Below, in pieces: positions 1 to 64,000 of a DNA stretch of 64,000 bases (the stretch's first letter is position 1; every line of letters begins with the position of its first letter). The notes under the pieces were generated by a model. The model did no database searches, was not told where the DNA came from, and saw only the letters and a list, made by a program, of their open reading frames with translations. The stretch is taken from the NCBI RefSeq assembly GCF_003143775.1, contig NZ_QFRJ01000005.1:1-64000 (forward strand), in the 5' to 3' direction. Source of the DNA: Brumimicrobium oceani (GTDB lineage: Bacteria > Bacteroidota > Bacteroidia > Flavobacteriales_D > Crocinitomicaceae). The position numbers were made by a program, and so were the translations under genes.

Positions 1-21
1 ATATATTTGGGCGTTTTGTAG

Positions 22-41
22 GGGCGTTTTGCAAATCGCCC
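22..41. repeat. GGGCG-type palindrome at window edge
   Basis: A 20-bp palindrome with one mismatch: GGGCGTTTTG followed directly by CAAATCGCCC. A further GGGCG copy lies just upstream and a GCCC copy just downstream. It looks like a member of the short dispersed hairpins seen again at 35366-35403 (same GGGCGATTT/AAATCGCCC core) and, more loosely, at 50315-50344. No gene is visible in positions 1-175; whatever lies upstream is outside the window. Function unknown. Confidence 0.5.
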
Positions 42-102
42 ATAAAAACCGCCCATTTCAACAATCATCACCCAAAAAAAAACTGAAACAATAAAAAAAG
101 TA

Positions 103-132
103 TTGACTTTTGGAAAAGAATATATACCTTTG
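103..132 (+). promoter_or_regulatory. Bacteroidota-type promoter of the atp operon
   Basis: TTGAC begins at 103 and TACCTTTG lies at 125-132, with 19 bases between the TTG and the TA. This matches the TTG / TAnnTTTG consensus of the primary sigma factor of Bacteroidota. It sits about 43 bases before the atpB start codon, giving a short leader. Motifs are seen directly; activity is inferred. Confidence 0.75.
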
Positions 133-175
133 CACCCAAATTTGAACAGAACGATTCATTTTCAAAGTGATTATA

Positions 176-1285
176 ATGTTGAATACGACGCTTAAAGCAT
201 TTGTTTGGATGGTAGTACTGCTACTGTCAACGCCAGTTTTTTCAAGTTCATCTGCAGAGGGTGAGCCAGTAGATGTTACAGGAATGATAATGCATCACAT
301 TAAAGATGCGCATGAGTGGCACATTTTATCCTACCCTAATGAGAACGGTGTTAAGCAGCACGTTTCTGTTCCTTTACCAATAATCTTAATAGATGGTGGG
401 GTTAAGGTTTTTTCTTCGAAAAGATTTTATCATGAAGATGCACCAATCGAAATTGTAACGCCGGAAGGCAATAAGGATCATTATTACGCAAATCCTGAGT
501 TAGGATATGGTATTTTTCATGAGACGATTTACAAGCTTAACGATAGCGGACAATTAGACTTCAACGCAGAAGGATATCCAACTAACGCTAAGCCTTATGA
601 TTTTTCAATTACTAAGCATGTTTTTACATTAATTTTCTCTTCAATTTTGTTGTTCATCCTGTTAAAAGCTGCTGTAAAGTCATATAAGAATGATGGTTTA
701 CACCCGCCAAGAGGAATAGCAAGATTCGTTGAGCCGATTGTAGTTTTTGTTCGAGATGACATCGCCAAAGAAAATATCGGAGAGGCGAAGTATAAAAAAT
801 ACATGCCTTACCTTTTGACAGCATTCTTTTTTATTTGGATCAACAACATGTTAGGTTTAATTCCAATTTTTCCAGGTGGAGCTAACTTAACTGGAGATAT
901 TAGTTTTACTTTAACCTTGGCTGCAATTACAATGTTGGTAACAGTGTTTTCAGGAAACAAACATTACTGGGGTCACATTTTTGCAACACCAGGAGTTCCT
1001 TTTTGGTTATTACCAATTATGATTCCGGTAGAGATTGTTGGGATATTCGCTAAGCCATTCGCATTGATGGTACGTTTGTTTGCTAACATTACTGCAGGAC
1101 ACATTATTATATTATCTTTAACAGGAATTATTTTCACGTTCGGAAGTGCGGCGTGGGCAGGTCTTTCAATTCCAATGTCATTATTCTTATTGGTGTTGAA
1201 ATTGTTGGTTGCTTTTTTACAAGCCTTCATTTTTACAATGTTGTCGGCACTCTTCATTGGAGGAGCGGTAGCTGAAGAACATTAA
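176..1285 (+). CDS. atpB: ATP synthase F0 subunit a
   Basis: Membrane subunit a of F-type ATP synthase, which forms the proton half-channels against the c-ring. I use the ATG at 176 (369 aa) rather than the GTG at 167, because it puts a clean signal-peptide-like N terminus (about residues 1-25) at the start. A long extracytoplasmic N-terminal segment follows, as is usual in Bacteroidota, then five or so hydrophobic spans. The essential arginine is seen in the segment MVRLFANITAGH (Arg about residue 300). First gene of an atpB-E-F-H-A-G operon, 32 bases before atpE, with a good promoter just upstream. Identity is firm; the exact start is less so. Confidence 0.95.
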   Translation: MLNTTLKAFVWMVVLLLSTPVFSSSSAEGEPVDVTGMIMHHIKDAHEWHILSYPNENGVKQHVSVPLPIILIDGGVKVFSSKRFYHEDAPIEIVTPEGNKDHYYANPELGYGIFHETIYKLNDSGQLDFNAEGYPTNAKPYDFSITKHVFTLIFSSILLFILLKAAVKSYKNDGLHPPRGIARFVEPIVVFVRDDIAKENIGEAKYKKYMPYLLTAFFFIWINNMLGLIPIFPGGANLTGDISFTLTLAAITMLVTVFSGNKHYWGHIFATPGVPFWLLPIMIPVEIVGIFAKPFALMVRLFANITAGHIIILSLTGIIFTFGSAAWAGLSIPMSLFLLVLKLLVAFLQAFIFTMLSALFIGGAVAEEH

Positions 1286-1317
1286 TTAATTAGTAATCTT
1301 TATAAAAACAAATAGTT

Positions 1318-1521
1318 ATGACTGGATTAGCTGCTATAGGAGCTGGAATCGCTGTACTAGGTGCAGGGATGGGAATTGGTAAAATTGGAAGTTCAGCAAT
1401 GGACGCAATGGCTCGCCAACCCGAAGCTGCATCTAAGATTCAAACTGGAATGATCATCTCTGCTGCCCTTATTGAAGGTGTTGCATTGTTTGGTGTTGTT
1501 GTTGGTTTGCTTCAAGGATAG
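1318..1521 (+). CDS. atpE: ATP synthase F0 subunit c
   Basis: Sixty-seven-residue hairpin protein forming the rotor ring. Two hydrophobic helices are joined by the conserved polar loop ARQPEA (residues 32-37). The ion-binding carboxylate is Glu53 in ALIEGVALFG. Aligned by eye to Na+-type rings, the helix-1 Gln is replaced by Ile and the residue after Glu is Gly rather than Ser, so I infer proton rather than sodium coupling. It lies between atpB and atpF and is followed by a strong stem-loop in the 83-base gap before atpF. Confidence 0.95.
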   Translation: MTGLAAIGAGIAVLGAGMGIGKIGSSAMDAMARQPEAASKIQTGMIISAALIEGVALFGVVVGLLQG

Positions 1522-1533
1522 AATTAAGAAGCT

Positions 1534-1568
1534 TAATCTCCGCGCAACGGTTGGTTGTGCGGAGATTA
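1534..1568 (+). promoter_or_regulatory. Intercistronic stem-loop between atpE and atpF
   Basis: TAATCTCCGCGCAAC at 1534-1548 pairs with GTTGTGCGGAGATTA at 1554-1568: 15 base pairs with a single G-U wobble and a 5-base loop. No T-run follows immediately, so it is not a classical terminator. Its position right after the c-subunit gene, whose product is needed in many copies, suggests mRNA stabilisation, processing or partial attenuation. The structure is seen; the role is inferred. Confidence 0.65.
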
Positions 1569-1604
1569 TTTAAAAAGATTATTTTAAAGAGAAATTATTA
1601 AGAA

Positions 1605-2099
1605 ATGGATTTAATTACACCAGATTTAGGATTAGTATTTTGGACAGGTTTGACCTTCATCATCCTCATGTTCATTTTAACGAAGTTTATTTGGAAGCCA
1701 ATTATGGCAGCTGTAAACAATCGTGAGGAAAACATACAGGAGGCCTTGGACATGGCGAAAAAGACCAAAGCTGAGATGGAGAAGTTGCAAACACAAAATG
1801 CCAACTTGTTGAAAGAAGCAAGAATCGAACGTGATGAGATGATCAAAGAGGCTAAGGTGACTAGTGATGGTATGATTGATGCAGCAAAAAAGAAGGCACA
1901 AATTGAAGCGGATAGAATTGTAGAAAACGCAAGAATATCTCTTGAAGCTGAGAAAAATGCCGCAGTTGCTGAATTGAAAAATCAAGTGGCAACAATCGGT
2001 TTAGAAATTGCTGAAAAAATTCTTCGTCAAGAACTTTCTACTGATGAGAAGCAAAAGCAATTGGCAGAGAGTTTTGCTAAAGACATCAACTTAAACTAA
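1605..2099 (+). CDS. atpF: ATP synthase F0 subunit b
   Basis: Peripheral-stalk subunit of 164 residues. One N-terminal membrane helix (about residues 8-30) is followed by a long charged, Ala/Glu/Lys-rich helix typical of the right-handed coiled-coil dimer that holds F1 against the a subunit. Length is normal for the family. It lies between the atpE stem-loop and atpH, with only five bases between its stop and the atpH start. Confidence 0.93.
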   Translation: MDLITPDLGLVFWTGLTFIILMFILTKFIWKPIMAAVNNREENIQEALDMAKKTKAEMEKLQTQNANLLKEARIERDEMIKEAKVTSDGMIDAAKKKAQIEADRIVENARISLEAEKNAAVAELKNQVATIGLEIAEKILRQELSTDEKQKQLAESFAKDINLN

Positions 2100-2104
2100 G
2101 AACA

Positions 2105-2638
2105 ATGGAAGGATTGAAGGTAGCAAGTCGTTATGCACAGTCTCTTATCGAGTTGGCAGATGAAAAGCAGGTAACAGATGCTGTGTTGAAAGATATGGAG
2201 TTTTTGTTAGCGACTACAAATGACAACAGAGACTTCCACGTGTTTTTGAATAGTCCGTTAATTAATGCGGACAAAAAGAATGATGTTTTCAACAAGTTAT
2301 TCGGAGGTTTTCAGGAAATTAGCAAAAAGTTTATTCATTTGTTAACAAAGAATAAGCGAGAAATGATTTTGCCTATAATAGCAGAAGAGTTTATTGCTAA
2401 GTTGAATGTTATTCGCGGAATTGTACCAATGACGATCACGTCTGCTGTAAAGTTAGACGCCAAGGTTAAAGATACAATACTTGAAAGGTTGAACAAAAGC
2501 ATTAAGGGTTCAATTGAACTAACAGAGAAAGTTGACGAATCACTTATTGGAGGATTTGTAGTAAGGATGGGAGATACGCGTGTTGATGCGAGTATTGCAC
2601 ATCAATTGAATGAAATGAAACAACGTTTAATACGATAA
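2105..2638 (+). CDS. atpH: ATP synthase F1 subunit delta
   Basis: Delta subunit (177 aa), which binds the top of the alpha3-beta3 hexamer and links it to the b stalk. Recognisable features are the helical N-terminal domain beginning [12 protein letters not shown] and the C-terminal [16 protein letters not shown] segment conserved in the OSCP/delta family. Position between atpF and atpA is the standard order. No oddities. Confidence 0.93.
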
Positions 2639-2672
2639 TTTAACGCCTGTCGTTAATATAAAGTTTAAAAAT

Positions 2673-4247
2673 ATGGCAAATATAAAACCAGCAGAGGTTT
2701 CTGCAATATTAAGAGAAGAGTTATCAGGATTTAAAACTGAAGCTGAACTTCAAGAAGTTGGTACCGTTCTTACAGTAGGAGATGGTATCGCACGTATTTA
2801 CGGATTAGGTGGTGTTCAATACGGAGAGCTTATTGAGTTCGACGGTGGACTTCAAGGAATTGCCCTAAACTTAGAGGAAGATAACGTAGGAGCTGTACTT
2901 TTAGGTGCTTCAACTCAAGTTAAAGAGGGAGATACGGTTAAACGTTTAGGTAAAATTGCCTCTGTACAAGTAGGTGAAGGTATCGTTGGTCGTGTTGTTA
3001 ATACACTTGGTCAACCTATCGACGGTAAAGGTAAAATTGAAGGTGAATTGTTCGAAATGCCAATTGAACGTAAAGCGCCTGGAGTAATTTTCCGTGAGCC
3101 GGTTACAGAACCAATGCAAACTGGAATTAAGTCTATTGACTCAATGATTCCAATTGGTCGTGGACAACGTGAGTTGATTATTGGTGATCGTCAAACAGGG
3201 AAAACTACTGTTGCAATTGACGCAATTATCAATCAAAAAGAATTTTATGACGCAGGAAAACCTGTGTACTGTATATATGTAGCTATTGGTCAAAAAGGAT
3301 CAACTGTTGCAGGTATTGTTAAGAAATTAGAAGAGGCTGGTGCAATGGCGTATACAACTGTTGTGGCATCTAACGCTTCGGACCCTGCACCAATGCAATA
3401 TTTTGCACCATTTACGGGAGCAGCCATTGGAGAGTATTTCCGTGATACGGGTCGTCCAGGATTAATCGTTTTTGATGATTTATCTAAACAAGCCGTAGCA
3501 TACCGTGAGGTTTCATTATTGTTACGTCGTCCTCCAGGACGTGAGGCCTACCCTGGTGATGTATTTTACCTTCACTCAAGATTGTTAGAGCGTGCTGCAA
3601 AGGTGATTAACGATGATAGTATTGCTTCTCAAATGAATGATTTACCAGAATCATTGAAAGGGAAAGTAAAAGGTGGTGGTTCTTTAACTGCGCTTCCAAT
3701 TATCGAAACGCAGGCAGGTGACGTTTCTGCATACATCCCAACAAACGTAATTTCGATTACAGATGGTCAAATTTTCTTAGAGTCAGATTTGTTCAACGCA
3801 GGTATTCGTCCAGCAATTAACGTAGGTATCTCTGTATCACGTGTTGGAGGTTCAGCGCAAATTAAATCAATGAAGAAAGTTTCTGGAACATTGAAGCTAG
3901 ACCAAGCACAATACCGTGAGTTAGAGGCTTTCTCTAAATTTGGTTCTGACCTTGATGCGGCAACTAAAAATGTACTTGATAAAGGAGTTCGTAACGTTGA
4001 GATTCTTAAACAAAACGAGGGAGATCCCTTCACTGTTGAAAGACAAGTTGCGATTATCTACGTTGGATCTAAAGGTTTAATCCAGAATGTTCCAGTTGAA
4101 AAAGTTAAAGCTTTCGAAATTGAATATTTGGATTTCTTAGATGCTAAGCATAAGGATCTAATGAACCAACTTAAAGCAGGTAAATTAACTGAAGAAATTA
4201 CAAATACTTTAACTAAAGTAGCTAAAGAAATTGCTTCAAAATATTAA
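2673..4247 (+). CDS. atpA: ATP synthase F1 subunit alpha
   Basis: Regulatory, nucleotide-binding alpha subunit, 524 aa. The P-loop GDRQTGKT is at residues 171-178, and the family signature region near [17 protein letters not shown] is intact. Length is normal. Codon use and spacing (34 bases after atpH, 35 before atpG) fit one operon. The partner catalytic subunit beta is not in the window (see findings). Confidence 0.97.
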
Positions 4248-4282
4248 TCTTTCTTTACAGAAAGTGAATTGAATTTAAAGGA

Positions 4283-5161
4283 ATGGCGAATTTAAAGGAA
4301 ATAAAAAATCGTATTACTTCTATCTCTTCAACGATGCAGATCACACAAGCCATGAAGTTGGTTTCTGCTGCGAAATTGAAGAGAGCATTGGATGCAATTA
4401 CACAGTTGCGCCCTTATGCAGATAAAATCCAAGAAATTCTTGGAAACGTAAGTGCTACGCTTGATCTTTCTGAAAATAGATACGCAGAACAAAGAGAAGT
4501 TAAGAATGTGCTCATCATTGGGGTTTCATCTAACAGGGGGCTTTGTGGTGGTTTCAACAATAACATTACCAAAAAAGTAAATGAGCTTTTGGCGAATGAC
4601 TTGAAAGGAAAGAATGTTGAATTACTTGCTATTGGTAAAAAGGTAAATGATTCTTTCAGAAATGCTGGGATCATTAATCGTCCAGAAAAGTTAAGTGATG
4701 CTACTGCAATTTTTGATGATCTTACGTTTGATCACGTTTCTGATTATGCACAATATGCGATGGATTCCTTTATCGAAGGAAAGTATGATCAAGTTATTGT
4801 GGTGTACAATGAATTTAAGAATGCTGCTGTACAAATCGTTCGTGACCAACAATTGTTGCCAATCATTCCTTCTTCTGTAGAGGACAATGGGAGTGAAATT
4901 GGAGACTACATTTTTGAACCATCGAAATTGGAAATCATTGGAGATTTGATTCCTAAGTCATTAAAGCTGCAATTGTTTAAAGCTGTTTTAGATTCAAATG
5001 CATCAGAGCATGGAGCGAGAATGACGGCAATGCACAAAGCAACAGATAATGCTAGCGAGTTACAACGCGATCTCAAGTTACAATACAATAAAGCGCGTCA
5101 AGCCGCCATCACAAACGAAATCCTAGAAATCGTTGGTGGTGCTGAAGCGTTGAATGGTTAG
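4283..5161 (+). CDS. atpG: ATP synthase F1 subunit gamma
   Basis: Central rotor shaft, 292 aa. The N-terminal coiled-coil helix contains the family signature ITQAMKLVSAAKL, and the C-terminal helix ends TNEILEIVGGAEAL. Normal length. It is the last gene of this operon: a terminator-like hairpin follows at 5241, and no atpD or atpC lies downstream. Confidence 0.96.
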   Translation: MANLKEIKNRITSISSTMQITQAMKLVSAAKLKRALDAITQLRPYADKIQEILGNVSATLDLSENRYAEQREVKNVLIIGVSSNRGLCGGFNNNITKKVNELLANDLKGKNVELLAIGKKVNDSFRNAGIINRPEKLSDATAIFDDLTFDHVSDYAQYAMDSFIEGKYDQVIVVYNEFKNAAVQIVRDQQLLPIIPSSVEDNGSEIGDYIFEPSKLEIIGDLIPKSLKLQLFKAVLDSNASEHGARMTAMHKATDNASELQRDLKLQYNKARQAAITNEILEIVGGAEALNG

Positions 5162-5240
5162 GAATAAGTATGAATGAGGAACGGCTTTAGCCCTGAATGG
5201 AGTTAATTTTGAATTCACATTTCGTTAAAATACAATATTA

Positions 5241-5276
5241 AAAAAGAGGTTTTTCGCAAGAAAAGCCTCTTTTTGG
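5241..5276 (+). terminator. Terminator after the atp operon
   Basis: AAAAAGAGG-TTTTT pairs with AAAAGCCTCTTTTT around a short loop (TCGCAAG region), one G-U pair, followed by a T-rich tail. It lies 80 bases after the atpG stop and would end the atp transcript. Confidence 0.8.
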
Positions 5277-5350
5277 TTTTTACCCAGTGTGGGTGCGTGG
5301 AAAAAAGCTTGCATTCTTTGCATGCCTAACCTGTCTTTCTTGTGGTGTTT

Positions 5351-5520
5351 GTTTAAAAAGGTTGGTACTGTGTCTTGCCCTACCAGGGCATGCATGCATA
5401 GTGTAAACGCCTACCATGTTCCTCATGTGGCTTGTGTTTAAAAAGGTTGGTACTGTGTCTTGCCCTACCAGGGCATGCATGCATAGTGTAAACGCCTATC
5501 ATGTTCCTCATGTGGCTTGT
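5351..5520. repeat. 85-bp tandem repeat, two full copies
   Basis: Copy 1 (5351-5435) and copy 2 (5436-5520) both begin GTTTAAAAAGGTTGGTACTG and differ by one base (C or T in CCTACCATG/CCTATCATG). A third, diverging copy starts at 5521, and a degraded one seems to precede 5351. Each unit holds a hairpin in the same phase (5367-5402, 5452-5487) with a TGCCCT-ACC-AGGGCA tip. The 684-base gap between atpG and the SulP gene therefore holds a terminator, this repeat, two more large hairpins and the SulP promoter region, but no convincing gene. Confidence 0.85.
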
Positions 5521-5536
5521 GTTTAAAAAGGTTGGT

Positions 5537-5575
5537 ACTTTGCAAGCTTGCCCTACTAGGGCAAGCTTACAAAGT
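5537..5575. repeat. 19-bp-arm palindrome in third repeat copy
   Basis: ACTTTGCAAGCTTGCCCTA (5537-5555) faces TAGGGCAAGCTTACAAAGT (5557-5575) around one base, with a single mismatch. It occupies the hairpin position of the third 85-bp unit, but its arms are longer and far better matched than those of copies 1 and 2. Function unknown; it is not followed by a T-run that would make it a standard terminator. Confidence 0.8.
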
Positions 5576-5590
5576 TACTTTTAATATAGT

Positions 5591-5653
5591 TTCAAAAATG
5601 AGGGAGAAAAATAATGGCGCAGAGGGCCATTATTTTTCTCCCTCATTTTTGAA
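5591..5653. repeat. Perfect 28-bp-arm hairpin
   Basis: The arm at 5591-5618 (begins TTCAAAAATGAGGGAG, ends ATAATGGC) is matched without error by 5626-5653 around a 7-base loop GCAGAGG. A perfect stem of this length outside a terminator suggests a mobile palindromic element or a structured RNA. The hairpin at 18900-18960 shares its base composition pattern (AAAAA, GGGA, AAAAA, ATG..GCGCAG). No flanking T-run. Confidence 0.85.
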
Positions 5654-5793
5654 CTTTAAACCTTTCAGTGGGCTATTTTATTTATGGTTATACCTTTCAC
5701 CCTTTTTTTTGCTCGCAAAAAGGGAAATAGCTCCCGACGAACTCCTATTTTATTTAAGTAATATTTATTACATAAATTATGTGGAATACTTTC

Positions 5794-5801
5794 TATCTTT
5801 G
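5794..5801 (+). promoter_or_regulatory. -7 element upstream of the SulP gene
   Basis: TATCTTTG fits TAnnTTTG and lies 44 bases before the start codon at 5846. No clear TTG is found 19-22 bases upstream, so only half of the promoter is recognisable. Confidence 0.45.
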
Positions 5802-5845
5802 TAAATTGTAGATTTATCATTATAATCCAACAACACAAGGCATAA

Positions 5846-7561
5846 ATGCAATTTAAATTTCCATTCTTTCAGCAACTTAAGACTTACAACGGTAAAACAT
5901 TTACTCAAGATCTAATTGGGGGTTTAACTGTTGGTGTAATGCTGATTCCTCAAGGGATGGCTTATGCCTATCTGGCGGAAATTCCACCGGTTTATGGTCT
6001 TTATGCTTCTATTGTGCCTTTGATTGTTTATATGCTACTTGGAACTTCTATTTATGCTGCCATCGGACCGGCAGCTTTAACCTCTTTGCTGGCCTATTCT
6101 GGATTAAATCATGCCGGAATTACTGACCCTGATGAGTTTTTGAATGCGGTTTTAGTCATCGCTTTACTTTCTGGCCTCATTCAATTTTTAATGGGAGTTT
6201 TTCAACTGGGGAAAATTGTGAATTTTATCTCTAAGCCGGTGTTGAAGGGCTTTATTTTTGGTGCGGCATTAACCATTTTCTTGAGTCAGCTGAAAAGTGC
6301 AACAGGAATTAAAATAGACGCACATGGTTCGATTGACACTCTGACAGCGCTGGTTTCTAACGTTTCGTCCCTTAGTTTTTACACGGTTCTAATTTCTGGT
6401 TTGTCCATTGCCTATTTGTTTTACATGAAGCGATTTAGTAAGAAAATTCCAAATCAATTGATTGTAATGCTAATCACATTGTTCATTATTTACTTCTTTA
6501 ATACAGACGATTCTGGAGTGTCAATTCTTGGAACAATTCCTGAAGGATTACCAAGTTTTTCTATGCCGTATTTCGATTGGGAGTTAGTGAAATTGCTCTT
6601 GCCAGCAAGTATAACAATTGCATTTATTTCTTTTGTGGAAGTATATGCCATCGGTGTGTCATTAGAGGATAAGAAAGACCAAGGTAATTTGAGACCAAAT
6701 CAGGAATTAATTGCATTGGGTTTATCTAAATTTATAGGTTCATTCTTTTTAGCGTATCCAACTTCATCAAGTTTTTCTCGTTCCGCAGTAAATAAACAAG
6801 GAGGAACAAAAACGAATGTTTCAACTGTGTTTACCGTTGCTTTAATTATTCTAACGCTTTTATTTTTAACACCATTTTTCTACTTTCTTCCTAATGCGGC
6901 CTTGGCAGCAATTATTATAGTTGCTATCATAGGGTTAATGGATTTTAAATATTATAAAAACCTTTGGAAAATAGATAAAAGAGACTTTTTAATGTTTGCG
7001 GTAACCACATTAGTTACTTTCTTGATTGGTGTTCAGGAGGGAATCATAACGGGTGTAATATTCTCAATTATGTCTCTAGTTTATGCTATTTCATTTCCAC
7101 ACACTGCCGAAGTTGGCCTAGTAAGAGGCTCTTTAGATACTTTTAGAAACGTAGCCCGCTATTCTGAAACTGATGTAGAAGATGAAATTTTAATATTCAG
7201 ATTTGATGCTGCATTAACATTTGCCAATGTACCGCATTTTGTAAAAAAACTCAATGCCTACGAATCCAAAAAGGAGAATCTAAAATATGTAATTATTGAT
7301 GCGAATTCCATAGATTCTATCGACACAACATCCTTAGATACTCTAAAGGAATTGGCAGAAAAGTATAAGCAAAGCGATATTCGAATGATAATTACCTGTT
7401 TGAAAGGGCCGGTGAGAGATCAATTTAAGAAAACTGACATGTTTAAGACCTTAGGAGAGGACAATTTCTTCCCAAGTGTTTCTGAGGCTTTGCGGGATAT
7501 TAAAGGAGAACAAAGATTGGTTGATCCTAAAATTGCATTTCAAGCGAATCCACCAAAATAA
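5846..7561 (+). CDS. SulP-family anion permease with STAS domain
   Basis: Inner-membrane SLC26/SulP transporter, 571 aa. The N-terminal membrane domain (to about residue 420) carries the family signature around GLTVGVMLIPQGMAYAYLAEIPPVYGLY, including the PQGMAYA segment. A C-terminal cytoplasmic STAS domain (about 440-550) contains IDSIDTTSLDTLKEL. Family members carry sulfate, bicarbonate, dicarboxylates or other anions; nothing here decides the substrate, and no cys genes or carbonic anhydrase are adjacent. It stands alone between the repeat island and a convergent minus-strand operon. Confidence 0.88.
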   Translation: MQFKFPFFQQLKTYNGKTFTQDLIGGLTVGVMLIPQGMAYAYLAEIPPVYGLYASIVPLIVYMLLGTSIYAAIGPAALTSLLAYSGLNHAGITDPDEFLNAVLVIALLSGLIQFLMGVFQLGKIVNFISKPVLKGFIFGAALTIFLSQLKSATGIKIDAHGSIDTLTALVSNVSSLSFYTVLISGLSIAYLFYMKRFSKKIPNQLIVMLITLFIIYFFNTDDSGVSILGTIPEGLPSFSMPYFDWELVKLLLPASITIAFISFVEVYAIGVSLEDKKDQGNLRPNQELIALGLSKFIGSFFLAYPTSSSFSRSAVNKQGGTKTNVSTVFTVALIILTLLFLTPFFYFLPNAALAAIIIVAIIGLMDFKYYKNLWKIDKRDFLMFAVTTLVTFLIGVQEGIITGVIFSIMSLVYAISFPHTAEVGLVRGSLDTFRNVARYSETDVEDEILIFRFDAALTFANVPHFVKKLNAYESKKENLKYVIIDANSIDSIDTTSLDTLKELAEKYKQSDIRMIITCLKGPVRDQFKKTDMFKTLGEDNFFPSVSEALRDIKGEQRLVDPKIAFQANPPK

Positions 7562-7820
7562 TTACGAATTGTAGATTTCAAATTACTTTAACTGTTAATA
7601 AATTAGATTTTCATCTTTTGAATCTTTGTCTTCGATTTCATTGACTTTTCTAATTTCATTGCCTTAGACAAACTCATTCAAAGAAGCTTAACCCCTTGAC
7701 TAAGCCTGTCGAAGGCAACGCATCTAACGGAGATTCTGTTCCCTTCCTTCTATCAAAAAATCACTAAAACGAAGTCCAAATCTAAAAATTCGTAATTGTA
7801 AGATTCCTAATTCGTAATTG
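7560..7820. repeat. Repeat-bounded convergent intergenic region
   Basis: AATTACGAATT at 7560-7570 (overlapping the SulP stop) is the inverse of AATTCGTAATT, present twice at the other end inside 12-bp direct repeats AATTCGTAATTG (7787-7798 and 7809-7820). Between them lies TTGACTAAGCCTGTCGAAGG (7697-7716), which resembles the CCTTCGACAGGCTCAGT-type dispersed repeats common in this phylum. The two flanking genes converge here; no ORF or clear terminator is seen. Confidence 0.5.
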
Positions 7821-7822
7821 AA

Positions 7823-9703
7823 TCAAAGCGCTTCATACTCCTCATACAACAATTGCATCAAAGCATTACACCTTTCCCTCTCCTTACTCAAAACATCAGC
7901 ATCAAAGGTATTCACGATATATTTTTGATAATCCAAGTGAAAAGTAAACTGACCTTTTGGAGTTACCCAACCAAAACCTCTCGTTGTCGTATGTAAAGCA
8001 AATTCGGGAACATTCGGATTCAATAAATCTTTACTCCAAGGATAATCATTTCCGGTGTCTACTTTCATTTGATACATTAAAGTTGCTGCAATATCTGCTT
8101 GCGAACCTACTTTGTCAATTACCATTCCTCGGGCTGAATCTTTTAAGGCCGGGCCATATAAAAGCAAAGGAATTCTGTAAAATTCTGAATCGTTTGGGTT
8201 GGTAACATAAGGAGAAGCATGACCATGATCTGCAACAATCACAAATAAGGTGTTTTCGTGCCAATCTTGTTTTTTAGCATCTTCGATAAAGTCAGCGAGA
8301 CATTGATCTGCATATATCACAGAATTCATAAAATTCTTTTCTGCACCTTCCCATTTAGGCTTGTTGTGACCAGGAAAGTCATAAGGCGAATGCGTGCTTC
8401 CGGTGAATGCACATTCAATAAACGGTTCTTCTTGCTGATTTACTTTTTCTAAGAACATTTTGAATAAATCCTCATCATAATAATTCAGTTTTCCCTTTTT
8501 TAATCCTGAAGGAAAATCAGATTCATCTTGAATTCTTTCAAAACCATGATCTGTGAAATAACTGTCGATATTTCCGTATTTTAAATCTCCACTAAATAAG
8601 TATCCGGCAGTATATCCTCTTGGTTTAAGACTTTGGTTGAGCGATTTTAACTTTCTGTGCTTAAAAGGCTGCATAGAAATTGAAATTTCTGGTAAGGCTG
8701 GATAACCTGAAAAAATACTAGAATTTCCAATTTCTGAAGTGCTTCCCGTAGAGTATAAATTGGTAAACAAAACTCCTTCTTTCGAAAGTTTGTCAAATTC
8801 TGGAGTCGCTCCGGGTTTTCCCGTAAAAGGATTGCTGATTGTTGATGTCCAGCTTTCTAGAATAACAAAAACTAGATTAGGCGAAGTGTTTTCTAAAATA
8901 TAAATGTCATGCTCTTTTTCATAAGTCAAGAAATCATTAAGAAGAACTTCAATTTTTTCATCATCGTAATCACTCAAGTATTCGCCAATATTAGAACGTT
9001 TGAAGAGCAAAAAGCTTTTTCCAAAAAAGTAAGGTGAATTCACCGAAATGTCGTTAACAATGTATTTTTTTGAGAAATAGGCTGCATCAATATTAATGGG
9101 AATCTGCTGAACTCCTCCACGTGCAAAAACGAAATAAACACCCAATAAAATGGGTAATGTTGGAAGGAAAAGCACGATTTTCGCCCATAATGGACTTTGT
9201 TTTACAGTAAACTTCTCTTTTTTCAGAAGCCATTTCATGATTTTCCAACCAAAGACAACTTCTAAAATCAGGTAGAAGACAAACCAGAAAGTCATGCTGT
9301 AATCTGCAGTTCTAAAAACTTCGTCCGGATTTCCTAAATGCATAAAAACCCGTGAAGTAAGTTTATGATTCCATTCTCCGTATGCATTAATTTCGCCTGC
9401 ATGAATCATAGAAACTAGAATCAGCTCAGTGATTACAACAACTTTGAAAATGATAAAAAGAAACTTCTTTTGAAATACAATATAACTCAGGATAAAAATA
9501 AGCGGAATGGCGCTTAAATAAGCTCCCATAGAAATATCTAATCTTATCGAATGGAAAAACACTTGAATCCACTCCCAAAAGGAGGAATCTGAAAGTTTTG
9601 GGAGGTTGTGAATAGAGAAGAGTATTCTTTGAAAATCGAAAACTAAAATCCAAAAAAGCAGCAATAATAAGAACGCTAAACCTGTTTTTTTAAAGATTTT
9701 CAT
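7823..9703 (-). CDS. LTA synthase/sulfatase-family membrane phosphotransferase
   Basis: A 626-aa enzyme of the alkaline phosphatase superfamily (LtaS/OpgB-like). About five N-terminal membrane spans (residues 10-200) are followed by an extracytoplasmic sulfatase fold. Metal-site and catalytic residues are visible: Glu283 in ILESWTS, the putative nucleophile Thr322 in GSTSEIGNSS, THSPY, and DHGH at 492-495. Relatives transfer phosphoglycerol or phosphoethanolamine onto glycans or lipids. A Gram-negative host does not make lipoteichoic acid, so the acceptor is probably a periplasmic or surface glycan or lipid; that is inference. Last gene of a plsC-gatC-lipoprotein operon, 33 bases after the lipoprotein gene. 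Confidence 0.85.
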   Translation of the reverse strand: MKIFKKTGLAFLLLLLFWILVFDFQRILFSIHNLPKLSDSSFWEWIQVFFHSIRLDISMGAYLSAIPLIFILSYIVFQKKFLFIIFKVVVITELILVSMIHAGEINAYGEWNHKLTSRVFMHLGNPDEVFRTADYSMTFWFVFYLILEVVFGWKIMKWLLKKEKFTVKQSPLWAKIVLFLPTLPILLGVYFVFARGGVQQIPINIDAAYFSKKYIVNDISVNSPYFFGKSFLLFKRSNIGEYLSDYDDEKIEVLLNDFLTYEKEHDIYILENTSPNLVFVILESWTSTISNPFTGKPGATPEFDKLSKEGVLFTNLYSTGSTSEIGNSSIFSGYPALPEISISMQPFKHRKLKSLNQSLKPRGYTAGYLFSGDLKYGNIDSYFTDHGFERIQDESDFPSGLKKGKLNYYDEDLFKMFLEKVNQQEEPFIECAFTGSTHSPYDFPGHNKPKWEGAEKNFMNSVIYADQCLADFIEDAKKQDWHENTLFVIVADHGHASPYVTNPNDSEFYRIPLLLYGPALKDSARGMVIDKVGSQADIAATLMYQMKVDTGNDYPWSKDLLNPNVPEFALHTTTRGFGWVTPKGQFTFHLDYQKYIVNTFDADVLSKERERCNALMQLLYEEYEAL

Positions 9704-9736
9704 TGGAATATTCGATAAAATGTGAAAAGGGGAGTT

Positions 9737-10009
9737 TTACAAATCTGGATTAATCTCTAAGGATTGACACTCTGCTGCTCTTTTGTGCAATTCTGCGGGA
9801 GACATCTCTTGAAAAGGTGCGCAAAGGCTATCGTATTTTGCTTTAGCGCTATTCAAACTATCTTCCCCAGCTTGTGTAGGCGCACGATTAAAGAATGAAG
9901 CTGAAATTTTATTCACATCTTCTCCTGCTTCAACGCAATCACAAAGCGGTTGATTATTGCTGCAAGAAACAAATAAAGTAAGAAGTAGTAAGAGACTTAA
10001 TATTTTCAT
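9737..10009 (-). CDS. Small putative lipoprotein
   Basis: Ninety residues beginning with a hydrophobic signal (MKILSLLLLLTLFV) and a lipobox-like SC at Cys16, so probably exported and lipidated. The mature part has two more Cys (CDC) and several charged helices; I recognise no family. Its ATG overlaps the gatC stop by four bases (ATGA), indicating translational coupling, and it precedes the LTA-synthase-like gene. Phe at the -3 position makes the lipobox imperfect. Confidence 0.7.
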   Translation of the reverse strand: MKILSLLLLLTLFVSCSNNQPLCDCVEAGEDVNKISASFFNRAPTQAGEDSLNSAKAKYDSLCAPFQEMSPAELHKRAAECQSLEINPDL

Positions 10010-10308
10010 TCATCTAAGGTTTTGTCCAAAACTTTTGGAATTCTAAAGTAATCAGAATCTTTTTTAGGAGCATTTCTCAAAGCTTCTTCATGCGTAATAG
10101 TTTGTTGTGGCACATCTTCACGCAAAACATTCACACCTTCAGACATAAAAACAAGCGGCTCCACATTATCAGTGTCAATTTCATTGAGTTTACCCATGAA
10201 ATCAATGATGTTATCCATATCATTTTTTATGGCAACTTTATCTTCCCCTGTGAAAGAAAGTCTCGCCAAATGAGCAATGTGATCGATTAATTCGTCTTTA
10301 ATTTCCAT
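10006..10308 (-). CDS. gatC: Asp-tRNA(Asn)/Glu-tRNA(Gln) amidotransferase subunit C
   Basis: Hundred-residue GatC, which stabilises the GatA-GatB amidotransferase making Gln-tRNA(Gln) and/or Asn-tRNA(Asn). The family pattern is clear: N-terminal helix with HIAHLARLSF, central NIIDFMGKLNEIDTDNVEP and a C-terminal DSDYFRIPKVL. gatA and gatB are not in the window, so the complex is encoded at separate loci. It lies 26 bases after plsC and overlaps the lipoprotein gene by four bases. Confidence 0.93.
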   Translation of the reverse strand: MEIKDELIDHIAHLARLSFTGEDKVAIKNDMDNIIDFMGKLNEIDTDNVEPLVFMSEGVNVLREDVPQQTITHEEALRNAPKKDSDYFRIPKVLDKTLDE

Positions 10309-10334
10309 TTTGATTCAAAATTATAAATGCAAAA

Positions 10335-11081
10335 TTAGTCATTTTTTTGCGGTAAATAAGAATCAATCACTTGATATGTTCTTTCTTTGATTGTATTGAC
10401 TTCTTCTGATTGTATTTCCTCGGCTTCAATCATTTCATGGAATTGAATTTTTGCCAAACCTGGCATTGCTGGATTACAAAAATTATCGGGGTCAGAAAAG
10501 AGTTTGAAGTGATTAATGAAGGTTATGGGAAGTATGGCGCATGAGCTTGATTTTGCCAATTGAAAAGCGCCGTCTTTAAAAGGTGCCAATTGGGGAGCAC
10601 AATTTGGAATTCCTCCTTCAGGAAATATTACGATGCTCCAGCCATTTTTTAAAGCTTTTTTGGCTTGAATAAATGCTTTCGCTGAGCGAATGCTGCTGCT
10701 TCTGTCAACAGGAATATTTAATTTCTTGAAGAATGTTTTAACCAAAGGATATTTTAAAATTTCACTCTTTCCCATAAATATGAATTTTTGCTGTGGTAAA
10801 ACACTGTACAAAATGAATATGTCTAAATACGAAGTGTGATTAGCAACAATAATGTATGGATTATCACTTTTTGGTGGTCTTCTGTTGTGTTCGACCGCAT
10901 AGAAACACATTATTCTAACGCATCTCGACCAAGCAACGTTAATTTTAAAGCTAAGGTGATGTAGGTTTTTAAATGAAAGTACAAGTAACAAAGGAGGGTA
11001 GAATAGGAGTAGGGTTAACCCAAACACCACCCCGATATATAGCTTCCATGCATAGTAAAATATTCCTTGAATGTACTTCAT
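10335..11081 (-). CDS. plsC: 1-acyl-glycerol-3-phosphate acyltransferase family
   Basis: Membrane-associated acyltransferase, 248 aa from the ATG at 11081; a TTG seven codons upstream is possible but less likely. After an N-terminal hydrophobic region comes the HX4D catalytic motif NHTSYLD (His about 82, Asp about 87), then the substrate-binding FPEGG near residue 153. Family members make phosphatidic acid from lysophosphatidic acid, though the family also includes acyltransferases for ornithine lipids and other acceptors. First gene of the plsC-gatC-lipoprotein-LtaS-like operon, divergent from trpS. Confidence 0.85.
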   Translation of the reverse strand: MKYIQGIFYYAWKLYIGVVFGLTLLLFYPPLLLVLSFKNLHHLSFKINVAWSRCVRIMCFYAVEHNRRPPKSDNPYIIVANHTSYLDIFILYSVLPQQKFIFMGKSEILKYPLVKTFFKKLNIPVDRSSSIRSAKAFIQAKKALKNGWSIVIFPEGGIPNCAPQLAPFKDGAFQLAKSSSCAILPITFINHFKLFSDPDNFCNPAMPGLAKIQFHEMIEAEEIQSEEVNTIKERTYQVIDSYLPQKND

Positions 11082-11113
11082 CTTGTTTTTAATACCCACC
11101 AAATATAAATAAT

Positions 11114-11145
11114 TTGCTTAGGTCTTCAACAAAAGATTATTTTTG
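11114..11145 (+). promoter_or_regulatory. Promoter of trpS
   Basis: TTG at 11114-11116 and TATTTTTG at 11138-11145, 21 bases apart, match the Bacteroidota consensus. The -7 ends 38 bases before the chosen trpS ATG, which supports that internal start over the upstream GTG at 11145: that codon would overlap the promoter. Confidence 0.65.
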
Positions 11146-11183
11146 TGGGTAACTATTTTTTACACACAAAAATCAGTTTTATT

Positions 11184-12155
11184 ATGACACGTGTTTTAAC
11201 AGGGGTACAAAGTACCGGGGTTCCTCATTTAGGAAATTTATTAGGAGCAATTTTGCCAGCAATCAATATGGCAAACAATAGCGATAATGAATCATTCTTG
11301 TTTATTGCGGATTTACATTCATTGACATCAATTAAAGATGGAGAAACATTAAGCAACAATACTTACGGAGTTGCTGCAGCTTGGCTTGCACTGGGACTGA
11401 ACCCAGAGAAAACAGTTTTTTACCGTCAAAGTGATGTGCCAGAAACAACTGAACTGACGTGGTATTTAATGTGTCATTTTCAATATCAAAGATTAACACT
11501 TGCACATTCTTTCAAAGACAAAGCAGGAAGAACAAGCGATATTAATGCTGGATTATTTAATTATCCAATGTTGATGGCGGCAGATATTTTATTGTACGAT
11601 GCAAATGAAGTTCCTGTAGGAAAAGATCAATTGCAGCACATAGAGATGACAAGAGATGTTGCTCAAAAACTAAATACGAGCGTTGGAAAAGACGTTCTAG
11701 TTATTCCTGAAGGCGTTATTGATGAAGAATCGAAATTGATTCCTGGAACTGATGGTGGAAAAATGAGTAAGTCGAGAAATAATTTCATTAATATCTTTTT
11801 GCCAGAAAAAGCATTGAGAAAGCAAGTGATGAAAATTGAAACAGACAGCACGCCAATGGAAGATCCAAAAGACCCTGAAACGTGTAATGTTTATGCAATC
11901 TACAAGCTCTTAGGTAGTCAAGAGCAAATTCAAGCTTTGGGAGATAAATATCGTGCTGGAAACTTTGGATATGGTCATGCAAAACAAGCACTTTTTGAAC
12001 TAATCATCGAGAAATTTAAAGTTGAACGTGAGAAATTCAATTATTTCATGGAAAACAAAGATGAAGTAGATAGTATTTTGAGTGCTGGAGCAGATAAAGC
12101 AAGAAAAGTAGCGCGACAAACTTTGTACAGAGTAAGAAGAGAGTTAGGATATTGA
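11184..12155 (+). CDS. trpS: Tryptophanyl-tRNA synthetase
   Basis: Class I aminoacyl-tRNA synthetase charging tRNA-Trp, 323 aa from the ATG at 11184. The HIGH-type motif reads PHLGN (residues 14-18) and the KMSKS motif is complete at 193-197 (GGKMSKSRNN). Length is normal for bacterial TrpS. The reading could extend in frame to a GTG at 11145, but that codon falls inside the promoter and the extra residues do not match the family. Single gene, divergent from plsC. Confidence 0.96.
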   Translation: MTRVLTGVQSTGVPHLGNLLGAILPAINMANNSDNESFLFIADLHSLTSIKDGETLSNNTYGVAAAWLALGLNPEKTVFYRQSDVPETTELTWYLMCHFQYQRLTLAHSFKDKAGRTSDINAGLFNYPMLMAADILLYDANEVPVGKDQLQHIEMTRDVAQKLNTSVGKDVLVIPEGVIDEESKLIPGTDGGKMSKSRNNFINIFLPEKALRKQVMKIETDSTPMEDPKDPETCNVYAIYKLLGSQEQIQALGDKYRAGNFGYGHAKQALFELIIEKFKVEREKFNYFMENKDEVDSILSAGADKARKVARQTLYRVRRELGY

Positions 12156-12166
12156 TTTAGTAATAC

Positions 12167-12279
12167 TTAATTCCGCAACCGAATTGCTTGATTGAAGGAC
12201 ATAATGTTGGTATACCAAGGAATATTTCCTTTGTTGATTTACAGTGCTTTTTATTACAGTGCTTTGATTGCGGAATTAA
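12167..12279. repeat. 12-bp inverted repeat after trpS
   Basis: TTAATTCCGCAA (12167-12178) and TTGCGGAATTAA (12268-12279) are perfect inverted copies 89 bases apart. Inside is a direct repeat of ACAGTGCTTT. They lie between the convergent trpS and symporter genes. Could be a folded transcript end or a small element remnant; function unknown. Confidence 0.5.
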
Positions 12280-12339
12280 TACTTATTAAATGCTACTGGC
12301 AAATAAGTTGAATTTTTGCTGATCTTTCGCTAATGACTA

Positions 12340-14172
12340 TTAAAAAGCTTTCCCCTTCATTTTTCGCCATAAATACAGTAAAATAATTCCTGCAACTACC
12401 GTAATTGATAAAAATATCGCTGCGTTTCCGTATTCACCGTAAATTACTTTTCCTGTGGTGAATAGACTTCCATAAACCAATATAGTTCCTGCCATTACTG
12501 CAAGAATTCCTGTTGGAACAGACCACTCTTCTTTGCTTGTGATAAGTTCAATATTTTCACTTTTAGCTTGGTCAATAATTTTTTTCCAGCCTGGTCCTCC
12601 GGGTTGTGTTTTCTGATAGAAATTGTACAATACTTTCTTGTCTTCTTTTGGAGTGATGAAAGTGGCGATGAGCCAACAAATTGTTGTAAAAAGAACCACA
12701 AATGGATATTGAAGCCAAGATTCAAAAACACCTTCTTGGAAAGTTCCATCTGTTAAATTTCCACCAAATAAGTAAACTCCTAGAGAGGTAAAATTGAGTA
12801 AAATCGAGATGATTCCAGAAACAAACATCGCTGTAATTTCGCTCCAAGCATTTATTCTCGACCAAAACCAACGCAAAATAAATACCAATCCTGTTCCTGC
12901 TCCAAACATGATAATGATGTCGAAAAGCTGCAAGGCATTGTTCAATAATAAAGCAAGAATTGCACTAATTATAAACAACAAAATAGTAGAACCACGACCT
13001 ACCCTAACCAATTCTTTTTCAGAAGCATTTTTATTGATGTGTTGACTATAGAAATCATTTACAATGTATGAAGAACCCCAATTCAAATGTGTAGAAATTG
13101 TTGACATATAAGCAGCGCCCAACGAAGCCAAAACCAATCCTAGAAGTCCAGCAGGAAGCATTGTTAGCATTGCAGAATACGCTAAATCTTGACCCAATTT
13201 ACTTTCTTCTACATTTGGAAAGGCCGCTTGAATACTTGCAATGTCTGGGAAAATAACGAGTGAAGCCAATGCAACGATAATCCATGGCCACGGACGCAAC
13301 GCATAATGCATTACGTTAAAAAAGAAGGTAGCTCCAACGGCATGATTTTCATCTTTAGCCGCCAACATTCTTTGTGCGATATATCCACCTCCACCAGGCT
13401 CAGCACCGGGAAACCAAGAGCTCCACCATTGAACTGCTAATGGAATAATAAGAATACTTATGAATTTTTCTTTATCGCTCCAATTCGGCACTAAATCGAT
13501 TTTATTTTTAACATTTTCGTGAGTAATTAATTCTGTTAAACCTCCAACCTCTGGCAGATTCACCAAGTAATAAGCCGCTCCAATAGAACCTGCCATTGCC
13601 ACAAAAAACAAAAGGAAATCGGAATAAATTACTCCTCTAAATCCTCCTATTGCGCTAAATAAAACGGTAATTGTTCCTGCGATTCCGACCACCTCATAAG
13701 AAGAAAGTCCGAGCATAACTTGCCCAATTTTAATGGCTGCAAGCGTTACTGCTGCCATTGCTAATACGTTGAAAGCTAATCCCAAATAAATTGATCTAAA
13801 ACCACGTAAGAATTTTGCTGGAGCACCGCCGTAGCGCAATTCATAAAATTCCATGTCTGTTTCTACATTAGATCTTCTCCATAATTTCGCATAAACGAAA
13901 ACGGTAAGTAACCCCGTAATTAAGAAAGCCCACCAAACCCAGTTTCCAGAAACTCCATCATTTCTCACAATATCTGTTACCAAATTTGGCGTATCTGTAG
14001 AAAAGGTTGTGGCCACCATAGAAAAACCGAGCAACCACCAAGGCATATTTCTGCCAGACAAAAAGAACTCGGTACTGTTTTTTCCTGATTTTTTGGACAC
14101 CACAACTCCAATCGCAATTACTGCAAGAAAAATGAAAATGATTATTCCGTAATCTAAAGCTGTTAATGTCAT
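12340..14172 (-). CDS. Sodium:solute symporter (SSS family)
   Basis: Inner-membrane symporter of 610 aa with about 14 hydrophobic spans. The N terminus shows the family pattern: TM1, then a charged segment with STEFFLSGRNMPWWLLG and a following STDTPNLV helix. This matches the SSS family (PutP/SglT relatives) that couples solute uptake to sodium. Close relatives are often annotated as sugar or sialic-acid/amino-acid carriers, but nothing in the neighbourhood identifies the substrate. Single minus-strand gene. Confidence 0.87.
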   Translation of the reverse strand: MTLTALDYGIIIFIFLAVIAIGVVVSKKSGKNSTEFFLSGRNMPWWLLGFSMVATTFSTDTPNLVTDIVRNDGVSGNWVWWAFLITGLLTVFVYAKLWRRSNVETDMEFYELRYGGAPAKFLRGFRSIYLGLAFNVLAMAAVTLAAIKIGQVMLGLSSYEVVGIAGTITVLFSAIGGFRGVIYSDFLLFFVAMAGSIGAAYYLVNLPEVGGLTELITHENVKNKIDLVPNWSDKEKFISILIIPLAVQWWSSWFPGAEPGGGGYIAQRMLAAKDENHAVGATFFFNVMHYALRPWPWIIVALASLVIFPDIASIQAAFPNVEESKLGQDLAYSAMLTMLPAGLLGLVLASLGAAYMSTISTHLNWGSSYIVNDFYSQHINKNASEKELVRVGRGSTILLFIISAILALLLNNALQLFDIIIMFGAGTGLVFILRWFWSRINAWSEITAMFVSGIISILLNFTSLGVYLFGGNLTDGTFQEGVFESWLQYPFVVLFTTICWLIATFITPKEDKKVLYNFYQKTQPGGPGWKKIIDQAKSENIELITSKEEWSVPTGILAVMAGTILVYGSLFTTGKVIYGEYGNAAIFLSITVVAGIILLYLWRKMKGKAF

Positions 14173-14302
14173 AGTGTTGTTGTCTGCTGCTTGATTGAAA
14201 TTGATTTAAAAAAGCACTCAGTTTTAATTGGGTTAAAATTAGAATTTATTTTGTGGTGGGCTAATGAAGGTGAGTGTTATTTTGAAAATTGAGCTGTATT
14301 GG

Positions 14303-14352
14303 TACGCGGATGACGCAGATCTCCGAACGCAGTTTTAGGCGGATTTTCATGC
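14303..14352. repeat. Dispersed ACGCGGATGACGCAGAT-type repeat
   Basis: TACGCGGATGACGCAGATCT followed by AACGCAG, GCGGATTTTC and CATGC. It resembles the short dispersed repeats built from ACGCGGAT/ACGCAGAT units known from many bacterial genomes. It lies in the 447-base gap (14173-14619) between divergently read genes, where I see no supported ORF; the only other signal there is a -7 element at 14571. Confidence 0.5.
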
Positions 14353-14570
14353 AAAACTCTAAATATCACACTAATGGTCCGAGTGTTAAGATTGAATGTA
14401 AAATTAAGTTTTGTAATAAATGCATTATACCTAATTCACAAGAAAATATTTTAATAGTCAACCATGTAAATTATACTCAAATTACTTGTTATTTGATTTA
14501 CCCAACCAGTGGTTGGAGATTTGTTCTCATCACTATTCCAATACATTATCACCGTAATCTTTAAAAAGTA

Positions 14571-14578
14571 TATCTTTG
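14571..14578 (+). promoter_or_regulatory. -7 element upstream of the alpha/beta hydrolase
   Basis: TATCTTTG matches TAnnTTTG, 41 bases before the ATG at 14620. No good TTG lies at the right distance upstream. Confidence 0.45.
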
Positions 14579-14619
14579 GTTTGAGAACAGAATTCTGATT
14601 TTACATAAAAAATAAATCC

Positions 14620-15669
14620 ATGAAAATGACTTTCACTAATATTTCAAAAGCTGCTGCGGTCTCGTTCATCCTGATTTTTCAAACCAAAATTCATGCGCAA
14701 GAAAACTATTTAATTCATGATGAGGTTTTCACTGAACAGAGCATAACTTTCAATGAAAATGATGAAATATCCTATCTTATTAACTCCACAAATTTTGATA
14801 TAAATAAACCAACGGCTATTTATTTTAATGGTTCCTTGCCAGTTCCATTGATTATAGAATGGAAAAATGGAAGTTTAGGAATGATTCCATTTTCGTATTT
14901 TAATTTCAGTAAATTTCTTGAACGTTTTAATCTTATTTTAGTATCTAAACCCTTTGTTCCTGTTTATGCTAAAGAATCGGATTTAGTTAATTCAGAATAC
15001 GTTCCTGATATAAGTCAACCAGAATTGGTGGATTCAAACTTTGTGAAATCTAATAATTTGTATTATCTCGGAAAAAGAGGAGATTTTCTTGTTAATTCGT
15101 TGGTGAAAAATAAAGTGATTAATTCGAATCGGATTTTAACCATTGGTCACTCGCAAGGCGGATTGGAGGCGATTAGAGTTGCGAGTTTGAACAAATATGT
15201 GACAGATGTCGTAATGTTAGCATCGGCACCTTACGGAAGAACTCAACATGTTGCAAATGATTTCTATTTAAAATATTTACAGGGAGAAATTGATTTTAAA
15301 ACCTACCAGAAATATAAGGGAGAAATGCACCAATATATACGTGAAGGAAAAGTTCAAAAAGACAATTCAGACAAGAATTTTAAAGAGTCCATTTTAAGTT
15401 TTGAAGAACATAGTTTTAAGGATATGATGGCAACAAAAGCGAATATCCTTTATATTTCAGGAACGGAAGATATTGCTGGGCTGTATGCTGATCAAGTTGT
15501 GATTGATGCTATTCTTAATGGAAAAAACAATGTTCAATCTAAGCTTTATGAAAATGCAGAACATAGTTTTTACAAAGTTGAATCTACGGGAAAAGTGAAT
15601 TACGAAATCGACTATTGGGAGGAGGTTTTTGATGATGTTTTGGAATGGTTTGATGGGAATGGGGAATAG
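14620..15669 (+). CDS. Exported alpha/beta hydrolase
   Basis: A 349-aa protein with an N-terminal signal peptide (hydrophobic to about residue 23, cleavage likely after HAQ). The alpha/beta hydrolase nucleophile elbow is GHSQGG with Ser178. A likely acid is Asp284 (SGTED) and a likely base His315 (NAEHSF), giving a complete triad in the right order. It probably acts in the periplasm or outside as an esterase or peptidase-like hydrolase; the substrate is not predictable. Stands alone, with a 529-base non-coding gap after it. Confidence 0.75.
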   Translation: MKMTFTNISKAAAVSFILIFQTKIHAQENYLIHDEVFTEQSITFNENDEISYLINSTNFDINKPTAIYFNGSLPVPLIIEWKNGSLGMIPFSYFNFSKFLERFNLILVSKPFVPVYAKESDLVNSEYVPDISQPELVDSNFVKSNNLYYLGKRGDFLVNSLVKNKVINSNRILTIGHSQGGLEAIRVASLNKYVTDVVMLASAPYGRTQHVANDFYLKYLQGEIDFKTYQKYKGEMHQYIREGKVQKDNSDKNFKESILSFEEHSFKDMMATKANILYISGTEDIAGLYADQVVIDAILNGKNNVQSKLYENAEHSFYKVESTGKVNYEIDYWEEVFDDVLEWFDGNGE

Positions 15670-16125
15670 TTTTTCGAATTTTTAAATGCCATATTCCGAT
15701 TGAATACTCATTCTTTCTCACAATCAATAATCCCAATCTCCCTTTTTTCCTACCATTCGATGGAAAAAGAACTAATCCCCTGGCTTAATCCCTCACGATT
15801 TATTTGGAACAAGTTATTCAAAGAATTAACCGATTCGAAAACCTAAACTTAACTCAACTAATGCTAATTTATACTAGTGTTGCAGTCATTCTTGAAAGGG
15901 AGAACATTTCTACATCCTCAGTCAGTTGACTGAAGGGACCGAGGGAGAGGACTCCGAAATTTAAATTTATCTTTTCATAATTTTCTACTTATACCAAAAT
16001 TTATTTCCAATTATTCCTCCTCATCTCATTTATTTCACTATCTTAATAATAGAGCGCTTAGAAAAAGTACCAAATCAAACATAAAACCGCTTACTGTGTT
16101 TTTAATTTGAAAATAATTTAGAAAA
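15670..16125. other. Non-coding gap with repeat remnants
   Basis: No supported gene. It holds CCATTCGATGG, a TCAGTCAGTTGACTGA palindrome (around 15919-15934) followed by GGGACCGAGGGAGAGGA. The GACCGAGG-AG piece is shared with 39368-39379, so both gaps probably contain degraded copies of the same dispersed element. The bcp promoter follows. Confidence 0.45.
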
Positions 16126-16158
16126 TTGACGATAATCAAAATAAAGTTATTACATTTG
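16126..16158 (+). promoter_or_regulatory. Promoter of bcp
   Basis: TTGAC starts at 16126 and TACATTTG lies at 16151-16158, 22 bases between TTG and TA. This is a good match to the Bacteroidota promoter and lies 40 bases before the start codon. Confidence 0.65.
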
Positions 16159-16198
16159 ATTATAATATTGTCAACAGAATGTTTAAAATAATATCAAA

Positions 16199-16666
16199 AT
16201 GACGAATTTACAAAAAGGAGATGTTGCTCCAAGTTTTACAGGAAAAGATCAAAACGGAAAAGAAATTTCACTTTCTGACTATAAAGGAAAAAAGGTGGCG
16301 TTATACTTTTACCCTAAAGACATGACACCAGGTTGTACAAATCAGGCTTGTAACTTGAGAGATAATTATGCTGAACTGGAAAAAGAAGGCGTTGTTATTT
16401 TAGGTGTAAGCCCAGATGCTGAAGCTCGTCACCAAAAGTTCATTGAAAAATATGATTTACCTTTTCCTTTGATTGCAGACACAGAGCATGAACTAATTAA
16501 TGCTTATGGTATTTGGGGACCAAAGAAATTTATGGGAAAAGAATATGATGGATTACACAGAACAACATTTTTAATTAACGAAGATGGAAAGATTCATGAC
16601 GTAATTAAAAAGCCTAAAACCAAGGCACATGCGGAGGAAATTACAAAAAGTTTTGAAGCAGAATAA
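16199..16666 (+). CDS. bcp: Thiol peroxidase/peroxiredoxin, Bcp type
   Basis: Peroxiredoxin of 155 aa that reduces hydrogen peroxide and organic peroxides with thioredoxin. The peroxidatic Cys46 is in the PGCT motif and the resolving Cys51 five residues later gives the CTxxxC pattern of atypical two-Cys Bcp/PrxQ enzymes. Length is typical. It precedes recA by 134 bases but has its own promoter, and recA seems to have its own operator, so they are probably separate units. Confidence 0.93.
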   Translation: MTNLQKGDVAPSFTGKDQNGKEISLSDYKGKKVALYFYPKDMTPGCTNQACNLRDNYAELEKEGVVILGVSPDAEARHQKFIEKYDLPFPLIADTEHELINAYGIWGPKKFMGKEYDGLHRTTFLINEDGKIHDVIKKPKTKAHAEEITKSFEAE

Positions 16667-16747
16667 CAAGCCCCTTAAAAATTTAAAATCAGCAACTTGA
16701 GACTAAAATAGAAAAGAATAAATCAACCAAATCACAATAATTTTACC

Positions 16748-16770
16748 AGAACGTAAAAAGATTACGTTCT
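16748..16770 (+). promoter_or_regulatory. Palindromic candidate operator upstream of recA
   Basis: AGAACGTAA (16748-16756) and TTACGTTCT (16762-16770) form a perfect 9-bp inverted repeat around five bases, 30 bases before the recA start. Position and symmetry fit an SOS-type repressor site (GAAC...GTTC half sites recall the Firmicute LexA box, with a different spacing). Many Bacteroidota lack canonical LexA, so the binding protein is unknown. It could also be a small mRNA hairpin. Confidence 0.5.
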
Positions 16771-16800
16771 GCACACCTAAATTTGCTAAAAATAAACGAT

Positions 16801-17838
16801 ATGGCAGAAGTTAAGAAAACAAAAGAAAAAGCTAAAGTAAATGAAGATAAGCTAAAAGCGCTTCAACTTACAATGGACAAAATGGACAAGACCTATGGGA
16901 AAGGTTCAGTAATGAAACTCGGTGATGGAGCCGTTGAAGATATAGATGTTATTTCTTCAGGATCTGTTACTTTAGACATCGCGCTTGGCGTAGGTGGATT
17001 TCCAAAAGGTCGAGTTATAGAAATATATGGTCCTGAATCATCAGGTAAAACAACTCTAGCGATTCACGCAATTGCTGAGGCACAAAAGAAAGGCGGAATT
17101 GCAGCATTTATTGATGCAGAGCACGCATTTGACCAGTTTTACGCAAGAAAATTAGGCGTTGATACAGACAATCTGATTATTTCTCAGCCAGACAACGGTG
17201 AACAAGCATTAGAAATTGCGGATAATCTTATTCGCTCAGGAGCAATTGACTTGTTGGTTGTCGATTCAGTAGCAGCACTTACTCCAAAAGCAGAGATTGA
17301 AGGAGAAATGGGAGATAGTCAAATGGGACTGCAAGCACGATTGATGTCCAAAGCATTGCGTAAATTGACGGGTTCTATAAACAAAACAGGAACATGTTGT
17401 ATTTTCATTAATCAGTTGAGAGACAAGATTGGTGTAATGTTCGGAAACCCTGAAACAACAACAGGAGGAAATGCATTGAAATTCTACTCTTCTGTACGTG
17501 TTGACATTCGTCGCTCTAGTCAAATTAAAGATGGTGACGAAGTAATTGGAAACAGAACCAAAATTAAGATTGTAAAAAACAAAGTAGCGCCACCATTTAG
17601 AAAAGCAGAATTCGACATTATGTATGGAGAAGGTATTTCTAAAGTTGGTGAAATATTAGACCTAGGAGTTGATCTAAACATCATCAAGAAAAGTGGTTCT
17701 TGGTTCTCTTACGGAGAGACTAGGTTAGGTCAAGGACGAGATGCAGTAAAACAAATCATTGCAGACAACGATGAAATGATGGTTGAACTCGAAGATAAAA
17801 TTAAAGAAGCTCTTGCTGCCGCAAAGGAGCAAGCGTAA
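16801..17838 (+). CDS. recA: Recombinase RecA
   Basis: DNA strand-exchange ATPase, 345 aa from the ATG at 16801; the reading six codons longer gives residues foreign to the family. Walker A GPESSGKT is at residues 77-84, and the conserved [25 protein letters not shown] region covers the Walker B/L1/L2 area. Length and C-terminal acidic-Ala tail are typical. A palindrome upstream may be an SOS operator, and a strong terminator follows. Confidence 0.98.
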
Positions 17839-17856
17839 TTGCATATCGTTTATGTG

Positions 17857-17888
17857 AAAGGTGTGGAGAGATCCACACCTTTTTTTTG
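17857..17888 (+). terminator. Terminator after recA
   Basis: AAAGGTGTGGA pairs perfectly with TCCACACCTTT around a GAGA tetraloop and runs into eight or more T. It is a textbook intrinsic terminator, 19 bases after the recA stop. Confidence 0.9.
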
Positions 17889-17972
17889 GTTTGTTATAGT
17901 TTGTAAAATCAACTCAAAATCAAGACGATTATCCTTAGTTTAGCAGAGGATTAAGATTAAAAACATAAAAAA

Positions 17973-18767
17973 ATGAGCAAAAACATATACGGTGTAGTAG
18001 GATGCGGATGGCTTGGACTTCCAACAGCGAAAAAATGGATTCAAGAAGAAAAAACGGTTCATGGAACTACAACTTCTAAAGACAAAATTGAAAGCTTAGA
18101 AAAAGTTGGAATTAATGCTCACATTTTAGACAGTGAAAAGAGCAATGAAGAAACAAAGTGGCTTTCTGAGTTGGATTATATTTTACTCAATATTCCACCA
18201 TCAAGTTTGAAGGAAGAATATGGCAACTTCATGCTGAAAATTGTAAAACAATTAAAACCACCGGCTAAAATAATCTTCATCAGTTCTACTTCTGTTTATG
18301 CGAATAATAATCAAGAGGTAACAGAAGCATCAGAATTAGAAGGAACACGAAGAAACTCTGCCTATTTGATTGATGCCGAAAAAATGCTAGAAGAATTTGC
18401 TAAAGAAAGACTCACAATTATTCGCTTTGCAGGACTGGTTGGTGGAGATCGAAACCCTGCTAAATACATGACAGGAAGAACTATTAGTGGAGGCAATGAT
18501 CCAGTTAATTTAATTTACCAAGATGATTGCATAGGAATAATCGACCACATCATTAATAATTCAATTTGGGGAGAGGTTTTTAATGGTTCAGCAACGGTTC
18601 ATCCCACAAAAAAGGAATACTACACTTTCGCAGCGAAGCAATTGAATATTGAACCACCAACTTTTGATGGCGAAAATAAAGATTATAAAATCATTGATGG
18701 GAATAAAATAGCTGAGAAGTTTGGGTATGAATATAAGTACGCCAATCCTTTTGATTTTCCTGATTAA
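17973..18767 (+). CDS. SDR-type NAD(P)-dependent epimerase/dehydratase-like protein
   Basis: A 264-aa Rossmann-fold protein of the extended short-chain dehydrogenase family, close in pattern to E. coli YeeZ. The nucleotide-binding loop is GCGWLGLP near residue 10. The substrate region shows SSTSVYANNNQEVTE, a serine and tyrosine arrangement that differs from the classical YxxxK. Shorter than GalE-type epimerases. Substrate unknown. Single gene between the recA terminator and a cluster of large hairpins. Confidence 0.75.
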   Translation: MSKNIYGVVGCGWLGLPTAKKWIQEEKTVHGTTTSKDKIESLEKVGINAHILDSEKSNEETKWLSELDYILLNIPPSSLKEEYGNFMLKIVKQLKPPAKIIFISSTSVYANNNQEVTEASELEGTRRNSAYLIDAEKMLEEFAKERLTIIRFAGLVGGDRNPAKYMTGRTISGGNDPVNLIYQDDCIGIIDHIINNSIWGEVFNGSATVHPTKKEYYTFAAKQLNIEPPTFDGENKDYKIIDGNKIAEKFGYEYKYANPFDFPD

Positions 18768-18831
18768 GTAATAAAAAATTAAAAATTGAAGGATTCTATA
18801 TCCGTGAATAAGGACTTCGTTCTCCAGTAAG

Positions 18832-18876
18832 ATCCTTTAATCATCAAAAATCAGAGATTTTTATTGATTAAAGGAT
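18832..18876. repeat. Hairpin 1 of the 18.8-19.0 kb cluster
   Basis: A 21-base arm starting ATCCTTTAATCA (18832-18852) pairs with 18856-18876 around loop AGA, with two adjacent mismatches. It is flanked by G before ATCCT and by GACA after AGGAT. The 350-base gap between the convergent SDR and MBOAT genes holds three such hairpins and no gene. Confidence 0.75.
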
Positions 18877-18899
18877 GACATTGTAACAGTTGTTTGGAG

Positions 18900-18960
18900 T
18901 GAAAAAAGGGGAATAAAAAAGATGATGCGCAGCATCATCTTTTTTATTCCCCTTTTTTCA
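18900..18960. repeat. Hairpin 2: perfect 29-bp arms
   Basis: The arm at 18900-18928 (TGAAAAAAGGGGAATAAAAA then GATGATGC) is matched perfectly by 18932-18960 around a 3-base loop. The stem is as long and as perfect as that at 5591-5653, and the two look related in layout. It could terminate both convergent genes, since one side ends in T-rich sequence, but the length far exceeds a normal terminator. Confidence 0.8.
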
Positions 18961-18984
18961 AAACACCCCCACACATTGGATGTC

Positions 18985-19034
18985 ATCCTCCGAAAATTCC
19001 TTCCCAATAAGTTGGGAAGAAATTTTCGTAGGAT
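18985..19034. repeat. Hairpin 3 of the cluster
   Basis: A 23-base arm starting ATCCTCCGAAAATTCC (18985-19007) pairs with 19012-19034 around TAAG, two mismatches. It is bordered by TGTC before ATCCT and CTTTTT after AGGAT, which is the inverse of the borders of hairpin 1 (GATCCT...AGGATGACA). Hairpins 1 and 3 thus look like inverted members of one element family. Confidence 0.75.
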
Positions 19035-19117
19035 CTTTTTTGTGTTAAAACCAAATTAAAATGATTGACTTCCATCAATAAAAGATTTGAATCAATTTGC
19101 GATTCTCTAGTAAGCAA

Positions 19118-20782
19118 CTAAAAATAGAAATACACAAAATGCTTCGACGTATCGGCCACCAGCTGATAAATTCCAATCACAAAAACACAACTCGTTACGA
19201 TTTGCATTGCGAAAGAAGATTTTGAGAATCGATTTTCTAACCACGTTTCATTTCTTTCTGGAAGCCAATGAAGAATCATTCCTAAAACTAAAATGATTAA
19301 AGGAATTGAAAAAGTGCTGCACATTAAAAGAAAAGCATCGATGTTAAAATGGAATTTTGAGACCATGTGGTTGAAATAATCAAAAGGTTCGGATTTCCCT
19401 TCTACCCTAAACCAAATTCTGGCGATGGTCATGAAGGTAAAGGTTGAAAAAATCTTCCAAGCCCTCACCAACCAATGATTCAATTGTTCATAAGGTGAGA
19501 TTTTCTTCCAATGGTTGTAAAAGACCAGTCCTAAACCATTCAGCGCTCCCCAAACCAAATAATTCTGATTGGGATTGTGCCACAAACCTCCAACCACCAT
19601 GGTAATCATGAGGTTCATATCTCGATAAATGATCTTTTTTGCATGCGGAAATAACCATAGAACAGTGAAATATATAGCGATAAATGCCACTAGCGCATAT
19701 AAAAGCCAGAACCATTTCGTAAAGAAAAACAAGAATAAAAAAATGATGGATATTGTGGTAATTGACGCTAAACCTCCAGTTCTATTCCCACCTAAAGGAA
19801 TATATAAATAACTTTTCCACCATTTACCGAGTGAAATATGCCACCTTCTCCAAAATTCAGCGGTGTTTAATGATTTGTAAGGCGAATTGAAGTTCTTCAT
19901 TAATTTGAATCCCATTAATCGCGCTACACCTGTGGCCATATCGGTATATCCTGAGAAATCTCCGTAAATTTGAAGTGAATAAGCGAAAATAGCTACCAAA
20001 CTCACAAATCCTGGATAAGATTCAGGGGAGTCTACAATTTTATCAATGAAATGAACGGCGATATAATCTGCTAAAACTAGCTTCTTGAAAATTCCTTTTA
20101 AAATTTGAAAAATTGCCCATCCAAATTCGTCTTTATTTAAAGAATATGGTTTAGAAATTTGAGGAACAAACTCTTTTGCACGAACAATTGGACCTAAAAT
20201 TAAATGAGGGAAAAAGGAAATAAAGAAGGAGTAATGAAATACATTTTTGATTGGTGGAACTTCTTTTCTATAAACATCTACGATATATCCAATAGAACTA
20301 AAAGTGAAAAACGAAACTCCAGCAGGCAAAAGTAATCGACCAAAAATATCATTTGCTCCATAAGCACTAAATCCATTTTTGAAATAGGAAATCATGTTAA
20401 AGACTTCGTAATCGGTATGAAAAAAATCGTTGAAGGAGCTCGTAAAGAAATAGGCATATTTGAAATAAGCCAAAACAAAAATATTCAGAATAACAGCAAT
20501 CGCCAAAACTACTTTTCGAGATGTTTCCTTGGTTTGGGCCGCGATTAAATGTCCAAAACTATAGTTGGAAGCCAAAGCAAAAACAAGAATAAAAACAGAA
20601 AGTCCGGATGTTTTATAGTAGAAGAATAAACTAACTGCCGTAAGGTAAATACTTCGAACCAACTTGTTTTTGTGCAGGAATGAAAAGAAAATCATTACTA
20701 CTAAAAAGAACAACCAGAAATCTAACCTCGAAAAGGTCAAATCAACAGAAGCCAAAGAAAAAACATCGAGCAATCGTTGCAT
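19118..20782 (-). CDS. MBOAT-family O-acyltransferase
   Basis: Polytopic membrane protein, 554 aa, of the AlgI/DltB/PatA type that moves acyl groups (usually acetyl) across the membrane onto glycans or peptidoglycan. The family core WRRWHISLGKWWKSYLYIPLGG is present, and the conserved His is in GGLWHN (about residue 402). Many relatives have a second His in GALHG; here that place reads GALNG. It is the last gene of an operon with two SGNH proteins: its ATG abuts the stop of the preceding gene. This is the expected layout of an extracytoplasmic O-acetylation unit. Acceptor unknown. Confidence 0.88.
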   Translation of the reverse strand: MQRLLDVFSLASVDLTFSRLDFWLFFLVVMIFFSFLHKNKLVRSIYLTAVSLFFYYKTSGLSVFILVFALASNYSFGHLIAAQTKETSRKVVLAIAVILNIFVLAYFKYAYFFTSSFNDFFHTDYEVFNMISYFKNGFSAYGANDIFGRLLLPAGVSFFTFSSIGYIVDVYRKEVPPIKNVFHYSFFISFFPHLILGPIVRAKEFVPQISKPYSLNKDEFGWAIFQILKGIFKKLVLADYIAVHFIDKIVDSPESYPGFVSLVAIFAYSLQIYGDFSGYTDMATGVARLMGFKLMKNFNSPYKSLNTAEFWRRWHISLGKWWKSYLYIPLGGNRTGGLASITTISIIFLFLFFFTKWFWLLYALVAFIAIYFTVLWLFPHAKKIIYRDMNLMITMVVGGLWHNPNQNYLVWGALNGLGLVFYNHWKKISPYEQLNHWLVRAWKIFSTFTFMTIARIWFRVEGKSEPFDYFNHMVSKFHFNIDAFLLMCSTFSIPLIILVLGMILHWLPERNETWLENRFSKSSFAMQIVTSCVFVIGIYQLVADTSKHFVYFYF

Positions 20783-22201
20783 TTATTCCTTTTTTAATAT
20801 TGTTACAGGAGGTTTATTCTCCATTTGTTCTATCCATTTTAAGAAAGCTTCAAAAAATAAATCGCCTTTTAAATGATAGCCATCGATTGAAAAATGGACC
20901 AAATCACCTTTCATTAATTTGTTGGTCGCCCAAGTTTTTGAAGAACCCAACTCTCCCATAATTCCATATAAATCCCAAACGGGAACTTGATATTTCTTCG
21001 CCAATTCAATAATTACTGTTCTTTCTCTATCCACATTTCTGTTGAGATATCTTCTTTTATAATAAGAATCGTTAGGAACAGTTAATAAAATTGCGCAATC
21101 AGGATTGGCCAAGAGTACTTTTTTCATCATTTTTTCTAAGTTCTCTTTATAAACCTGTGGGTCAAAGTCAGCATACGGAACGTTCGCATCATTTGTTCCC
21201 ACAGAAAAAGCGAAAAAATCGGGTGGAGATTGTGACAATTGTTCAGTGAAGTTTTCATTGTCCAAATAAGTATACAATCCTGCTCCATTGATTCCTATCG
21301 CTGTGTAAGATATTCCAGGGTGTTTATTCATCAGTTGAAATCCATAGATAAATAGCGTCTTACTTTGAATGGAATCCGAAATTAAACTGTCGTTTTTCTT
21401 AATGAAATCGACTTCAAAAGAAACTAGCTCTTTCTTGAAATAAGTATCCGTGAATCCTAGTTCCTCGTTTGTAAATTGATGAAGAACAGGGTTGTTTACC
21501 GGATCATAGTTGATTTCATAAGGCATTTCTCCCTTGTTATGATAAACTCTTATGTGATCAATTGGCGGATTTTCATTGTTGCCCTTGTATCTAAATGCAA
21601 GGTTGATTTTCTTATCCGCACAGGCAATTGCCGCCCCTATTAAGCCATAATGGACAGAATCGTTTCGATGAATTACAGAGCGATAGCCTTTCCAGTCATT
21701 GTGAGAAGTAAACCCATAATTCCATGGATTGTTTGTACCCGCCATTTTAAAAGGAAAAACCCAAGCCCTCTCCCCTGGTAAATCATCCCAATAATTGAAC
21801 AGATATTCTCTCATGTCATTGGTGTAAATATCTGCCTGAATGTGAGATCCGCCAATGTGATAAAAGTTCAATTTCCCAGATTTATTTTTCACCATTTGCT
21901 GAACATCAAAAAATAACTTTTCAAATGTTGGACTCTCTTTCGTATAAAACTGATAATGATTTTGATCGAAATTGATAAAAGGATATTGATTTTGAATAGA
22001 AGTATCAATTATTCCAAATAAATCATCGTTAAGGTATCCATTTAGAGAGTCGCTGTGTTTACTCAATTTTGACTTTGCTATTGAATCTAGTTTTTCTTCC
22101 GTCAAAAGCGAATCTTCTTCAACCACAGGAAGCTCCTGTCCGAAAAAATTGAACGTGAATAGTAAAAAAACAATGGCTATTTTAATTTTTTGTTGAATCA
22201 T
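20783..22201 (-). CDS. Exported SGNH-hydrolase-like protein (second of pair)
   Basis: A 472-aa protein with signal peptide (to about residue 21). SGNH-type blocks can be traced: Ser119 in HIGGSHIQAD (Gly replaces the usual Asp before Ser), Asn337 in VGTNDA, and Asp433/His436 in GDLVHFSIDGYH. All catalytic positions are present. Partners of MBOAT proteins with this fold (AlgX/AlgJ, PatB-like) complete acetyl transfer to the glycan outside the membrane. The start overlaps the previous SGNH gene by 20 bases and the stop abuts the MBOAT gene. Confidence 0.78.
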   Translation of the reverse strand: MIQQKIKIAIVFLLFTFNFFGQELPVVEEDSLLTEEKLDSIAKSKLSKHSDSLNGYLNDDLFGIIDTSIQNQYPFINFDQNHYQFYTKESPTFEKLFFDVQQMVKNKSGKLNFYHIGGSHIQADIYTNDMREYLFNYWDDLPGERAWVFPFKMAGTNNPWNYGFTSHNDWKGYRSVIHRNDSVHYGLIGAAIACADKKINLAFRYKGNNENPPIDHIRVYHNKGEMPYEINYDPVNNPVLHQFTNEELGFTDTYFKKELVSFEVDFIKKNDSLISDSIQSKTLFIYGFQLMNKHPGISYTAIGINGAGLYTYLDNENFTEQLSQSPPDFFAFSVGTNDANVPYADFDPQVYKENLEKMMKKVLLANPDCAILLTVPNDSYYKRRYLNRNVDRERTVIIELAKKYQVPVWDLYGIMGELGSSKTWATNKLMKGDLVHFSIDGYHLKGDLFFEAFLKWIEQMENKPPVTILKKE

Positions 22202-23627
22202 CTACTTTGGTTAATTTATTATACGATGTCATAAAAGCATCATAGAATTTTTGTGTTGCAATACTGGCTCCTTTTAAGGTAAAATGGACATGATCTTGGC
22301 TGGCTAAACCTTTTTCAACCCAAGCGGCCATTGCGTCTTCTCCTCCCATTGCGGCGTACATATCAAAATATGCTCCACCAATTTCCTTTGTCATTTTTCG
22401 CAATTCGTCCACATAAAAAGGCAGTAAAGGATAGGTTCTAAATTCTTCTTCGATAAGGGTTGACATATCACTTGGTCCAATAACAATAATCATCGCATTT
22501 GGTCTTAGGCGTTGAATGACATTTAATTGCCCTTTAAAATAACGAACAGTTTGAGCAACATCCGCAGAATCTTTGATATAAGGAACAGCATTTCCTCCAA
22601 ATTGCATGATGAACAATTCTACATTTTGCTCATCATAAATTTGTTTTGCCAAAGTTTGGTCAATTTTCCCAAAAAAAGTTCCGCTAGAGCCTCTCATCGC
22701 AATATTGTCTACTTGCAATCCACCGTCTCCCTCCAAAGAATACCCCAAAATATGAGGACTAATTTTAGCTGTATATTCAAACTTCACCTTTCCTACTTCT
22801 CCTGGAAATGTATATTTAAATTTATGATATTTTCCATCTGGAATTAAAGAGTCTGATTTAACCAACTCTCCATTATTCCAAATTTTTAGTTCACAAGGCG
22901 AAAAGGCATCTGCATAATGCAAGGTGATACTTTTGTATCTTTTGGCTGTTCCATAAGCAAGTCTTCCTGGTTCAATTTCCATCCATGCAGTGGCTAATTT
23001 CAAACTGTCTAAACTTATAGAATCAGGATATTCTGGAGTAAATCTCCCCACAGAATTCATTATTCCATACCTTTTATTCGATAATTTTTGTCCTCCAAAA
23101 TTGGTGTATCGCTGAAAGTTTTCTGAAACCGTTTGCGTATAAGAAATTGTTTCATACACGTTTACTGCAGGAATAAATCCAGGACCAGAACCACCAAATT
23201 GAGTTTGTAGCCTTTGTCTCAAAAATGCCGTTACTCGATCTCCTTCAATTTGTGAATCTCCATAGTGCAGAATCCTTGTTTTCTGGGAAATCCCCCCTTT
23301 GAGTTGATTTAAAAAAGCTGTAAACTTCTTTTTTCCCGATTCAGAATAAGACAGTAAATCTTCCTTGGTAAGCTTATAATTTTTTACTTTTCCTTCGGGC
23401 TCTTCAACTTCATCCACTATTGTTGTATCGATATCTATAAAAAGAGAGTCTAAGTTGACTTCCTTTCGTTTTTCGTTTTTTAGAAGTTTGGCTTCCGATA
23501 AAAACCGGAATTCATATCCAAAAATTTCTTTTCTTCCTTCGGGAACAGCATAGGTGATTGCACCCAATAAGATTAGGCAAAGCACTATAAACAAGACAAT
23601 ATGAAAAGGTTTATACGTTTTTTGCAT
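22182..23627 (-). CDS. Membrane-anchored SGNH-hydrolase-like protein (first of pair)
   Basis: 481 aa from the ATG at 23627. The longer reading to 23684 runs through a strong promoter, so I reject it. One N-terminal membrane span (about residues 8-28) anchors an extracytoplasmic domain. SGNH residues: Ser125 in YGDSQIEGD, Asn346 in FGGNAVPY (GGNA where GxND is usual), Asp445/His448 in QDHVHFTLKG. First gene of the SGNH-SGNH-MBOAT operon. It probably works with the second SGNH protein and the MBOAT channel to acylate a surface or periplasmic glycan; that role is inferred from the arrangement. Confidence 0.75.
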   Translation of the reverse strand: MQKTYKPFHIVLFIVLCLILLGAITYAVPEGRKEIFGYEFRFLSEAKLLKNEKRKEVNLDSLFIDIDTTIVDEVEEPEGKVKNYKLTKEDLLSYSESGKKKFTAFLNQLKGGISQKTRILHYGDSQIEGDRVTAFLRQRLQTQFGGSGPGFIPAVNVYETISYTQTVSENFQRYTNFGGQKLSNKRYGIMNSVGRFTPEYPDSISLDSLKLATAWMEIEPGRLAYGTAKRYKSITLHYADAFSPCELKIWNNGELVKSDSLIPDGKYHKFKYTFPGEVGKVKFEYTAKISPHILGYSLEGDGGLQVDNIAMRGSSGTFFGKIDQTLAKQIYDEQNVELFIMQFGGNAVPYIKDSADVAQTVRYFKGQLNVIQRLRPNAMIIVIGPSDMSTLIEEEFRTYPLLPFYVDELRKMTKEIGGAYFDMYAAMGGEDAMAAWVEKGLASQDHVHFTLKGASIATQKFYDAFMTSYNKLTKVDDSTKN

Positions 23628-23632
23628 CTCAA

Positions 23633-23665
23633 CAAATGTAGCAAGGAAATTCCTGATAAAAACAA
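23633..23665 (-). promoter_or_regulatory. Near-leaderless promoter of the SGNH-MBOAT operon
   Basis: On the minus strand, TTG (23665-23663), a 22-base spacer and TACATTTG (23640-23633) match the consensus very well. The -7 ends only five bases before the ATG at 23627, so the transcript should begin at or just before the start codon. This decides the start of the first SGNH gene. Confidence 0.7.
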
Positions 23666-23809
23666 TCAAATTTTTAGTTTTCAACAGAAATCTGTTGGAT
23701 TGATTAAATTCGCTTTAAAACGCGCTATTTTTAGAGTGAAATTTAGACCTATATATTTTTCGGAAAATCGAAGTGGGTGATTTATAACTTTTTATGTAAT
23801 TTAGGGGAA

Positions 23810-25972
23810 ATGAAAAACCTACTTGTGTTCATATCTCTGTTTTTAGGCTTTCAGCTTTATGCGTCGCATATTGTTGGAGGAGAGATGTATTATGACTGTT
23901 TAGGAAATAATGAATATAAAGTTACGATTAAGGTTTATAGAGATTGTAATAGTTCTGGGGCCGATTTTGATATTCCACTTTTCCTCGGTGTTTTTGATAA
24001 GGTGACAAACAATAGGATCGACACCTATCCTGTAGGTTTTCCGGGAAGTCAAAATTTACCAGTGACATTTAGTAATCCATGTGTTACACCGCCCACTAAT
24101 ATATGTGTTCAAGAAGCTGTTTACACCAAAACAATTACGCTTCCAGCTAGTGCAAACGGTTACACATTGGTTTATGAAAGATGTTGTAGAGGGCCAGGAA
24201 TTATGAACTTGATGAACCCTGCAGATGAAGGTTTAACACTAACAGCAGAAATTCCGGGAAATGCGAATGGCATTATTTGCAACAGCAGTCCACGCTACTC
24301 AAATTATCCACCGCTTTTGCTTTGTAATAATGATGATTTAGTTTTTGATCATTCCGCAACAGATCCAGATGGCGATGTTTTAGTTTATGAATTGTGTACA
24401 CCCAATCATGGCGGATCTAGCGTAAATCCTATGCCTAACCCTCCAAACTACCCACCATATAATCAAATTTTATGGGAAATAGGCTTTAGTGAAACAATTC
24501 CTTTTGGACCCAACGGACCTATAAATATTGATCCCAATACAGGTCTCCTCACTGCAGCACCAGATCTTATCGGGAAGTTTGTTGTGGGCGTTTGTGTTTC
24601 AGAATACAGGAATGGTGTTTTGATTAGCACCACCTCAAGAGACTTTCTTTTTACTGTTTTTAATTGTGATGTTTCTGCAGCCGCAGAGATTGTTCCTCAA
24701 GACGAATTATTGACTTTCAACAGTGAATGTGATGGTTTAACTATACAATTTGAAAACAACAGTTTTGGTGGAACCCATTACTTATGGGATTTTGGCGTTC
24801 CTAGCGATCCAAATTCTACAAGCACCCAATTCGCACCAACATACACTTTTCCCTCAGAAGGAATTTTTGAGGTAACATTATACCTCAATCCAGGATGGCC
24901 ATGTTCGGATTCGTCTGTACAAACATTTACTGTTTATGAAGGAATGGACATCAGTTTTCCTCCTTCAGATCCTCAGTGTATTGTTGATAATGCGTTTGAT
25001 TTTGAAGGAGAAGGTAGCTATGATGCTGAAGCAACATTTGTTTGGAATTTTGGGCCTAATGCTTCACCATCCTTAGACACGACAGAAGATGTTTTTGGTG
25101 TTTCCTATGATAGCCCAGGTAATTACCCCATTTCTTTTACGGTGACTTTTAATTCTTGTGTAGATACATATCTTGATACAATTGAGGTGCATAAACCGCC
25201 AATGATAGATTTTGATTTTGATTCTAGTTTGTTCTGCGCACCAGATCAAGTCCAGTTTTACGACAGTAGCGAAGCTTCTTCCGAATTGTTTTATACATGG
25301 AGTTTTGGTGATGGTGAAACGTCAAACGAAGTCAATCCAATTCACAATTATAGTCAACCAGGAATCTATGACGTAAGCTTGGTAATCAGGACAGATGAAG
25401 GTTGTATTGATACTTTAGATATGACGAAAGAAGACTTGGTGCAAGTATACACTCCTCCTGTAGCCGATTTTTCCGTTTCTCCTGAAGTGACCAATGTCTT
25501 TGAAACAGAAATCTTTTTCTCTGATTTAAGTATTGATAGTGAACAACATTTTTATCAGTTGGATTCATTGACCAGTACCACCGATAGAAATTTAAGCTTT
25601 CACTATATTGAAGGAGGCTACCATTATCCATACCAAGTGGTTACGAATGAATTTGGATGTAAAGACACTGCTGTGAGAACTATTTTTGTGGAACCACAAA
25701 CTACATTTTATGTTCCTACCGCATTCACTCCAGATAATGATGATTATAACGAGTTGTTTTTACCTATCATCTTAGATGTTTCAAACTATACTTTTGAAAT
25801 CTATAATCGTTGGGGAAATAAAATATTTGAAACCGACAATACGAAGGAGGGATGGAACGGAAGAATTAACGGTAATGTAGCGCCAGATGGAGTTTATGTT
25901 TGGAGAATTAAATACAGGAATCACCGCGATATCTATCATGAGCACCAAGGTTATTTTAGTTTATTACGTTAA
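23810..25972 (+). CDS. PKD-repeat surface protein with type B T9SS sorting domain
   Basis: 720 aa from the ATG at 23810 (an in-frame start 11 codons earlier adds residues before a normal signal peptide). The signal ends near YAS. The body is rich in Cys and has several PKD-like Ig repeats, e.g. FENNSFGGTHYLWDFG and FYDSSEASSELFYTWSFGDG. The C terminus (FYVPTAFTPDNDDYNELFLP then YNRWGNKIF) is the gliding-motility-associated/CHU_C type B sorting domain for type IX secretion. Probably an adhesin or surface-attached protein. It converges on hemW with only three bases between stops. Confidence 0.87.
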   Translation: MKNLLVFISLFLGFQLYASHIVGGEMYYDCLGNNEYKVTIKVYRDCNSSGADFDIPLFLGVFDKVTNNRIDTYPVGFPGSQNLPVTFSNPCVTPPTNICVQEAVYTKTITLPASANGYTLVYERCCRGPGIMNLMNPADEGLTLTAEIPGNANGIICNSSPRYSNYPPLLLCNNDDLVFDHSATDPDGDVLVYELCTPNHGGSSVNPMPNPPNYPPYNQILWEIGFSETIPFGPNGPINIDPNTGLLTAAPDLIGKFVVGVCVSEYRNGVLISTTSRDFLFTVFNCDVSAAAEIVPQDELLTFNSECDGLTIQFENNSFGGTHYLWDFGVPSDPNSTSTQFAPTYTFPSEGIFEVTLYLNPGWPCSDSSVQTFTVYEGMDISFPPSDPQCIVDNAFDFEGEGSYDAEATFVWNFGPNASPSLDTTEDVFGVSYDSPGNYPISFTVTFNSCVDTYLDTIEVHKPPMIDFDFDSSLFCAPDQVQFYDSSEASSELFYTWSFGDGETSNEVNPIHNYSQPGIYDVSLVIRTDEGCIDTLDMTKEDLVQVYTPPVADFSVSPEVTNVFETEIFFSDLSIDSEQHFYQLDSLTSTTDRNLSFHYIEGGYHYPYQVVTNEFGCKDTAVRTIFVEPQTTFYVPTAFTPDNDDYNELFLPIILDVSNYTFEIYNRWGNKIFETDNTKEGWNGRINGNVAPDGVYVWRIKYRNHRDIYHEHQGYFSLLR

Positions 25973-25975
25973 CGC

Positions 25976-27097
25976 TTAATCCAGAAACAACATCGCTGCG
26001 ATGTAGTCTGCTTGTAATTTCCCCTTTTCAGTAAGATATATTGTTCCCTCTTTTTCAATGATCAGTTCAAATTCTATAAAGGCGTCTAATTGTTTACGGA
26101 ACTGTTTTGTAGGACAATGTTTAAAAGAGAGTGATTCAAGGTGAACACCCCATTTTGTTCTCAAACCAGTTAAAAGTAGTTCATTAAACCTGTCTTTGGG
26201 AGTGAGAATCTCCTCCTCAAAGTAGTTCGTGTTTTCGGTAATTCCTTTGATGTATTGGGGATTGTTGGCTACATTCCACCTTCTACTTTCACCATCAAAG
26301 GAATGTGCGGAAGGTCCTATTCCTAAGTAGCTTATACCTTTCCAGTAATTAGAATTGTGTTGAGAATACGCTTCCTCTTTGGCGAAGTTGGAAATTTCGT
26401 ATTGGTGGTATCCGTGTGACTTCATTGTACTTACCAAAATTTCAAATTGATCAGATTGCTCGTCCTCACTAACTTCAGGCAGTTCCCCTTTTTCGATGAG
26501 TTTGTGCAATGCAGTTCGTTTTTCAACTGTTAAACAATAAGCCGAAATATGATCTGGAGAAAGTGCAACTAATTTTTCAATATTGTATTCCCAATCAAGT
26601 CTTGTTCTGTTGGGTAAACCATAAATTAAATCTACTGTAATAGAAAAACCATGTTCTTTTGCTAATTTAACTGCACTTACAGATTCTTCAGCAGAATGTG
26701 CTCTATTCATCCAATCTAAGTCTTCCTGTAGAAATGATTGTAATCCTATGCTTAATCTGTTTACTCCCAAGGCTTTCCATTCCATAAGCTGCTCTGCGTT
26801 AATATCATCAGGATTTGCTTCTAGCGTAAATTCAATTTCAGGTTCAACTCGGTAATTTTCATGCACCGTTTCTGTAATTAATTTAAGTTCTTCACGGGTC
26901 AGTAGAGAAGGTGTTCCTCCACCAAAATAAAGGGTAGAAATGGTTTGTTTGCCAAGATAATTCACTCGTGTTTTCAGCTCAACAACAATAGCATTAATCA
27001 TCTTTTCTCTGTACGCAGAAAAAGTGGTGCTGAAATGAAAATCGCAATAGGTACATTTCTGTTTGCAAAATGGAATATGAATATAAATGCCTGCCAT
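25976..27097 (-). CDS. hemW: Radical SAM protein HemW (heme chaperone)
   Basis: 373 aa, formerly called oxygen-independent coproporphyrinogen III oxidase-like. The radical-SAM cluster motif is Cys11-x3-Cys15-x2-Cys18 (CKQKCTYC), followed by LYFGGGTPSLL and ANPDD. True HemN has a longer N terminus and a different motif context, so HemW (a heme-binding chaperone) is preferred. C-terminal HemW domain present (LLLTGLRTKWGV). Single gene between two T9SS cargo genes; the link is probably accidental. Confidence 0.9.
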   Translation of the reverse strand: MAGIYIHIPFCKQKCTYCDFHFSTTFSAYREKMINAIVVELKTRVNYLGKQTISTLYFGGGTPSLLTREELKLITETVHENYRVEPEIEFTLEANPDDINAEQLMEWKALGVNRLSIGLQSFLQEDLDWMNRAHSAEESVSAVKLAKEHGFSITVDLIYGLPNRTRLDWEYNIEKLVALSPDHISAYCLTVEKRTALHKLIEKGELPEVSEDEQSDQFEILVSTMKSHGYHQYEISNFAKEEAYSQHNSNYWKGISYLGIGPSAHSFDGESRRWNVANNPQYIKGITENTNYFEEEILTPKDRFNELLLTGLRTKWGVHLESLSFKHCPTKQFRKQLDAFIEFELIIEKEGTIYLTEKGKLQADYIAAMLFLD

Positions 27098-27141
27098 TTT
27101 TCAAAGTTAAATATAATTCTTCGAAATAACTGTAAACAAAA

Positions 27142-27169
27142 AAGGCTGTCCTTTTGAAAGAACAGCCTT
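27142..27169 (-). terminator. Terminator after the T9SS protease gene
   Basis: Read on the minus strand, AAGGCTGTTCTTT pairs with AAAGGACAGCCTT around a 2-base loop, one mismatch, then TTTTTG. It lies 22 bases after the protease stop. Confidence 0.8.
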
Positions 27170-27190
27170 ATAAATATTAAACACCTTTTA

Positions 27191-29482
27191 TTATTCTACA
27201 ATAATTTTTCTTGTCACACTTCTTTCATTATTTGAAATTGTAACCATGTACATCCCCGCTGAAAGATTGTTCCCTGCAACTTTGAATTGATTATCGGTAG
27301 ATTGATAAGAAGCTACAGATTGGCCAGTAATGTTTCTCAAAACAATATTTTTCTCTCCTTCAAAATCCATTTGAATAGTAAAATCACCATTAGATGGATT
27401 TGGATAAATTGTGATATTGTTTTCTAATTCTTCACTGTTTAAAGAAACTGCGTTAAAGCAGAAAGTAAATGCTTTTTCATCACCGAAATTAGCATCTTCC
27501 TCTAGCAATTCTGCAATAAGAGCATTTGTAGCATTGTTGCGAAGGGTCATGCTTCCTGTAAAATCGCACTGATTGTAATAGGCACCTTCGTAACCATCAC
27601 CATAAGCATCCATCAAATTCAATTTATAACATCCATCAGAAAGACAAAATTGTTCTTGGATCAGATTCGGTGCATTCGTTGTTGAATAACCACTTCCAGA
27701 ATATAAAACATTCCCATTAGCATTCTCCAAAACCCATGAAGCTTCATCTCCATAGCATCCCAAATACAAATCCATGTCTACAATAGTTCCATTAGGTGAA
27801 GCAGAAAAGTTAAGTGACATTTGATTGTCTGTCATGTCTTGGTCCGTTTGTCCATTTGGATTCACTAAAGTTACGCTAATTGTATTGGCACCATCCACTT
27901 GATTAAAAGTAGGCAATTGAATAGTTTCTGATGCAAAGTAACCTAGATTTCCACTCCAGTTCATCGTTTGAGTTGAACCTCCATTATATTTATATTGTAT
28001 TACTAAGGAAGTTAAAGGAAGAGCTCCCTTGTTTAAGAATTTTAATTCAGGTGTAAAACCACTTTCGCAATTCTTACCGTCTTGTCCTGTAATGGAAGTA
28101 ACGGAAGCATCATAATCGAATTGAGAGTTATAAGGATCATAACCTGAAATAGAAATACTTCCTTGATTTAATGGGTCCAACCAGTGTTTAAGTTGTCCTG
28201 AATTGGCACTTCCTGAAGGATTCCAAGAATTGAATATTCTACCATAATAATCCTGACCAGAAGAAGAAGTACCGTTACAACCAGCGTTTCCACCCCATAA
28301 TTGACCAATAATTTCACCGTTTTGGTTAAATAAAGGAGAACCAGAAGAACCACCTTCAGTCGTTGTATTTCTGTCCCACTCTACTCTCCAAGAGCTATTT
28401 GCCTCAGGAGAACCCATTGCTTGAACGGCTGATGCTGGTTGGTCATCAAAAGAAATTTTCTTTATATCACCACTTGGGTGATGAATACTAATAGTCGATG
28501 TAGGAGCAGCATTCCCTCTGTTCCATCCTGCGTAATAAGGTGAATGAGATTGAGGAACAATTCCGTTGGAAAGACCTCCCGTTATTTCTACCAATAAGAA
28601 ATCGGAATTAGTTCTTTTTGAACGCTCAATACTTCCCGATAAAGATTGGAAAGAAGGGGAAGTAGAAGGGTTGTTGCAATTTGTAGCTTGCCAGTTAAAT
28701 CTAAAAACCCAGTTTGTTACGTTTGAATAACAGTGGTTTGCTGTTAAAACATAAGGTGTTCCGTCATACTGTGTGTTGTTTATTAATGCTCCTGAACAAA
28801 ATCCGTTCCCTCCTGAAACAAGCATCACTGCACTGTTTCTTTGGTTTACGAAAGGCGCTCCATCAGGACAATTAACGTTCATGTTACAACTTCCAGAAGA
28901 CCCAAGTGCCTTTGTTTGAAATTCTCCAGCTGTTCGGTAACCATGCGTAATTCTCGAAATTTCAATATTGCCCATGATATCACTGTTTTTTGCTGGTACA
29001 AAGTACTCCACAATAACGGTGTTCCCAGGAACCAACTCTGTTCCTAATTCTCCTTTATAGATATGGTTTTGTGTAAATTTTCCTAAAACAAATGATTTGT
29101 CAGCATTGTAAACAAACAATTCATTTCCTTCTGGAATTTCTGTGTTCGAAAATGTTAAATTGATTGTTTTTGCCTGATCTGAGGTGATTTTTAAAAATCC
29201 AAGCTTGTCTCCATTTGATTTTGTATACCAGACTGCAGAGTTTTCAAGGTTTATTGAAGTAGCGTAATTATACCCAAATCTCCAGGGTCCACTTTTTAAA
29301 GAATCGGTGATTCTATCTTCTGCTCTTAATTCAGCAATGTTGGGTTGATCATAACTGTAAGTCGGTAACTCTCTCCCGTTTTTCAGGAAATAATTAAATC
29401 CGTTTGGTTCTCCTCCATCCCCTTGTTGTCCAAAAGAAATAAATGAGAGAAGCATCAAAATTGAAAGTGAAATTCTTTTCAT
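27191..29482 (-). CDS. Secreted trypsin-like serine protease with T9SS type A domain
   Basis: A 763-aa exported protease resembling bacterial lysyl endopeptidases. After a signal peptide (about 1-18) and a pro-region comes a chymotrypsin-fold domain with triad His250 (TANHC), Asp294 (NSDFLL) and Ser380 (GGSSGSP). A downstream region (about 440-680) looks like adhesive beta domains, and the last 70 residues (ITIYPNPSNGDFTIQ ... GMYMVTISNNERSVTRKIIVE) are a type A sorting domain. It should be secreted by the T9SS and anchored or released outside. Followed by its own terminator. Confidence 0.9.
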   Translation of the reverse strand: MKRISLSILMLLSFISFGQQGDGGEPNGFNYFLKNGRELPTYSYDQPNIAELRAEDRITDSLKSGPWRFGYNYATSINLENSAVWYTKSNGDKLGFLKITSDQAKTINLTFSNTEIPEGNELFVYNADKSFVLGKFTQNHIYKGELGTELVPGNTVIVEYFVPAKNSDIMGNIEISRITHGYRTAGEFQTKALGSSGSCNMNVNCPDGAPFVNQRNSAVMLVSGGNGFCSGALINNTQYDGTPYVLTANHCYSNVTNWVFRFNWQATNCNNPSTSPSFQSLSGSIERSKRTNSDFLLVEITGGLSNGIVPQSHSPYYAGWNRGNAAPTSTISIHHPSGDIKKISFDDQPASAVQAMGSPEANSSWRVEWDRNTTTEGGSSGSPLFNQNGEIIGQLWGGNAGCNGTSSSGQDYYGRIFNSWNPSGSANSGQLKHWLDPLNQGSISISGYDPYNSQFDYDASVTSITGQDGKNCESGFTPELKFLNKGALPLTSLVIQYKYNGGSTQTMNWSGNLGYFASETIQLPTFNQVDGANTISVTLVNPNGQTDQDMTDNQMSLNFSASPNGTIVDMDLYLGCYGDEASWVLENANGNVLYSGSGYSTTNAPNLIQEQFCLSDGCYKLNLMDAYGDGYEGAYYNQCDFTGSMTLRNNATNALIAELLEEDANFGDEKAFTFCFNAVSLNSEELENNITIYPNPSNGDFTIQMDFEGEKNIVLRNITGQSVASYQSTDNQFKVAGNNLSAGMYMVTISNNERSVTRKIIVE

Positions 29483-29678
29483 TGGTTCGTTTTAATCGAA
29501 TAAAAAATTAATTGGCTGCAATTTACAAATAAAACTATGGAATACATCCCTTTTGAAGATCTAGAATGACCATTTCAGTCAATAAATTTACTTTTGTGCT
29601 AACAGTCTTTAGCAACTGGTTTTTAAAAACATGCATATATTTCAGTACTTTTATGCCTCCATAAAAAAATAGCGTTCT

Positions 29679-30905
29679 ATGCAAAAGCGATTAATATTTC
29701 TTTCTCTATTCCTGATTTTATCACTTATTTCTCATACTCAAGTAGAAATACCTAAAGATAAATACCCCTTTTATAAGGTAGTAGAATGGCCAAACCAAGG
29801 GAGTATTTTGTTATCGAAGGATCCTACAGGATCTACGAAAGATATTTATATCAATTTATTGAACACGGAAGGAGAGCTTTCTTGGGGAAAAACAATCTAT
29901 CCTAAAGTCGAAGACCCAAAATTGATTATTTCCAGCAATTCAAACTATATTTATTTCATCGAAAACTTTAAACCAGAAAATAATTTCATTAATTACAACC
30001 AAGTGAATCAAAGTGGTGGAGTTGTTTCTACAAAATTTGATGTGCTAAAAGTCATTAGGAGTTATGGATATACCATCCCCAATGAGCTGGAGTTAAACGA
30101 AATCGTGAATACACCAAAAGCTTTGGTTTTTTACTTTCAATTGCCTGTTAAGAGCGATGGAATTATAGAAAATATTTTCATTTCCATTACTCACCACAAC
30201 AACAGGGTTTATCATTTTAAAGGTCCGGCAACAGATATGAAATCTCAGAAAAAGGGAATGGTAGGCCCAATGTTGTATGCCGGTTCTGATGAATCAACAA
30301 TTAGTTTTTCTTATTATTCCAATGAAGGGAGTTTGAGCAACATGAATTTTATCAACTTTAACTCCAAAGCTGAAGCGATTCCAGAGCAGTCTATTAAAAC
30401 TCCTGTTGCGGAGGGCGAGCTTACCTTGTTTCAAACCTTAAATATGGAAGGAAGCGCTTATATTGATAACAAATCATTGTATCAATCACGAGGAAAAGGA
30501 ATTTACTCGAGAGGAAACTATTACCTCGTCATGAATGACCTAAGCACAAATTGCGTTAAGATTTTGGGTTTAAATGAAGACAGAAAGCTAGTTCAATTGA
30601 ATTCTTGTAGCCCTAGCGAAGTTAACTCTCGTAACCCTAAAAGTATAATTTCTTATTTTGAAATGGACGGTAAGCAGTTTATAGTTAGTGAGATTGGAGA
30701 TAATTTCTCATCTTATGTGATTACTCAAGACGGAGTTCAGACCTTAAATTTGAATAGAAAAGATATAGAAAATGTTCAATTAAACCCCAGTTCTTTTAAA
30801 ACAAAAGATAAAACTACTAATTTTGTGCACGTAATTAATGGGGTTCCATATTCTACAGATACAAAAGAATTGGAAAAACAGGAGAAAATCATTTTTAAGC
30901 AATAG
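29679..30905 (+). CDS. Exported protein of unknown function
   Basis: 408 aa with a clear signal peptide (MQKRLIFLSLFLILSLISHTQ). The rest is beta-strand rich with repeated aromatic/Gly patterns that could form a propeller-like fold, but I recognise no family. No lipobox and no T9SS domain, so probably periplasmic. It is the first gene of a likely three-gene unit, with only two bases before udk and a short gap to a giant histidine kinase, so it may act with the kinase as a sensor partner; that is inference. Confidence 0.7.
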   Translation: MQKRLIFLSLFLILSLISHTQVEIPKDKYPFYKVVEWPNQGSILLSKDPTGSTKDIYINLLNTEGELSWGKTIYPKVEDPKLIISSNSNYIYFIENFKPENNFINYNQVNQSGGVVSTKFDVLKVIRSYGYTIPNELELNEIVNTPKALVFYFQLPVKSDGIIENIFISITHHNNRVYHFKGPATDMKSQKKGMVGPMLYAGSDESTISFSYYSNEGSLSNMNFINFNSKAEAIPEQSIKTPVAEGELTLFQTLNMEGSAYIDNKSLYQSRGKGIYSRGNYYLVMNDLSTNCVKILGLNEDRKLVQLNSCSPSEVNSRNPKSIISYFEMDGKQFIVSEIGDNFSSYVITQDGVQTLNLNRKDIENVQLNPSSFKTKDKTTNFVHVINGVPYSTDTKELEKQEKIIFKQ

Positions 30906-30907
30906 GC

Positions 30908-31525
30908 ATGAAAGTAATAGGGATTTGTGGAGGTAGTGGTTCAGGGAAAACAACTTTGTTGAATCGTTTAGCTGAGTATTACAGTGAATATAGCCCTTCG
31001 GTTTTTTCCATGGATAATTACTATAAACCTATTGAGGAACAATCGATAGATACCAACGGGAAAGTAAATTTTGATTTGCCTACCGCGCTAGATAAAGAGC
31101 GCTTGGTCAATGACCTTAAAAGACTGGTAAGCGGAAAAAGCATAGAAGTTTTCGAGTATCAGTTCAACGCGGGAAACAACAGAAATGTACTGATCACTAT
31201 TGAACCATCTCCATTATTAATCGTTGAAGGACTTTTCGTTTTTGAATATGCTGAAGTGCTTGAATTATTAGACTTCAGTATTTTTGTTGATGTTGATCCA
31301 GCCATTCAATTAGATAGACGAATTTATCGTGACCAAGAGTCTAGGGGTTATTCTCGATCTGAAATTATGTACCAATGGGATAATCATGTTATTCCTTGCT
31401 ATAATTCATTTTTAGCACCTCATGAAACAAAAGCAGATTTCATTTATCATAACGATAGCCGTTCAGAAAATGATTTTTTAAGATTAAATGGAGTTTTGGC
31501 TTCCATCCTTCCCAAAGAAAAATAA
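30908..31525 (+). CDS. udk: Uridine kinase
   Basis: 205-aa P-loop kinase that phosphorylates uridine and cytidine in pyrimidine salvage. The Walker A loop is GGSGSGKTT (residues 8-16). MDNYYKP, the following FDLPTALD segment and the RRIYRDQESRGYS lid region match uridine kinase and separate it from phosphoribulokinase. Length is normal. It begins two bases after the upstream unknown gene and ends 35 bases before the histidine kinase start. Confidence 0.9.
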   Translation: MKVIGICGGSGSGKTTLLNRLAEYYSEYSPSVFSMDNYYKPIEEQSIDTNGKVNFDLPTALDKERLVNDLKRLVSGKSIEVFEYQFNAGNNRNVLITIEPSPLLIVEGLFVFEYAEVLELLDFSIFVDVDPAIQLDRRIYRDQESRGYSRSEIMYQWDNHVIPCYNSFLAPHETKADFIYHNDSRSENDFLRLNGVLASILPKEK

Positions 31526-31560
31526 GTCATATTCCTCGAAAATAGTTAGTTTTGTTTGTA

Positions 31561-34500
31561 ATGGTTTCGATCTCAAACAAAACTAAATGGTTACTGCTAG
31601 CACTCACAAGCATCTTGCTTTCTTGGGCAGCTTACTCTGTATTTTATAATTCAGATGTTGAAAGTGAAGCGCAAAGTTTTCAAGCCGATTTTTGGGCGTT
31701 GGAAAAAAGGCAAAATCAATTTAAAAAATCCTTATATGATGTTGTAAATAGTAACACGATAGCACACTTATGGACTATCGAAGAGCTACATAAAAGTGAT
31801 TTCGATATTCATATCCTCCGTAATGATTCTTTGGTATATTGGAATTCAAATCAAATTGACTTAGAGCAAACTTTTTCTAAAGCCAATGCCCATTTTGTGG
31901 GTAAATTTTCGAATGGTTATTATTTGGTTGATCAACTAAAAATTCATGACCTGCAAGTGTTTGTGAGTAGTAAAATAAAAAGTGAATTTTTTTATGAAAA
32001 CAATGCTTTAAAGAATGATTTGTCTACTGCTTTTAATACTACTAATGAAGTGAGTATTCAATGGGAGCAAAACAGTAATAATACCCCAATTTTATCCTTA
32101 AATGACAAAACCTTATTCTACGTAACGATTCATCAAGAAAAATCTATTGGAACTACAAAGCAATTGCTAATTTACTGTTTGTATGCCTTTGGTTTTTTAA
32201 GTTTATTTATTGCAGTCACAAAAATCATTATTGTATATGCGCATCACTACAAATGGCTAATTATAGTTTATCCACTTTTCCTTCTCCTATTGCGTTTTTT
32301 ATCCATTCATTTTGGATGGATAAAATTGTTTAGTGAGTTTGAACTTTATGATCCCATTTTGTATGCCAATAGCAGTTTGATTCCTAGTCTCGGAAGCCTC
32401 GTGTTAACATTGGTCGTTGTTTCTATTGTTGTGTGGTGGGTGTTATACTTCCTTAATGTATTAAGGGAAGGTACAAAGAAAGGGGCTTTTGTTTTGGTCG
32501 TTGCTTATTTGTCATTGTTGGTTTTTTCAGGTTTCATTAGTTATATTTTTGAATCTCTGATTATAAATAGTTCAATCTCCTTAAAAATTGATGAAGTATT
32601 TTCACTTTCACTTTACTCTGTAATCGCCCTTGTTATTATTTCGGCGTTATTTTTGGCCTATTATTTACTGGTTAGGCAAATTAGCGTAAACTTAGTAAGG
32701 TCTAGAATACCGCTCAACAGATTGGCCCTACTTTGGTTTATTAGTGGAGTTCTTTTTATTTTTATTGAAATAATTTACGTTCAGAAAAATATTTTCAATG
32801 CTTTATGGCCCGTTTTGTTAAACGCTTTGTTCTTTTATTTAGCGACTAAAAACACTAGGATAAATGCCTTAAAATATCATGTAGCCATTGTTATTGTCAT
32901 CGCTTTTTATGGTGCGGTTATTCTTTTTGAAAACAATGAATCAAACGAACATCAGAAAAGGGACTTGTTTGCCAATCAATTGATTACAGATCAAGACCCC
33001 AATATGGAACTTGAGTATGCATCAACCTTGGAAGAGCTGGTTCAAAATCCTAATTTTTATCATCTCGTGGATGAAAAGGACTTATTTACTGCTCCAAATT
33101 TAGGCATAGAAATAGAAAATTGTTGCTTTGGGGAATTTTGGGAAAGGTACGAATTAAGCTTCTTCTTTTTTCAACCAGACGGAACACCTTTGATGGACTA
33201 TATTTCTAATCAATCTAAAACACAAGAGGAAATAGAACATTTAATTGATGTTCATTCCTCTGCTTCCTCAATTGCGGAAGATCTCTATTTTGTGAAAGAT
33301 TATTATGACCAATTAAGTTACATCGGCAGGCGAGAAATAACGCGTTCCGACTCAACAAAGCTCTTCTTCTATATCTTGTTTAAATCGAAAAAAATTCCAG
33401 AACAAATTGGTTTTCCCCGTTTATTGATGAACGAGAAATCTTATGCACTGCAAGATTTGGAAGATTATTCAATTGCGCGCTATTCCAATGACAAACTTGT
33501 GATGAGGTTTGGAAGCTATAATTTTCCAACCCGAATTAATTATTTTAAAGATAAATTGGACAAAAGTTCCGGCTTTGTGGAGACAGATGGTTTAAGTCAT
33601 TTAATTTATCAGCAAGAGGATGGTCAGGCCGTTGTAATATCGAAGCCTGAAAAACGAGGCATTGAGCAACTGAGTACTTTTTCTTATCTGGTTCTTTTCT
33701 TTGGGATTTTTGCATTAATAGTACTATTGATATTCAATTGGAAAACGATATTTCCCTTAAAAGCATTACAACTTTCGCTCAAGGTTCAGCTTGTTTTGAT
33801 AGGAATGGTCGTGGGTTCGTTTATTATATTTGCGTATGTGGCTATACAAAACGTAACGCGTCAATATGGAGTGTATACCAATGACAATTTAAAGGAGAAA
33901 ATCTATTCTGTAGAGACTGAGATTGATCAAAAGATAGGGAGCAAGACAAGTTTAGACCCTGCCATTCAAGGTGATTATCTGAATTATATATTAAAAAAGT
34001 TTGCCAATGTTTTTGTGACAGACATTAATTTTTACGCACTGGATGGAAGTTTGTTTGCTACTTCTCAGCCCAAACTTTTTGACAAAGGAGTAAGTACAAA
34101 ACAAATGAATCATGGTGCGTTTTATGCCATGAATTTTGATCAAAGGAGTGAGTTTATTCACTTAGAGCAAATTGGTGAATTATCCTTTCTTTCTGCTTAT
34201 CTACCCTACAAAAATCATGAAGGCGAGCTTTTAGGTTACATTAATTTACAGCATTTTTCTAAACAAAATTCTTTCGAGAATCAAATGAACGATTTTATTG
34301 TTGCGGTGATAAATATTGCTGTTTTATTACTGGTAATTACCGTTGTGGTGGCTATTTTCGTTTCAGGATGGATTACTACCCCCTTAAGATTGATCCAACA
34401 AAGTTTTAGAAAGGTAGAATTAGGAAAGGAAAATAAACCGATTGCCTACAAAGGGGATGACGAGATTGGAGCATTGGTGAAAGACTACAATAATAAATTG

Positions 34501-35214
34501 GTTGAACTTGAATTAAAAGCCATGCAATTAGCAAAAAGCGAACGAGAAACTGCTTGGCGTGAAATGGCGAAACAAGTAGCGCATGAAATTAAGAATCCTT
34601 TAACACCAATGAAGTTGAGCGTTCAGCACTTTCAGCGTTCTTTTGACGTTAACGATCCGAAAGCCAAGGAGAAAATGCAACGTATTGCCAACTCCCTGAT
34701 AGAACAAATTGATGCACTCACCAAGATTGCCAATGAGTTTTCTAATTTCGCAAAAATGCCCAAAGCCAATGAAGAAAGCCTGAACCTGATTCCGATTCTT
34801 TACAACATAGTAGATTTGTATTCATCAAATAAAGTGGTGATAGAGTTGGTGGTGGACAAGGACAAAGAATGGACAATATTTGCAGATAGAAATTTAATTA
34901 TTCGTGTATTTAATAATTTGGTGAAGAATGCAATTCAAGCGACTCCAGAAAAGAGTATCACAAAAATCACCATTGCTTGTCAGGAGGAAGCTAACAATTA
35001 CTTAATTTCTGTGCATGATCAAGGGCTTGGAATACCCATAGAAATTCAGAAGAAGATGTTCTCACCAAATTTTACAACTAAAACAACAGGGTCTGGTCTT
35101 GGATTAGCTATGGTGAAGCAAATCATTAATAATCACAATGGAGAAATTTGGTTTGAGTCGGAAAAGGGCAGCGGTACTACTTTTTATATCAGATTACCGA
35201 AGGTTAATGTTTAA
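31561..35214 (+). CDS. Very large multi-span sensor histidine kinase
   Basis: 1217 aa from the ATG at 31561; a TTG three codons upstream is less likely. Topology: one span near the N terminus, an extracytoplasmic segment, a block of about eight spans (residues 200-460), a second extracytoplasmic sensor segment, two spans (about 710-770), a third sensor domain (about 780-910), one span and a HAMP region. Then a full kinase core: H box VAHEIKNPL (His1008), N box with Asn1123, DQGLGIP, GSGLGLA. It resembles NtrY-type kinases in the core. No response regulator is nearby, so its partner is encoded elsewhere. Signal unknown. Confidence 0.88.
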   Translation: MVSISNKTKWLLLALTSILLSWAAYSVFYNSDVESEAQSFQADFWALEKRQNQFKKSLYDVVNSNTIAHLWTIEELHKSDFDIHILRNDSLVYWNSNQIDLEQTFSKANAHFVGKFSNGYYLVDQLKIHDLQVFVSSKIKSEFFYENNALKNDLSTAFNTTNEVSIQWEQNSNNTPILSLNDKTLFYVTIHQEKSIGTTKQLLIYCLYAFGFLSLFIAVTKIIIVYAHHYKWLIIVYPLFLLLLRFLSIHFGWIKLFSEFELYDPILYANSSLIPSLGSLVLTLVVVSIVVWWVLYFLNVLREGTKKGAFVLVVAYLSLLVFSGFISYIFESLIINSSISLKIDEVFSLSLYSVIALVIISALFLAYYLLVRQISVNLVRSRIPLNRLALLWFISGVLFIFIEIIYVQKNIFNALWPVLLNALFFYLATKNTRINALKYHVAIVIVIAFYGAVILFENNESNEHQKRDLFANQLITDQDPNMELEYASTLEELVQNPNFYHLVDEKDLFTAPNLGIEIENCCFGEFWERYELSFFFFQPDGTPLMDYISNQSKTQEEIEHLIDVHSSASSIAEDLYFVKDYYDQLSYIGRREITRSDSTKLFFYILFKSKKIPEQIGFPRLLMNEKSYALQDLEDYSIARYSNDKLVMRFGSYNFPTRINYFKDKLDKSSGFVETDGLSHLIYQQEDGQAVVISKPEKRGIEQLSTFSYLVLFFGIFALIVLLIFNWKTIFPLKALQLSLKVQLVLIGMVVGSFIIFAYVAIQNVTRQYGVYTNDNLKEKIYSVETEIDQKIGSKTSLDPAIQGDYLNYILKKFANVFVTDINFYALDGSLFATSQPKLFDKGVSTKQMNHGAFYAMNFDQRSEFIHLEQIGELSFLSAYLPYKNHEGELLGYINLQHFSKQNSFENQMNDFIVAVINIAVLLLVITVVVAIFVSGWITTPLRLIQQSFRKVELGKENKPIAYKGDDEIGALVKDYNNKLVELELKAMQLAKSERETAWREMAKQVAHEIKNPLTPMKLSVQHFQRSFDVNDPKAKEKMQRIANSLIEQIDALTKIANEFSNFAKMPKANEESLNLIPILYNIVDLYSSNKVVIELVVDKDKEWTIFADRNLIIRVFNNLVKNAIQATPEKSITKITIACQEEANNYLISVHDQGLGIPIEIQKKMFSPNFTTKTTGSGLGLAMVKQIINNHNGEIWFESEKGSGTTFYIRLPKVNV

Positions 35215-35303
35215 TTTAAGGGTGAACGGATGATATAACTATTGTAGTGAAGCTTCGCAAAACAGCCTCACTAGGAGCTAAATAATATCAATAAGATCCA
35301 CAA

Positions 35304-35333
35304 AAAAATGGAAGCCTTGAGACTTCCATTTTT
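35304..35333. terminator. Bidirectional terminator between histidine kinase and sdhB
   Basis: AAAAATGGAAG (35304-35314) pairs perfectly with CTTCCATTTTT (35323-35333) around eight bases. A-run on one side and T-run on the other let it serve both converging transcripts. Confidence 0.8.
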
Positions 35334-35365
35334 AATAATATTATGTGTTTTGCTTTATGGATGGT

Positions 35366-35403
35366 TTGCAGTAAGGGCGATTTGGAAATCGCCCTTACTG
35401 CAA
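35366..35403. repeat. Perfect 18-bp-arm GGGCGATTT palindrome
   Basis: TTGCAGTAAGGGCGATTT (35366-35383) and AAATCGCCCTTACTGCAA (35386-35403) are perfect inverses around GG. It shares the GGGCGATTT/AAATCGCCC core with 22-41. It lies ten bases beyond the sdhB stop, after the bidirectional terminator. Probably a dispersed palindromic repeat. Confidence 0.8.
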
Positions 35404-35412
35404 TACAATCGC

Positions 35413-36165
35413 TTAATGCTTTACTGCAACTTTCGCTGAAATCAATTCGCGGTTCATTCTTGCAATATTCTCTAAAGAAATTCCTTTTGGACACTCAGCC
35501 TCACATGCTCCAGTATTTGAACAGTTTCCGAATCCTTCTGCATCCATCTGTGCAACCATATCTTGAACACGTTTCTTCGCTTCAACTTTACCTTGTGGTA
35601 ACAATGCGAATTGAGAAACTTTTGCTGAAGTAAATAGCATAGCTGAACTGTTTTTACACGCTGCAACACATGCTCCACAACCAATACAAGTAGCAGCATC
35701 AAAAGCCATATCAGCGTCTTCCTTAGGAATAGGAATAGAATTGGCGTCTTGTGTGTTACCTGATGTATTTACAGAAACATAAGCCCCAGACTGTTGAATA
35801 CGGTCAAACGCGCTTCTATCAACAACTAAATCCTTGATAATTGGAAATGCTTTGGCTCTAAATGGCTCAATGTAAATTGTGTCGCCATCTTTAAAGCTAC
35901 GCATGTGGAGTTGACAAGTTGTAACTCCTTTATCTGGTCCGTGAGGTTCACCGTTAATTTGTAAAGAACACATTCCGCAAATTCCTTCACGACAATCGTG
36001 GTCGAAAGAAACTGGCGTATCATTTTTTTCGATTAAGTCTTCGTTTAAAACGTCAAGCATTTCAAGGAAAGACATGTCACCAGAGATACCCGTGATGTTG
36101 TAATCAACGATTTTCCCTTTATCGTTGGAGTTTTGTTGTCTCCATATTTTTAATTTCAAATTCAT
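35413..36165 (-). CDS. sdhB: Succinate dehydrogenase/fumarate reductase iron-sulfur subunit
   Basis: 250 aa, carrying the electron path from SdhA to quinone. The plant-type 2Fe-2S ligands are Cys58, Cys63, Cys66 and Cys84 ([11 protein letters not shown] ... TTCQ). A first ferredoxin-like cluster motif [11 protein letters not shown] and a second [14 protein letters not shown] provide the 4Fe-4S and 3Fe-4S sites. Last gene of sdhC-sdhA-sdhB. This composition with one membrane subunit is the di-heme (type B) class common in Bacteroidota. Confidence 0.96.
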
Positions 36166-36221
36166 ATCTCTAATTTTTTATGATTTATGAAAGGTGTTCA
36201 TCACACACTTCCAATTTACAT

Positions 36222-38225
36222 TTATTTGTAGCTTCTAGTTTTAAGTTCAATGTTCTCATAAACTAGATCTTCTTTGTGAAGAATTGCATCAGCAGGATTA
36301 CCTGTGTATTCCCACATAGAAACGTATTTGAAGTTTTCGTCATCACGTTTTGCTTCTCCTTCTTCAGACTGAGACTCTTCGCGGAAGTGACCTCCACAAG
36401 ACTCTTCTCTCAACAAAGCATCTTTAGCGAATAACTCACCTAACTCTAAATAATCTGCTACACGACCAGCTTTCGCCAATTCCTCGTTAAATTCATTTCT
36501 TCCTCCTGGTACTTTAATTTCTTTCCAGAACTCATCACGTAACGCTTTAATTTCAGAAATAGCTTCAAGTAAACCTTCTCTATTTCTAGCCATACCACAT
36601 TTGTTCCACATAATTAGTCCTAATTTTCTGTGGAAAGAATCCACTGACTTAGTTCCATTATTGTTGATCAAATGATCTAAACGTTCTACAACTTCTTTTT
36701 CTGCTTCAGCGAATGCTGGGTGATCAGTTGAAATTGGTCCTGTACGAATATCATGAGCTAAATAGTCACCTATTGTATAAGGCAATACGAAATATCCATC
36801 GGCTAAACCTTGCATCAATGCAGAAGCTCCTAAACGGTTGGCTCCGTGATCTGAGAAGTTTGCTTCCCCGATAGCATATAATCCAGGTATTGTTGTCATT
36901 AAGTTATAATCTACCCAAATTCCACCCATTGTGTAGTGAACGGCAGGGAAAATCATCATTGGAGTTTCGTATGGATTTTCATCAACGATTTTCTCATACA
37001 TTTGGAAAAGGTTACCATATTTATTAGCGATAACTTCTTTACCTAATTTCGTAACTAGCGCCTGATCGTTTTCGTTTAAACCTTGAACGTGTGCTGTTTC
37101 CTTACCATAACGCTCAATTGCTGAAGCAAAATCTAAATAAACCGCTTGTCCTGTTTGATTCACTCCATAACCCGCATCACAACGCTCTTTTGCTGCACGA
37201 GAGGCAACATCACGAGGTACAAGGTTACCAAATGCTGGGTAACGACGCTCTAAATAATAATCTCTGTTCTCTTCTGCAATTTGAGTTGGTTTTAACTGAC
37301 CAGCTCTAATTGCTTTTACGTCATCTAAGTTTTTAGGAACCCAAATACGTCCATCATTTCTTAATGATTCAGACATTAACGTAAGTTTCGCTTGTAATTC
37401 ACCAGCAACTGGAATACATGTTGGGTGAATTTGAGTGAAACAAGGGTTCGCAAAGTAAGCTCCTTTTTTGTGAACTTTCCATGCAGCAGAACCATTACTT
37501 CCCATTGCATTTGTTGACAAGAAGAAAACGTTTCCGTAACCTCCTGTTCCAATTACAACAGCGTGTGCACTGTGGCGTTCAACTTTACCAGTAACTAAAT
37601 CTCTGGCAATAATTCCTCTGGCTTTTCCGTCTACAACTACAACGTCCATCATTTCATGACGGTTGTACATCTTAACTTTTCCTCGACCAATCTGGCGATT
37701 TAAAGCAGAATAAGCTCCTAAAAGTAATTGCTGACCAGTTTGACCTTTCGCATAAAAAGTACGCGAAACCAAAACCCCTCCAAAAGAACGGTTATCCAAA
37801 AGTCCACCATAGTCACGTGCAAAAGGTACCCCTTGCGCCACACATTGGTCAATGATGTTTGCTGAAACTTCAGCCAAACGATAAACGTTTGCCTCTCTTG
37901 AACGGTAATCACCTCCTTTTACTGTATCATAAAACAAGCGATAGATTGAATCTCCATCTCCTTGATAATTTTTTGCTGCGTTGATTCCTCCTTGTGCTGC
38001 AATTGAATGCGCACGTCTTGGTGAATCCTGAAAAGCAAATGCTTTTACGTTATATCCTAATTCAGCTAAAGTTGCAGCGGCAGAACCTCCTGCAAGTCCA
38101 GTTCCAACAACTATAACATCTATTAAACGCTTGTTTGCTGGGTTAACTAAATTAATGTTGTTTTTGTGGGTAGTCCATTTATCCTTTAACGCACCACTCG
38201 GTATTTTCGAATCTATTTTTGTCAT
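36222..38225 (-). CDS. sdhA: Succinate dehydrogenase/fumarate reductase flavoprotein
   Basis: 667 aa. The FAD-binding loop is [10 protein letters not shown] (residues 41-50), and the covalent-FAD His73 is in [16 protein letters not shown] later substrate-site region ([23 protein letters not shown]) is intact. It oxidises succinate to fumarate in the TCA cycle, or the reverse. Six bases after sdhC and 56 before sdhB. Length is usual for the type B enzyme. No anomalies. Confidence 0.96.
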
Positions 38226-38231
38226 AATCTC

Positions 38232-38915
38232 CTAGTTTAATGTCGTTACATAAAGTACAATTGCAATAATGATAAATCCTAAAGGAACTGCAACTGAATA
38301 AATAACTCCGAATTTCTTTAATCCATCAATGTACTTGTTGTTCTGTCCCATGGATTGGAAAGCAGAACCAAAACCATGCATTAGGTGCAAAGCCAAAAGT
38401 ATGAAAGCAACAATGTATGCAATTACTCTAGCTGGATTCGCAAACTTGTGCAATAATTCCTCATAGTACCTGAATTCTCCATTGTGCATTCCCGACATAT
38501 CACCTACGATATATTTAGTGTTGATTTCTGGAAACCAAAAATCAATGAAGTGAAGCACTAAGAACGCTAAAATTACTAATCCTGAAATTGCCATGTTTCT
38601 TGACATCCAAGAAGAGTTAGCTCCTCCGTTAAACTTGTTGTAAGAAACTGGCCTTGCAGCTTTATTTTTTACTTCAAGGTACATTCCCATCACAAAGTGA
38701 AATACTACCGCGAATATTAAAATTGGCTGAGCCAAAAATTGCACTAAGGGATTTGTTCCCATAAAGTGCGATAATTCGTTGAAAGTATCGGGACTGATAA
38801 TTGCCGTAATGTTAATTACTAGGTGTTGTAACAGGAAAATCATAAGGAACAAAGCCGACAAAGCCATTGCAAATTTCCTACCTATCGATGATTTAAATAA
38901 ACCAGATTTGCTCAT
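38232..38915 (-). CDS. sdhC: Succinate dehydrogenase cytochrome b subunit
   Basis: 227 aa with five hydrophobic spans, the single-polypeptide di-heme anchor of type B succinate:quinone oxidoreductase. Histidines suitable as heme ligands are visible in several spans (LQHLVINI, VVFHFVMGMY, LVLHFIDFW, LALHLMHGFGSAFQSMG). First gene of the sdhCAB operon. A -7 element TATTTTTG lies at 38952-38945 on the minus strand. Confidence 0.93.
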   Translation of the reverse strand: MSKSGLFKSSIGRKFAMALSALFLMIFLLQHLVINITAIISPDTFNELSHFMGTNPLVQFLAQPILIFAVVFHFVMGMYLEVKNKAARPVSYNKFNGGANSSWMSRNMAISGLVILAFLVLHFIDFWFPEINTKYIVGDMSGMHNGEFRYYEELLHKFANPARVIAYIVAFILLALHLMHGFGSAFQSMGQNNKYIDGLKKFGVIYSVAVPLGFIIIAIVLYVTTLN

Positions 38916-38944
38916 AATTATTTTTGTATTTCTTTTGTAACAAG

Positions 38945-38952
38945 CAAAAATA
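38945..38952 (-). promoter_or_regulatory. -7 element of the sdh operon
   Basis: Minus-strand TATTTTTG fits TAnnTTTG and lies 30 bases before the sdhC ATG. No matching TTG at the right distance, so only the downstream half of the promoter is recognisable. Confidence 0.45.
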
Positions 38953-39286
38953 AAGGTTAGTTTGACTTAATGCTCATTTTTTATTTATTTAGAATCGATT
39001 TAGATAAGGTGATAAGGCCTAATGATGCTTTATTATGGCTTGGCTAGAGGAAGAATAAAAGGTAAATGGCTTCTGCTTCAGACTCATAATAATTGATGTT
39101 TGGTTCGAAGGAGACAGATTTTTCAAGGCAAACAATTGCTTAATCGATGCCACTTTAAATTACCACTAATTTCAATTTAAAACCGTTGAGTTTTAATAGG
39201 ACTCATAGAAGATTTTTTAAAGAACAAAAGAGATTCCTCAATACTCAGTGTTTTGCGATGAAAATCGATAGGATGATTAGGTGGGG

Positions 39287-39317
39287 AAAGTTGCTGAAAA
39301 GAACCTTCAGCAACTTT
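39287..39317. repeat. 12-bp perfect hairpin in sdhC-upstream gap
   Basis: AAAGTTGCTGAA and TTCAGCAACTTT are perfect inverses around AAGAACC. It lies in the 1008-base non-coding stretch 38916-39923. That stretch also carries a GACCGAGGAG-containing repeat remnant near 39368-39377 and a structured segment at 39530-39728; elsewhere in it I see nothing. Confidence 0.6.
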
Positions 39318-39538
39318 GCACAATCAATGACATAAATCACCTGTTATAGCAAAGTAGTCAAACGACCGAGGAGTTCTCAGGCTTCCGACTGAGCTTCTTT
39401 TGACTATCGTAAAATATTGATTTGGTTTTAAAGACATAATTTTATCTAGTTGTTTTCATCATGAAGAACTGGTATGTTAGTGGCTAACCACAATTTTTGA
39501 TTCTTTTCTTAGAATGACTAATAAGAAAGAAGCTTTAG

Positions 39539-39728
39539 TTCCGCGCTTTTTAAGCGTGGAAGTAATGTCTGACGCATTACATTTTCATTTTTTTTCAGAC
39601 TTAATTTTTTAAGCTCCGGCTTTTTTACTTATATTTATAACAGAATTTAATTATTAACTAATAAAAACCTCTCAGCTTGCAATTTGAGAATCTTATTAAG
39701 GCCACGTCCACCGGGATGTGGCTTTTTT
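39539..39728 (+). ncRNA. Candidate small RNA (structured, terminator-ended)
   Basis: Three features line up: hairpin TTCCGCGCTT/AAGCGTGGAA at 39539-39561 (one G-U), hairpin GTAATG/CATTAC at 39562-39580, and an intrinsic terminator at 39701-39728 with no gene ending there on the plus strand. A terminator without an upstream ORF suggests a non-coding transcript. No convincing promoter was found and I match it to no known RNA family; the 5' limit is a guess. Confidence 0.3.
39701..39728 (+). terminator. Orphan intrinsic terminator
   Basis: GCCACGTCC pairs with GGATGTGGC (one G-U) around ACCG and is followed by TTTTTT. It lies nearly 200 bases before the next plus-strand gene and ends no visible coding transcript. 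Confidence 0.8.
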
Positions 39729-39923
39729 GTTTTCGATTTTTTGTTTTAAGTAGAAAGAACTGAATTATGTTTCTTAAGGCGAGTTGCTTATGCCCATAAT
39801 CACTAAAACGATTACTTTTAAGGAATAAATCGAAGTCATGAAATTTTCTTCGATAATTCTACTATATCCCAAATAAGCCTTACTATAATTCAATTACCCT
39901 TATATTTGTTTTGAAATAGGACC

Positions 39924-40685
39924 ATGGAACATAAAATTACATCTACAATAATCACCTTTAATGAGGAGCGAAATATTGCGCGTTGTATCGATGCTTTAAT
40001 TCCGATATCAGATGAAATTATAGTATTAGATTCTTTCTCTACAGATCGCACAATAGAAATATGTAAAAGTAAGGATGTGCGCATTGAGCAAAGAGAATGG
40101 AAAGGGTATTCCAACGCAAAAAATCATTTGAATCAATTGGCAAACCATGAGTATATTTTCTCTGTTGACGCAGATGAAGCGCCAGACGATATTTTGCAAA
40201 ATGCAATTTCAAATATTAAGGAGGAGGGATTAACAGGGGTTTATGAAGTAAACCGCTTAACCAATTATTGTGGGAGATGGATCAAACATTCAGGTTGGTA
40301 TCCTGATGTGAAAACAAGAATATTTCCAAAATCAATAAGCCAGTGGGAAGGGGTCTATGTGCATGAAGAATTGGTTGTGAAAGGAAATCCAATTGCTAAA
40401 AACTTAGATGGGCACTTGCTGCATTATTCCTATTATTCACAAAAAGAACATCGCGAAAGGGCGGATAAATATTCTGAATTGACAGCTCTTAAAATGTATG
40501 AAAAGGGAAAAAGGGTTGGACCCATGAAGCCATACATTAGTGCTTTTGGCAGGTTCGTGGCCATGTTTTTTATAAAAAAAGGCTTTTTGGATGGGAAAGC
40601 AGGTTTTACCATTGCGCGAATTTCGGCTCTATCCAATATTTATAAATACAAAGAATTAAGAAGATTGCAGCATGAAAACAATTGA
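39924..40685 (+). CDS. Glycosyltransferase family 2, LPS-core WaaE/KdtX-like
   Basis: 253-aa GT-A fold transferase acting at the cytoplasmic face on lipid-linked or LPS glycans. The start STIITFNEERNIARCI and the segment VLDSFSTDRT are typical of the WaaE branch; the metal-binding DxD reads DADEAPDD near residue 80. The C-terminal half has the family HYSYYS-type motif. It overlaps the following heptosyltransferase-like gene by 14 bases, so both very likely build the same LPS core or surface glycan. Confidence 0.85.
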   Translation: MEHKITSTIITFNEERNIARCIDALIPISDEIIVLDSFSTDRTIEICKSKDVRIEQREWKGYSNAKNHLNQLANHEYIFSVDADEAPDDILQNAISNIKEEGLTGVYEVNRLTNYCGRWIKHSGWYPDVKTRIFPKSISQWEGVYVHEELVVKGNPIAKNLDGHLLHYSYYSQKEHRERADKYSELTALKMYEKGKRVGPMKPYISAFGRFVAMFFIKKGFLDGKAGFTIARISALSNIYKYKELRRLQHENN

Positions 40686-41670
40686 TTTGTCAGGTAAAAC
40701 GGTTGTGATAAGTCGTACCGATAGTATTGGGGATGTGATTTTAACTTTGCCCTTGTGTGGTTGGCTAAAGAAACAATTCCCGACGGTTCGAATTATTTTT
40801 CTTGGAAAATCCTACACAGTGGATGTGCTAAAATGTTCACCTTATATCGACGAGATAATACAACTGGAAGATTGGGAAAATGCATCTTTTGAGGAACAAG
40901 TCAAGCGTGTTCAAAATTTAAATATTTATGCCTTTGTTCATGTTTTTCCTAATAAGCATTTGGCTAAGTTAGTGAAAGCAGCAAAAGTTCCTTTCAGAAT
41001 TGGGACTTCGCATCGATTGTTCCATTTGTTAACGTGTAACATTAGACCAAATTTCACACGTAAGAATTCAGATTTTCATGAGGCGCAATTGAACTTTGAA
41101 TTGTTAAAAAAATTCGGTATTCAATCTTTACCGAGCAAAGAAGAACTGGTGGAATATATTGGTGATTTTAAGCCGCAGATTCCCTTGTCTGCCCAACTAA
41201 GTAGTTTGCTCAAGGAAGGAAAACGAATAGTTCTTCATACCAAATCGCAAGGCTCTGCTGTTGAGTGGCCTTTGGAGAAATACTTGAATTTAGCGAATCA
41301 ATTGGTAGAGAAAGGCTTTACAGTTTATTTTTCTGGAACAGAAAAAGAAGGGGTACAGTTTAGAAATCAATTGCCTCATCATGCTAATATTATAGATATT
41401 TCTGGCAAAAGTAGTTTGGGTGAATTGATTACCTTTATAAATGAATGTGATGCCTTGGTTGCCTGTAGTACTGGCCCTTTACATTTAGCAGCGGTTCTAA
41501 AAGTGAAAGCGATTGGTTTATACACTGATTTGCGTCCAATGCACCCTGGTAGATGGTCTCCCATTGGTATACGAAGTGTAGCGCTTACGGCGAATAATTC
41601 AGATAATCCGAAGTTGGAAGATATTTATAGTATATCGGTCCAACGAGTGATGCAAGTGATTGAGGAATAG
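40672..41670 (+). CDS. Glycosyltransferase family 9 (heptosyltransferase-like)
   Basis: 332 aa, GT-B fold. It opens with VVISRTDSIGDVILTLPL, the GT9 nucleotide-sugar/lipid entry motif, and ends with the donor-site pattern NECDALVACSTGPLHLAAVLKVKAIGLY. Relatives are WaaC/WaaF/WaaQ, which add heptose to LPS core; the sugar here is not certain. It overlaps the WaaE-like gene by 14 bases. Two small hairpins follow the stop. Confidence 0.88.
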   Translation: MKTIDLSGKTVVISRTDSIGDVILTLPLCGWLKKQFPTVRIIFLGKSYTVDVLKCSPYIDEIIQLEDWENASFEEQVKRVQNLNIYAFVHVFPNKHLAKLVKAAKVPFRIGTSHRLFHLLTCNIRPNFTRKNSDFHEAQLNFELLKKFGIQSLPSKEELVEYIGDFKPQIPLSAQLSSLLKEGKRIVLHTKSQGSAVEWPLEKYLNLANQLVEKGFTVYFSGTEKEGVQFRNQLPHHANIIDISGKSSLGELITFINECDALVACSTGPLHLAAVLKVKAIGLYTDLRPMHPGRWSPIGIRSVALTANNSDNPKLEDIYSISVQRVMQVIEE

Positions 41671-41684
41671 GTGTAAATAAAAAA

Positions 41685-41738
41685 AGTTACTTCAATTATA
41701 AAGTAACTCTAAGATAATTCACTTAGGTACTAAGTGAT
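41685..41738. terminator. Paired hairpins between convergent genes
   Basis: AGTTACTT (41685-41692) pairs with AAGTAACT (41701-41708), and TCACTTAG (41719-41726) with CTAAGTGA (41730-41737). The first is preceded by an A-run, fitting a terminator for the minus-strand small gene downstream of its stop at 41763; the second sits closer to that gene. Confidence 0.5.
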
Positions 41739-41762
41739 TCCTTAAGAAAAAGAGAAAAGAAA

Positions 41763-41954
41763 TTATTTAAACTTCGTTGGATCGTTTGCCGCTTCTCTAT
41801 TGTATTTCGCCTGTAGACGTAACCAAATAAATAAACCTACAAATCCAAGTACGATTACAGCATAATTAAAAACATTTCCTACTGTCTCAAACAACAATTC
41901 TGTTGTCCATAAAAGTAAATCTCCAAATTCTTCAACAAGTTCTGTATAAGTCAT
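41763..41954 (-). CDS. Small membrane protein, possibly DUF6341
   Basis: 63 aa: an amphipathic acidic N-terminal third, one membrane span (about residues 31-49, YAVIVLGFVGLFIWLRL) and a positive C terminus. The sequence and its position beside the next divergent multi-span gene recall the DUF6341 proteins of Flavobacteriales, but this is from memory. A minus-strand TATATTTG at 41979-41972 lies 17 bases before the ATG. Function unknown. Confidence 0.65.
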   Translation of the reverse strand: MTYTELVEEFGDLLLWTTELLFETVGNVFNYAVIVLGFVGLFIWLRLQAKYNREAANDPTKFK

Positions 41955-42068
41955 AACTGATATTTAAAGTACAAATATAATATTTTTCCAATTGATTCTT
42001 TAAAAACTCTATTTTTATCTCTTTGAATAGATACATTTGTTGACAGTTTATAAAAACCTCGAACATTC

Positions 42069-43022
42069 ATGATTAAGTTTTTTGCCAATAATAATTCATT
42101 TGTAGTCATTTTAATTCCGGTATTTGTAATTCTACACTTGTTATTGGACCATTATTTTCCTTCGTTTAATATGTCAACAGTGGGTCAGGAAAATTTATGG
42201 AATCTTGATTTTTCAGTTATGGACAACTTGCTTTCTAGCGTCTTGGCCGTTATTTTTATTAGCGTAAATGCAATTTTGCTGAATTTTGTATTCAATAGTT
42301 TATCCTTCTATGATAAATTCATTTATTTGCCCAGTTTGACCTATGTTTTTATGCTTTTTCTCTTTCCGATTAGTTTGAGGTTTGGCGAAGACTTAGTTGG
42401 GCATTTGTTTTTTATCCTCTCTTTTTATCAATTGCTAAGCATCCAGCAAAACGAAGATGCACGAAATAATGCTTTTTTAAGCGCTTTGTTTCTTGGGGCG
42501 GCAGCAACTTTTCTTCCTATATACAGCGTCTTTTTTGTAATTATTTGGTTTGGCTTGTTCACAATACGCCCATTTGTTTTTCGCGAGTATGTGTTGCCCA
42601 TTTTTGGCTTTCTGTTTCCATTTTTATGGGTGGTGTTGGTTAACCCTTTTTTTCTAAATGAAATGTTTTCCTTTAGTTCCTATTTGAGTCATACCAACGT
42701 AGGTGATTTTGTAATTTACGTTGGCTACCTCATCGTTGTGGTTTTGGCGCTTTTGGCCAATAAGAAAATTTTGGAACGCCGAATAAAGAGTTCAATTCGC
42801 TACAAAAGGATTATATCAGTAAGCTTCGTCTCTCTGTTGTTTGCGGCCAGCGTAAGTACTTTGATTTTAATTTTTCGAGAGACTTATTTTTACTTCACAA
42901 TTATACTTGTTATTCTTCCATTTATTCTCCCGTATGCCTTTTTGAATATTAAGCGCGCTTGGATTCCTAATGCCTTATTCTATGCCTTGATTGTTTTGAA
43001 CGTTGTGAAATTCTTTTACTAA
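42069..43022 (+). CDS. Multi-span membrane protein, possibly DUF6427
   Basis: 317 aa, nearly all hydrophobic, about nine to ten spans rich in Phe and few charged residues. I recognise no catalytic motif. Size and neighbour fit the DUF6427 proteins described only by sequence in Flavobacteriales, again from memory. It is divergent from the small membrane protein at 41763-41954. A TACATTTG at 42032-42039 lies 29 bases before the ATG. Function unknown. Confidence 0.7.
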   Translation: MIKFFANNNSFVVILIPVFVILHLLLDHYFPSFNMSTVGQENLWNLDFSVMDNLLSSVLAVIFISVNAILLNFVFNSLSFYDKFIYLPSLTYVFMLFLFPISLRFGEDLVGHLFFILSFYQLLSIQQNEDARNNAFLSALFLGAAATFLPIYSVFFVIIWFGLFTIRPFVFREYVLPIFGFLFPFLWVVLVNPFFLNEMFSFSSYLSHTNVGDFVIYVGYLIVVVLALLANKKILERRIKSSIRYKRIISVSFVSLLFAASVSTLILIFRETYFYFTIILVILPFILPYAFLNIKRAWIPNALFYALIVLNVVKFFY

Positions 43023-43172
43023 ATGATTTTTTTAAATACGATTATTATTTTTTTTGTTTAGCTATTTTTCTAATACAAAGAGTTGTAATTCGAAAAAGTT
43101 ACTTTACTTCTGTAGCTTTAGTTAAAGTATTACCTACTTTTATCAGTGACAAAAATCATGAGTCAGCCATTA

Positions 43173-44030
43173 TTAATTATTGAAATCATAGCCACAACTT
43201 TTACAAAATTGCGCTGATTTTTCATGACCTTCTTCCCCACAATTTGGACATTCAAATGATTTGATTCCATGAGATTTTAAGGAGGTAAACTCAGATGAAA
43301 CTATTCCTGTGGGTACTGCGATGATGGCATAACCAAAAAGCATAATAAAGGATGCTAAAGCTTGTCCAAGGGGAGTGACTGGCGCTATGTCACCATATCC
43401 CACAGTAGTTATTGTGATAATTGCCCAATATATACTTCTCGGTATGCTAGTGAAACCAGCTTCTTTAGGTTCAATTACGTACATTAATCCTCCTAAAATA
43501 ATAACAATGGTTAGCATAGAGATGAGGAATACAGCTATTTTGTGCCGACTGTTTTTTAGGGCATCTCCCAAAACATCAGCGCCTATCATATAGCGGCTCA
43601 ATCTTAAAATTCTAAAAACCCTTAAGAAACGAATAGATCTAAGGAGCATTAATGATGTTGCACCATCTATGAATAAACTTAAATAAGAAGGGAGTAATGA
43701 AAATAAATCCACCAGTCCCATAAATGAAAAGATATAGGAGAAAGGTTTACGTAAACTAACAATGCGCAAAATATATTCTATCGTAAATAGTCCGGTAACA
43801 ATCCATTCTATGGTGATGAAAGATAAGTGGTATTTTACATTTAAATAAGTAACACTCTCTAGCATTACCACAACTATTGAAAGTAAGATGATAATCAATA
43901 AAAGAATATCGAAAATCTTTCCGGGCCTTGTATACGTTCCGTAAATAACCTCTTGAATTTTTAATTGCCAAGGTCTTAATTTGAATTCTTTTTCTCGAAA
44001 TGATAAAGATTTATCGATATGTTTCTTCAT
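43173..44030 (-). CDS. Voltage-gated potassium-type channel with C-terminal zinc ribbon
   Basis: 285 aa six-span cation channel. The S4 helix (residues 131-146) has Arg at every third place (131, 134, 137, 140, 143, 146), the pore filter is TTVGYGD (208-214), and S5/S6 flank it. This predicts a K+-selective voltage-sensing channel in the inner membrane. The C-terminal tail (about 261-279) has four Cys in two CxxC pairs, a zinc-ribbon pattern. The combination is known in bacterial 'ion transporter' proteins; the ribbon's role is unknown. Confidence 0.88.
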   Translation of the reverse strand: MKKHIDKSLSFREKEFKLRPWQLKIQEVIYGTYTRPGKIFDILLLIIILLSIVVVMLESVTYLNVKYHLSFITIEWIVTGLFTIEYILRIVSLRKPFSYIFSFMGLVDLFSLLPSYLSLFIDGATSLMLLRSIRFLRVFRILRLSRYMIGADVLGDALKNSRHKIAVFLISMLTIVIILGGLMYVIEPKEAGFTSIPRSIYWAIITITTVGYGDIAPVTPLGQALASFIMLFGYAIIAVPTGIVSSEFTSLKSHGIKSFECPNCGEEGHEKSAQFCKSCGYDFNN

Positions 44031-44355
44031 AGCTTACCAACTGTTGATATAAAAGTACTCAATTTTAAGAGAAACCTGTAGCCAAAGTTTAAATAGTGTA
44101 CTGGCCAATACATTATAGGACTGATATGAAGTATGTTTTAATCGGGTGATCTAGCAATATTCAGCTGATGTAAGACCACTCCGTGTATTTGGCTGTTAAA
44201 GTAATGCAGGGGAAACACGTTTGTATAACATTATCTTTTGTTTGCCAGCGTTCGTTGTTTTTATGTGCACCCTCAGTTTTCAGTCAAATACTGCGCTTTG
44301 TCAAAGCATTGAAGCAAGCAAATGATTAAAGCTCTTTTAATTCTTCAATAATTTG
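44031..44355. other. Gap without a recognised gene
   Basis: About 325 bases between the channel gene start and the next small gene. No ORF of note, repeat or long hairpin is visible. The channel's promoter should lie at the left end, but I see no clear TAnnTTTG on the minus strand. Confidence 0.4.
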
Positions 44356-44363
44356 TATTTTTG
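44356..44363 (+). promoter_or_regulatory. -7 element four bases from an ATG
   Basis: TATTTTTG matches TAnnTTTG and ends four bases before the ATG at 44368, implying a leaderless or near-leaderless transcript. The -33 half is not clear. Confidence 0.5.
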
Positions 44364-44367
44364 AAGC

Positions 44368-44577
44368 ATGAACATACAAGCGTTGATTCAAAGAAGATTT
44401 TCGGGGGAGCTCAACAATGAAGCGGAGTACATTGAGCTTTTAGTGCAGGTTTTTGCGGTTCTTATTCTTGGGTTGTTGCTTTGGAGGTTAATGGCTGCTT
44501 TCCATAAGAAGAAAAAGGCCAAGCGTAAACCGAGTACTTATTTTGATACCACATTCACGAAGAGTTGGAGGAAATAA
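44368..44577 (+). CDS. Small membrane protein of unknown function
   Basis: 69 aa with one membrane span (about residues 24-44, LLVQVFAVLILGLLLWRLM) and a Lys-rich C terminus. Its start is supported by the -7 element just upstream. No family recognised; it stands 95 bases before kmo on the same strand. Could be a short membrane regulator; there is no evidence for a specific role. Confidence 0.55.
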   Translation: MNIQALIQRRFSGELNNEAEYIELLVQVFAVLILGLLLWRLMAAFHKKKKAKRKPSTYFDTTFTKSWRK

Positions 44578-44672
44578 TATAGGAGGTGTATTAAACCAAA
44601 ATAACTTGTTGTTGTTACATTCACATCCAGGTGTAAAAAGAACCAGCAAGAGCATTTAAGAGAAAGTAAAAG

Positions 44673-46016
44673 ATGGGAAATAAGAAAGTTGCAGTTGTAG
44701 GAGCAGGATTAGTAGGAAGTTTAATGGCTGTTCTACTGGCTAAAAAAGGGATGCAAGTAGATGTCTTTGAACGCCGTCCAGATTTGAGAAAAGCCAAAGC
44801 AATTGGTGGTAGGTCTATTAATTTAGCACTCTCTAATCGTGGGTTTAAAGCGCTTTCTTTAGCAGGATTTGATAAGGAGATTAGAGATGTTTCCATACCT
44901 ATGTACGGGCGTCAAATGCACGATGTGGAAGGAAATTTAACTTATCAGGCTTATGGTAAAGAAAAGGAAGCCATATACTCTGTCTCTCGTGGACAGTTGA
45001 ATCAAAAGTTGATGAATTTAGCGGATGACTATGAAAATGTAAAATACAGGTTTGATAGGGCCTGCGAAGATATAGATTTATCGAAGAACGAAATTACTTT
45101 CAATAATTCCAGCACCCATGGGAAAGAGTATTTTTCTTACGACCAGATTTTTGGAGCAGATGGAGCTTTTTCAGCTGTGAGAGGAGTCTTGCAAAAAACA
45201 CCTATGTTCAATTATTCACAGGAATATTTGCCTCACGGGTACAAAGAGTTATCGTTTCCCGCAAATGCAGATGGAACACATTGCTTCGATAAAAACTGCC
45301 TGCATATTTGGCCAAGAGGCGAATTTATGATGATTGCACTGCCTAATTTGGATGGAAGCTTTACTGTAACACTGTTTTTTCCAATGAAAGGAGAGATTTC
45401 TTTTGAAAGCTTGGATACAGAAGAAAAGGTTTTAGATTTTTTCAATAAAACTTTTCCAGATGCCGTTCCTTACATGCCTACTTTAGTGGAGGACTTCTTT
45501 TCCAACCCCACATCTACTCTTGTGACGGTTAGATGTAGTCCTTGGAATTACGAAGATAAGGTTATGTTGCTTGGAGACGCTTCTCACGCGGTTGTTCCTT
45601 TTTACGGTCAAGGATTGAATTCAGGTTTGGAAGACTGTACTGTTTTCTTTGAAATGTATGAAAAACATAAAGGCAATGTTCATGCTTTGTTTGAAGCTTT
45701 TAGCGAACAGCGTGTTCCAGATGGAAATGCAATAGCTGATTTGGCCTTGTATAATTACATCGAAATGCGCGATTTAGCGGGAGATAAAGATTTTTTATTA
45801 AGAAAGAAAATTGAAAGAAAATTCAGTGATCTTTACCCAGATAAATGGATGCCTTTATATTCTCAAGTTACTTTTAGTCATATTCGTTACTCCGAAGCCT
45901 TGGCCGCAGGAAATAGACAAAGAAAAATTATGGATGAGGTGATGGAAATGGATAGTATTCATGATCAATGGGATGATCAGAAAGTAATAGACAAAATTTT
46001 ATCTTTAGTGGAATGA
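44673..46016 (+). CDS. kmo: Kynurenine 3-monooxygenase
   Basis: FAD-dependent aromatic hydroxylase, 447 aa, converting kynurenine to 3-hydroxykynurenine in tryptophan breakdown and quinolinate/NAD synthesis. The Rossmann loop is GAGLVG (residues 10-15), the second FAD motif is LLGDASHAVVPFYGQG (GD at 301-302), and the product-typical segment RSINLALSNRG is present. C-terminal hydrophobic/charged tail intact. No other kynurenine-pathway gene lies in the window. It overlaps the next gene by four bases (ATGA), so an exported protein is translated with it. Confidence 0.9.
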   Translation: MGNKKVAVVGAGLVGSLMAVLLAKKGMQVDVFERRPDLRKAKAIGGRSINLALSNRGFKALSLAGFDKEIRDVSIPMYGRQMHDVEGNLTYQAYGKEKEAIYSVSRGQLNQKLMNLADDYENVKYRFDRACEDIDLSKNEITFNNSSTHGKEYFSYDQIFGADGAFSAVRGVLQKTPMFNYSQEYLPHGYKELSFPANADGTHCFDKNCLHIWPRGEFMMIALPNLDGSFTVTLFFPMKGEISFESLDTEEKVLDFFNKTFPDAVPYMPTLVEDFFSNPTSTLVTVRCSPWNYEDKVMLLGDASHAVVPFYGQGLNSGLEDCTVFFEMYEKHKGNVHALFEAFSEQRVPDGNAIADLALYNYIEMRDLAGDKDFLLRKKIERKFSDLYPDKWMPLYSQVTFSHIRYSEALAAGNRQRKIMDEVMEMDSIHDQWDDQKVIDKILSLVE

Positions 46017-46918
46017 GGAATTTAGTGTTTTTGTTTTTAATCGGCTTATTCTTTAGCACTGGAATACATGCGCAATACAAACCTAAAAAGAGCAAAAAGC
46101 AATTTTATGGAAATCAGAGGTTGCAAAAACCACTTTATAGGTGGGTAACTGGCGATTATGCAAAACACGGAATTCAATTTTCATTTGGACCTACCTATAC
46201 TTTTACTAGTAATAAAGCCAGAGAGGGAGAGTTTAGAATAGAATCAGAAAATCTTGGAGCAGATTCGATTATTAGATATTCGCAAGAAGCGAAAAGTAGA
46301 ATTGGAGTTTTTGCAGAGTTAGGAATGGTTCACATCACCAGAAAACCCCGAAAAATCATTCATTATTACGACTGGGGAATCGGATTTAAGTTATACGGAG
46401 GTAGAGAAGCTAGTGCATCTAAGTTTTACGATAATAGAGATACCTTGATTGGGGGGATAGATGGTGAAGGAAAGTTTTATAACGGATACTTGTATGGAAG
46501 ATTTAGTGCGCACAATGTATTTCAAATCAATCCAAATTTCTTTCTGGATAATGCACTAGGTGTCAATTTTGATTACGCTATTATGAATGGAAATATGGCT
46601 TATGATGGATTTAGAGCGCCAGTGGAGCAGAAATTTCAAGGAGATTTTCTGGCTCAATTGCATTATTCATTAGGGCTAGGAATAAAACCAAGAGCAGATA
46701 AAGGATTCTTCTTTGTGCCAAGTGTTGAAATTCCATTTTTGGGTATCCATGAGTGGAATGGCGGCTCGGCCGCAATAAATTGGTTTTCCAGTAAATACCA
46801 TCCTGCAATGCTTAAATTGAAATTTGTTTGGCTTTTTAAGCGCGACCCTGAAAGGTGTCCACCTGTGGAGATAAATGTGATTGACAAACGTCATATGGAA
46901 GAGCAGAAAAATAAATAA
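46013..46918 (+). CDS. Exported protein, probable outer-membrane beta-barrel
   Basis: 301 aa with a signal peptide (about 1-20, cleavage after HAQ). The mature part alternates hydrophobic and polar residues with many aromatic ends (e.g. GIQFSFGPTYTFTS, WGIGFKLYGG), as in small outer-membrane barrels. Start codon overlaps the kmo stop (ATGA). Function unknown; the coupling with kmo is unusual because the two proteins should act in different compartments. Confidence 0.65.
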   Translation: MRNLVFLFLIGLFFSTGIHAQYKPKKSKKQFYGNQRLQKPLYRWVTGDYAKHGIQFSFGPTYTFTSNKAREGEFRIESENLGADSIIRYSQEAKSRIGVFAELGMVHITRKPRKIIHYYDWGIGFKLYGGREASASKFYDNRDTLIGGIDGEGKFYNGYLYGRFSAHNVFQINPNFFLDNALGVNFDYAIMNGNMAYDGFRAPVEQKFQGDFLAQLHYSLGLGIKPRADKGFFFVPSVEIPFLGIHEWNGGSAAINWFSSKYHPAMLKLKFVWLFKRDPERCPPVEINVIDKRHMEEQKNK

Positions 46919-46932
46919 GTATTCATATAAAC

Positions 46933-47373
46933 TTATCTCTTGCCTTTAAAAAAGTCTTTCATTAACGTACTGCATTCTTCGGCCATAACTCCCCCAACAA
47001 GCTCTGTGGTGGGATGCAATATGTTTTCATACCGCAGTGCACCTCGTCTTTCGTCTCTGGCTCCATAAACTATCTTGCTTATTTGAGACCAATTAAGTGC
47101 TCCAGCACACATTACACAGGGTTCTAGAGTGACGTAAAGTGTACATTTTTTGAGGTATTTGCCACCTAAAAACTCTGCGGCAGAAGTAATGCTTTGCATT
47201 TCAGCATGAGCAGTTACATCGTTAAGTTGTTCTGTTAGGTTATGACCTCTGGCAATGATTTGATTATCTGCAACTATTACTGCTCCAACCGGAACTTCAT
47301 CTAATGCATAAGCTCGTTTTGCTTCGTCTAGTGCTTTACGCATAAAATACTTGTCATCATAGGGTGTAATCAT
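46933..47373 (-). CDS. tadA: tRNA-specific adenosine deaminase
   Basis: 146-aa zinc deaminase turning A34 to inosine in tRNA-Arg. Zinc ligands and catalytic Glu are in HAE (His56, Glu58) and PCVMC (Cys86, Cys89). The loop ending RRGALRYENILHP is typical of TadA. Length and active-site spacing fit TadA rather than cytidine or guanine deaminases. It converges on the preceding gene. Confidence 0.92.
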   Translation of the reverse strand: MITPYDDKYFMRKALDEAKRAYALDEVPVGAVIVADNQIIARGHNLTEQLNDVTAHAEMQSITSAAEFLGGKYLKKCTLYVTLEPCVMCAGALNWSQISKIVYGARDERRGALRYENILHPTTELVGGVMAEECSTLMKDFFKGKR

Positions 47374-47550
47374 CAGTTGTGTTTTAACTTTTATTTATAA
47401 GCATGTCTGAACGGAAGCATTTCAAAATAAATAGCACAGCATTCATTTTTTTATAAAAAGCCTCTTTTGAGGTATCAAAATTATAGTTTAAAAATGAACT
47501 GTGAAAGTGTATGCTGTCTTTTGAGTTCTTCAATCATCAAGAATATGTTC

Positions 47551-47754
47551 TTATTCGATAATTAGCGCTTCATTTTCCAGTTCAATTTGTTCAACTTTTT
47601 CCTCATTTGTGTGCTTTTTAACAGCTTGTTCTGGATTGTAAATAAGGTATAAAAGTAGGGCAATGACTACAGAGTAAATGATGAAACGAAGCATCATTTT
47701 CCAACTTTTTGAAAGGTTTTGATGCTTTTTGAAGTTGAATTGTGGATTTTTCAT
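47551..47754 (-). CDS. Small membrane protein of unknown function
   Basis: 67 aa with a basic N terminus (about 1-20), one span (about 22-41, MLRFIIYSVVIALLLYLIY) and an acidic tail (EEKVEQIELENEA). Divergent from the zinc-ribbon gene. I recognise no family; coding potential is supported by composition and by a span plus charged tails, not by homology. Confidence 0.5.
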   Translation of the reverse strand: MKNPQFNFKKHQNLSKSWKMMLRFIIYSVVIALLLYLIYNPEQAVKKHTNEEKVEQIELENEALIIE

Positions 47755-47828
47755 GATATTTACGCGTATTAAGAAACCTTATTGTAAAAATAACGTTATT
47801 CTTAATCAAATACTACAAAGCTATAATT

Positions 47829-48191
47829 ATGAATCTAAAAACATGTCCTAATTGTGAAGAAGAATTCGAAGGAAGAAGAAACAAGAAATTTTGTTCGGTT
47901 TCCTGCAAAAATCAGTTTCATAATGAAGAATACCGTAACGCTAACCACACTGTCATTAATCTGAATAAAACTCTACTCAAAAATCGGGTGATTCTAAAAG
48001 ATTTATTCAAAGTGTATAGAAGTTCTGCAATTCCACTAACAATTCTTGAAGCGCACGGTTTTAATTCACGCTTTCACACACACTTGTTTAATGCGCCTTC
48101 AGGTGATCGTTACACAATGGTGTATGAAGTGGGATACAAAACATCCTTCGACAATCAAATTCATATTGTGGAAATGGAAGATGTTCTGTAA
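47829..48191 (+). CDS. Small protein with N-terminal zinc ribbon
   Basis: 120 aa. The N terminus has four Cys in CPNC and FCSVSC (Cys6, Cys9, Cys22, Cys26), a treble-clef/ribbon pattern found in small nucleic-acid-binding or regulatory proteins. The rest is a mixed alpha/beta segment ending VEMEDVL. No family certain. Divergent from the small membrane protein and 65 bases before galE. Confidence 0.65.
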   Translation: MNLKTCPNCEEEFEGRRNKKFCSVSCKNQFHNEEYRNANHTVINLNKTLLKNRVILKDLFKVYRSSAIPLTILEAHGFNSRFHTHLFNAPSGDRYTMVYEVGYKTSFDNQIHIVEMEDVL

Positions 48192-48256
48192 AAATAAGCT
48201 TGATTAGTTATACAATTTGTTAATTTAGCCGATATAAATCTAACATTAAATCTAAT

Positions 48257-49291
48257 ATGGATTCGGGTAAAAAGTATATTTTGGTAACCGGTGGTGCTGG
48301 TTATATTGGTTCTCATACTGTTGTAGCATTAATCGAAAAAGGATTCACTCCAATAATTGTCGATGATTTTAGAAATTCAAACAGGGATGTGATTCCACGT
48401 TTGGAGAAAATTACCAATGAAGAAATCATTTATTTTGACGCTGCTTGTCAAAACTTAGAAAGGCTTCGAGGAATTTTTAGTCAATTTGAGGTGTATGGAA
48501 TAATTCACTTTGCTGCTGATAAGGCGGTAGGAGAATCCATGGAAAACCCGTTGAAGTACTTTGATAATAATTTTGGAAGCTTAACAAGTATGCTTGAAGT
48601 GGCCAAGGAGTTTAAAGTAGGAAGATTTGTATTCTCTTCTAGCTGCACCGTTTATGGAGAACCAGAGGTAATTCCTGTAAATGAGCAAAGTCCCGTTTCT
48701 TATAGTTCTCCATACGGATTTACAAAGAAAGTTTGTGAAGAAATGATTCAACAGTTTGTTCAGAGCTGTCCAGAGGTGAAATCTACTTTATTGCGTTATT
48801 TTAATCCAGTAGGAGCGCACGAAAGCGGAATTATAGGTGAAGAACCAGATGGTAAGCCTAATAATTTGTTGCCATTCATTACACAAACGGCGGCTGGAGT
48901 AAGGAAAGAACTTACTGTTTTTGGAGATGATTATGATACTCCGGATGGAACATGTATACGCGACTATATCCATGTGGTAGATTTAGCGGAAGCACATGTG
49001 GCAGCCTTAGAAAAAACAGATGAGGCTAATATCAACCCTATGATTTATAATGTAGGAACTGGAAAAGGTTCGAGTGTTCTTGAGATGATTAAAACCTTTG
49101 AAAAAGTAACAGGAATAGATTTGCCGTATAAGATTGGTCCACGAAGAGATGGAGATATCAAAGAAATTTTTGCCAATACTGATAAAGTGAATTCAGAACT
49201 GAATTGGGAGTCTCAAAAAACGATTGAAGACGCGATCTCAACTGCTTGGGCTTTTGAGAAATACATTCGAGAAAAAAGAAAAAGTGAATGA
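48257..49291 (+). CDS. galE: UDP-glucose 4-epimerase
   Basis: 344-aa extended SDR converting UDP-glucose and UDP-galactose. The NAD loop is TGGAGYIGSH (residues 11-20); the catalytic Tyr153 and Lys157 are in the YGFTK segment, preceded by SSSC (Ser128-130). The sequence is normal throughout. It supplies sugar donors for the LPS and surface-glycan genes elsewhere in the window. Its stop overlaps the following gene by four bases. Confidence 0.93.
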   Translation: MDSGKKYILVTGGAGYIGSHTVVALIEKGFTPIIVDDFRNSNRDVIPRLEKITNEEIIYFDAACQNLERLRGIFSQFEVYGIIHFAADKAVGESMENPLKYFDNNFGSLTSMLEVAKEFKVGRFVFSSSCTVYGEPEVIPVNEQSPVSYSSPYGFTKKVCEEMIQQFVQSCPEVKSTLLRYFNPVGAHESGIIGEEPDGKPNNLLPFITQTAAGVRKELTVFGDDYDTPDGTCIRDYIHVVDLAEAHVAALEKTDEANINPMIYNVGTGKGSSVLEMIKTFEKVTGIDLPYKIGPRRDGDIKEIFANTDKVNSELNWESQKTIEDAISTAWAFEKYIREKRKSE

Positions 49292-50034
49292 GAAATTTTA
49301 GTTTATTGTTAGTGCTTTTTATTTACTCGAGCTCTCTTTTTTCACAATACGAGGCGGAAGAGGAAGGCTTGTATTCTAGGTCAAGACCTGGTGTAATGTG
49401 GTTCTACAGTGGACTCAAGCCTTTTGAAGAAGGAAAACTGCGCAAGTATGATAGACTAATTTTTGATCTTGTATACAATGATTGGTATGGTGATAAGGAT
49501 TACTTTGATAGCCCGCCATCGTCAATAGGTTTCAATGCTGCTTTAATGTTTGATGTGATTCTGACAAAGGCAAATACCATGAGTTTCGGTTGGGGAATTG
49601 CTTACAGTCATTTCAGTAATAGAAGTCAGGTAAAATTCTCTAGAGATTTGGTCAATAACACTACTTTAATTTCGGATTATTTACCCGGTTTTGAGCCGAA
49701 AAGCACAAAATTTGGTGCAAACTACATTGAAATTCCATTAGAACTAAGATTTAGAACAAAGGGGTACAAGCACTTCAAATTTATGATAGGTGGAAAAATC
49801 GGTTATCAATTAAATGCTTTTTCGAAAGAAACATTCCGAATTGATGGAAAGAGGTATTCCACAAAAGAATACAACTTTGCCGATTCAAATCCACTGCGTT
49901 ATGGTGCAACAGTAAGAATTGGAATAAGAAACTGGGCTATCTATGGTGCATATTATTTCTCCCCTTTATTTACAGATAGTGGAAGTGCAGATTTAACTCC
50001 GATTTCTATGGGGATAAGTGTTTCCTTGTTTTAA
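49288..50034 (+). CDS. Exported outer-membrane beta-barrel protein
   Basis: 248 aa with signal peptide (MRNFSLLLVLFIYSSSLFSQ). Repeated beta strands ending in aromatic residues and a C-terminal strand ISMGISVSLF fit an outer-membrane barrel of the OMP_b-brl/PorT-like kind. PorT itself is a T9SS component of similar size, but I cannot confirm it. Start overlaps the galE stop (ATGA). Confidence 0.65.
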   Translation: MRNFSLLLVLFIYSSSLFSQYEAEEEGLYSRSRPGVMWFYSGLKPFEEGKLRKYDRLIFDLVYNDWYGDKDYFDSPPSSIGFNAALMFDVILTKANTMSFGWGIAYSHFSNRSQVKFSRDLVNNTTLISDYLPGFEPKSTKFGANYIEIPLELRFRTKGYKHFKFMIGGKIGYQLNAFSKETFRIDGKRYSTKEYNFADSNPLRYGATVRIGIRNWAIYGAYYFSPLFTDSGSADLTPISMGISVSLF

Positions 50035-50314
50035 ATCGACTTTCTGATTGCCATAGGAATTGATTTTTGATGGTTTTATTGGTCTTTTTAGTAGTTGTGC
50101 TTATTGTTGATTGTAAGTCTTTTATTGATTTAGTTTTAGCTTTTAAAAGCCATTCCAGAATAGATCTTTGGCAAAAGTATAAGGTCTATCTCTTTTATTC
50201 CTAGGACGTTTTATTTTTAGTGAGTTTTATGAATGACGCTTTCCCTCTAAAAGTGGTTTGATTGAATTTTCTTTATAAAGTCTGTAATAATCTCAGGTCA
50301 TTGAATTTGTTATT

Positions 50315-50344
50315 AGTAGGCTTGCCCATCAGGACAAGCCTACT
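50315..50344. repeat. TAGGCTTG palindrome
   Basis: AGTAGGCTTG (50315-50324) and CAAGCCTACT (50335-50344) are perfect inverses around CCCATCAGGA, which extends the pairing in part. The tip resembles the TGCCCT-ACC-AGGGCA tip of the 85-bp repeats. It lies in the 334-base gap between the barrel gene and icd; the rest of that gap shows nothing. Confidence 0.7.
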
Positions 50345-50368
50345 GTAAATAACATGGTAAGCCCTATA

Positions 50369-52594
<2,226 letters not shown>

Positions 52595-52846
52595 TTATTT
52601 GTTTTATGAGCAAACGCTCGATTATCGTAATTTTTCGAGTTGCGAAGATAAGAAATAATGGTTAATGTCTAATGATTAAGGTTTAATTATTAATGTTTAA
52701 CAGAAGCGTGGTTTTATTGTGTAAAGTCTAGATATATTGCGTTTTTTCTTCTGAAAAAGCGACGAGTAAGCCAAGTCAAATATGATCAACCCGACCAGCG
52801 CAATCCCCGATAAACCTTAGTTATTAAACCTTAGAAGGGTAAAACG

Positions 52847-53911
52847 CTATTTAAGCATTCTTTCCGTTACCACCTCGTTTTTATTCGCCAATTGTCCACA
52901 AGCGGCATCTATATCCTTTCCTCGACTTCTCCGAACATTTACTATGATATTCTTTTCTTCTAAGTAGGCAGCAAATCGGTCTACTTTTCGTGCATCAGCT
53001 TGTTGGAAGATACCATCGTCTATAGTGTTGTATTCAATGATATTTACTTTACAAGGAACGTTCTTGCAGAATTCGGCTAGCTCCTGAGCGTCTTCTAATT
53101 CGTCGTTGAAATCTTTGAAAATGATGTATTCATAAGTTACGCGGGTTCCTGTTTTACCGTAGAAATAAGCGATTGCTTCTGCTAAGGCCTCTAGGTTATT
53201 GGTCTCATTAATGGCCATTATTTTATCCCGCTTTTTATCATTTGCTGCGTGTAAAGAAACTGCAAGGTTGAACTTTACATTATCGTCACCCAGCTTTTTA
53301 ATCATTTTTGCGATTCCAGCGGTTGAAACCGTAATTCGTTTTGGAGACATTCCTAGACCATCTTCCGAAGTGATTTTATCTATGCTGTCCATCATGTTTT
53401 TATAGTTCAGAAGCGGTTCGCCCATTCCCATGTAAACAATGTTGCTTAAATTTTGCTGGTATTTGTTTTCAGCAAGATTCTTGAGGTGTACCACTTGATC
53501 CACGATTTCTCCTGCAGAGAGGTTTTTAAGCAGTTTCAATTTTCCGGTAGCGCAAAATTCACAAGCTAAGCTGCATCCTACTTGAGAGGAAATACAAGCC
53601 GTCATTCGTGTTTTGCTGGGAATCAAAACTCCTTCTACAACTTTTCCAACACCAACATTAAATGCACACTTTATGGTACGGTCAGATGAGACTTGCTGTT
53701 CGTCTAAAGTGATGTGGTCAATTAAAAAGCTTTCTTTGAGTTGTTCACGAAGTTTTACACTCAAGTTTGTCATTTCATCGAATGAAGCAGCGTTTTTTTG
53801 CCATAGCCATTCATAAACCTGTGTTGCACGAAAGGATTTTTCACCTAACGCAGTGAAAGCCGTTTTTAAGTCTGCTTTTGTTAAAGCCCGGATGTTTTTC
53901 TTGTTTTCCAT
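52847..53911 (-). CDS. rlmN: 23S rRNA (A2503-C2)/tRNA methyltransferase RlmN
   Basis: 354 aa from the ATG at 53911. A reading extending to 54217 would cross the promoter and the start of the divergent gene, so it is rejected. The radical-SAM cluster is Cys113, Cys117, Cys120 (CSLACEFC) and the segment QVGCSLAC...GKLKLLKNL is typical. The second methylation Cys lies in the C-terminal part (DAACGQL). It modifies A2503 of 23S rRNA and A37 of some tRNAs. Divergent from the DUF983-like gene. Confidence 0.95.
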   Translation of the reverse strand: MENKKNIRALTKADLKTAFTALGEKSFRATQVYEWLWQKNAASFDEMTNLSVKLREQLKESFLIDHITLDEQQVSSDRTIKCAFNVGVGKVVEGVLIPSKTRMTACISSQVGCSLACEFCATGKLKLLKNLSAGEIVDQVVHLKNLAENKYQQNLSNIVYMGMGEPLLNYKNMMDSIDKITSEDGLGMSPKRITVSTAGIAKMIKKLGDDNVKFNLAVSLHAANDKKRDKIMAINETNNLEALAEAIAYFYGKTGTRVTYEYIIFKDFNDELEDAQELAEFCKNVPCKVNIIEYNTIDDGIFQQADARKVDRFAAYLEEKNIIVNVRRSRGKDIDAACGQLANKNEVVTERMLK

Positions 53912-53922
53912 AAATTGAGGTG

Positions 53923-53953
53923 CAAAGTTCGATGATATTTTTAGAATAGACAA
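53923..53953 (-). promoter_or_regulatory. Promoter of rlmN
   Basis: Minus-strand TTG (53953-53951), 20 bases, then GAACTTTG (53930-53923), one base off TAnnTTTG and followed by CACC as in strong Bacteroidota promoters. It ends 11 bases before the chosen ATG and supports that start. Confidence 0.6.
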
Positions 53954-54061
53954 GCTCGCTTTGATATAATCCTGATTAACTCGAAAAAGCCTAGTGGGTT
54001 TGTAGTACAAGAGATCGGTAATTTGTAATAAAAGTAACTTTAAATTCATCAGTATTCTTTC

Positions 54062-54069
54062 TATCTTTG
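54062..54069 (+). promoter_or_regulatory. -7 element close to the DUF983-type start
   Basis: TATCTTTG matches TAnnTTTG and ends four bases before the ATG at 54074, so the transcript would be leaderless or nearly so. The -33 half is weak. Confidence 0.5.
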
Positions 54070-54073
54070 CAGC

Positions 54074-54484
54074 ATGGCTTGGAAAGAGAGTAGAGTTAAA
54101 AGTGTGCTTACAAATACTTGCCCTAGATGTCATGAAGGGAAGATTTTTAAGTACAACACCATATTTAATTTGAAGAAGTTCGACAAAATGTATGAACGAT
54201 GCAATAAATGTGGACACAAGTATGAAAGAGAAACAGGGTTTTTCTATGGTGCAATGTATGCTTCCTATGCGGTTACAGTGGCGTTTTCAGTTGCCACATT
54301 TGTCTTAACTTACTTGATTTATCAAGATACTCCTTATTGGGTTTATATCATAAATATTTTGGTCGTACTTATCGTATTGGCACCATTAAGTTTTAGATTA
54401 GGAAGGCTCGTATGGATCAATTTGTTTACTGGTTATGATTCTGAAGCCATAGAAAAGCACAAACAAAAACACACAGAAGAATGA
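54074..54484 (+). CDS. DUF983-like zinc-ribbon membrane protein
   Basis: 136 aa. N-terminal Cys pairs CPRC (Cys16, Cys19) and CNKC (Cys43, Cys46) form a zinc ribbon, followed by two hydrophobic spans (about 60-80 and 90-110) with the ERETGFFYGAMYASY segment typical of DUF983. Function in the family is not established. It overlaps the thioredoxin gene by four bases (ATGA), suggesting a shared unit. Confidence 0.75.
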   Translation: MAWKESRVKSVLTNTCPRCHEGKIFKYNTIFNLKKFDKMYERCNKCGHKYERETGFFYGAMYASYAVTVAFSVATFVLTYLIYQDTPYWVYIINILVVLIVLAPLSFRLGRLVWINLFTGYDSEAIEKHKQKHTEE

Positions 54485-54777
54485 GTAGTTTTAAAGAAAT
54501 TATAAAGGGAGATAAACCTGTTTTAGTCGATTTTCATGCAGATTGGTGTGGACCCTGTCAAACAATGAATCCGATTATTGACGAAATTAAATCACATTAT
54601 GGCGAAAATCTGCGTGTTTTAAAAATCAATGTAGATAAAAATCAAGCAGCAGCTCAGAAATATAAAGTGAGGGGAGTTCCAACATTTTTATTGTTCAAAA
54701 ACGGTGAAATCAACTGGCGCTCTGCAGGAGTTCATTCTCGTGCAGATTTAAAAAGAGAAATTAACAAGCTTTTGTAA
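54481..54777 (+). CDS. trxA: Thioredoxin
   Basis: 98-aa thioredoxin with the active-site DWCGPC (Cys23, Cys26) and the cis-Pro in VRGVPTFLLF. No signal peptide, so cytoplasmic. It overlaps the DUF983-type gene by four bases. It may reduce the Bcp peroxiredoxin and others; that is general knowledge, not seen here. Slightly shorter than E. coli TrxA but complete. Confidence 0.92.
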   Translation: MSSFKEIIKGDKPVLVDFHADWCGPCQTMNPIIDEIKSHYGENLRVLKINVDKNQAAAQKYKVRGVPTFLLFKNGEINWRSAGVHSRADLKREINKLL

Positions 54778-54870
54778 GGCGCTTTGCCAAAACATGAGTG
54801 TACAGGGCGTGTCGATTATTTTACGAAAATTCAACGCAATCAATTACCAATTATAAGTTAACTTCGCCCC

Positions 54871-55251
54871 ATGAATGAAAGTTTCGGTAAGGAATACAAA
54901 TTGTGCAGTAAAAAGGTGATGGCGACCGTTTTTGAAGAGGGGAAAACAGAAAAAGTTTATCCTTTTTTATTGCGTTATCTTGCCGTAGACCTTAGAACAA
55001 ATACCCGTTTTCAAATTGTAATTTCCGTACCCAAAAGGAAGTTTAAAAAAGCCGTTGACCGCAACAGAATCAAACGATTAATTAGGGAGGCAGTGCGTAA
55101 AAAGAAGTACATTATTGAAGAGGCAATAACAGAAGAAGAGTCACAATTGGCACTTTTTTTAATTTACACCTCAAGTCAAGAAGAAAGCTACCAAAAGATC
55201 ATTGATAAAATAGAAGCACTTTTTCTGCGTTTAGTAGAGAATAGAGCTTAA
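54871..55251 (+). CDS. rnpA: Ribonuclease P protein component
   Basis: 126 aa. The arginine-rich RNA-binding helix VDRNRIKRLIREAVR (near residues 66-80) is the family signature. It joins the RNase P RNA (not in the window) in tRNA 5' maturation. A TAACTTCG at 54859-54866 sits just before the ATG. rpmH and yidD, usual neighbours in other phyla, are absent here. Ends 45 bases before the S41 protease gene. Confidence 0.92.
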   Translation: MNESFGKEYKLCSKKVMATVFEEGKTEKVYPFLLRYLAVDLRTNTRFQIVISVPKRKFKKAVDRNRIKRLIREAVRKKKYIIEEAITEEESQLALFLIYTSSQEESYQKIIDKIEALFLRLVENRA

Positions 55252-55296
55252 TTTTGCCCTTTTTCATTACATTAGAAGATTAAAATCAGAATTTAT

Positions 55297-56934
55297 ATGC
55301 GATATATTTATGGAATCGTCTTTTTATTTCTTTTTGGAATAAATCACAACAGTTTTTCACAGTCAAACGGCTTTCAGGTGATCAAAAATCTAGAGCTTAT
55401 TGATTTGATTTATATGAATTTAGAGAAGTATTATGTAGATGAACCAAAAACTGGAGAAATTTCTAAAGCGGCAATTGATGCTATGCTTCAGGAGTTGGAT
55501 CCATACACGGTTTATTATCATGAATCTAATATTGAAGATTATCGACTAATGACAACAGGACAATATGGTGGAATTGGTGCTTTAATTAGAAAATCGGGTG
55601 AGTATGTTTTTATTGCCGAACCCTATGAAAATATGCCTGCCCAAAAAGCAGGGTTAAAAGCGGGGGATAAAATTTTATCTATAGATGGAAGAAGTATGAA
55701 AGATGTGCCTTCAGATGTGGTTTCAGATGCTTTGAAAGGAGCAAAAGGTTCCTCTTTTATGTTAGAGTATGAGCGCCCAAACAAAGGTATAAGCACCATC
55801 AAGGTAGAGCGCGACGAAATTAAAGTTCCTGATGTTCCCTATGCTGGAATGATAGATGAAAAAGGTAAAATAGGGTATATTAATTTAAGCTCTTTTACTC
55901 AGACAGCATCTAGAAGTGTGAAAAACGCTTACGATGAATTGAGCAAGGAAGGAATGGAAAAAATAATTTTAGACTTACGCGGAAATGGCGGTGGTTTACT
56001 TATAGAATCAATTGATTTAGTTAATTTTTTCGTTCCAAAAGAGGTTGAGATTGTGAAGACCAAAGGAAGAATATCAGACGAAAACCGAAGCTATAAAACC
56101 AGGAATAACCCAATAGATCTCGAAATACCTATTGTTGTTTTGGTGGACGGATTTTCTGCATCTGCATCAGAAATTGTTTCAGGTTCGCTTCAAGATTTGG
56201 ATAGGGGTGTGGTTATCGGGAGTACAACCTTTGGAAAAGGATTGGTGCAAAGAACCATCGATTTAAAGTACGGTGCGAAAATGAAATTAACCATCGCCAA
56301 GTATTACACGCCATCTGGAAGATGTGTTCAGAAATTAGATTATTACCATAAACACGATGGGAAAGTAGATGAGGTTCCTGATTCATTGATTAAGATTTTT
56401 CACACAAAAAACGGGAGAGAAGTCATTGATGGTAGAGGAATTGAGCCCGATATTTCAATTGAGGAAGAAAATCTAGCCAGGTTTACAGCCGTATTAATGG
56501 CTGAAAACATTGTATTTGATTTTGCAACAGAATTTGCGCAAAACAATCCTGAAATAGCACCCGCAAAAGATTTTGTTATTACAGATAAGACTTACAAGGA
56601 ATTTAGAGCGTTTGTAATGGAAAAAGAATTTGATTACAAAACAGCAACGCAGGAATATCTAGAACAAGTTTTAGAAGCGGCTAAACAAGAAGGCTATGAC
56701 AAAAAGATTGATGGTGAGTTTAAGGCGCTTCAAAAAGTAGTAAGTGCTTCTAAGGCGGATGATTTAGAGTTGTTTGAAAGTCAAATTAAACAATTATTGT
56801 CCAATGAAATTGTTTCACGATACTATTACCAAGAAGGTCGTGTTTTGAATGCCTTTAGAAACGACAAACCTTTGAAGAAAGCTATTGAAGTTTTGAATGA
56901 TAAGACACAGTATGAGTCTATCTTAAATCCTTAA
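55297..56934 (+). CDS. C-terminal processing protease, S41 family
   Basis: 545 aa with signal peptide (about 1-21). A PDZ domain (about 85-170) precedes the S41 fold. The Ser/Lys dyad is Ser289 (in FSASASEI) and Lys314 (in TFGKGLVQ), 25 apart as in E. coli Prc. Acts in the periplasm, trimming C termini of envelope proteins. About 150 further residues of helical tail follow. Directly followed after ten bases by the O-antigen ligase gene. Confidence 0.92.
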   Translation: MRYIYGIVFLFLFGINHNSFSQSNGFQVIKNLELIDLIYMNLEKYYVDEPKTGEISKAAIDAMLQELDPYTVYYHESNIEDYRLMTTGQYGGIGALIRKSGEYVFIAEPYENMPAQKAGLKAGDKILSIDGRSMKDVPSDVVSDALKGAKGSSFMLEYERPNKGISTIKVERDEIKVPDVPYAGMIDEKGKIGYINLSSFTQTASRSVKNAYDELSKEGMEKIILDLRGNGGGLLIESIDLVNFFVPKEVEIVKTKGRISDENRSYKTRNNPIDLEIPIVVLVDGFSASASEIVSGSLQDLDRGVVIGSTTFGKGLVQRTIDLKYGAKMKLTIAKYYTPSGRCVQKLDYYHKHDGKVDEVPDSLIKIFHTKNGREVIDGRGIEPDISIEEENLARFTAVLMAENIVFDFATEFAQNNPEIAPAKDFVITDKTYKEFRAFVMEKEFDYKTATQEYLEQVLEAAKQEGYDKKIDGEFKALQKVVSASKADDLELFESQIKQLLSNEIVSRYYYQEGRVLNAFRNDKPLKKAIEVLNDKTQYESILNP

Positions 56935-56943
56935 ACGAAGTAC

Positions 56944-58515
56944 ATGCTTAACCGTTTTTTCGGTCCTAAAATCCACGACAACATTAATGTGTTTGCCGTT
57001 TTTGTCCTTGCTATTGGTATCCCAGTGAGTAAAGTTGTGATGTCTTTAGGGACTCTTATTCTTGCGGTAAATTTCTTGTTGAATGCAGACTTTAAATCTT
57101 ATTGGGAAAAGTCTAAAAAGAATCTTGTTTTTTGGTTTGTCATACTTGTTCTGGTTTTTCACTTATTGGGTTTGCTATACACTACTGATTATGCTTACGC
57201 TTTCAGGGATTTAAAGACCAAGCTACCCTTGTTTGCCATTCCGATTGTGATGATTGGCTACCCTCTCAAAAAATGGGCGCTTAAATATGTTTTTTATGGC
57301 TTTTTAGCTGCCGTATTGATCACTTCTGTTCTGAATTACATTTTTATGCTGAAGAGTGAAATCAATGATTATCGAGAAATTTCTCATTTTGGTTCGCATA
57401 TTCGGTACGCTTTATTGGTCGTAACGGGTGTTTTACTTTCTATTTATTTGCTTTTTCAACAAAATAAACCCCGTTGGGTTTTTGTTTTGTTGATCATTTG
57501 GTTTTTGTATTACACTTTAATAAGCCAAGTTTTTAGTGGTTACATTGCTGCGCTTTTACTTCTCATAGCGTGCTTCCTTTATTTTGTGAAAACCATTCAA
57601 AATACTTCCCTAAAAATTGTTTCTATTCTAGCATTAGTTACTGTTGCGACTTTTGGTGCTGTTCAAATGATTAATTACTTAGTTCCAGAGAAACCATTGT
57701 TGAACTTCGGAAATCTACCAACACACAGTAAAAATGGCGAGAAGTATTACAATGATACCAATTCATTATGGTTTGAAAATGGGCATCATATTTTATCTCA
57801 AATCGCGGGGGATGAGCTCAAAAAAGCTTGGAATGAGAGGTCAGACGTAGATTATACAACTGAATTGGCCTCAGGTTACGAGCTAAACCAAATTCTAATT
57901 CGATACATGGCTTCAAAGGGCTTAACTAAGGACAAGGAGGGGATGTTGTTGATGTCTGCTGAAGATATTGAAAATGTAGAAAATGGAATGGTGAACATCA
58001 GAGAAACTTATGGCGTTTTCCAATATAGAATATCGGGATTAAAAAATGAAGTTTTTCACTATGCAATTGGTGGAGATCCGGATGGAAACTCTTTGCTTCA
58101 GCGATTTGAGCACTGGAAGGCGGGAAAAGAAATTATAAAAAACAATTGTTTAACAGGAGTGGGAACGGGTGATTTGCAGATTGAATTCGATCAAGCTTAC
58201 AGGGAGTCAAATACCCAGCTGGATGAAATGTATTGGAATAGAGCGCACAACCAATTTATGACATTTTGGATTAGCTTTGGAATTGTTGCATTTGTCATTT
58301 TTTCCGGATTCTGGCTTTGGTTTTTATGGAAAAATATTAAACTAAATAACTTCATTGGAATTGGATTTTCCCTAATGGCAATTGGTTCATTTATGTCAGA
58401 GGACACCATAGAAACCCAACAAGGCGTTACATATATTGCTTTCTTTCTGGGTTTAATAACCTTGATGAATAGTTGGAGGAAGAAGGCAGAATTAGAAATT
58501 AAAAACGAAGAATGA
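56944..58515 (+). CDS. O-antigen ligase/polymerase-family protein
   Basis: 523 aa, about ten membrane spans with a large periplasmic loop (about residues 225-410). The Wzy_C/WaaL pattern is seen in the late segment GVGTGDLQIEF ... NRAHNQFMTFWISFG, with the conserved His in AHNQ. It either ligates or polymerises O-antigen or another surface glycan. Starts ten bases after the protease stop. Which of the two reactions applies is not decidable. Confidence 0.82.
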   Translation: MLNRFFGPKIHDNINVFAVFVLAIGIPVSKVVMSLGTLILAVNFLLNADFKSYWEKSKKNLVFWFVILVLVFHLLGLLYTTDYAYAFRDLKTKLPLFAIPIVMIGYPLKKWALKYVFYGFLAAVLITSVLNYIFMLKSEINDYREISHFGSHIRYALLVVTGVLLSIYLLFQQNKPRWVFVLLIIWFLYYTLISQVFSGYIAALLLLIACFLYFVKTIQNTSLKIVSILALVTVATFGAVQMINYLVPEKPLLNFGNLPTHSKNGEKYYNDTNSLWFENGHHILSQIAGDELKKAWNERSDVDYTTELASGYELNQILIRYMASKGLTKDKEGMLLMSAEDIENVENGMVNIRETYGVFQYRISGLKNEVFHYAIGGDPDGNSLLQRFEHWKAGKEIIKNNCLTGVGTGDLQIEFDQAYRESNTQLDEMYWNRAHNQFMTFWISFGIVAFVIFSGFWLWFLWKNIKLNNFIGIGFSLMAIGSFMSEDTIETQQGVTYIAFFLGLITLMNSWRKKAELEIKNEE

Positions 58516-58751
58516 AAAAATCGAGAGGTATGCGCTTTTTTCGTTCAACAATTTAATTCCTAAGCTATTTTGCTTTGGCTTTTACTGTTTATTTTGAACC
58601 AATTCTTATTGCATTAAGAATTCTCGCTTCCCAATACCCTAATTTTCATTTCCACTCTTCTCACCAATATTTGTCAATTCCTCCCTGTTTGATTATATTT
58701 ATATTTTCGAAACAATTCAGACAAATAAGAATTCAAAAGCAAAACACAAAC

Positions 58752-59195
58752 ATGGCAACGGTATTTGAAACAAGATTGATAGGTAATTTAGGAAAAGACG
58801 CAACAGTTAGAAAGATGGACCGTGGTGTTGTAGCGGTCAACTTTCCCGTAGCGCACAACAAGAACTGGAGAGATAAAAGAACTGGAGAGTCGCGAACAAA
58901 AACCACCTGGGTCAACTGTACAATATGGAAAAAAGAAGGTTCAAATATGAGGATCTTAGATTTTTTGAAAAGCGGAGCATTGGTGGAAGTCGTGGGAACG
59001 CCTTATGCCAAAGCTTACCAACAAGAGGACGGTACATTGAAAACTGAGATTCGGTTAAATATTGCTCGAACCAATATTTTAAGGTCTAGTAAAAATACAA
59101 GCTCTTCATCAGACGATGATTTTAACGAAGACGATAATAATGATGATGTTTACGGTGGAATTGATGAATTTACTCTTAATGAAAATGATTTTTAG
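58752..59195 (+). CDS. ssb: Single-stranded DNA-binding protein
   Basis: 147 aa from the ATG at 58752; a longer in-frame reading from 58575 is upstream noise. The N-terminal OB fold (about 1-105) opens ETRLIGNLGKDATVRKM and contains TTWVNCTIWKKEG. A short acidic tail ends ENDF rather than the usual DDDIPF-type tip, which in other bacteria docks partners. The gene lies in a plus-strand run after the O-antigen ligase gene. Confidence 0.93.
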   Translation: MATVFETRLIGNLGKDATVRKMDRGVVAVNFPVAHNKNWRDKRTGESRTKTTWVNCTIWKKEGSNMRILDFLKSGALVEVVGTPYAKAYQQEDGTLKTEIRLNIARTNILRSSKNTSSSSDDDFNEDDNNDDVYGGIDEFTLNENDF

Positions 59196-59274
59196 TAGAC
59201 TGCTTGTTTGTTAATGATTAATGGAACGATAATTGTTTTATAAATTCTATATTTACTTTTAAAAATTGAACGCC

Positions 59275-59565
59275 ATGAAAAAAACAATAATGATTTTAGG
59301 AGCCCTTACGCTATTGATTACAGCTCCAACATTTGCACAGGAAAACACAACAAAAGCAAACAACAAAGTCAGTGTAAAAGCCAATAAAAGTGAAAAATTA
59401 GTTTCGAAAAAAGTAGAAAACCCCAATGAAAAATTGATGGTTAAACCAGAAGCGAAAACGAATCAAGTGCGAAAGCCTAAGGTGGAGAACAAACGAAAGT
59501 TGAGCGAAATTAAATCTGTTGAAACCAGAAATAAAAAGACAGCAACGCGTAAAGAGGAAAAGTAA
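59275..59565 (+). CDS. Lys-rich exported peptide
   Basis: 96 aa from the ATG at 59275. A signal peptide (MKKTIMILGALTLLITAPTFAQ) precedes a very basic, low-complexity mature part of Lys, Glu, Asn, Ala and Val (e.g. KANNKVSVKANK), with no hydrophobic core. Similar basic exported peptides are frequent in this phylum; function unknown. An intrinsic terminator follows. Confidence 0.6.
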   Translation: MKKTIMILGALTLLITAPTFAQENTTKANNKVSVKANKSEKLVSKKVENPNEKLMVKPEAKTNQVRKPKVENKRKLSEIKSVETRNKKTATRKEEK

Positions 59566-59595
59566 AACAATCAGAAATTATATTTTTAATAAAGG

Positions 59596-59623
59596 GCAGT
59601 TCTCTATTGGGACTGCTTTTTTT
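59596..59623 (+). terminator. Terminator after the Lys-rich peptide gene
   Basis: GCAGTTC pairs with GGACTGC (one G-U) around seven bases and is followed by TTTTTTT. It lies 30 bases after the stop and immediately before truA. Confidence 0.75.
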
Positions 59624-59640
59624 ATATCTTCAAACCCGTT

Positions 59641-60423
59641 ATGAGAACACGGTTTTATTATTTACTAGAAATCCAATATCTGGGATTTCGCTACCACGGC
59701 TGGCAAAAACAACCTAATGTTATTACGGTTCAAGAAATGATTGTAAAAACATTGAACTGGGTGCTGCCAGAAACGGCAAGCAAGGTTTTAGCTTCTGGAA
59801 GAACAGATGCAAAAGTTTCGGTTAATCACACTTATGTAGAGGTTTTTACCGATAAGAAGATCGAAGATTTGGATTTCTTTCTAAACGATTTTAATCATAA
59901 TTTGCCCGCAGATGTTAAAGCACTTTCTGTCGTTCCTACTTCAGCAGAATTCAATATTATTCAATCCAAGAAAATAAAAGAATACCATTATTACTTTGCT
60001 TATGGAGAAAAGTTTCACCCTTATTGTGCTGCCTTTATGTGTAATATCTTAGCAGATTTAGATATTGAAATCATGCAAAAAGCGGCAGAACTATTTGTTG
60101 GAAAAAGAGACTTTTATTCCTACACCTTTCGCCCAAACCCAGAGACCATTACCACAGGAGAAGTTTTGTCGTGTGAGCTCATTGAAAATACAGAACTCAC
60201 GGCTTCTTTCTTTCCAGAAAAAAGTTATCTGGTAAAAGTTCGGGGAATAGGGTTTAAACGCAATCAAATTCGTTTAATGATGGGAATGCTCTTCGAATTG
60301 GGGCAAGGGTTAAAAACTTGGGAAGAGTTTTTGGAAACCCTAGATGGCGAGAAAAAGATTAAACTTTCGTACAATGCTCCAGCTTCTGGCTTGCAGTTGC
60401 ATGAAGTTGAGTTCCTAGGGTAA
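59641..60423 (+). CDS. truA: tRNA pseudouridine synthase TruA
   Basis: 260 aa. The catalytic Asp56 lies in SGRTDAKVS, where the usual TDAGV reads TDAKV; the fold, the YLGFRYHGWQKQP start and the later FVGKRDFYSYTFRP segment match TruA, which makes pseudouridine at positions 38-40 of tRNA. Bacteroidota often carry more than one TruA-like protein, so this may be the paralogue; the Lys change is worth noting. Its start lies just behind a terminator. Confidence 0.85.
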   Translation: MRTRFYYLLEIQYLGFRYHGWQKQPNVITVQEMIVKTLNWVLPETASKVLASGRTDAKVSVNHTYVEVFTDKKIEDLDFFLNDFNHNLPADVKALSVVPTSAEFNIIQSKKIKEYHYYFAYGEKFHPYCAAFMCNILADLDIEIMQKAAELFVGKRDFYSYTFRPNPETITTGEVLSCELIENTELTASFFPEKSYLVKVRGIGFKRNQIRLMMGMLFELGQGLKTWEEFLETLDGEKKIKLSYNAPASGLQLHEVEFLG

Positions 60424-60435
60424 AGTGAAAAGGTG

Positions 60436-60651
60436 ACGCGGAGTTACGCAAAGTTTTCGCAGAGGCACGAAAGGGCACGATAACACAGAGTTTAGCAAAG
60501 AAAGAAAAGGAGAATGGAAAGTCTTACTTTCTTATTCTCCTTGATGTATTATCATCTCCAATTTCATTTTACCTTTAAGTAAAATTTCACCTTCAACTTT
60601 TTTCTTCTTTAATTTGCGCCTTCTTTGCGAAAACTCACCGTAACTCTGCGT
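60436..60651. repeat. Inverted ACGC(A/G)GAGTTACGC repeat cluster
   Basis: ACGCGGAGTTACGCAAAG plus the following TTTTCGC (60436-60460) is mirrored, 21 of 25 bases, by 60627-60651 (read inverted: ACGCAGAGTTACGGTGAG plus TTTTCGC). Inside lies a third hairpin GGAGAAT...ATTCTCC (60509-60540). CACAGAG/ACGCAGAG units of this kind are known dispersed repeats. It fills the gap between the convergent truA and alaS and might help end both transcripts. Confidence 0.65.
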
Positions 60652-60686
60652 AATTCTTTACTTTCTTTGTGTGGTTCAGTTTTTTC

Positions 60687-63299
60687 TTAAATCATCGCTT
60701 TAACCTCCTCAATAGCCGCTTTCAATCCTTCTGGTTTCTTACCACCCGCAGTTGCAAAGAATGGTTGCCCACCTCCACCACCTTGGATGTGTTTTGCTGC
60801 CGAACGAATCATGTTTCCAGCATGTAAATCTTTCGCTTTTACAACTTCATCGTCTATAATGATGCTTAGGGTACATTTCCCGTCTTTTTCTCCTCCAATT
60901 ACAGCGAAAAGGTTTTCTACTTCACCCTTTAATTGGAATAAAACATCTTTAATTGCACCGCCATCCAAAGGAACAATTGCTTCTAAGAAGTTCATTCCGT
61001 CTTTTTCAACAATGTTCTTCTTTAAATCTCCTTTAATGTTTTTTGCACGCTCTTTTTCAATTTGTTCTAATTGCTTTTGCATGCGGTTATTGCTTTCTAG
61101 GATATCTTCAACGGATTGAACAAGGTTTTTGGTGTTTTTAAACAATGCATTCACACTGTTTAATTGCTCCAGTTTCTTGTTGATGTATTGCTCAGCTGTT
61201 TGACTAGAAATGGCTTCAATTCTTCTGATTCCAGAAGCTACAGAGCCTTCCGAAATAATTTTGAACCAACCAATATTTCCTGTACCTGGAACGTGTGTTC
61301 CTCCACATAATTCTATTGAGTCTCCGAATTGAATTACACGAACGGTATCGCCATATTTTTCACCAAAAAGCATCATTGCGCCAAGTTCTTGCGCTTCTTT
61401 TATGGGTGTATTTCTCAATTCATTCAAGGGTGTATTTTGACGAATTAAATCATTTACTATTTGTTCAATTTGCGCTAACTCCTCTTCTGTAACTTTAGAA
61501 AAATGGGAGAAGTCAAAACGCAAATATTCTGGATTCACTAAAGAACCTTTTTGAACAACATGATCTCCAAGCACTGTACGCAAGGCGTGATGCAAAAGGT
61601 GCGTTGCACTGTGATTTGCAGCAGAAAGCGATCTCTTTCCAACGTTTACAACGGCTTTAAATGTAGCACTTGGATTTTTTGGTAATTCTTTCACTAAATG
61701 AACAATCAGATTGTTTTCCTTTTTTGTATCAAAAATTGAAACTTTTTCACCATCAAACTCAATATATCCTTTGTCGCCCACTTGTCCACCTCCTTCAGGA
61801 TAAAAAGGAGTCAAATTAAATACCAATTGATAGAAGCTTTTTTTGTTCTGAACCACTTTTCTATAACGTGTAATCTTTACGTCTGCCTCTAAGTGGTCAT
61901 AACCAATAAATTCTTCTTTTTCGTCCTTTAAAATCTCTGTCCAATCATCAGTTTTTAATGAAGTTGCAGATCGCGATCGATCTTTTTGGGCTTGCAAGGC
62001 TTGGTCAAATCCAGCTTGGTCAAGTGTCATTCCCGCTTCTCTTGCCATCAATTCTGTTAAATCGAATGGAAAGCCGAAAGTATCGTACAATTCAAAAACT
62101 TGTGCTCCGGGGATTTGTTTTACGCCTTGTTCTTTTTGGTTTTCTATGATGATTTCAATTCGCTTAATTCCTTGTTCTAGTGTTTTGAAGAAGCTCATTT
62201 CTTCTTCGCGAATTACATTTTCGATTAAAGTTTTATTGTCTACTAATTCTGGGAAAGCTTTACCCATTTCTGCGATTAAAACCTTACTCAATGGAGCCAA
62301 GAAAGGCTCGTTCATTTTTAAGGTTTGGTAACCATAACGCACAGCTCTTCTCAAAATTCTTCTGATTACGTAACCAGCGCCGGTATTTGAAGGCAATTGT
62401 CCGTCGGAAATTGAAAATGCAATAGCACGAACATGATCCGCAATTACGCGTAAAGCAATATCCGTTGTTTCGTTGCTGCCATATTTGAATCCAGACTGTT
62501 TTACGATTTGCGCAATCAGTGTTTGGAATAAATCGATGTCATAGTTGGATTGTTTTCCTTGCAAGGCCATCGCTAAACGCTCCAATCCCATTCCTGTGTC
62601 TATGTGTGTTTCTGGTAGCTTTTCTAAACTTCCATCCGCTTTTCTGTTGAATTGGATAAATACCAAATTCCATACTTCAATAACTTGAGGATGGTCTTGG
62701 TTTACTAGAGTTTTACCGTCAACTTTTTTCTTTTCCTCTTCTGAACGAATATCTACATGAATTTCGGAACAAGGTCCACAAGGTCCCATTTCTCCCATTT
62801 CCCAGAAATTATCGTCTTTATTGGCTTCAATAATTCTATCTTCTGGAATCCATTGTTTCCAGAAATCATAAGATTCTGTATCCCTTGGTACTCCGTCTTT
62901 TTCGTCTCCTTCAAAAATGGTAACATACAAATTGTCTTTGTCTATTCCATAAACCTCTGTGAGTAGTTCCCAAGCCCAAGCAATGGATTCTTTTTTAAAG
63001 TAATCTCCAAAAGACCAATTTCCTAACATTTCGAACATTGTGTGGTGGTAAGTATCCACGCCCACTTCATCCAAATCGTTATGTTTACCGGAAACACGCA
63101 AGCATTTTTGAGTATCAGTAACACGCTTGTCCTTGGCCACAGCATTTCCAAGGAAATACTCTTTAAATGGTACCATACCTGCGTTTGTAAACATCAAGGT
63201 GGGATCATCTTTAATTACCATTGGTGCAGAAGGCACAATTGTGTGTCCTTTCTCTTCAAAAAAAGAGAGGAATTTATGTCTGATTTCTTCTAATTTCAT
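60687..63299 (-). CDS. alaS: Alanyl-tRNA synthetase
   Basis: 870 aa class II synthetase. Editing-domain zinc ligands are in HSATH (563-567) and CGGTH (665-669), and the C-terminal DHHA1/C-Ala region has a Gly-rich GGGGGQPFFATAGG near 840-853. The N-terminal catalytic core opens with SFFEEKGHTIVPSAP. Full length, no anomalies. Divergent from the M23 gene across a shared promoter region. Confidence 0.97.
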   Translation of the reverse strand: MKLEEIRHKFLSFFEEKGHTIVPSAPMVIKDDPTLMFTNAGMVPFKEYFLGNAVAKDKRVTDTQKCLRVSGKHNDLDEVGVDTYHHTMFEMLGNWSFGDYFKKESIAWAWELLTEVYGIDKDNLYVTIFEGDEKDGVPRDTESYDFWKQWIPEDRIIEANKDDNFWEMGEMGPCGPCSEIHVDIRSEEEKKKVDGKTLVNQDHPQVIEVWNLVFIQFNRKADGSLEKLPETHIDTGMGLERLAMALQGKQSNYDIDLFQTLIAQIVKQSGFKYGSNETTDIALRVIADHVRAIAFSISDGQLPSNTGAGYVIRRILRRAVRYGYQTLKMNEPFLAPLSKVLIAEMGKAFPELVDNKTLIENVIREEEMSFFKTLEQGIKRIEIIIENQKEQGVKQIPGAQVFELYDTFGFPFDLTELMAREAGMTLDQAGFDQALQAQKDRSRSATSLKTDDWTEILKDEKEEFIGYDHLEADVKITRYRKVVQNKKSFYQLVFNLTPFYPEGGGQVGDKGYIEFDGEKVSIFDTKKENNLIVHLVKELPKNPSATFKAVVNVGKRSLSAANHSATHLLHHALRTVLGDHVVQKGSLVNPEYLRFDFSHFSKVTEEELAQIEQIVNDLIRQNTPLNELRNTPIKEAQELGAMMLFGEKYGDTVRVIQFGDSIELCGGTHVPGTGNIGWFKIISEGSVASGIRRIEAISSQTAEQYINKKLEQLNSVNALFKNTKNLVQSVEDILESNNRMQKQLEQIEKERAKNIKGDLKKNIVEKDGMNFLEAIVPLDGGAIKDVLFQLKGEVENLFAVIGGEKDGKCTLSIIIDDEVVKAKDLHAGNMIRSAAKHIQGGGGGQPFFATAGGKKPEGLKAAIEEVKAMI

Positions 63300-63352
63300 T
63301 GGGTTCCTTTAATATAATTTGGTCCTTATCTTGTTAATCAAAGTTAACGATT

Positions 63353-63382
63353 TTGCAAAGTTAGATTATTTACATAATTTTG
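63353..63382 (+). promoter_or_regulatory. Promoter of the M23 peptidase gene
   Basis: TTG at 63353-63355 and TAATTTTG at 63375-63382, 19 bases apart, match the Bacteroidota consensus closely. It lies 21 bases before the ATG at 63404 and overlaps two TAACTTTG motifs facing alaS on the minus strand (63363-63356 and 63346-63339). Confidence 0.7.
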
Positions 63383-63403
63383 CGCTGTTTTACAAGTTAA
63401 ATA

Positions 63404-64000
63404 ATGTCAAAGACAAAGTTCAGATACAATCCCAAAACGCTTTCTTACGAAAAAGTAAAACGTTCCATAGGAGAGCGTATATTGAGAGGTTTTATTTTTA
63501 TTGCCCCAACCATCGTTTTGAGTTTAGTATTTGCATTTTTTATTGCCTACCGAATCGATTCTCCAAAAGAAAAAGCGCTTCAGAAAGAGTTACTTGAATT
63601 GAAAGGGGAGTTTAAAAACATTCAAAGTCGATTAGAATTAGTTGATCAAGTAACGGAAATCATTAAAAAACGTGACGAAGAATTGTATCGCACAGCTTTG
63701 GGCGCAAATGAATTTCCTGAAGAATTAAGACTGATGGGTGTTGGGGGAAGCGACGCTTACAGTGCCTACAAAAAAATGTCTAATAGCGAGTTGCTTATCG
63801 AGTCGATTTCAAAGTTGGATGAAGTAGAAAGAAAGCTACATGCTCAAAGTTTATCCTTCAAAGAGCTGGTTTCACTCGCCAAAGAAAGAGAAAACAGATT
63901 GGCTTCTTTGCCTGCTATTCAGCCCGTTAATAATAAGGAGTTGAAGAGAATGGCTTCTGGTTATGGATGGAGAATTGATCCAGTTTATGGAACACGTAAA
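63404..64000 (+). CDS. M23-family metallopeptidase, partial
   Basis: The first 199 residues of an ORF that runs off the window. A single N-terminal membrane span (about 29-50, FIFIAPTIVLSLVFAFFIAY) is followed by a coiled-coil region (about 55-185) and then the LysM-less M23 start ASGYGWRIDPVYGTRK, where catalytic zinc residues should follow. Such membrane-anchored, coiled-coil M23 proteins cut or regulate peptidoglycan cross-links. The catalytic domain itself is outside the window, so activity cannot be judged. Confidence 0.82.
   Translation, partial: MSKTKFRYNPKTLSYEKVKRSIGERILRGFIFIAPTIVLSLVFAFFIAYRIDSPKEKALQKELLELKGEFKNIQSRLELVDQVTEIIKKRDEELYRTALGANEFPEELRLMGVGGSDAYSAYKKMSNSELLIESISKLDEVERKLHAQSLSFKELVSLAKERENRLASLPAIQPVNNKELKRMASGYGWRIDPVYGTRK

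Follow-up and report, generated by a model that had tools for sequence, protein, structure and literature searches.

A putative peptidoglycan O-acylation operon of Bacteroidota with two Ape1-fold SGNH proteins in Brumimicrobium oceani

Here we describe an SGNH-SGNH-MBOAT operon in the window, a 64,000-nucleotide stretch of a Brumimicrobium oceani contig. On balance, the operon is probably a Bacteroidota cluster of the OAP type that O-acylates (most likely O-acetylates) and edits peptidoglycan, in which the MBOAT would load its Tyr551, the first SGNH protein (S1) would transfer the acyl group and the second (S2) would be the esterase. This reading builds on the gene order, the intact catalytic residues, the shuttle motif of the MBOAT and the Ape1 fold predicted for S1 and S2, all of which are documented below.

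The locus and its three products

The three ORFs follow one another on the minus strand in the order S1, S2, MBOAT (Table 1). The sequence-only reading had described overlapping or abutting ends, and this is confirmed: the S1 and S2 ORFs overlap by 20 nt and the ATG of the MBOAT follows the S2 stop at once, without a gap. The ATG of S1 is at 23627, with the mechanical ORF beginning upstream at TTG 23684. An inverted repeat between the operon and a convergent gene ending at 18767 is a possible bidirectional terminator. According to the ORF list, the operon itself contains neither a wall gene nor a ligase or carrier gene (DltA/DltC-type genes were sought). The nearest relative (L065) shares 80% identity in S1, 83% in S2 and 94% in the MBOAT; given this high identity and the recurrence of the order across the phylum, the arrangement of the trio appears to be more than chance.

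Table 1. Positions of the genes, motifs and repeat in the window
Feature	Position	Strand	Basis
SGNH1 (S1)	22182..23627	-	ORF call, motifs, predicted model, Ape1 fold and profile matches
S1 motif GDSQ	23250-23261	-	motif reading
S1 motif RGSSG	22680-22694	-	motif reading
S1 motif GGNA	22587-22598	-	motif reading
S1 motif DHVH	22284-22295	-	motif reading
SGNH2 (S2)	20783..22201	-	ORF call, motifs, predicted model, Ape1 fold and profile matches
S2 motif GGSH	21842-21853	-	motif reading
S2 motif NGAG	21278-21289	-	motif reading
S2 motif GTND	21188-21199	-	motif reading
S2 motif DLVH	20894-20905	-	motif reading
MBOAT acyltransferase, 554 aa	19118..20782	-	Pfam PF03062, E 3.7e-18
MBOAT motif FWRRWH	19838-19855	-	kept; motif reading
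MBOAT motif GLWH	19577-19588	-	aligned to DltB GFWH
MBOAT motif GALNG	19535-19549	-	motif reading
MBOAT C-terminal acyl-shuttle FVYFYF (Tyr551)	19121-19138	-	fits FXYXXF
20-pair inverted repeat, T runs on both sides	18907..18953	.	pattern scan only

The predicted models of S1 (mean pLDDT 86.8) and S2 (85.8) both have Ape1 (PDB 4k3u, 8gkd, 8gld) as best fold match over nearly the whole chain of Ape1, inserted domain included, with Z 36.1 for S1 (next entry 15.7) and Z 36.7 for S2 (next entry 17.9). Profile searches of the PDB retrieve Ape1 at E 4.1e-31 and 1.4e-30, respectively. Models and residues together place in each protein an Ape1-type SGNH core, an inserted carbohydrate-binding domain and a Ser-Asp-His triad plus Asn. 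The comparison with PatB is far weaker: for S1, PatB 8tlb has Z 14.0 against the 36.1 of Ape1; for S2, PatB is absent from the best 50 Z-scored fold matches, and Foldseek gives Ape1 at 1.3e-22 compared to 1.1e-04 for PatB 7tjb at rank 50. The PDB profile matches of S1 and S2 include no PatB entry and, at E up to 1, no AlgJ or AlgX entry. The window differs from Ape1 in that two paralogues share one operon, S1 is predicted to be membrane-anchored and identity is 16-20%.

Residues were compared in 162 S1-labelled and 131 S2 sequences (158 and 127 distinct), with labels from profiles built on part of the same sequences; motif counts, distances and trees excluded MBOAT, S1 and S2 ORFs that were shorter than 300 aa or truncated at the end of a locus. 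The catalytic Ser, Asn, Asp and His are kept in 162/162 S1-labelled and 131/131 S2 sequences, and the block II Gly in 159/162 and 131/131. S2 retains the Ape1 blocks II (NGA, 122/131) and III (N[DE], 131/131), whereas S1 has a different block II and III, with neither NGA nor N[DE]. The acid after Asn is missing from 160/162 S1-labelled sequences, which appears to be the normal state for S1; the remaining two are a third SGNH protein that falls with S2 in the tree. In two of the 24 His-type rows (L092, L189) block III was read from a third, reverse-strand SGNH gene (GTND), their own S1 having GMNI. GGNA, GGSH and GALNG are all present as the sequence-only reading had listed them, but to call the motifs altered was an overstatement, as nearly all S1 lack the acid and the other two deviations fall at positions without a known catalytic role. 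The idea that the deviations disable the enzymes can be dismissed, since the known catalytic residues are all present.

By hydrophobicity and model, S1 begins with a strongly hydrophobic helix, which looks like a retained membrane anchor. Its N terminus passes the TM-like hydrophobicity threshold in 90/92 operons, compared to 41/92 for S2. The signal-peptide-like N terminus of S2, judged by the same two means, fits a secreted protein. The earlier proposal that both SGNH proteins are exported therefore holds for S2, while S1 is more probably anchored.

The MBOAT aligns to DltB His289 and His336, and the invariant catalytic His (DltB His336) is present. The FXYXXF motif ends 129/143 compared MBOATs as well as the window protein, and its Tyr is kept in 142/143. 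According to the available part of PMC12148441, it is this Tyr that undergoes auto-acetylation in C. jejuni PatA. The variable position of GALNG is Asn in 87 of the 143 MBOATs, His in 49, Phe in 4, Gln in 2 and Trp in 1; by manual count it aligns to DltB His349 rather than to His289 or His336, and it was rejected as the catalytic His. An assignment as DltB was likewise rejected (126.7 bits compared to the DltB cut-off of 375 bits).

Comparison with known acylation systems

The closest known arrangement is the OAP cluster. In the available text of Weadge 2005 (PMC1199599) the order ape1b-ape1c-pat is given, with B. thetaiotaomicron, B. fragilis and P. gingivalis listed, and peptidoglycan O-acetylation in the two Bacteroides amounts to 27 and 69%. 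The OAP cluster and the window share a contiguous, one-strand SGNH-SGNH-MBOAT order (two Ape1-family genes, then pat), the catalytic Ser, the absence of ape2 between the genes and the phylum. The gene ape2 was later renamed patB. Motif VII of the OAP cluster, Dx(V/T)H, is present in S1 (DHVH) and S2 (DLVH), whereas at motif I, GDS(H/F), S1 reads GDSQ and S2 GGSH, with the Ser kept. The window further differs in its GGNx and WGxxNG states. Moreover, Ape1c is said, in the same available text (PMC1199599), to lack the segment after motif I, while the window S2 keeps a long insert, with 187 residues between Ser119 and Gly306. The median Ser-to-block II Gly spacing of S2 is 180 aa, compared to 31-54 aa in family f21, and three f21 loci (L099, L200, L225) combine the same gene order with a short S2. 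From these residues we file the window operon as of the OAP kind with a motif I deviation, not as Ape1b/Ape1c proper. The match to the Bacteroides and Porphyromonas clusters is drawn from the published description and from these f21 loci. The Bacteroides OAP clusters are not taken up in two later reviews: the string 'Bacteroid' does not occur in PMC6174289, and PMC11382707 lists Bacteroidota with OatA-type O-acetylation, not Pat.

The sequence-only reading had suggested a comparison with PatA/PatB and AlgI/AlgJ/AlgX. The MBOAT resembles PatA in its catalytic His and C-terminal FXYXXF, but the SGNH proteins are closest to Ape1, not PatB. S1, like PatB, would be anchored by a single N-terminal helix. 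In the available part of PMC12148441, a block II Ser/Asn is linked to the transferase activity of PatB, which is without a carbohydrate-binding domain. Both S1 and S2 of the window have Gly in place of this Ser/Asn, and by sequence S1 therefore does not qualify as a PatB. The alginate system also pairs one MBOAT with two SGNH-type proteins, yet S1 and S2 are Ape1-type. The Dlt system (DltA, DltC, DltB, DltD, DltX) has MBOAT chemistry and a shuttle motif in common with the window, where the MBOAT itself carries the motif; its adenylating ligase and carrier-like protein are shared with sister operons described below, not with the window.

Spread over Bacteroidota and the motif clade

The S1-S2-MBOAT order was found again across the phylum Bacteroidota, which rules out a unit peculiar to the lineage of the window. 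Of the lineage-specificity first supposed, what stands is that the motif combination marks one clade, though one of several families: Crocinitomicaceae, Cryomorphaceae, Flavobacteriaceae and two families outside the class of the window. The GGSH, GGNA-type and GALNG states co-occur in 78/78 operons of this well-supported clade, with S2 motif I reading G(G/A)SH in all 78 fully read operons, and outside it 24/24 operons show other states. The odd motifs mark a subfamily, not new chemistry. The clade was not named in the titles or abstract starts covered by our search of open-licence papers. The MBOAT tree was a quick tree of 100 of the 140 MBOATs (L105-L176 thinned to one in four); the SGNH tree, also quick and with a warning of long-branch joins, held 164 sequences (L105-L184 thinned to one in eight).

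Identical MBOATs were counted once, giving 139 rows without the window; since loci were chosen by a match to S1 or S2, row counts are not prevalences. S1 and MBOAT occur without a full-length S2 in 27/139 rows (24 loci). A neighbouring S1 is missing from nine rows, four with S2 and five with neither. Two of the four are cut by contig ends, one has an S1 elsewhere on the contig and one (L237) has none nearby; three of the five are other MBOATs of the window's own genome. S2 immediately precedes the MBOAT in 79/79 Asn-type rows that hold all three genes; one of these has its MBOAT ORF split in two. Lone S2 genes exist in genomes without a detected S1 of this clade, and the S2 query has a match in 5/10 genomes of the genus, its own included. 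LysM domains are fused to all four long SGNH relatives scanned, one of them a motif-clade S2 (L076). Within the clade, S1 and S2 distances are strongly correlated (r 0.935). Comparison with MBOAT distances gives no clear preference for S1 as partner of the MBOAT, the partial r being 0.29 for S1 and 0.23 for S2 in the clade and 0.24 and 0.37 over all 92 operons.

Proposed roles, rival readings and meaning

The Ape1-fold SGNH proteins, the MBOAT shuttle motif and the LysM-bearing relatives support the earlier view of an extracytoplasmic acylation unit, and divided labour between S1 and S2 appears to be the likelier reading. We infer the donor, the glycan and which SGNH protein does which. In the proposed mechanism, His402 of the MBOAT (with His315) would move acetyl from cytoplasmic acetyl-CoA to Tyr551 of FVYFYF; membrane-anchored S1 would take it from the MBOAT onto its own Ser and pass it to the peptidoglycan glycan, the role of PatB; and S2, as a free Ape1-like esterase, would remove or trim acetyl groups. 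Because Bacteroides peptidoglycan is heavily O-acetylated and the cluster is without ape2/patB, one of the two esterase-like proteins may be a transferase, and S1 is the candidate that emerges from the comparison. This assignment follows from the TM-like S1, the S1-MBOAT operons without a full S2, the Ape1 blocks of S2 and the lone S2 genes. Peptidoglycan is suggested as target by the Ape1 fold, the LysM relatives and O-acetylation in Bacteroides with the same gene order. Against this reading we count the absence of a PatB block II, the distance comparison, the nine S1-less MBOAT rows, the match to S2 in only half of the ten genomes of the genus and the two reviews.

The roles might be reversed, S2 taking the acyl group from the MBOAT and transferring it, with anchored S1 as esterase or targeting subunit. 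The invariable place of S2 before the Asn-type MBOAT and the pairing of S2 GGSH with the MBOAT Asn agree with such an exchange, which is nevertheless unlikely in view of the S1-MBOAT rows without full-length S2, the lone S2 genes and the Ape1 blocks II and III kept by S2. Those lone S2 genes, together with S1-only operons and the Ape1 esterase fold predicted for both proteins, also make it quite improbable that S1 and S2 act as a relay in one acylation route without a dedicated esterase, even though both hold full catalytic sets, their distances correlate and AlgJ and AlgX have separate roles in alginate acetylation (available text of PMC4148444). Finally, the same machinery may act on another target (LPS, capsule or exopolysaccharide) or attach an acyl group longer than acetyl, as the ligase-like and carrier-like genes of sister operons and the lack of a wall gene in the window operon would allow; the Ape1 fold predicted for both proteins, the LysM domains on relatives (one in the motif clade) and the peptidoglycan O-acetylation measured in Bacteroides with this gene order (available text of PMC1199599) render this rather improbable.

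Assignment to the OAP type, the reading we prefer, would give this seemingly unusual operon a home in a wall-modifying system known since 2005. Outside the window, the lead of greatest interest comes from 16 sister operons with a fatty-acyl-AMP-ligase-like and an acyl-carrier-like gene between S1 and MBOAT. These may be a variant of the Dlt type within a Gram-negative phylum; our search of open-licence papers found no paper matching the ligase-ACP arrangement. Since these operons carry such a ligase-like gene and acyl-carrier-like ORF, the donor can differ. We tentatively suggest, as a possibility short of probable, a PatB-free Bacteroidota branch in which an Ape1-type S1 turned acyltransferase while S2 stayed an esterase, and S1-MBOAT is fed by acyl-CoA (window) or, in the sister classes, by a ligase of the fatty-acyl-AMP type together with a dedicated acyl carrier protein. 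With the sister operons, such systems would have a broader range of attached groups and of supply routes, and the branch, if real, would be a Gram-negative, Dlt-like acylation system that could attach groups other than acetyl.

Operon architecture and catalytic residues

The operon consists of two SGNH genes, S1 and S2, followed by an MBOAT acyltransferase gene; the S1 and S2 frames overlap by 20 nt, and S2 and MBOAT abut. Pfam assigns an MBOAT domain to the third protein (E 3.7e-18) and a GDSL lipase domain to S2 (E 1.5e-13), with a weak GDSL match in S1 below the cut-off (E 3.5e-05). The genome resembles Crocinitomicaceae: S2 is 72% identical to its counterpart in Brumimicrobium sp. (L172, the most similar named locus) and reaches 83% in one same-genus genome. 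A pattern scan placed an inverted repeat of 20 pairs, with T runs on both sides and strands, between MBOAT and the convergent gene, possibly as a shared terminator. The own genome encodes three further MBOATs, on contigs C12, C1 and C4 (L185-L187), all ending in FXYXXF; neither S1 nor S2 was found in the 9-15 kb fetched around each, one lying near a contig end.

The sequence-only reading had described an acylation operon with altered motifs: GGNA in S1, GGSH in S2 and GALNG in MBOAT. These letters and the gene arrangement are confirmed, and the interpretation is partly right: an acylation-type unit is supported, but calling the motifs altered goes too far, since the catalytic residues are all kept. 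S1 retains Ser (GDSQ), Gly, Asn (GGNA) and Asp and His (DHVH), and S2 retains Ser (GGSH), Gly (NGA), Asn (GTND) and Asp and His (DLVH). Among the relatives gathered, 162/162 S1-labelled and 131/131 S2 sequences retain all four of Ser, Asn, Asp and His, and 159/162 and 131/131 the block II Gly; these counts include the window and a few duplicates, and two S1-labelled sequences are a third SGNH. Block III without an acid is the usual S1 state, and the only two exceptions among the 162 are this third SGNH, whose position in the SGNH tree is with S2. The third SGNH (357-360 aa, GTND) sits on a long branch, and its gene flanks the trio in the reverse orientation.

In MBOAT, both His residues aligning with DltB His289 and His336 are present; PMC11035591 gives His336 as the active and His289 as a conserved residue. 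The Asn of GALNG aligns with DltB His349, counted by hand on the DltB alignment. Since Phe (4), Gln (2) and Trp (1) also occur there among 143 MBOATs, His at this third position is replaceable.

Features of the operon and of related loci (L numbers, fetched loci of relatives)
Feature	Location	Strand	Remark
S1	23627-22182	minus	ORF
S2	22201-20783	minus	ORF
MBOAT	20782-19118	minus	ORF
Inverted repeat	18907-18953		
LysM-bearing S2	L076:6658-8400		window order, Asn-type clade
LysM-bearing S2	L092:8742-10922		
LysM-bearing S2	L084:5517-7502		
LysM-bearing S1	L193:7637-9739		
Third SGNH	L092:5949-7019		
Third SGNH	L189:9889-10968		
Tandem MBOATs	L208:7252-10214		
Tandem MBOATs	L217:7239-10201		
Small SGNH-type protein	L090:5849-6574		GDSL by Pfam
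Small SGNH-type protein	L204:8753-9460		
Lone GGSH-type S2	L073, L123, L124, L125, L132, L133, L168, L175		
Ligase-carrier operon	L090, L091, L093, L096, L196, L206, L209, L210		
Ligase-carrier operon	L212, L215, L218, L219, L240, L241, L243, L244		

Distribution and the motif clade

The S1-S2-MBOAT order recurs throughout Bacteroidota. Among the matches listed, a broad S2 profile reached E <1e-80 in 38/392 phylum genomes, the own included; at E up to 0.001 it matched 147/392, many of these being weak or actually S1. Presence is patchy, with S2 matches in 5/10 genus genomes (own included) and 18/40 of the nearest genomes searched.

Of 139 distinct MBOAT rows, 78 have Asn at the third position (Asn-type) and legible motifs in both SGNH proteins; all 78 show G(G/A)SH with GGN. 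All 24 rows with His there (His-type) and legible motifs show GDSH with another block III; in two of these 24, S1 was read from an adjacent third SGNH, and their actual S1 has GMN. In a 100-row MBOAT tree, a single branch (support 100, length 0.63) separates the 44 rows bearing Asn from the rest. The Asn-bearing rows include Crocinitomicaceae, Cryomorphaceae and Flavobacteriaceae (Aquimarina, Formosa) and two families outside the window's class (f38, f59). A single well-supported branch across families is most simply read as one origin, so that the motif combination would mark a subfamily and its tight association would reflect a single event instead of repeated co-evolution.

Predicted Ape1 fold and relation to the OAP clusters

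Both SGNH proteins resemble the peptidoglycan O-acetylesterase Ape1, by PDB profile matches (S1 E 4.1e-31; S2 E 1.4e-30) and by AlphaFold models (mean pLDDT 86.8 and 85.8). For these models, Ape1 is the best Foldseek match (S1 4.6e-22, S2 1.3e-22; next protein 8.0e-08 and 3.2e-09), and VIA-align superposes 339 residues of S1 (Z 36.1, rmsd 2.8) and 343 of S2 (Z 36.7, rmsd 2.5), the next-best entries reaching Z 15.7 and 17.9. PatB follows at Z 14.0 for S1, level with several esterases. MBOAT has FVYFYF at its C terminus. This FXYXXF motif ends 129/143 MBOATs compared, with Tyr in 142/143. For C. jejuni PatA, PMC12148441 shows that the Tyr is auto-acetylated and an invariant His required, and argues that the motif passes the acetyl group on to PatB.

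LysM, a glycan-binding domain frequent in peptidoglycan enzymes, occurs in all four SGNH relatives scanned of the five longer than 560 aa, pointing to peptidoglycan as the putative target; the Pfam scan gave no LysM match in the window proteins.

Weadge and others (2005) defined 'OAP' clusters with ape1b genes first, followed by ape1c and pat (PMC1199599). Their sequences come from species that include B. thetaiotaomicron, B. fragilis and P. gingivalis; they measured peptidoglycan O-acetylation of 69% in B. fragilis and 27% in B. thetaiotaomicron, and told Ape1c apart by ~100 residues missing after motif I. Three loci of family f21 resemble OAP clusters in trio order and short S2 (31-54 residues separate Ser from the block II Gly; the median is 180). 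The window operon differs from the published Ape1b/Ape1c description in two traits, the motif I wording and the shortness of the second SGNH. We take it to be a member of the OAP kind, within a clade that has distinct motif states and whose S2 is long. A 2024 review gives MurNAc O-acetylation of 56-66% in three Bacteroides but places Bacteroidota with OatA-type enzymes (PMC11382707); a 2018 review holds no word starting 'Bacteroid' (PMC6174289).

Division of labour and sister operons

Because the operon lacks PatB, an Ape1-type protein may fill its role. Several features favour S1 as transferase: an anchor-like N terminus (above a TM-like hydrophobicity threshold in 90/92 operons, against 41/92 for S2), S1-MBOAT pairs without S2, the Ape1 blocks of S2, and lone S2 genes. 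S1 and MBOAT occur without full-length S2 in 27/139 rows (24 loci; f26, f44, f50, all of other classes), and in three of these rows an ORF of 221-246 aa scores weakly as S2 and was not taken as one. S2 keeps block II NGA in 122/131 and block III N[DE] in 131/131 sequences, whereas RGxxG and an acid-free GxN prevail in S1. In seven of the eight genomes holding lone S2, mostly drafts of uncertain completeness with some lone genes near contig ends, the S1 query gave distant matches only (E 2e-36 or weaker); the eighth, G439, carries the trio too, and MBOAT was searched in G010 only. The two lone S2 starts read (L125, L132) have Cys after a hydrophobic N terminus and could be lipoproteins. Against S1 count the absence of PatB's block II change and a distance comparison that points to neither SGNH as MBOAT partner; nine of the 139 rows lack a neighbouring S1. 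S2 lies directly before MBOAT in all 79 Asn-type rows holding the trio. Among the role assignments, we judge it fairly probable from these gene and motif patterns that S1 is the transferase.

Sister operons bear on this, since S1 is there the SGNH that stays with MBOAT. In 16 MBOAT rows of f26 and f44, from other classes, S1 is followed by an AMP-dependent ligase, a small ORF and then MBOAT, and this S1 groups with S1 in the SGNH tree. Three ligases were scanned (AMP-binding PF00501, E 3.5e-48 in L091); for two, the nearest NCBIfam models, below cut-offs, were long-chain-fatty-acid and fatty-acyl-AMP ligases. The small ORF has 76-81 aa and a WDS(L/I) site in 16/16 rows; two scanned gave weak acyl carrier matches below cut-offs, and the one scanned with Pfam had no match. 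The layout resembles Dlt (ligase, carrier, MBOAT, SGNH), here within a Gram-negative phylum. A search of open-licence papers on the combination found none that joined three of its four terms. Tandem MBOATs behind one S1 occur at two loci, one copy per pair with Gln at the third-His position, and in two sister operons the gene of a small SGNH-type protein immediately precedes S1 in the same orientation.

The window operon is ordinary in kind. It raises the useful question of which of the two Ape1-type proteins acts as transferase; the ligase-carrier operons of sister classes provide a lead outside the window.
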